IMG/VR virus record: IMGVR_UViG_3300029286_000291
Coordinates: 1-20,755 of that record
DNA from: a virus
Direction: 5' to 3' (one strand)
DNA length: 20,755 bases
The stretch's first letter is position 1; each line of letters opens with the position of its first letter. Made by a program: the position numbers and the translations under genes. Shown here one piece after another: positions 1-20,755 of the stretch. A model generated the notes under the pieces. The model saw nothing but the letters and a program-made list of their open reading frames with translations. It searched no databases and had not been told where the DNA came from.

Positions 1-24
1 TATCTGGGTGAGATGGTGAATAAG

Positions 25-145
25 GGTGCCCGTACCGTGAAGCTCGGGGTGAACCGATGAAAGTCCGAGTGCCGCAGGCGTCAGCCAGAGCGAGCGTGGG
101 GATAGTTACTTGACTAGCTCGTAGAGCCAGGATTCTTGGGGAGTA
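25..145 (+). ncRNA. possible structured RNA, cobalamin-riboswitch-like by eye
   Basis: No convincing protein gene covers this stretch. Short blocks occur in the order expected for a cobalamin riboswitch: GGTGCCC (25-31), GGGGTGAA (46-53), CGATGAAAGTCCG (55-67) and AGCCAGGA (125-132), the last resembling the B12 box. CCC at 29-31 can pair with GGG at 47-49. A competing stem is CTCGG 43-47 with CCGAG 65-69. The conserved core around CCCGCCACTGT is not recognisable, so this may be another RNA, such as an intron-type fold, or chance. GC content falls from about 62% (61-120) to about 42% (121-180). Confidence 0.2.
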
Positions 146-177
146 GAGTCGATCTGATGTGGATAATCAACATCAAA

Positions 178-244
178 AATGCCGAGCTTGCCAGCACCCA
201 GCCATAGGCATTGAATCTATTTCGTTTTATTGCGTTTTATGAGG
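178..244 (+). promoter_or_regulatory. AT-rich leader of the terminase genes with short repeats and RBS
   Basis: The leader holds an inverted repeat, AATGCC (178-183) with GGCATT (207-212), and a direct repeat of CGTTTTAT at 223-230 and 233-240. The ribosome binding site GAGG (241-244) sits eight bases before the terS ATG. Small terminases bind DNA near their own gene in several phages, so a packaging or operator site is possible. Nothing here proves that, and no clear -35/-10 promoter pair was found. Confidence 0.25.
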
Positions 245-252
245 CTTCTTAA

Positions 253-639
253 ATGTTCAAGTGGAATAAAAAGCGCAGATTAGCGCTATCTCTAATAATA
301 GAAGGCGAAAAAGACCAAGCGGGAATAGCCGTTGAGTGTGGCGTTTCTAAAAGGCTGATTCAATATTGGCTTGCTGAACCTGAGTTTGAGTTACGGCGCA
401 AGGAAATAGAAGACGCGCGAGTTATGTCAGCTAAGCGCCGGTTTCAAGCGGCGGCTGAAGAGGCAGCCCAAACGGTTATAACCCTATCGCGCGCAAGCAC
501 CCGTGATGATGCGGTAAGATTGCAAGCCTCAATGGCAATCCTGAAATGCGTCGGGATAGCGCCAGACAAGGCAGAATTAAGCGGTTCGGACGGGAAAGAA
601 TTAGTCATCGAGGTTACGGTAAAAAAACATGGCGATTAG
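253..639 (+). CDS. terS: terminase small subunit
   Basis: A 128-residue protein that would recognise phage DNA and load it onto the large terminase. A helix-turn-helix lies at about residues 18-42 (QAGIAVECGVSKRLIQYW), followed by a helical, charged region at about 45-100 suited to oligomer assembly. The C-terminal tail GSDGKELVIEVTV is a form often seen at the end of small terminases, where the portal or large subunit is contacted. The ATG at 253 is preceded by GAGG eight bases upstream. The gene is immediately upstream of a homing-type endonuclease and then terL. GC is clearly lower (about 35-45%) than in the head genes further on. The assignment rests on domain type, size and position. Confidence 0.85.
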   Translation: MFKWNKKRRLALSLIIEGEKDQAGIAVECGVSKRLIQYWLAEPEFELRRKEIEDARVMSAKRRFQAAAEEAAQTVITLSRASTRDDAVRLQASMAILKCVGIAPDKAELSGSDGKELVIEVTVKKHGD

Positions 640-1066
640 TGGGATTTATGCCATTGTAAACAAGATAAACGGGCATAGATATGTTGGGTCATCTTCTAAC
701 ATAACAGAACGGTGGAAAAGGCACGTATCCAGACTAGAAAATAAAAACCATCACAGTAGACATTTGCAGCATGCTTGGGATTATTATGGCAGAGATAGCT
801 TTGATTTTATTGTCATCGCTGAATGTGCCGTGAGTGCTAGGATGATGGGGTATTGCCCATCCGAAGAAACACGGAGAAAGCTGAGTGAGATAAATCGCAC
901 ATATCGACATACTGATGAAGCCAAAAGGAAAATCGGCGAGGCTGCCAGAGGCAATAATTATGCGTCCCACAAACATACTCCCGAAGAAATAGAGCATCAA
1001 AGGGTAAAGATGCAAGAGTATTGGGCGCGGCGCAAGGCAACGACAAGTGCCGAAAGTAAAAATTGA
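629..1066 (+). CDS. GIY-YIG homing-type endonuclease, apparently internally deleted
   Basis: A 145-residue relative of free-standing homing endonucleases of the SegE/I-TevI type. The N-terminal half of the GIY-YIG domain is intact: G5-I6-Y7, Y18-V19-G20, R28 and H32, then the typical HAWDYYGRDSFDF strand (48-60). After A64-E65-C66 the protein jumps straight to repeated NUMOD3-like DNA-binding motifs (SEETRRKLSEI 78-88, DEAKRKIGEAARGN 96-109, and a third at 117-136). The usual segment with the metal-binding glutamate (LxxREQxWID) and the YN motif is missing, so nuclease activity is doubtful. It overlaps terS by 11 bases and terL by 20. Base composition matches terS and the first half of terL, so it shows no sign of having entered separately. 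Confidence 0.8.
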   Translation: MAISGIYAIVNKINGHRYVGSSSNITERWKRHVSRLENKNHHSRHLQHAWDYYGRDSFDFIVIAECAVSARMMGYCPSEETRRKLSEINRTYRHTDEAKRKIGEAARGNNYASHKHTPEEIEHQRVKMQEYWARRKATTSAESKN

Positions 1067-2303
1067 TCCTGTTATTTTTAATTCGGTCTATATGCCGTAC
1101 CTAGATTGTATGAGTAGAACTCAAATCCTGTTTGGTGGCGCTTCCAGTGGGAAATCGCGGTTCATAGCACAAAGATGCGTCAAAGATGTTATGAAGAATG
1201 GGAGTAGGCGTAATTATCTAGTATGCAGACAGACGGCAAGGACAATGAAAACCTCAGTCTTTGCAGAGATATGTCGGGTAATAGATGAGTGGGGCGTTTC
1301 GCAGTTCTTTCACATCAACAAAAGCGACTATCTGATTCATTGTCTCAATGGCTACCAGATTGCATTTATTGGATTGGATGATACTGAGAAAATCAAGTCA
1401 ATCGTACCGGCTAAGGGCGCGTGGACTGATTTATGGATAGAAGAGGCTACAGAATGCGACAGGGCAACAGTTAAGCAGTTATTCAAACGCCAGCGTGGGG
1501 GAGATGAAGACGTGCCCAAAAGGATGACACTCTCATTCAACCCGATACTACAAACGCACTGGATATTCGAGGAATACTTTAAGAGCATAGGTTGGGCTGA
1601 CACACAGACAGAGTATCACGGCGACGGCCTTTCGATATTAAAAACTACCTATAAAGACAATCGCTTTTTGACGGCTGAGGATATAGCCGGACTAGAGAAC
1701 GAAAAGGATAAATACTTTTATGACGTTTACACTTGCGGAAACTGGGGTCTGCTCGGCCACGTCATCTTTACGAACTGGAGAGTAGAGGATTTGAGCGGTA
1801 TGCAGGCGCAGTTTACCAACCACCGCAACGGCCTGGACTTTGGATTCTCATCCGATCCGGCTGCGTTGTGGGTGTCGCATTACGACCGCAAGACCAAGAC
1901 GATCTATGTCTATGATGAACTGTACGAGACAGGCCTGACCAACGATGTGCTGGCAGAGCGCATCAAAGCCAAGATCGGGACTCAGATGGTGACGTGTGAT
2001 AGCGCAGAACCCAAGTCGATAGCGGAGTTGCAGATGCACGGCGTTTCGGCAGTGGGCGCGCAAAAGGGTAAGGACTCGGTGCTGTTCGGTATCCAGTGGC
2101 TGCAACAGCAGACCATCGTGGTGGACACTGGGTGCATCAACGTGCAAAACGAGCTGAGGCAGTTCCATTGGAAAGAAGACGCAGGCGGGCATCAGTTACC
2201 GATTCCGGCGGCAGGATATGAGCACCTGATAGACGCCGGAAGGTATGCGCACGAAGGCGATAACGAGCAAGGCGTCGAATCCATGCCCGGCCTGTATAGG
2301 TAG
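1047..2303 (+). CDS. terL: terminase large subunit (DNA packaging ATPase/nuclease)
   Basis: A 418-residue Terminase_3/PBSX-type packaging motor. The ATPase half shows Walker A GGASSGKS (30-37), Walker B with catalytic acid in DLWIEEA (128-134) and a coupling motif SFNP (163-166). The nuclease half shows GLDFGFSSDP (262-271), a second acidic site CDSAEP (317-322) and a last one in HLIDAGRYA near the C-terminus, as expected for the RNase H-like fold. The start is GTG at 1047, with AAGG nine bases upstream, overlapping the endonuclease gene by 20 bases; the N-terminus has normal length. GC is about 37-45% up to base 1740 (residue 232) and 50-58% after it. The break lies between the two domains. 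Confidence 0.95.
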   Translation: MPKVKIDPVIFNSVYMPYLDCMSRTQILFGGASSGKSRFIAQRCVKDVMKNGSRRNYLVCRQTARTMKTSVFAEICRVIDEWGVSQFFHINKSDYLIHCLNGYQIAFIGLDDTEKIKSIVPAKGAWTDLWIEEATECDRATVKQLFKRQRGGDEDVPKRMTLSFNPILQTHWIFEEYFKSIGWADTQTEYHGDGLSILKTTYKDNRFLTAEDIAGLENEKDKYFYDVYTCGNWGLLGHVIFTNWRVEDLSGMQAQFTNHRNGLDFGFSSDPAALWVSHYDRKTKTIYVYDELYETGLTNDVLAERIKAKIGTQMVTCDSAEPKSIAELQMHGVSAVGAQKGKDSVLFGIQWLQQQTIVVDTGCINVQNELRQFHWKEDAGGHQLPIPAAGYEHLIDAGRYAHEGDNEQGVESMPGLYR

Positions 2304-2312
2304 GTGAGATAA

Positions 2313-3662
2313 ATGCTTGACTTGGCAGCCAACCAATTTCAGCAACGACAACAAGCAGCACAATCAGGACGCCTGGCCGATTACAAGCGCCGCTGGCAGT
2401 ACTACCACGGCGAGCAACGGCAATCGCTGAAGGTGGCCGAAGGGCAGCCCAACGACAACTTGGTAATCAACCTGGCGCGCTACATCGTGGACAAGGGTGC
2501 AGCTTTCCTGTTTGGCAAGGAAGTCGGATTCCAACTAGAGGAAGGAAGCCAGACGTCAGCCGAGGGTGCGCTCAAGCAGATATGGGCGCGCAACCGCAAG
2601 ATGACGTTTTTGCTCAAGTGCGCAACCCAGGGCGCCATATTCGGGCATGTGTTCATCAAAATATTAAAGGACTATTACGGACCCGGCCTGGCGCGATTTG
2701 TGCTGATTGACCCGGAATACGTCACCTGCTTTTGGAACGGCGATGACATCGAGGCGGCATACCGCTACCTGATCGAATGGACAGAGCAAGGTCCAGACGG
2801 TAAAGCGGTCAACAGGCAGACGGATATTGTCAAGGACAGCGCGACCGGTCGCTGGAGCGAGATCCACCGCGTGAGCAAAGGCAACCGATATGAGCCCGAT
2901 CCGGCGTATCCCGACATCGACCCGTGGCCGTACAACTGGCCGCCGATCATCGACTGCCAGAACATCCCATGCCCCGGCGCGTTATATGGGCTGAGCGACC
3001 TGGAGGATCTCGACGAACAGGACGCGCTCAACTATGTGGCATCCAAGACCAACCGCATCTTACGCTATCACAGCCATCCCAAGACGTGGGGGCGCGGATT
3101 CCAGAAGTCGCAAGCCGAGATCGGGCCGGATGAAATGATGATCATCAACGGACCAACGGGCGAGCTGCATAATCTGGAAATGCAGAGTGACCTTTCGAGC
3201 AGCTTGAACTTTTATGACCGCCTGGAGCAGGCCTGTATGCGTTCCGGCCGGGTGCCCAACCTGACGCCGCATAACCTGACAGTGGGCGCGCAATCGGGGT
3301 TTTCGCTGCGCATCCTGCACGGCGACCTGATTGAAAAGACCGACGCCAAGCGCTGCACCTACGGCGATATGCTCATTGAGTTGAACCGGCGCGCGCTGGA
3401 GATGGCAGGGCACGGCGACGGCAACGTTACGAGGTTGGACTGGGCTGATCCATTACCAGTAAATGCTACGGAAGCGATGGCGGAAGACGGCTTTGACCTC
3501 GATCGAGGTCTTGCGGCCAAAAGTACAGTCCAGGCGAAACGAGGATACGACCCGAAGAGCGAAGACGAGAAGATCACTGCCGAAAGCAGTGCGGAGGATT
3601 TACGCTCGGGCAATGTGGGTTCGTTGATTCTGAGGCAGTTCAACCAGGGACAAGGGGTCTAA
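2313..3662 (+). CDS. portal protein (SPP1 gp6-like)
   Basis: A 449-residue protein that should form the dodecameric ring at the capsid vertex through which DNA is packed and ejected. Recognisable portal features are the N-terminal WQYYHGEQ (about 28-35), NLVINLARYIVDKGAAFLFG (about 49-68), the domain leading to VLIDPEYV (residues 129-136), and the helix region around LEDLDEQDALNYVASK (about 231-246) before the C-terminal wing. Length is normal for the SPP1 gp6/Phage_prot_Gp6 family. GGTGAG precedes the ATG. The stop overlaps the next start as TAATG. Position directly after terL and before a MuF-like gene supports the call. Confidence 0.93.
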   Translation: MLDLAANQFQQRQQAAQSGRLADYKRRWQYYHGEQRQSLKVAEGQPNDNLVINLARYIVDKGAAFLFGKEVGFQLEEGSQTSAEGALKQIWARNRKMTFLLKCATQGAIFGHVFIKILKDYYGPGLARFVLIDPEYVTCFWNGDDIEAAYRYLIEWTEQGPDGKAVNRQTDIVKDSATGRWSEIHRVSKGNRYEPDPAYPDIDPWPYNWPPIIDCQNIPCPGALYGLSDLEDLDEQDALNYVASKTNRILRYHSHPKTWGRGFQKSQAEIGPDEMMIINGPTGELHNLEMQSDLSSSLNFYDRLEQACMRSGRVPNLTPHNLTVGAQSGFSLRILHGDLIEKTDAKRCTYGDMLIELNRRALEMAGHGDGNVTRLDWADPLPVNATEAMAEDGFDLDRGLAAKSTVQAKRGYDPKSEDEKITAESSAEDLRSGNVGSLILRQFNQGQGV

Positions 3663-4003
3663 TGCTGATCAAGCTGTTAGTCAAAAAGATCGAAGACGGA
3701 CAACTGGCTATTTACGCGAAAGGCAGGACAGAAGATGGAGGCGCAGCCTACTTAGCGCCAATCAGTGGGATGTTACCTCATCAGATTCTACGTGAGGGTG
3801 AGGAGCCGGATCCGACTATCGTATGCGACACCGACGCGGCCCTGGTGGTTATGCAGGCACTGCAAGAAAGCCTGGAACCAAAAGAGGCACCACAGACAGG
3901 CGGTTACTCACTTGAGGACATTCACAAGGCGGACACGGAACAAATCCTGTTCCTGCGGTCCGTAATAGGAATGCTACTTACAAACAAGGTGCAGGGAGTC
4001 TAG
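3662..4003 (+). CDS. hypothetical protein between portal and MuF
   Basis: A 113-residue protein that I do not recognise. It has no signal peptide, cysteine cluster or catalytic motif. The N-terminal 35 residues look beta-rich, and residues 88-108 form a probable amphipathic helix (ADTEQILFLRSVIGMLL). It starts inside the portal stop codon (TAATG at 3660-3664) with AAGGGG just upstream, and the following gene begins on the base after its stop, so it is translated as part of the head operon. A minor head or assembly role is plausible from position only. Confidence 0.7.
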   Translation: MLIKLLVKKIEDGQLAIYAKGRTEDGGAAYLAPISGMLPHQILREGEEPDPTIVCDTDAALVVMQALQESLEPKEAPQTGGYSLEDIHKADTEQILFLRSVIGMLLTNKVQGV

Positions 4004-5038
4004 TTGGCAGAGCCGATCCAGAGCATCGTCGCCAAATACATGAAGCAGGCAGCGTCCATCGACCAGGCAGCGGTCAAGCGGCTGACCGATTCATACCTGC
4101 GTTCGTACCAACTGATTCAGGCCGATGCACGGGCGCTCATCGAGCAAGCTATGCGCGAGCAGGCGATGACTCCGGCAGCGTTGAAGAAGTTGGACGGCTA
4201 CAAAAAGGTGATGAGCGACATCCGCGCCGAACTGAACCGCTACGGCGTGGTGGTCGATGACGTGACGGGCACAGCGCAGATCCAGGCGGTTGACGCCGGT
4301 GCCAGAGCTGGGGAGCAGATGATCCTGGACATGTTCCCTCAGGCGGCGCAGGCCTCCATCAGCGCGGTGCTGCAACGTATGCCGAAAGAGTCAGTGACGG
4401 CATTGGTGGGCGCTCTGCAGGAGCAATCGCCGTTGGCAAGCAAGACGCTGGCCAGGTGGGGCGATGTGGCAGCCAAGCAGGTGGGCGACCAACTGGTGAA
4501 GGGCTTGATTACGGGCGTCGGTTCACGCAAGACGGCGCGCGAGATATTGAAGGCGCTCGATCCGGCGCTGGGGATGCCTTTGTCGAAGGCGTTGTGCATT
4601 GCCAGAACAGAGACCAACCGGGCATTCAGGTACGCGACCAGGGCAACGTACCTTAATAACCCGCATGTGGTCAAGGGTTGGGTCTGGTACGCGGCGATTA
4701 ACAACGAGCCGTGCCTGGCTTGCCTGGCGATGCACGGCACAGTGCACCCGATGAGCGAGACGCTGGACGATCATCCCAACGGCAGGTGCACGATGGCGCC
4801 GATCACGCCGACATTCGAGGAGCTGGGCATCAAAGGCGTGCCGGAAACCGTGGGGGACATCCCGACGGGAGAGGAATACTTTAACTCACTGCTGGACGTG
4901 CAGCAGCAGGCGATTATGGGCGCAGACAGGTACGCGGCTTACAAGGCCGGCAAGTTTACGTTTCGGGATATGGCGCAGACGGTGCACAGCGATGAGTGGG
5001 GCGATAGCGTTGGTGTGGCGCCGTTTAGTAAATCATAG
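4004..5038 (+). CDS. MuF-like minor head protein (SPP1 gp7 type)
   Basis: A 344-residue minor capsid/morphogenesis protein that likely binds the portal and enters the head in a few copies. The N-terminal 200 residues are helical. The C-terminal MuF domain shows RTETNRAFR (201-209), the CLAC pair (237-240) followed by MHGTVHP, and HPNGRC (257-262). These Cys/His positions are typical of the family. The start is TTG at 4004, directly after the preceding TAG, and is favoured by AGGGAG (3993-3998) five bases upstream and by normal family length. No toxin or other effector domain is fused to the C-terminus; about 70 residues follow the MuF motif. Confidence 0.9.
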   Translation: MAEPIQSIVAKYMKQAASIDQAAVKRLTDSYLRSYQLIQADARALIEQAMREQAMTPAALKKLDGYKKVMSDIRAELNRYGVVVDDVTGTAQIQAVDAGARAGEQMILDMFPQAAQASISAVLQRMPKESVTALVGALQEQSPLASKTLARWGDVAAKQVGDQLVKGLITGVGSRKTAREILKALDPALGMPLSKALCIARTETNRAFRYATRATYLNNPHVVKGWVWYAAINNEPCLACLAMHGTVHPMSETLDDHPNGRCTMAPITPTFEELGIKGVPETVGDIPTGEEYFNSLLDVQQQAIMGADRYAAYKAGKFTFRDMAQTVHSDEWGDSVGVAPFSKS

Positions 5039-5048
5039 GAGCAAGAAC

Positions 5049-5147
5049 ATGGGCGGTAAACCATCGAAGGGCACACCACCGGACAGACGGTTGAAGGAAA
5101 ACAGAGAAGGCGAGCGCAAACGGCGACCGGAGCCTAAGAAGAAGTAG
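5049..5147 (+). CDS. small basic protein, 32 residues
   Basis: A short open frame encoding a highly charged, Lys/Arg-rich peptide (starts MGGKPSKGTPPDRRLKEN, ends EPKKK). It has a strong ribosome binding site, AGGAG at 5037-5041, seven bases before the ATG, and it fills the gap between muF and scaffold. Short basic peptides beginning with a GKPSKGTP-like motif occur in this position in other phages as far as I recall, but no function is known to me. DNA binding or scaffold association would be guesses. Confidence 0.6.
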   Translation: MGGKPSKGTPPDRRLKENREGERKRRPEPKKK

Positions 5148-5192
5148 GTGTTAAACGCGAGATGCGTCGTTAATAGTTGAATAGGGAGCAGA

Positions 5193-5819
5193 ATGCCAGA
5201 TCCGATTACGCCCGTGACGGGCACAGAACATGCCGGCGCGACGCCGGGTGCAGCGGCCACAACGCCGCCAGCGCAACCAACAGGCGAGACGCTTGAACAA
5301 TTGCGCGAGAGTTTAGCAAAGACACAGGCGGCCTTGAAAGACGCCAACAAAGAAGCCGCATCGAGACGAACGCGGTTGGCTGAGTTGGAGGCTAAAGAGG
5401 CAGCGGCAACAGAGGCTGGTAAGACCGAAGCTCAGAAGTTGCAGGACCAGATCGCCAAGCTGCAGGCCGAACGTGACGGCGCGGTGACACTGGCGCAAGA
5501 GCGGTTGATCCGTTCGAGCGCGGTGAGCGAGGCCGCACGGCTGCAATTCCGCGACCCTGCTGATGCGTTATCGTTCATCGACAAAGCCAAGCTCAAGGTG
5601 GCTGACGATGGCAGTGTCGAGGGGTTGGCAGAACAACTGGCGGCACTGGCGAAAGCCAAGCCGTACCTGTTGGCGACAACCTTACTCGGTGCGCAATCGC
5701 CAAGCAACCCGGGAGCCGGTGCGCAGACGGGAGAGACCGCAGCGCAAAAGCGCGCGCGGATGTACGGCGGATCGTCAGGCGCTTCACTGGGCGGAGGCTA
5801 TGTACCCATCAAAGAGTAG
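5193..5819 (+). CDS. scaffolding protein
   Basis: A 208-residue protein with the profile of a phage scaffold (minor structural GP20 type), which would guide capsid assembly and then leave the head. The N-terminal 30 residues are Pro/Ala/Thr-rich and probably disordered. A long coiled-coil region with many Ala, Glu, Lys and Gln spans about 32-115. A helical segment follows, and the tail is Gly/Ser-rich ending in a charged group. It has AGGGAG just before the ATG and lies immediately upstream of the capsid gene, the standard scaffold position. No protease gene lies nearby. Confidence 0.85.
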   Translation: MPDPITPVTGTEHAGATPGAAATTPPAQPTGETLEQLRESLAKTQAALKDANKEAASRRTRLAELEAKEAAATEAGKTEAQKLQDQIAKLQAERDGAVTLAQERLIRSSAVSEAARLQFRDPADALSFIDKAKLKVADDGSVEGLAEQLAALAKAKPYLLATTLLGAQSPSNPGAGAQTGETAAQKRARMYGGSSGASLGGGYVPIKE

Positions 5820-5840
5820 TAGTTTTAGTTAAGGAGCAAC

Positions 5841-6698
5841 ATGACCACAGGAATCTCTCAGGTTAGTTCACTGAACAGCCTGTTTGCGAACATTTACGAG
5901 GACGCGGTATTTGCCATCCACGAGCAGACCATTGCTACGCGGCTGGTCAAATACTACAGCGATGGCCGGGGCGATCAGACGCGCAACCTGGCCACGTTCC
6001 CTAGCATCACGCCTACTGCTATTGGCGAGACCGATGACATGAGCAACCCGACCGTGTTTGGCAAGACCAGCCTTTCGACGCTGACGCCAAGCGAAATCGG
6101 CGCACAGGCATTGATCACCGACCGTATGCGCGAGACCTATTCGGCGCAGGACATCCGCGAAGGCGCTGCGATGGAGCTCTCCAAAGGTGCAGCCGACAAG
6201 ATGGATGCTGACATCTTTGCTGCCGGCGTGAGCTTTACCGGCGGGTCCGTGGGCGCTACCGGCTCTGCCATGACGTGGGGCTACCTGTACGCGGCAGTGG
6301 CTAACCTGCGCGCAGCGGGCGTCCCCCGTCCCTATTACGCTGTGTTGCACCCGAACTCGTGGGAGCCGTTGATGGAAGCGGCTGCCGTGGGCGCCACCGT
6401 CACCAACGCGCCACAGTTCCAGGACGAAGTGATGCGTAATTTCTACGTGGGCAACGTGCCGGGGTTGGACGGCATCTTCTACTCGGCCAACATCAAGAAA
6501 GTGGGGAATGACGCCTTTAACCTGGTGTTCAACCCGTGGGCGTTGGCGTTTGACCTCAGGAAGCCGATCACCATCGAGCCGGAACGCGACGCGTCCAAGC
6601 GCGCATGGGAACTGAACATGAGCGCGATGTACGCGGCTGGTGTCTGGCGTCCGCTCTGGGGCGTGATGTGCGTCGCTCTCGCTAGTACGATTGCATAA
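5841..6698 (+). CDS. major capsid protein (HK97 fold)
   Basis: A 285-residue protein forming the icosahedral shell. Features of an HK97-fold capsid include an N-terminal arm, a long helix around SAQDIREGAAMELSKGAADK (about 101-120), the P-domain, a peptide of the form PYYAVLHPNSWEPLM in the A-domain, and near the C-terminus FNLVFNPWALAFDLRKPI followed by IEPERDASKRAWEL, the strand that closes many capsid proteins of this type. It is preceded by AAGGAG and sits right after scaffold. No N-terminal delta domain is present; the separate scaffold gene fits that. Confidence 0.92.
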   Translation: MTTGISQVSSLNSLFANIYEDAVFAIHEQTIATRLVKYYSDGRGDQTRNLATFPSITPTAIGETDDMSNPTVFGKTSLSTLTPSEIGAQALITDRMRETYSAQDIREGAAMELSKGAADKMDADIFAAGVSFTGGSVGATGSAMTWGYLYAAVANLRAAGVPRPYYAVLHPNSWEPLMEAAAVGATVTNAPQFQDEVMRNFYVGNVPGLDGIFYSANIKKVGNDAFNLVFNPWALAFDLRKPITIEPERDASKRAWELNMSAMYAAGVWRPLWGVMCVALASTIA

Positions 6699-6710
6699 GG
6701 AGTAATCATC

Positions 6711-7112
6711 ATGTTTGGATATAGCAACGTTCACACGATCACCGTTAACTTTGCCGACCCCACCGAGGACAATGTGTTTCTCTTGGCAAAGATATCTGAC
6801 CGCTGTGCGCACGTGGAAATCCTTGAAGCCTGGGCGGTCATCGATACCACGATCACGCTGGGAGCAGGCACCGGCATCGCATTGACCTTGCTGGACTATG
6901 GCACGGACGGCACCGAGAACGTCGGCACCATCTCCAGCATCCTGGGCGGGACCAACGTGACATGGACGACCCAGGTTCCGAAGGATTTCACTATCTCCGA
7001 AGGCACCTTCACAGGCGGACGGTATGTGGCGTTGAAGTATGACGAATCAGGCACAATCGCTCCCCTGAACCTGACCGTATCGTTCAACTATGTCGAGGGC
7101 AACGCGGCCTAA
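6711..7112 (+). CDS. probable head decoration/stabilisation protein
   Basis: A 133-residue, beta-rich protein rich in Thr, Gly and Val with a single Cys, twelve bases after the capsid gene, with AAGGAG before its ATG. The strand-turn pattern (for example TITLGAGTGIALTLLDYGT and GRYVALKYDESGTI) suits a compact jelly-roll or Ig-like fold. A decoration or stabilising protein on the capsid is the usual gene product at this position. I do not recognise a named family, and a minor structural role elsewhere is possible. It is the last structural gene before the enzyme cassette and so a candidate target of it. Confidence 0.6.
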   Translation: MFGYSNVHTITVNFADPTEDNVFLLAKISDRCAHVEILEAWAVIDTTITLGAGTGIALTLLDYGTDGTENVGTISSILGGTNVTWTTQVPKDFTISEGTFTGGRYVALKYDESGTIAPLNLTVSFNYVEGNAA

Positions 7113-7229
7113 GTTAGTGTTTAGCTCGCCTGGCTAGAGCGGTTGATCGCCGCTCGAAAAGTTAGCCCCCAACCTGCCAGGCGGGAACAAGGGGGGGCAG
7201 TGTCAATAGTGTAGGGGGTAGAGGTTACT
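7113..7229 (+). promoter_or_regulatory. structured intergenic region before the enzyme cassette
   Basis: This is the longest gap between confident genes after terS. An outer stem CGCCTGGC (7127-7134) pairs perfectly with GCCAGGCG (7176-7183) and extends through a U-G and a C-G pair to 10 bp. Inside it GAGCGG (7137-7142) pairs with CCGCTC (7150-7155) around a 7-base loop. CCCCC at 7166-7170 can also pair with the G7 run at 7191-7197. The 5' part resembles a tRNA D arm (GCTC, loop with GG, GAGC), but there is no T arm or acceptor. No U-tract follows, so an intrinsic terminator is unlikely. GAGG at 7221-7224 is the binding site for the next gene. Confidence 0.5.
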
Positions 7230-8429
7230 ATGGGTTTACGAATTTTATTCTTTTCTAACGCGCCGTGGTGTAATACCGGGTACGGAACTCAGACCGCGCA
7301 GGCCTGGTGGCGCATCCAGAAGCTAGGGCACAAGATCGTGGCCATCGCAGCCAACTATGGCCATGAGGGCATGCCGCTGAACGTCGAGGTCAACGGCGAA
7401 AAGGCCGAGGTGTGGCCAAAGGGGTACAGCCAGCATGGGAACGATATTCTTGCCATGCACGCCAAAGCAGCTAAGGCGGATATCGTGATCACGCTGTACG
7501 ACAGTTGGATATTCGACCCGCGGATTACGGCGCAGTTTCGTTGGGTTCCCTGGCTCCCGATTGACCACGATCCAGCGCCCCCGCAAGTGGTACAGGCACT
7601 CAAGTCGGCATGGCAACCGATCTGCTATGCCCAGTACGGCATGACCAAGCTGCGCGAGGCCGGACTCGACCCGTTGTACGTCCCGCACGGCATCGAGACC
7701 AGCATATTCAAGCCGGGAAACCGAGAAGAAGCGCTGGCCAAACTGGGCGTAACCGACTGCGATTATTTGGCGGTGATGGTAGCGGCCAACAAAGGCGCGC
7801 CAAGCCGCAAGTCGTTCCGCGAGGTGTTCGTTGCGTTTGCCAAGTTCGTAAAGAACCACCCCAAGGCGATGCTGTATGTGCACTCGCATACTGGCGTCGA
7901 GATGGCAGGCGAGGATTTGGAGGGGCATGCGCAACTGGCAGGGATACCGAAAGAGAATCTGCGCTTTGCCGACCAGTACAGGTTAATTATGGGCTACCCG
8001 CCCCAGGTGCTGGCCACGTTTTACCAGGCGGCCAACGTGCTGTTATCTCCAAGTTACGGCGAGGGATTCGGGCTGCCGATTATCGAGGCGCAAGCCTGCG
8101 GGTGTCCGGTGATCGTCAATGATTGCAGTTCTATGCCGGAGTTGTGTTTTGCGGGTTGGAAAACGACCAACACGCCGTTCGCAACGCCTTTTATGGCGAA
8201 CCAATTCAGGCCGGATATCGAGAGCATCTACCAGTGCCTCGAAGAGAGCTACAAGGTCAAGAGCAGCGATATGCTCAAGCGCAAAGCGGTCAACGGCGCC
8301 AAGAACTATGACGCCGACCTGGTGGCTGAAACCTATTGGAAACCGGCGCTGGAAAAGATCGAGGCGGACATCCGGCAGACGACCACTACGGCGACATCGG
8401 GCGTGGTATTCGAGGATCATGCAGCATGA
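7230..8429 (+). CDS. GT4-family glycosyltransferase
   Basis: A 399-residue GT-B fold glycosyltransferase that would move a sugar from a nucleotide donor to an unknown acceptor in the cytoplasm. The N-terminal Rossmann-like half starts LRILFFSNAPWCNTGYGTQT with a glycine-rich acceptor-side loop. The donor half holds the linker HGIETSIFKPG and the GT4 signature SYGEGFGLPIIEAQACGCPVI region, with the EX7E pair E278 and E286. There is no signal peptide or membrane anchor. It starts the five-enzyme cassette, with GAGG five bases before the ATG, and its stop overlaps the next start (ATGA at 8426-8429). GC resembles the flanking head genes. Confidence 0.9.
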   Translation: MGLRILFFSNAPWCNTGYGTQTAQAWWRIQKLGHKIVAIAANYGHEGMPLNVEVNGEKAEVWPKGYSQHGNDILAMHAKAAKADIVITLYDSWIFDPRITAQFRWVPWLPIDHDPAPPQVVQALKSAWQPICYAQYGMTKLREAGLDPLYVPHGIETSIFKPGNREEALAKLGVTDCDYLAVMVAANKGAPSRKSFREVFVAFAKFVKNHPKAMLYVHSHTGVEMAGEDLEGHAQLAGIPKENLRFADQYRLIMGYPPQVLATFYQAANVLLSPSYGEGFGLPIIEAQACGCPVIVNDCSSMPELCFAGWKTTNTPFATPFMANQFRPDIESIYQCLEESYKVKSSDMLKRKAVNGAKNYDADLVAETYWKPALEKIEADIRQTTTTATSGVVFEDHAA

Positions 8430-9676
8430 GCACCATCCAGCTTTTTAATGCCCCGCAATTCCATTATGGCGGCATGCGCTACCGCATGAATCCGCCGCTG
8501 GGATTGCCGATTCTGGCGGCAGTGCTGCAGAACGCTGGCCACCAGGTGACCGTGATCGACCTGGAAGCGATGGGGATATCGCCCAACCAGTTCGCAAGCT
8601 CCTTCACGAGCCAAAAGGGACGCTGGCCGGGCGTGATGGGATTCACCTGCTTGACGCATACCCGACGCGGCGTGAGAGAGTGCATCGGAGCAGCCAGGAA
8701 CATCGGCTACAAAGGCTACATCCTGGTGGGCGGTCCGCACATGAGCCTGAACGCAGCCGAAACCATCGAGTGGGGCGCAGACTGCGCTGTGGTGGGCGAA
8801 TGCGAAGGCAACATTGCCAACATCGTAACAGAACAACCGGCGGGTATTGTGCAAGGCATCGCAGCGCCAATTGAACAGATACCCGCGCCGTTGTGGGCAG
8901 AGCACTATCCCAAACCTGAGACGTACCAGGGCAACGAACCACACCTCGCAGCACCGGGAGGGATTGCGATGTGGAGCCGAGGGTGCCCGCACAGCTGCAC
9001 GTTCTGCGGCAACCCGGTGTTCGGGCATAGCAAGATCAGGTACGCGCCGCCGGAGAACGTCTACCGCGACATGGCAGCATTGAAGGAGCGCGGTATCAAG
9101 GCGGTATTCGTCTATGACGATGAGATGGTCGGCTTGAATGCAGAGCAAGGCGAGTGGCTCAAAGCGTGCTGCGAGAAGATAGCGCCGTTGGGGTTGCTTT
9201 GGAAGTGCCAGGGGCGATGCAATGCCAAGACCGATGCGAGTGTTTACGAGGCGATGTATGACGCTGGTTGCCGCGTGATCATGTGGGGAGTCGAGAGTTT
9301 TAGCCAGCCCGTGCTGAACACCATGCACAAGGGCACAGACGAGGCTGATATTTGGGCAACGCTTCAAGCGGCGCACAAAGCAGGCATTGCCAACTGGCTA
9401 TTCCTGATGGTGGGCAATTACGGAGAGACCTCAATCGATCTGGCCTACACCGAGGCGCAACTGCTAAAGGCAAAAGACGAGGGGCTGGTGCAGTACAAAC
9501 AGGTGACGGTGTGCACGCCGGTGCAGGGAACCAGGCTGTACGACAAGGCTAAGAGCGAGGGGTGGCTGGTTGAAGCGCCGGAGGCTGGCCCTCAGATGAA
9601 CCAGGTGTACACGGGTACGCCGTGGCTATCAGCGCACGAGCTAGAGTTCTGGCATAACAGGCTGAGGGCGTTATGA
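8426..9676 (+). CDS. B12-binding-type radical SAM enzyme
   Basis: A 416-residue protein with an N-terminal cobalamin-binding-type Rossmann domain (about 1-135: PPLGLPILAAVLQNAGHQV at 23-41, LVGGPHMSLN at 100-109, VVGECEGN at 122-129) and a radical SAM domain with the 4Fe-4S motif C187-x3-C191-x2-C194 in SRGCPHSCTFCG. Enzymes of this architecture are often methyltransferases or catalyse ring rearrangements or oxidative steps, using SAM. The DxHxxG B12-ligand motif is absent, as in other members of this class, so B12 use cannot be assumed. The start at ATG 8426 is chosen over an in-frame ATG at 8336 because it gives the ATGA overlap and a normal N-terminus. Substrate unknown; a sugar or lipid-linked sugar fits the neighbours. 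Confidence 0.88.
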   Translation: MSTIQLFNAPQFHYGGMRYRMNPPLGLPILAAVLQNAGHQVTVIDLEAMGISPNQFASSFTSQKGRWPGVMGFTCLTHTRRGVRECIGAARNIGYKGYILVGGPHMSLNAAETIEWGADCAVVGECEGNIANIVTEQPAGIVQGIAAPIEQIPAPLWAEHYPKPETYQGNEPHLAAPGGIAMWSRGCPHSCTFCGNPVFGHSKIRYAPPENVYRDMAALKERGIKAVFVYDDEMVGLNAEQGEWLKACCEKIAPLGLLWKCQGRCNAKTDASVYEAMYDAGCRVIMWGVESFSQPVLNTMHKGTDEADIWATLQAAHKAGIANWLFLMVGNYGETSIDLAYTEAQLLKAKDEGLVQYKQVTVCTPVQGTRLYDKAKSEGWLVEAPEAGPQMNQVYTGTPWLSAHELEFWHNRLRAL

Positions 9677-10470
9677 AGCATATCCTGATCTGCCCGACGT
9701 GGGCTTGCCAAAACCACTGCCGCTATTGCTGGATGGATTACACCGTGCGGGCGCGGCCCGAGATGATGGACGCGATGCAAAGGCCGGCAAGCGATTGGAT
9801 CGCAGCTATCAAACGCGAGCCGGTGATGGTGGATATTGCAGGCGGAGAGCCGCTGCTCTACCACGGGATATGCGAGATCATCGAAGGGTGCCCGGAGACC
9901 ACGTTCGGCCTGAGCACCAACGGAATGCATGTGGAAGGAATCAATAAGCTGGTGGCTGCCAGGTTGCTGAACCTGATCAGCATCAACCTGAGCATCCACG
10001 CGGATAACGGACAAGCGGCCTATTTCGACAGGTTCAAGGCGGCGTTCCTGCTGCTGAGGGCGACGGGATACAACGTGTTCGCGTCGGTGGTCAAGTATGA
10101 GGACGAACTGGCACAGGCCAGCCCATTGCTAGGTTGGCTGCGAAGGAACGGCGCGACGATTGTGGAATCGCCGTATGAGGATATGCACCCGGATAAGCAG
10201 CCCAGGACACCACCGCTAGTCTGCGATGCAGGCGTGAACCACCTGGTGATGGCGCCGGACGGATCCGCCTGGCCGTGTTTGGGCGCGATGTGGTCAACCC
10301 AATGGCGCGAGACGATGCTGGGCAACTGGCTGGATGATACGGTGGATGTGAGCCGAGTGCCCAAGCCGTGCAAGTTATATTGCGAGAGTTACGTGTACCT
10401 ACTGAGCGAGCACCCAAGCGGCGACATGTGGAAAACGAACGTCAGAGTTTATCAGGGGGCTGGTAAATGA
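9673..10470 (+). CDS. radical SAM enzyme with short SPASM/twitch-like C-terminus
   Basis: A 265-residue radical SAM protein. C12-x3-C16-x2-C19 (in WACQNHCRYCW) would bind the catalytic 4Fe-4S cluster, and GGEP (57-60) is the SAM-binding motif. The C-terminal part has four further cysteines: C184 (CDAG), C202 (after DGSAWP), C233 and C237. This pattern suits a twitch or half-SPASM domain holding one auxiliary cluster. Such enzymes modify peptides, proteins or sugars; family relatives include dehydrogenases and epimerases. No small precursor peptide gene lies next to it, which argues against a RiPP pathway. It joins both neighbours by ATGA overlaps (9673-9676, 10467-10470), with GAGGG four bases before its ATG. 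Confidence 0.88.
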   Translation: MKHILICPTWACQNHCRYCWMDYTVRARPEMMDAMQRPASDWIAAIKREPVMVDIAGGEPLLYHGICEIIEGCPETTFGLSTNGMHVEGINKLVAARLLNLISINLSIHADNGQAAYFDRFKAAFLLLRATGYNVFASVVKYEDELAQASPLLGWLRRNGATIVESPYEDMHPDKQPRTPPLVCDAGVNHLVMAPDGSAWPCLGAMWSTQWRETMLGNWLDDTVDVSRVPKPCKLYCESYVYLLSEHPSGDMWKTNVRVYQGAGK

Positions 10471-11402
10471 AAGTGCTGATTACAGGAGTGGATGGGTTTA
10501 TTGCGGCCAACCTCGCCAAGCTGATGATCGAGCGCGGGCACGAGGTGACGGGCATGGCGCTCAATCGCAAAGGCGCAACATCGTTAGATGCACTAAATAT
10601 CAAGTGCAGAGTAGAGTATGGCGATGTGACCGATGCAGCGTTTGTGGAGCGGGTCATCAACAGCACGGAGGCGCAAATTGTCTACCATCTGGCAGCGGTT
10701 AGCATCGTTAGGAAGGCGGCGGCAAATCCCGCGCTCTGTCTACGCACCAACATCGTAGGAACCATCAACGTGCTCGACGCGTGCGCGAAAGCCGGTCATG
10801 TCGAGGCTTGCGTTGTTGCGTCAAGCGACAAGGCATACGGCGATCATGACGGGCATGCTTATGGAGAGACAGACGAGCTCAAGCCGACAGGCACCTACGA
10901 AGTGAGCAAGGCCTGCGCCGACCTGATCACGCGCACCTATCCGGGGGGACACTGCCGGATGATGGTGACCAGGTGCGGCAACGTGTACGGTCCAGGCGAC
11001 TTGAACTGGTCGCGGCTGGTGCCGAACTCAATACGGAACGCCATCAATGGGATGCCGCCGGTGATCCACGCCGACGCCTGGAACTATCGGCGCGAGTGGG
11101 TGTATGTGCGTGACGCGTGCATGGCTTACGAGGCCATTGCCGAAAAAGGGTATGGTGGCGAGGCCTACAACATCGGCAGCGGGGTAACGACATCCGCCGG
11201 TGATATAGCTACCGAGATAGCCAACAGCATGGGCGCGCCGATGCCGATAATCGCAGGGGCGCTCATGTGCAGGGAGATCCCGGAACAGGCGCTAAACTGC
11301 ACAAAAATCGCGGAATTGGGCTGGAAATGTGCATTTAGCCACGAAATTGGGTTGCAAGATACCATCAAGTGGTACACAGCATACCTGAGGTGGCCGCGAT
11401 GA
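10467..11402 (+). CDS. NAD-dependent sugar-nucleotide dehydratase/epimerase (extended SDR)
   Basis: A 311-residue extended short-chain dehydrogenase. The nucleotide-binding loop is TGVDGFIA (6-13), with Ala in place of the third Gly. HLAA is at 74-77, the catalytic serine region is SSDKAYG (119-125), and the catalytic pair is Y144 and K148 in YEVSK. RCGNVYGPGD follows (about 170-180). SSDK-Y is reminiscent of the TSDKCY motif of CDP-glucose 4,6-dehydratase, so a 4,6-dehydratase on an NDP-hexose is a good guess, although an epimerase is possible. A nucleotidyltransferase, sugar aminotransferase or 3,4-ketoisomerase is not encoded in the window, so the substrate and later steps would come from the host. 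It starts at ATGA 10467 with AGGGGG upstream. Confidence 0.88.
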   Translation: MKVLITGVDGFIAANLAKLMIERGHEVTGMALNRKGATSLDALNIKCRVEYGDVTDAAFVERVINSTEAQIVYHLAAVSIVRKAAANPALCLRTNIVGTINVLDACAKAGHVEACVVASSDKAYGDHDGHAYGETDELKPTGTYEVSKACADLITRTYPGGHCRMMVTRCGNVYGPGDLNWSRLVPNSIRNAINGMPPVIHADAWNYRREWVYVRDACMAYEAIAEKGYGGEAYNIGSGVTTSAGDIATEIANSMGAPMPIIAGALMCREIPEQALNCTKIAELGWKCAFSHEIGLQDTIKWYTAYLRWPR

Positions 11403-12391
11403 GAGTCTTGATTTGCAGTGAAGACAATCGGGAACCTGGCAAGGGCGGCGGCGCCGAGAGCCTGATGCGCGACATCACTCTGGGGCTGCACAACCGCGGG
11501 CATGAGGTGGGCTGGTGGTTTGGCGACGAACCGCTGGCAGTAGCGATTGATACGTTCAAGCCAGACATTGTCCAGGTGCATACGGTGCACAACCGCTTTG
11601 GGATGCAACCGGCGATGTATCTGCAAAGGCACCGCATACCGCATGTGTGGGTGCTGATGGATTACTGGCCATTCTGCGGCGGTCGAATGCTGCTGCAAGA
11701 CAGGCAAAAGACATCGTGCCCGGCGGTGAACGGCGAGTGCGAGGAGAGTGCAGGCTGCGAACTGGGGCGCGCGCCAGGGCAGTTTTTGGAAATCGTGAAC
11801 CGGTCGCCGATTGTGGCATTGAACCCCAACACGGCGGCGATTTACAAACGCAACGGGATCCGGGGGACGGCTACCATCGGCTGCGGGGTGGACACCGAGT
11901 ATTTCAAGCCAGCGCCGGACAAGCGCGAGTGGGGCAGGATCATCACCACCAGCGCGTGGCCGGAATACCCAACCAAGGGGCTGCACATCCTGGAGAAGGC
12001 AGCGGATCAGGCCGGGCTAACCGTGCATGTGGTGGCGCATGTGACGCGTGAACAGGTGCGCGACGCACTGCAAACGGGCAGCATATTCGTCTTTCCAAGC
12101 ACCTATGAGGAGACGTGGGGCCTATGTTTGACCGAAGCGATGGCCACCGGATTAGCCTGTATCGCGTCCAACGTATGTGGACCGCGGGCGCAAATCGCAG
12201 ACGGCGAGAACGGGTTGCTATTCGAGAACCGCAACACCGACGAACTGGCCGCTAAGCTGCGCGAACTGGTTGATGACGATGCAGAACAGCAGCGGTTGGG
12301 CGCCAACGCCAGGGCGTGGGTCGAAGCTTATGCGACGCTGGACATTATGGCAAGCAAGTATGAGCGATTGTATAAGGCGGTGATTGGATGA
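11399..12391 (+). CDS. GT4-family glycosyltransferase, second copy
   Basis: A 330-residue GT-B glycosyltransferase. It starts MRVLICSEDN and has a glycine-rich GKGGGAESLM loop (14-23), a cysteine-rich stretch at about 91-120 (FCGG, then SCP, GEC and GCEL) that might bind a metal, IGCGVDTEYFKP near 160-171, and the GT4 motif with E238 and E246 (EETWGLCLTEA). The start is ATG 11399 rather than an in-frame ATG 30 bases upstream, because GAGGTGG (11387-11393) is correctly placed and an ATGA overlap results. It differs clearly in sequence from the first transferase, so the two probably add different sugars. It ends in an ATGA overlap with the head-tail connector. Confidence 0.9.
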   Translation: MRVLICSEDNREPGKGGGAESLMRDITLGLHNRGHEVGWWFGDEPLAVAIDTFKPDIVQVHTVHNRFGMQPAMYLQRHRIPHVWVLMDYWPFCGGRMLLQDRQKTSCPAVNGECEESAGCELGRAPGQFLEIVNRSPIVALNPNTAAIYKRNGIRGTATIGCGVDTEYFKPAPDKREWGRIITTSAWPEYPTKGLHILEKAADQAGLTVHVVAHVTREQVRDALQTGSIFVFPSTYEETWGLCLTEAMATGLACIASNVCGPRAQIADGENGLLFENRNTDELAAKLRELVDDDAEQQRLGANARAWVEAYATLDIMASKYERLYKAVIG

Positions 12392-12963
12392 CCACAGCGC
12401 TTGATGCTCTGAGATTGCGCTTGCGCCGGATGGTGGACGATGTGGGAACAGCGGTGTGGCAGGATGCTGATCTGGACACGACGCTGCACAGCCACAGACA
12501 GAGGATATATCGTGATCACCTACAACCGGAGATCACCTACACCAGCGGCAGCACCTTTGTTTACAAGATTTACCGCTCGCACTTCCGGGACTATGAAGCG
12601 TATGCAGCGGGCGCGGTGGACGCCTTCCAGGTGGAGGACAGCGCAGGCGCGCAGCGCACAATCGGCACAGCCGACGCCAACCCGGACTATGAGTCGGGGA
12701 TTATCCAGATGGCCACCGACCAGAAGGGGACAGCGCTTTACGTCTCGGGTTGGAGCTATGACTTGAACGGTGCGGCGGCGGATTGTTGGCAGGAACGCTC
12801 CGGCAAGGTGTCGAGCTACTACAACGTCAACCTGGACGGGCACGGGTTGAGCCGGTCGCAGTGGTTCGACCACTGCCAGGCGATGTATGAAAAGTATGCC
12901 GGCATGTCAGCGGCAACGATTGTACCGCAATGGAAGACAGGCGGAGGTGGTATATGGGGCTGA
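12388..12963 (+). CDS. head-tail connector/adaptor protein
   Basis: A 191-residue protein that probably attaches below the portal ring. The N-terminal MTTALDALRLRLRRMVDDV helix pattern and the acidic QDADLD that follows are typical of the connectors of the SPP1 gp15/HK97 gp6 type; the beta-rich middle, with YTSGSTFVYKIYRSHF and ALYVSGWSYDLN, is a less usual, longer addition. The position between enzymes and the head-closure gene supports the role. Its ATG overlaps the stop of the second glycosyltransferase (12388-12391), so its translation is likely coupled to the cassette. The family call is by context plus the N-terminus. Confidence 0.7.
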   Translation: MTTALDALRLRLRRMVDDVGTAVWQDADLDTTLHSHRQRIYRDHLQPEITYTSGSTFVYKIYRSHFRDYEAYAAGAVDAFQVEDSAGAQRTIGTADANPDYESGIIQMATDQKGTALYVSGWSYDLNGAAADCWQERSGKVSSYYNVNLDGHGLSRSQWFDHCQAMYEKYAGMSAATIVPQWKTGGGGIWG

Positions 12964-13322
12964 CCGCGATTGAGCTAACCGCCATGCGCGTTGAAGCAGC
13001 CCTATACCTCCCAGATACGTGCAACATCTGGACGGTCACCCAGACGGTGGATAGCATCGGCGGGTTATCCGGGTCGGGGACGGCGATCCGTGCGAATATC
13101 CCATGTCGATATGCCGCAGGCGCAGCGGGTTGGGAGGAGATTGTCGGGTTCAAGCCACAGGTGGGCGTGAATGCCGGCATGTTCAGCCTAAACGGGACGA
13201 TGACGCTCAACCTGACGGACATCATCGTATTCGGCACAACCAAGTACTACATCAAGGGGTTAAACGTCAACGACAGCGAGCGCATGCTGACGCGCGCGGC
13301 AGTGGAGACGGCCAATGGCTAG
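12954..13322 (+). CDS. head closure protein
   Basis: A 122-residue, beta-rich small protein in the slot of SPP1 gp16/HK97 gp7-type head-closure (head-tail joining) proteins. Typical features are LYLPDTCNIWTVTQTVDSIGG (22 onward, the 'pD.c.I.r....d..Gg' pattern) and an ending that reads FGTTKYYIKGLNVNDSERM. ATG 12954 is chosen because GGAGGT (12943-12948) is five bases away; an in-frame ATG at 12930 lies inside the previous gene and has no site. It overlaps the connector by 10 bases and the next gene by 8. Confidence 0.75.
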   Translation: MGLTAIELTAMRVEAALYLPDTCNIWTVTQTVDSIGGLSGSGTAIRANIPCRYAAGAAGWEEIVGFKPQVGVNAGMFSLNGTMTLNLTDIIVFGTTKYYIKGLNVNDSERMLTRAAVETANG

Positions 13323-13713
13323 AACTGTTTGGACATCGCAAAGCGGCACGAGCTACACCATCAACACAGATGGGATAGACGAGCTGTTACGGTCGCTAAA
13401 AGGCCAGCACGTCAAGATAGTGAGTGACGGTGTGAAATACGGCATCTTCTGGGAGCTGGGGCATACCACGCCATCGGGCGCCTTTTTGCAAAAGCCCTTC
13501 CTGGTGCCAGCGTGCGAGCAGGTGAGACCGTCGTATGAGAAGGCTCTGAAGCAGGCCGTGAACAGCGGTGATATGGGACTCGTTGACAGCATCATCGACA
13601 AGGCGGCGTTCGACATCGAGAAACGCGCCAAGAAGATCATCACGGAGTTGCCGTTGATCGACACCGGCGCGCTACGTAACAGCATCCAGGTGCATGACCC
13701 GGAGGGATTCTGA
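13315..13713 (+). CDS. HK97 gp10-like tail completion protein, motif order permuted
   Basis: A 132-residue protein with both hallmarks of the HK97 gp10 family, but in reversed order. The segment YGIFWELGH (42-50) with KPFLVPA (60-66) comes first. The helical IEKRAKKI segment and P-x2-DTGALRNSI (113-124), which normally open the protein, come last. It would take part in head-tail joining or tail completion. GGAG lies eight bases before the ATG. It overlaps the preceding gene by 8 bases, and its stop shares one base with the next start (TGATG). Confidence 0.8.
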   Translation: MARTVWTSQSGTSYTINTDGIDELLRSLKGQHVKIVSDGVKYGIFWELGHTTPSGAFLQKPFLVPACEQVRPSYEKALKQAVNSGDMGLVDSIIDKAAFDIEKRAKKIITELPLIDTGALRNSIQVHDPEGF

Positions 13714-14123
13714 TGTTGGTATTCGAGGAGCAGCTCTACAACACTCTCAAGGCTGGCACGGCACTGGTCGGGTTATTGGCTGGCACGGCGATCTATAACG
13801 AGTTGGGGCCGATGGGCAGTGCTATAACCTACCCGCTGGTGATATTTACCAAGTCGAGCGGCGTAGATGATAACGATTCACCACGGCGCGCCAAAACCCT
13901 GGTATATCAGGTGACGGGCATCAGCGACAAAGGCAAAAAGGAGGCAATGCAAATAGATAACGCAGTAGACGGGTTGTTGCAGAACGCCTCTTTCACGGTA
14001 ACGGGGTGGGGGGATTACTGGTGTAGGCGCGAGTCGGACATCAGCTATGTCGAGATGATCCAGGGGGGCAAGATTTTATGGCACGAAGGCGCGTTGTATC
14101 GGGTTAAATTAGCGACATCATAA
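13713..14123 (+). CDS. tail terminator-like protein (DUF3168 type)
   Basis: A 136-residue protein in the position of tail terminator/DUF3168 proteins, which cap the tail tube and join it to the head. The N-terminus FEEQLYNTLKAGTALVGLLAG fits the family's first helix (with 'l..L..d..l..l...I'), and the later motifs IYNELGPMGSAITYPLVIF and YQVTGISDKGKKEAMQIDNAV match the strand and helix pattern 'YP.v.y....' and 'v.v.v.s......a..i...v...L'. GGAGGG precedes the ATG. The fold is inferred, but gene order (gp10-like, DUF3168-like, major tail protein) is standard. Confidence 0.78.
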   Translation: MLVFEEQLYNTLKAGTALVGLLAGTAIYNELGPMGSAITYPLVIFTKSSGVDDNDSPRRAKTLVYQVTGISDKGKKEAMQIDNAVDGLLQNASFTVTGWGDYWCRRESDISYVEMIQGGKILWHEGALYRVKLATS

Positions 14124-14133
14124 GGAGTTACGA

Positions 14134-14538
14134 ATGCCAGCAGCGAACAGAATCACGGGCAAGGATTTGTACGTCAAGTTCAACACGCAGGTTATCTCAG
14201 GCGATTACACCAACTTTATCTGGTCGCAGCCAGGCGAAGCGGCGGATGTAACGGCTGGGTCAGAACTGATACATTACTATGTTCCGGTCAGGTCGGATTC
14301 ATCCGGGCAGATCGACGCCTTCTTTGACGGCTCGACGGAGCCGGTTTGGGACGCGGTGCTGCCGTTGACGGTGGGGTCATTGGAAGTAGGGCCGGCAGGG
14401 ACGGCAGCGGGCAAGCTCAAGTACAGTTGGCCGCGAGTGATCATCACCTCGCGCGACCCTGACTTTTCGTTTGACGGCGGGGCAAAGTTTACCGCTTCGT
14501 GGCAAGGGTCATCGGCAATGACTGAAGGCGTGTACTAG
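14134..14538 (+). CDS. major tail tube protein
   Basis: A 134-residue protein placed between the tail terminator and chaperone genes, the standard position of the tail tube subunit. It is beta-rich and its N-terminus, AANRITGKDLYVKFNTQVI, resembles many short tube proteins that begin with a strand displaying 'G.dl.v.f....'. AAGGAG precedes its ATG. No Ig-like extension is fused to the C-terminus. It is shorter than lambda V-like proteins, similar to tube proteins of small siphoviruses. Confidence 0.75.
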   Translation: MPAANRITGKDLYVKFNTQVISGDYTNFIWSQPGEAADVTAGSELIHYYVPVRSDSSGQIDAFFDGSTEPVWDAVLPLTVGSLEVGPAGTAAGKLKYSWPRVIITSRDPDFSFDGGAKFTASWQGSSAMTEGVY

Positions 14539-14569
14539 ATCAGCACTAACTAAAGTTTGAGGGGGCAAC

Positions 14570-14860
14570 GTGGAAATCACAGTCAACGGGAAAAGGGTCG
14601 TGCTGAGAGACAAGATCGAAGCCAAGCGCGGCTGGAATGTCGTCGTAATGAAGTCTGACGTGTTCACCAGGGGGCTGGCGGGGCTTACGTTTGAGGACGT
14701 GGCTGCGCTGGGGACAGTGGCGATTGCCAGTTGGGAGTTTGACGGCGATCCGGCGATTGTCGAAAGCTATGCAGAGCTCGACCTTGTAACGGAGTTTATC
14801 CCGCTGACAAAAGAACTCGGTAATTGGCTGGGAGCAAAGTTCAACCCGCCAAAAAACTAG
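14570..14860 (+). CDS. tail assembly chaperone, short form (gpG-like)
   Basis: A 96-residue product initiated at GTG 14570 behind GAGGGGG. It is analogous to lambda gpG: a soluble assembly factor that binds the tape measure before the tube is built. The last codons before TAG (14858-14860) are AAA AAC, part of the frameshift heptamer. It has no recognisable domain motifs. The call rests on position between the tail tube and the tape measure and on the -1 frameshift into the adjoining frame. Confidence 0.8.
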   Translation: MEITVNGKRVVLRDKIEAKRGWNVVVMKSDVFTRGLAGLTFEDVAALGTVAIASWEFDGDPAIVESYAELDLVTEFIPLTKELGNWLGAKFNPPKN

Positions 14861-15036
14861 TCAAGGCGGCGTGGTTAGCGCTGGTCTTTAACGCGCCGCC
14901 TCCCTGGGAACTGGTACGCTGGGATATTGTCGAACAGACCGGATGGACACTGGAATACGTGGACGCGCTGGACGTGAACGAAGTGTACAAGCGCAGCGAC
15001 ATACTGACCGCCAGAGCAAAGGCAAGGGATAAATAA
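14570..15036 (+). CDS. tail assembly chaperone, -1 frameshift fusion (gpGT-like)
   Basis: Slippage of one base at A AAA AAC (14851-14857) carries translation past the TAG into the -1 frame, which is open to TAA at 15034-15036. This adds 59 residues, from LVKAAWLALVFN to ARAKARDK, giving about 155 residues in total. The extension is the T-like domain that would recruit tube subunits. Its open frame has no RBS or start of its own that makes sense before the slip. It ends by overlapping the tape measure start (TAATG). The ratio of the two forms is unknown. Confidence 0.85.
14851..14900 (+). promoter_or_regulatory. programmed -1 ribosomal frameshift signal
   Basis: Slippery heptamer A AAA AAC at 14851-14857 in the correct phase for the X XXY YYZ rule, followed by TAG and a 7-base spacer (14858-14864). 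A GC-only stem of 7 bp follows (GGCGGCG 14865-14871 with CGCCGCC 14894-14900), extended to 9 bp by a U-G and a G-C pair, with an 18-base loop. AGCG in the loop (14877-14880) could pair with CGCT at 14917-14920, a weak hint of a pseudoknot. Confidence 0.88.
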
Positions 15037-17021
15037 TGGCCAAAGAAGTAGCCTCAATCTATGCCAAGATCGGCGCGGACACCTCGAACCTCAAGCGCGG
15101 ATTGGGCGAAGCCAAGACAGGGATGGAGGGATTTGGCAAGACCATCGCAGGGATAGCCACAGCGATTGCCAGCGCGTTCGTGGTCAAGGCCGTTATCAAC
15201 TTTGGCAAAGAAGTTGTTGGGATGGCCTCCGACATGGAGGAAACAGTATCCAAGGTTGGCGTCGTGTTCGAGGAACAGACGCAAGCCGTAATGGACTGGT
15301 CCAAAAACGCAGCCACTGCTATGGGAATGAGCCGACAGGAAGCGCTGGCAGCGGCGGCCACATACGGCAACCTGTTTACGGCGCTCGGCTTAACTGAAGA
15401 GCAAAGCGCCGGCATGTCAATGGAGATGGTCCAACTAGCATCAGACCTGGCATCGTTCAACAACATCGACCCCACAGTGGCGCTTGACAAGCTGAGAGCC
15501 GGACTCACTGGAGAAACCGAGCCGCTAAAGAGCCTGGGTATCAACCTCAATCAGGACGCCATCAAAGCCGAGGCAATGGCAGAGGGCTTGATGGGCATAA
15601 ACGACGAAATGACTCCTGCTATCAAGGCGCAGGCATCGTATCGGCTGATCCTAAAGCAGTCCGTAAAGGCGCAGGGGGATTTCGAGCGCACCTCGCAGGG
15701 ATTGGCGAATCAGCAACGCATCACGACCGCTGTATTCAAGGACTTGAAGATCACGCTTGGCACAGCGCTATTGCCGATGGTGAACAAGGTTGCGCTGGCA
15801 TTTAGCGACTTTTTAATCAAGAACATGCCGGCTATTGAGTCGGTCATCACAGCGGTTGGCACCTGGTTGGCGGGGGCATTCGAGAAGGTGTGGAATTGGA
15901 TTGGGAAAGCATGGGAAGTCGGCAAGAACTTTGTTGACGTTATGGGCGCGGTGTTCGGTGACATTGCCAGCGGTGACGTTGGATTAGCGATAGACGATTT
16001 CTTTGAGGGGTTCTATGACCAACTGACGGCGATGGGCGTGAACGTGCCGGCAGCGAAGGTTTTTGTAGATGACCTTGTTACCACGTTCCAGGGGCTGGCA
16101 GGAGGGCTGGACGCGATAGCAAACGGCAACGCGCCTACGTTATGGGCAAAGTTGGGCGTGCCGGAATCGGTGACCAAGAGCGTGCAGTGGCTATTCACCA
16201 TATTCGGCGACTTGAAGGGCATTGTCCAGACTGCGATAGCGGGACTAAATGGGGCCAATGTTTGGGACGATGCAGCGCCACAACTAGACCAATTCGGTAA
16301 CCTGACACAGGGAGCGTCGGGGCTGAAGAGCCAGCTAGAACAGATGGGTCGGGATATGCTGGGGTGGGTAGTGCAAGGTCTCACGGACTTTGCCACGGTT
16401 GCGCTCAATTTCAGCACGGCGTTATTGGCATGGGCAAATGATCCGGCAACGCAAAAGGGATTGAGTGATTTCGGATTATCTCTGGGCACTGACATAGGCG
16501 AGTTTCTCAAAAGCGCGCTTACAAGCAAAGGCACAACCGACTCTGTGGGAACTGGTATCGCAGACATGTTGATTATGACAGTGACAAACTTGGCAGATAC
16601 CTTAATAACCGTCGGCGGCATGATCGGAGCCAGATTAGTGCAGGGAATAATCCAGTCTCTAGTACCTGGTGGCGATGCAAGCGGTATCGGAAATACCTTG
16701 GCTGATTTCTTTACTAACTACATCAATGCGTGGACTGGCACTTATCCAGGTGGCATGATGGGGCTGTTGAGTGACACCATGAACAAACTAATGAAGAGTT
16801 TGGACTCGCTCAATATCAAGCCCTTAGGAGCCGCCAACGGCTTTGACGGCATGGTGACACAGCCCACCCTATTCCTGGCAGGCGAACGCGGATCGGAGCA
16901 TGTGCAGGTGACGCCTCACGGCAAGACGCAGGGGGGCATCATGGTCAACGTCTATGCCAGCGACGCACGCACAGCAGGCGATTCGGTGGTGGCAGCTCTG
17001 CGCCGTAAGGGGTACGCATAA
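15036..17021 (+). CDS. tape measure protein
   Basis: A 661-residue protein that sets tail length and travels with the DNA. The N-terminal 60 residues (YAKIGADTSNLKRGLGEAK and following) are the typical opening of TP901-type tape measures. A hydrophobic helical stretch at about 35-63 may serve membrane passage. The core 65-240 is of the phage tail tape measure TP901 family type, with SLGINLN and a helix-rich AYRL-type block. Further hydrophobic helices are scattered over 250-600. The C-terminus (ANGFDGMVTQPTLFLAGE, residues 607-624) is a common ending with GERG and PHGK. It is short for a siphovirus, implying a short tail: about 100 nm if 1.5 angstrom per residue applies. No lytic transglycosylase or peptidase domain was seen. 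Confidence 0.9.
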   Translation: MAKEVASIYAKIGADTSNLKRGLGEAKTGMEGFGKTIAGIATAIASAFVVKAVINFGKEVVGMASDMEETVSKVGVVFEEQTQAVMDWSKNAATAMGMSRQEALAAAATYGNLFTALGLTEEQSAGMSMEMVQLASDLASFNNIDPTVALDKLRAGLTGETEPLKSLGINLNQDAIKAEAMAEGLMGINDEMTPAIKAQASYRLILKQSVKAQGDFERTSQGLANQQRITTAVFKDLKITLGTALLPMVNKVALAFSDFLIKNMPAIESVITAVGTWLAGAFEKVWNWIGKAWEVGKNFVDVMGAVFGDIASGDVGLAIDDFFEGFYDQLTAMGVNVPAAKVFVDDLVTTFQGLAGGLDAIANGNAPTLWAKLGVPESVTKSVQWLFTIFGDLKGIVQTAIAGLNGANVWDDAAPQLDQFGNLTQGASGLKSQLEQMGRDMLGWVVQGLTDFATVALNFSTALLAWANDPATQKGLSDFGLSLGTDIGEFLKSALTSKGTTDSVGTGIADMLIMTVTNLADTLITVGGMIGARLVQGIIQSLVPGGDASGIGNTLADFFTNYINAWTGTYPGGMMGLLSDTMNKLMKSLDSLNIKPLGAANGFDGMVTQPTLFLAGERGSEHVQVTPHGKTQGGIMVNVYASDARTAGDSVVAALRRKGYA

Positions 17022-20000
17022 TGAACATGATGACTGGCCAGCACGCGCGGCTTTACACAGAAGCCGGAGCCGACGCCGGGACCGTACACGCGATTATGAA
17101 CTGGAATTATGACGAGGAAATTGACGGCGCGGGCAGGTGGGGCATGACCGTGCGCGCGACGCCTGAGAACGCGGCGATATTGCATGAGGGGTACAGGTGC
17201 TATGTGTATGGCACCATCAGCGGAGAGGAGCAGGAACTATCGCTGGGCTACATCTCTGGGATAACGCCTATCATCAACCTGGAGGCCACCACCTTCCAGA
17301 TCGAAGGCGAGGATCGGATCGGCGAACTGCGCCGACGGGTTGTGCCCTCGCTGGAAGTCAAGGAACTGGCATGGCAGGAACTGACGACGCTGGGAGCGGT
17401 GAGATCCATCCGCAACACCTATGGCACAACATCAGACGACAAGCTGAGTAACACCACCGACGGCACGGCATCTACCCATGATGCCACAGAGATAAGCAAC
17501 GTATCTACCAACTTTTGGCGCTATCTGTATATAGGCTTCGACTCACGCTTTGATGCGATTCGATTTGGGTTGACCACCATCAACAGCGCGGCGAGCGCGA
17601 ACGCCATGCAAGGGCAGTACTATAGCTACAGCGCGGGATGGATAGGGGTAACGCTGGTAGATGGCACCGCGTCCGGCGGCATTACGATGAAAACAAATGG
17701 CGACGTAACGTTCACCAGACCGAGTGACTGGGAGCGATGCACGCCTACCTCGTCGGCTGGGTCGTGGTTCTGGATACGGCTCTACGCCAACAACGCACAA
17801 ACAGTTGACGTAGAGATAGACAGCATCACAGTATATGCCGACCGACCCACCAACAACGCGCTCAACTTGATTATGGCCTATGCGCCGACAGGCTGGCAGA
17901 CAAGCGGCTATGGCACATCGGCAGGCAGCGCCTATTTCGCGCTCAACGGCGAGTCGGTATTGCAGGCATTGGACACGCTGCGCGGGCAGATCGGCGGGCA
18001 TTATAGAGCCAACCTGACAGCCGGAACGATGGTACTGGAATGGTACGACACGTTCACAGACAGCGGGATAGAGGCAGGCGGCGACTTGCCGGACGCAACC
18101 CACGTCAGAGTGACCAATATTACACCGAGCACCGACCTGGCTGGACTCGTGACCCGCATCTACCCCACCGACGGCGACGGCAACGGCTTGGCAGAGACCA
18201 CTCGTGAGGCCACAGGGGACTATGCACTGGACGCGGCAGCGAATTATATCGCCAACACCGCATCCGAGACGGCTTATGGCCGGCATGAGAGAGCGGTCAG
18301 GTTTAGCGACATATCGCAACAGCAAACAGATAGCCTGACACAGCACCCGCAATTGGCAGCCAATGCGCTCTATGACCGGGCGCTGAACTGGCTGAAACAG
18401 CAGGACACACTGGCAGAGTTTTACGAGATAGAGGCCACCGGATTCACAAGCCGAATAAGGCCGGGATACACCATCGGAGCGAAAGCCAGCGCGACCGTAT
18501 CCGGCGGGACCGTGGTAGCCGTCGACAAGACGGTAAACATCACGGGAGTAAGCAGCTACTGGGATGATGCTGGGTGGTTGGCGTCCAGCCTGGAAGTAAC
18601 CACCATTGAGAGACAGCCCCTCAACGATGCCGATATTCTGGCGGCGGGCATAAGCGGTGGAGTGTCAACCGGGGGCGGCGCAGGCGGCGTATCGCAGGTT
18701 ATCAACAACTATGGCGGGATAACGGGAGTGGCGGCAGAGGAAGGCGAAGCTCCCGTTTGGACTAGCGGGGCATGGGTGGGCACGAACGTATTGACGCCAG
18801 CCGAGCACACAGCCATTGGCACAGCATCGCCCCATCACGCGGCGGTGACGCTCAAAGCTGGCCACGATGCAGCACTCACGATGATTGGGCAGGAGATCGA
18901 CCTTGCCGATGTGCTTACGCCCACCGAACATACTGCCATCGGCAACAGCGCGCCCCACCACGCAGCGGTTACGGCGGGAACCGGTATCGGTTTAAGCGGC
19001 CAGCAGGTGAGTATTGACCTGACGGCTGGACTTACGTGGACAGGGGCGCAAGTATTCCAGGGAGCGAATACCTATCGACATCTGACGCCGGAAACGACAG
19101 ACACCTACGATCTGGGGAGCGCGACCAAGCTGTGGCGAGCCGGATACCTCTCGAATATCTATAGCACCATCTTTGCAGAGTCGACCATCCAACTAATCGG
19201 CGGCGCGTTCATGGTGACCAAATCCACCGGCAAACTGCCAGCAGTGGCTGCTGCTGACGCTACGATTGACTTTGGCAAGGCCATGACGCCAAATGACCAT
19301 CTACTAGTCAAGAGCTTTGACGCGGGCGGGGTCGCCAAGACCGAGTACATCAAGGTCGGCGCAGTAACGACTGGCACAACCTACAACGTGACGCGCGATG
19401 AAGCAGCGGCGCATGCTACTGACCCAGCATGGCCGGACGGTACGCCGTATGCGATTCTCGGCAACACGGGGAACGGGTTCATTCAAATGGATGCGGTAAC
19501 CGCACCGAGAATCGACGTGTACACGCAGGGCGCAGACTATAATTCACAGACGCTTACGACTCGCATAGGGGATATCACAGGACTGACAGGTGTAACAGGA
19601 ACGAAGTTCGGGATTTGGACCGATACCGGCGTATTCGGCGGCTCGCTGCGCGCTTCAAGCATTGACGGGGATCTGGCGCTGGGCGCGGCGGGCAAGATAA
19701 CGGTGGATACGGACGCGTTGGTGATTGATGCGAACGGAATCGCTCTCGACATAGGGAGTGCTTTCGAGGCAAAAAGCGCAATTAACTTTTATGGCGACTC
19801 CACATTGAAAGCGAAGATATACGCTTATACATGGGGAAGCGGTGAAGTAAATCATGGTATAGAAATAAGTAGCGACGAGATAGCGGCTGAAGGCTCAGCT
19901 GTTAATTTACTTGCGACTTCGCCATTGACATACCCAGCCACAGTAATGTTACGTTCGGCATCTGGTACTCGCCTGGAGTATTTGTCTCTTGTTTCGGATA

Positions 20001-20521
20001 GTGATAGTGATAGCAATTCGCGCTTAATCGTGGCGGGTCCTGTAGGGGTAATGTTGGAAATCAACGCTGTATCTGGCAACGTTACCATAAGCGGCAATCT
20101 GACGATGGCGGCGGGCAAGATACTAGCCTCCGACCATATAGCAGAGGTGACGGGCAGCCATGGCGTGGTAATTGACCACAACCTGACCACGACTGGTAAC
20201 CTCTACCGTAAAGTGGTGAACAACATCACCGCTAGCACAACGCGCACACAGGCGGGAGCCACTGCCCTGACAGGCGACATCAACAACGTAAGCGTAACGG
20301 CCAATGCGAACGACTGTGTAAAGTTAATGAACAACGTGGTTGGGCTGGTTATCTACATTCGCAATTCGGGCGCACAGAACCTCGCAGTGTGGCCTGCGAG
20401 CGGTGACGCTATTGGCGGCGCTGGCGTGAACAACGTTTCGACACTGGTTATTCCCACTACCAAAACGCATCAGTTTATGAGTATGGACGGTACATATTGG
20501 TTTCAGACGGCATTGGATTAG
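17021..20521 (+). CDS. tail hub/host-recognition fibre fusion protein
   Basis: A 1166-residue protein that begins in the tape measure stop (TAATG). Residues 1-135 and about 277-540 look like a siphovirus tail-tip hub (distal tail/baseplate type, ending RIRPGYTIGAK and TTIERQPLNDADI). A beta-rich domain of about 140 residues (138-276) is inserted between them. A glycine-rich linker (545-565) leads to two copies of a 20-residue motif LTPxEHTAIG..(S/A)PHHAAVT at 591 and 632, then a repetitive fibre with TYDLGSATKLWRAGYL, a common fibre motif. The last 100 residues form a beta-rich tip of a type found on other phage tail proteins. Residues 915-1015 are encoded by lower-GC DNA. It likely makes the receptor-binding tip. 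No enzyme motif seen. Confidence 0.85.
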   Translation: MNMMTGQHARLYTEAGADAGTVHAIMNWNYDEEIDGAGRWGMTVRATPENAAILHEGYRCYVYGTISGEEQELSLGYISGITPIINLEATTFQIEGEDRIGELRRRVVPSLEVKELAWQELTTLGAVRSIRNTYGTTSDDKLSNTTDGTASTHDATEISNVSTNFWRYLYIGFDSRFDAIRFGLTTINSAASANAMQGQYYSYSAGWIGVTLVDGTASGGITMKTNGDVTFTRPSDWERCTPTSSAGSWFWIRLYANNAQTVDVEIDSITVYADRPTNNALNLIMAYAPTGWQTSGYGTSAGSAYFALNGESVLQALDTLRGQIGGHYRANLTAGTMVLEWYDTFTDSGIEAGGDLPDATHVRVTNITPSTDLAGLVTRIYPTDGDGNGLAETTREATGDYALDAAANYIANTASETAYGRHERAVRFSDISQQQTDSLTQHPQLAANALYDRALNWLKQQDTLAEFYEIEATGFTSRIRPGYTIGAKASATVSGGTVVAVDKTVNITGVSSYWDDAGWLASSLEVTTIERQPLNDADILAAGISGGVSTGGGAGGVSQVINNYGGITGVAAEEGEAPVWTSGAWVGTNVLTPAEHTAIGTASPHHAAVTLKAGHDAALTMIGQEIDLADVLTPTEHTAIGNSAPHHAAVTAGTGIGLSGQQVSIDLTAGLTWTGAQVFQGANTYRHLTPETTDTYDLGSATKLWRAGYLSNIYSTIFAESTIQLIGGAFMVTKSTGKLPAVAAADATIDFGKAMTPNDHLLVKSFDAGGVAKTEYIKVGAVTTGTTYNVTRDEAAAHATDPAWPDGTPYAILGNTGNGFIQMDAVTAPRIDVYTQGADYNSQTLTTRIGDITGLTGVTGTKFGIWTDTGVFGGSLRASSIDGDLALGAAGKITVDTDALVIDANGIALDIGSAFEAKSAINFYGDSTLKAKIYAYTWGSGEVNHGIEISSDEIAAEGSAVNLLATSPLTYPATVMLRSASGTRLEYLSLVSDSDSDSNSRLIVAGPVGVMLEINAVSGNVTISGNLTMAAGKILASDHIAEVTGSHGVVIDHNLTTTGNLYRKVVNNITASTTRTQAGATALTGDINNVSVTANANDCVKLMNNVVGLVIYIRNSGAQNLAVWPASGDAIGGAGVNNVSTLVIPTTKTHQFMSMDGTYWFQTALD
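18791..18973 (+). repeat. two-copy internal repeat in the fibre protein
   Basis: Copy 1 (18791-18850) and copy 2 (18914-18973) each encode a 20-residue unit of the form LTPxEHTAIGxxxPHHAAVT, spaced 123 bases (41 codons) apart. The protein copies are 17 of 20 identical, while many codons differ at the third base (for example CTG/TTG-type and GCC/ACT changes), so the duplication is old and kept by selection on protein. In the encoded protein they follow a glycine linker and probably form stalk elements. Confidence 0.85.
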
Positions 20522-20536
20522 GGAGGGCTTTCAACG

Positions 20537-20755
20537 ATGGTTACGATTGCGAACGGCGAACTACAAGTAGCACTGCGAGGGATGCAAAGGCTGGCCGGGG
20601 AACTGATGAGCCAGAAGGTCAGCCCGAAACTGATGATGCGGTTACGCAGGATGATGCGCGCGGCGTCTGCGGTGGTAGAGGATGTGGAGCAGGAAAGGCA
20701 GCGGCTCATCAAGTTGTACGCCAAACTGGACGAGGCGGGCAATGTTGTGAGTGAA
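20537..20755 (+). CDS. DUF1617-like phage protein, cut by window edge
   Basis: An open frame beginning ATG 20537 behind AGGGAGG and running to the last base; 73 residues are visible. The pattern 'I.NGEL..AL..MQ.LA......K.S.KL' followed by a long helix and ERQRLIKLYAKLDEAGNVV resembles DUF1617 proteins, found after tail genes of siphoviruses; their function is not established to my knowledge. It follows the fibre stop by 15 bases. The overlapping frame from 20497 starts inside the fibre gene, has no suitable RBS and gives an unnatural sequence, so it is not used. Confidence 0.6.
   Translation, partial: MVTIANGELQVALRGMQRLAGELMSQKVSPKLMMRLRRMMRAASAVVEDVEQERQRLIKLYAKLDEAGNVVSE

Follow-up and report, generated by a model that had tools for sequence, protein, structure and literature searches.

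A composition break between the motor and nuclease halves of a phage terL gene as a probable footprint of intronless homing

How did one terL gene come to have two halves of different base composition? In the window (the whole stretch of 20,755 bases analysed here), recursive likelihood segmentation detected a single GC change-point, at 1734/1735, where GC rises from 45.4% to 57.4% (lnL gain 45.8). For terL alone, the best change-point is 1735 with a 2-lnL interval of 1715 to 1820 (+ strand; best estimate 1735-1740, codons 229-231) and GC goes from 43.0% to 56.4%, while GC3 steps from 46.8% to 71.7% at codon 231 (nt 1740). The observed GC step was not reached in any of 2000 codon shuffles of terL; of 2000 shuffles preserving both the TerL protein and its synonymous codons, none reached the GC3 step and one the GC step. 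This confirms the abrupt break reported in an earlier note on this DNA, which had given 60-base line values as found here (36.7% GC at 1681-1740, 53-58% at 1741-1860). The 418-aa terL ORF contains both an ATPase domain (Pfam Terminase_3, 1e-45) and an RNase H-like domain (Terminase_3C, 1.3e-18). The low-GC block in terL corresponds to the N-half with the ATPase/motor domain (1047..1739, + strand; Terminase_3 at residues 24-221; GC 43.3%, GC3 46.8%) and is followed by the C-half with the nuclease domain (1740..2303, + strand; Terminase_3C at residues 264-401; GC 56.1%, GC3 71.7%), whose composition is genome-like. Because Terminase_3 ends at residue 221 and Terminase_3C starts at residue 264, the break is located in the inter-domain linker, between motor and nuclease as the same note had stated. 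The downstream portal gene (2313..3662, + strand; SPP1_portal, E 1.1e-21) has a GC3 of 71.3%, typical of the genome.

Upstream, the terS gene encoding the terminase small subunit (253..639, + strand; PHROG 2538, E 1.2e-15) has a GC3 of 58/128, similar to the 168/376 of the endonuclease gene and terL N-half (p 0.92) and unlike that of six later genes pooled (2277/3304; p 6.5e-8). The left edge of the block therefore lies outside the view in the window, and terS may be part of the imported block. The earlier reading of terS as 35-45% GC was wrong, since lines 301-600 have 48-55% and the whole gene 48.4%. Between terS and terL sits a free-standing gene (629..1066, + strand) whose product displays a GIY-YIG domain (PF01541, E 1.4e-10; 41.8 bits for a cut-off of 22.6) and NUMOD-type DNA-binding repeats (NUMOD3, 4.7e-8; 33.3 bits for a cut-off of 20.4). 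The GIY-YIG match spans profile positions 3-56 of 78, whereas eight other GIY-YIG homologues reach positions 69-78, and the alignment has a gap across the EQ..(LI)D..P.YN block, a late conserved block containing a Glu and an Asn whose roles we take to be those known in I-TevI. Since the end of the catalytic domain is absent, the gene is probably dead and, judging from its sequence, is a homing-endonuclease gene by descent and probably not an active enzyme. A search for introns with Rfam gave zero matches at gathering scores, both for the window and for seven loci, and the window terL is one open frame. At a relaxed Rfam threshold, the lone match in window positions 1-2400, to snoR22 (E 0.65), was taken as chance.

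A survey of 156 distinct full-length TerL rows revealed 10 with a GIY-YIG gene immediately preceding terL, in the same place as in the window; endonucleases were found by similarity to five GIY-YIG proteins (E 1e-5), so that "endonuclease-free" means without a relative of these, HNH and other families aside. When the 156 are ordered by their GC3 step at codon 231, these 10 rows take ranks 1-9 and 33, with steps of 0.19-0.27 for ranks 1-8 and of 0.121 for rank 9 (L031), compared with 0.119 for the gene-free L185. Counted by lineage, the step exceeds 0.12 in 6/7 endonuclease lineages versus 3/125 rows without an endonuclease gene in this gap, all 125 having at least 600 bases upstream (21 rows with shorter upstream sequence were excluded); the measure varies slightly by script, the maximum for rows lacking the gap endonuclease being 0.119 in one and 3/125 exceeding 0.12 in the other. 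The best eight GC3 change-points of the 156 (lnL 10.0-15.8) all belong to endonuclease rows and all fall at codons 230-241, while the ninth-best (lnL 9.6) is at codon 178, has the opposite sign and has no such gene in view. Individual change-points were placed at codons 229-231 in L008, L012, L014, L193, L210 and L213 and at 238-241 in L020; L193, L210 and L213, which were added later via N-half similarity, agree with the association. In L222 the gene is present and the step weak, with a change-point lnL of 4.8 that is within the range of gene-free rows, which counts against homing. GC3 values for the endonuclease gene, N-half and C-half are.43,.43 and.69 in L054,.45,.47 and.65 in L020,.19,.19 and.43 in L193,.34,.35 and.57 in L210, and.41,.47 and.72 in the window. 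Residue 230 is other than L, M, V, I or F in 8/8 rows with a break at codon 231 versus 23/148 other rows (rows that are not independent), and is Leu in the remaining two endonuclease rows. The break is recurrent, several lineages having it at the same codons, and is strongly associated with the endonuclease gene.

The situation before and after the change is illustrated by L021, which has neither endonuclease nor step and no insert at the site. When L008, L012 and L014, which carry the gene, are compared with it, DNA identity switches from 60-61% to 86% at codons 237-239 (interval 226-242; lnL about 51), the flank having been replaced along with the gene. L054 and L010 share with L021 a homologous gene in the terS position (77-84% DNA identity in aligned stretches) and differ from it in the GIY-YIG gene and in terL codons 1 to about 237, with L021 providing the matching empty site. 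In this pair, endonuclease and motor half have been replaced and the upstream gene is still homologous. No close relative of the window was found, and portal and TerS searches of viral contigs returned zero relatives.

The low-GC block, which stops at terL codon 231, was in our view likely left behind by intronless homing. In a mixed infection, the endonuclease would cut the terL of an endonuclease-free phage near conserved linker codons, ca. 226-242; repair templated by the endonuclease-bearing genome would then copy the endonuclease gene and the motor half up to the cut, and the recipient would retain its own nuclease half. The cut would be made by the endonuclease itself and at the break, and the changed residue at codon 230 may confer immunity. 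We infer that the event in the window was also of the homing kind, its now probably inactive endonuclease placing it late in the homing cycle. The GC step has an identical sign (N-half lower) in all endonuclease lineages, a uniformity that would not be expected from random donors and that counts against homing.

Similar arrangements have been described. In excerpts of PMC2988022, T4 segG is located at 32/59 with gene 32 as target and segF at soc/56 with gene 56 as target, and co-conversion of cleavage-site flanks is described. The present case resembles this intronless homing and marker exclusion by SegF and SegG in having a free-standing GIY-YIG gene next to its putative target, but differs in that this target would be terL, that cleavage is a proposal here, and that in several lineages replacement stops at one and the same linker, leaving a two-parent protein. 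According to parts of the study by Barth, Dunham and Seed 2023 (PMC10448857), homing-endonuclease genes (HEGs) occur at boundaries of genetic exchange and in HEG islands, a terminase gene is found in 35% of T5orf172 neighbourhoods, and an ICP1 HEG lies beside a split terL. As in that study, homing-endonuclease genes occur close to essential phage genes; its islands, however, are high-identity blocks of several genes with brackets on either side, whereas here half a gene moves together with a single GIY-YIG/NUMOD3 gene, and the ICP1 terL is intron-interrupted, whereas Rfam gave no intron match in the loci searched here. Endonuclease genes are also found in the packaging region of lactococcal Skunavirus, where passages of PMC12724721 discuss them as homing vehicles; unlike here, those enzymes belong to the HNH family and one located between terL and portal is interpreted in that work as serving in packaging.

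A swap of terL motor halves by ordinary recombination between phages, at a conserved linker motif and with the endonuclease gene as a mere passenger on the swapped DNA, is a rather unlikely alternative but one that accounts for part of the data. As it would have it, conservation is strong in many of the linker columns of codons 227-244, and breakpoints with no GIY-YIG gene in view are as strong or stronger. Four distinct strong terL DNA breakpoints (lnL >25) were detected, of which one involves endonuclease rows; the others occur at codon 258 in L048/L056 (lnL 154, stronger than the endonuclease-row one; upstream view of 281 bases in L048), at codon 193 in L177 and L175 versus L179, and at codon 121 in L046/L047 (upstream view of three bases in L047). 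That three of the four involve no endonuclease rows counts against homing. In trees of 53 rows the disagreement between the halves amounts to 958 and 583 lnL, versus 143-284 for four random splits with matching numbers of columns, and a scan of split positions peaks at codon 231 (gain 506) within a broad curve (484 at codon 150). Without the nine endonuclease rows, separate trees still gain 270 lnL at codon 231, with a peak of 314 at codon 150; terL mosaicism is therefore not only endonuclease-linked, and this family-wide disagreement counts against homing as its sole cause. Recombination with a passenger leaves unexplained that, among the 156 rows, each of the eight with the largest codon-231 steps has an endonuclease upstream, that residue 230 is changed in the eight break-at-231 rows and Leu in the other two endonuclease rows, and that break positions vary by endonuclease type.

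The idea that separate trees of the two halves would conflict held for sibling loci: N-half data reject a grouping of L008/L012/L014 with L021 and kin (p-AU 3e-4), C-half data reject their grouping with L020 (p-AU 2.8e-5), and their N-halves cluster with L020, L210 and L022 (100/97; bootstraps not settled). For the window alone the two halves do not conflict significantly (p-AU 0.146 for N, 0.153 for C; 0.095 in another test), which counts against homing there. In 59-row trees the window N-half is not firmly placed (p-AU 0.41 with L021/L017/L043, 0.068 with the L008/L020 set), and once loci were added it grouped with L172 (99/91; bootstraps not settled), the AU p values of the window still exceeding 0.05.

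The earlier note had favoured exchange of terS and the TerL motor as one functional module, the two proteins having to fit, with the nuclease staying on the portal side. The exchange of a motor half with its break in the linker is borne out, decisively by the identity jump and tree conflict in the siblings and by composition in the window, and the L008 and L021 DNA is indeed collinear downstream of terL; the window portal gave no tblastn match in the C-half kin L008, L012 and L021. Partnership of terS and motor as the general unit is not supported, since the gene in the terS position is homologous between L021 and L054/L010 with the motor half replaced (terS identity being by position), and it is the endonuclease that is the linked partner. 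This module remains improbable as an explanation, even though terS in the window is as low in GC3 as the block, whose left border is not seen, and the gene in the terS position is barely above the block in L210 (.41 vs.34-.35) and L193 (.26 vs.19; 70 codons). The GC3 of this gene clearly exceeds that of the block in L054 (.59 vs.43) and L020 (.56 vs.45-.47), and L172, whose N-half grouped with that of the window, has by eye a different-looking gene there. In the siblings L021, L054, L020, L193 and L210, "terS" is named by place and size only: a PHROGs and Pfam check of siblings' genes in this position gave a significant terS match in L031 only, the gene of L222 matching a PHROG labelled RNase E and that of L210 a PHROG without assigned function, while PHROGs gave nothing significant for those of L021, L054, L020 and L193, nor did Pfam for those of L021 and L054.

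An origin of the low GC in place, via mutational bias or selection on codons close to the endonuclease gene and without import, is very improbable: N-half GC3 is below C-half GC3 in all endonuclease lineages and both tend to rise together across loci (by eye), but the L008 N-half is a different allele from that of L021 (60% vs 86% DNA identity) belonging to another tree clade and was therefore replaced, and L172, with uniformly low GC3 (.41/.40) and no endonuclease match within 5 kb upstream, looks as a donor-like phage would. That this single metagenome contig fuses two phages within terL during assembly is the most far-fetched reading, given the same arrangement and break codon in sibling contigs of several metagenomes, an intact terL frame across the break, and a longest exact match of 13 bases between positions 1720-1755 and 338 other loci, the parents of a chimera being possibly unsampled.

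TerL is a widely used marker in phage phylogeny and also serves to infer the packaging type. A terL used for family trees can be a hybrid, its front half arriving from another phage with the neighbouring endonuclease gene, and if homing endonucleases repeatedly replace the motor half, TerL trees mix two histories, part of their conflict not being endonuclease-linked. Endonuclease-bearing and endonuclease-free alleles, together with the predicted cut at codons 226-242, make a selfish-nuclease versus a protein-partnership origin of domain mosaicism testable.

Extending the homing explanation, we tentatively suggest that the selfish unit may comprise the endonuclease and the terL motor half, the latter serving as the immunity part (altered codon 230), so that an essential half-gene would take part in a homing gene drive that time and again re-tops different nuclease halves, with break points set by endonuclease tail type. 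The like-tailed endonucleases of L008, L020, L193 and L210 (62-65% identical) go with breaks at codons 230-241 and those of L031 and L222 (54% identical) with change-points at codons 108 and 117. A further scan for L020-type endonucleases gave, among the matches listed (from which L193 is absent), known loci and then matches of at most 52% identity (mostly 33-47%) or partial ones, its new loci lying outside the 156-row set. When parts of the window endonuclease were compared separately, the catalytic part was nearest to L193 and the tail to L031 (59% over 59 columns; next best 40%), whose break is near codon 108 and not 231, which counts against homing for the window.

The window, a 20755-base IMG/VR virus record, carries terS (253-639), a GIY-YIG/NUMOD3 endonuclease gene (629-1066), terL (1047-2303) and a portal gene (2313-3662), followed by further head genes. 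Likelihood segmentation places the single GC change-point of the window at 1734/1735, and within terL the third-position GC (GC3) is 46.8% up to codon 231 and 71.7% beyond it, a rise equalled in none of 2000 shuffles that kept the protein and codon set. The break lies between the Pfam domains Terminase_3 (24-221) and Terminase_3C (264-401). An earlier note had described an abrupt composition break between the motor and nuclease halves of terL, which these data confirm; its GC figure for terS was too low, the whole gene having 48.4% GC overall, yet low GC3.

Relatives were collected by scanning viral and genome contigs with both TerL halves, the endonuclease and alignments. This yielded 339 loci (window included). 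TerL was matched by 274 of them, 45 only partially, and 156 distinct full-length TerLs resulted, again counting the window. In 10 of these 156 (the window, L008, L012, L014, L020, L031, L193, L210, L213 and L222) a GIY-YIG gene ends no more than 300 bases from the terL match, and these loci occupy ranks 1-9 and 33 by GC3 step at codon 231. Ranks 1-8 have steps of 0.19-0.27, while rank 9 (L031, 0.121) barely exceeds L185 (0.119), which has no such gene. Among the 125 TerLs without this gene and with at least 600 bases upstream (21 with shorter upstream being excluded), the mean step is 0.006 (sd 0.047, maximum 0.119). When ranked by GC3 change-point likelihood, the top eight (10.0-15.8) are all endonuclease loci with change-points at codons 230-241 (232 in the window; 231 in L008, L012, L014 and L193; 230 in L210 and L213; 241 in L020); the ninth, L237 (9.6), has its change-point at codon 178 with opposite sign and 403 bases upstream in view. 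By lineage, and with a slightly different measure of the step, values above 0.12 occur in 6 of 7 endonuclease lineages versus 3 of the 125 (Fisher p 9e-8, lineages not fully independent). In L053 and L076 a related gene occurs elsewhere upstream and there is no step. The imported half is the lower-GC half in every case.

What was replaced is best seen by comparison with L021, in which an endonuclease was looked for and none matched, GC is uniform, and the gene in terS position extends up to the terL start. In L054 and L010, a homologue of that gene (77-84% DNA identity in aligned stretches) is followed by an endonuclease gene and then terL. This gene, for which L021 and L054 gave no significant match in PHROGs or Pfam, is taken as a putative terS by position and size. 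The terL DNA of L008/L012/L014 is 60-61% identical to that of L021 at first and 86% identical beyond a switch at codon 237-239 (interval 226-242), with a lnL gain of ca. 51, and the DNA downstream of terL is also alignable. The C-half tree joins L008/L012/L014 with L021 (99/97), and the N-half tree places them with L020, L210 and L022 (100/97), L021 there grouping with L017, L209, L224 and L245 (100/99); the bootstraps of both half-trees had not settled. N-half data reject L008/L012/L014 with the L021 group (p-AU 3e-4), and C-half data reject L008/L012/L014 with L020 (p-AU 2.8e-5) or with L020 plus L210 (p-AU 0.005), but not L020 with L210 alone (p-AU 0.31). The identity switch, upstream homology and tree conflict together show that the replaced unit there is the endonuclease plus the motor half, a type of unit that is joined to two or more different nuclease halves. 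The motor-half exchange proposed in the earlier note is thus upheld for these loci, but the linked partner there is the endonuclease, the putative terS staying homologous; in the window, whose terS shares the low GC3, terS may be part of the block.

In these same two trees the window's C-half joins the L008/L021 set (86/95; 99/86 in another tree) and its N-half joins L172 (99/91), near L193 and L033. L172 has uniformly low GC3 (.41/.40 in N- and C-half) and no endonuclease hit within 5 kb upstream, as expected of a donor-like phage. Conflict between the halves, predicted for separate trees, holds for L008/L012/L014 but is not significant for the window alone (p-AU 0.146 and 0.153). By C-half, L008 forms a set (98/94) with the step-free L021, L209, L245, L017 and L224, and the window branches outside it; two separate events at one codon are the simplest reading. 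L021, L209 and L245 gave no endonuclease hit in upstream stretches of 2.5 kb or more; for L017 and L224 the upstream in view is too short to judge its absence.

The endonucleases of L008, L020, L193 and L210 share 62-65% identity over their full length, DNA-binding tail included, and the terL breaks all occur at 230-241. Those of L031 and L222 share 54% identity, with terL change-points at 108 and 117 (weak in L222). Endonuclease GC3 is close to N-half GC3 in four sibling loci and approximates it in the window. The window endonuclease looks mixed from its alignments: for the catalytic part the closest is L193 (66%; no other above 59%) and for the tail L031 (59% over 59 columns; L222 follows in score, at 40%), with the middle missing. 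Such a tail would predict a break near 108 and not 231, a mismatch with the rule by type. Because the end of the GIY-YIG domain is missing, this endonuclease is probably inactive, as with the deleted T4 I-TevIII (PMC2988022). Endonuclease genes also replace one another, as indicated by L010 (1-2157) and L054 (3169-5316), which have different endonuclease genes, with 98.8% identity across the 1500 bases upstream and 90% from the terL start onward.

Residue 230 is Leu in 110 of 146 TerLs without the adjacent endonuclease, and also in L031 and L222. In the eight with a break at 231 it is Cys, Glu (three), Tyr and Glu (three); residues outside the group L, M, V, I and F thus occur in 8/8 of these versus 23/148 others, all counted on sequences that share ancestry. 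Glu is also found in L172 and L022 (no endonuclease hit within 1.5 kb upstream), both grouping with endonuclease-bearing N-halves. A changed codon 230 fits a putative altered cut site without proving it.

Recombination in terL also occurs with no GIY-YIG gene in view, as for three of four distinct strong DNA breakpoints (lnL >25): codon 258 in L048/L056, codon 121 in L046/L047, and codon 193 in L177 and L175 versus L179. L048 and L056 come from two different metagenomes, and their terL identity goes from 65% to 100% at codon 258, reflecting either recombination or an assembly artefact; no GIY-YIG gene was found upstream, L048 offering only 281 bases. The terL halves disagree by 958 and 583 lnL (53 TerLs) versus 143-284 for four random column splits, and the split gain at codon 231 falls from 506 to 270 once endonuclease loci are removed, so that much of it persists.

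For intronless homing, the reading favoured here, three sources provide direct precedents for the mechanism: PMC2988022 describes free-standing GIY-YIG endonucleases with co-conversion of flanks in T4, PMC10448857 deals with HEG islands and with HEGs close to terminase genes, and PMC12724721 with HNH endonucleases of Skunavirus. The primary papers cited there are Belle 2002 for SegF and Liu 2003 for SegG. Among the papers listed in searches of the open PMC library, none describes such a terL half-gene exchange in its title or abstract opening.

Other arrangements were also observed. In L075, terL is interrupted near codon 132, in the Walker B region, by ca. 0.8 kb (434-1241) containing a NUMOD4 ORF that matches HNH_3 weakly, below the cut-off (E 0.00073). 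This stretch is a candidate for an intron or another kind of endonuclease-bearing insert; it gave no Rfam match. GIY-YIG genes lie directly 3' of terL in L097, L088, L095, L096 and L410, the last being the cultured Xanthomonas phage PhiXhv-5, with the endonuclease between terminase and portal genes. L095-L097 have a second GIY-YIG gene farther on, and in L097 both are within low-GC segments. IMGVR_UViG_3300025030_000076 (80305 bases) carries two different endonuclease-terL loci, L008 and L054, in 72-80 kb and 18-31 kb, corresponding either to two related phages joined or to an odd tandem. Finally, the head genes of the window are separated from the later structural genes by five genes (7230-12391), two of which match glycosyltransferase families and the other three B12-binding radical SAM, radical SAM and NAD-dependent epimerase families; they are predicted to form a sugar or metabolic cassette within the virion gene block, which to our knowledge is unusual.
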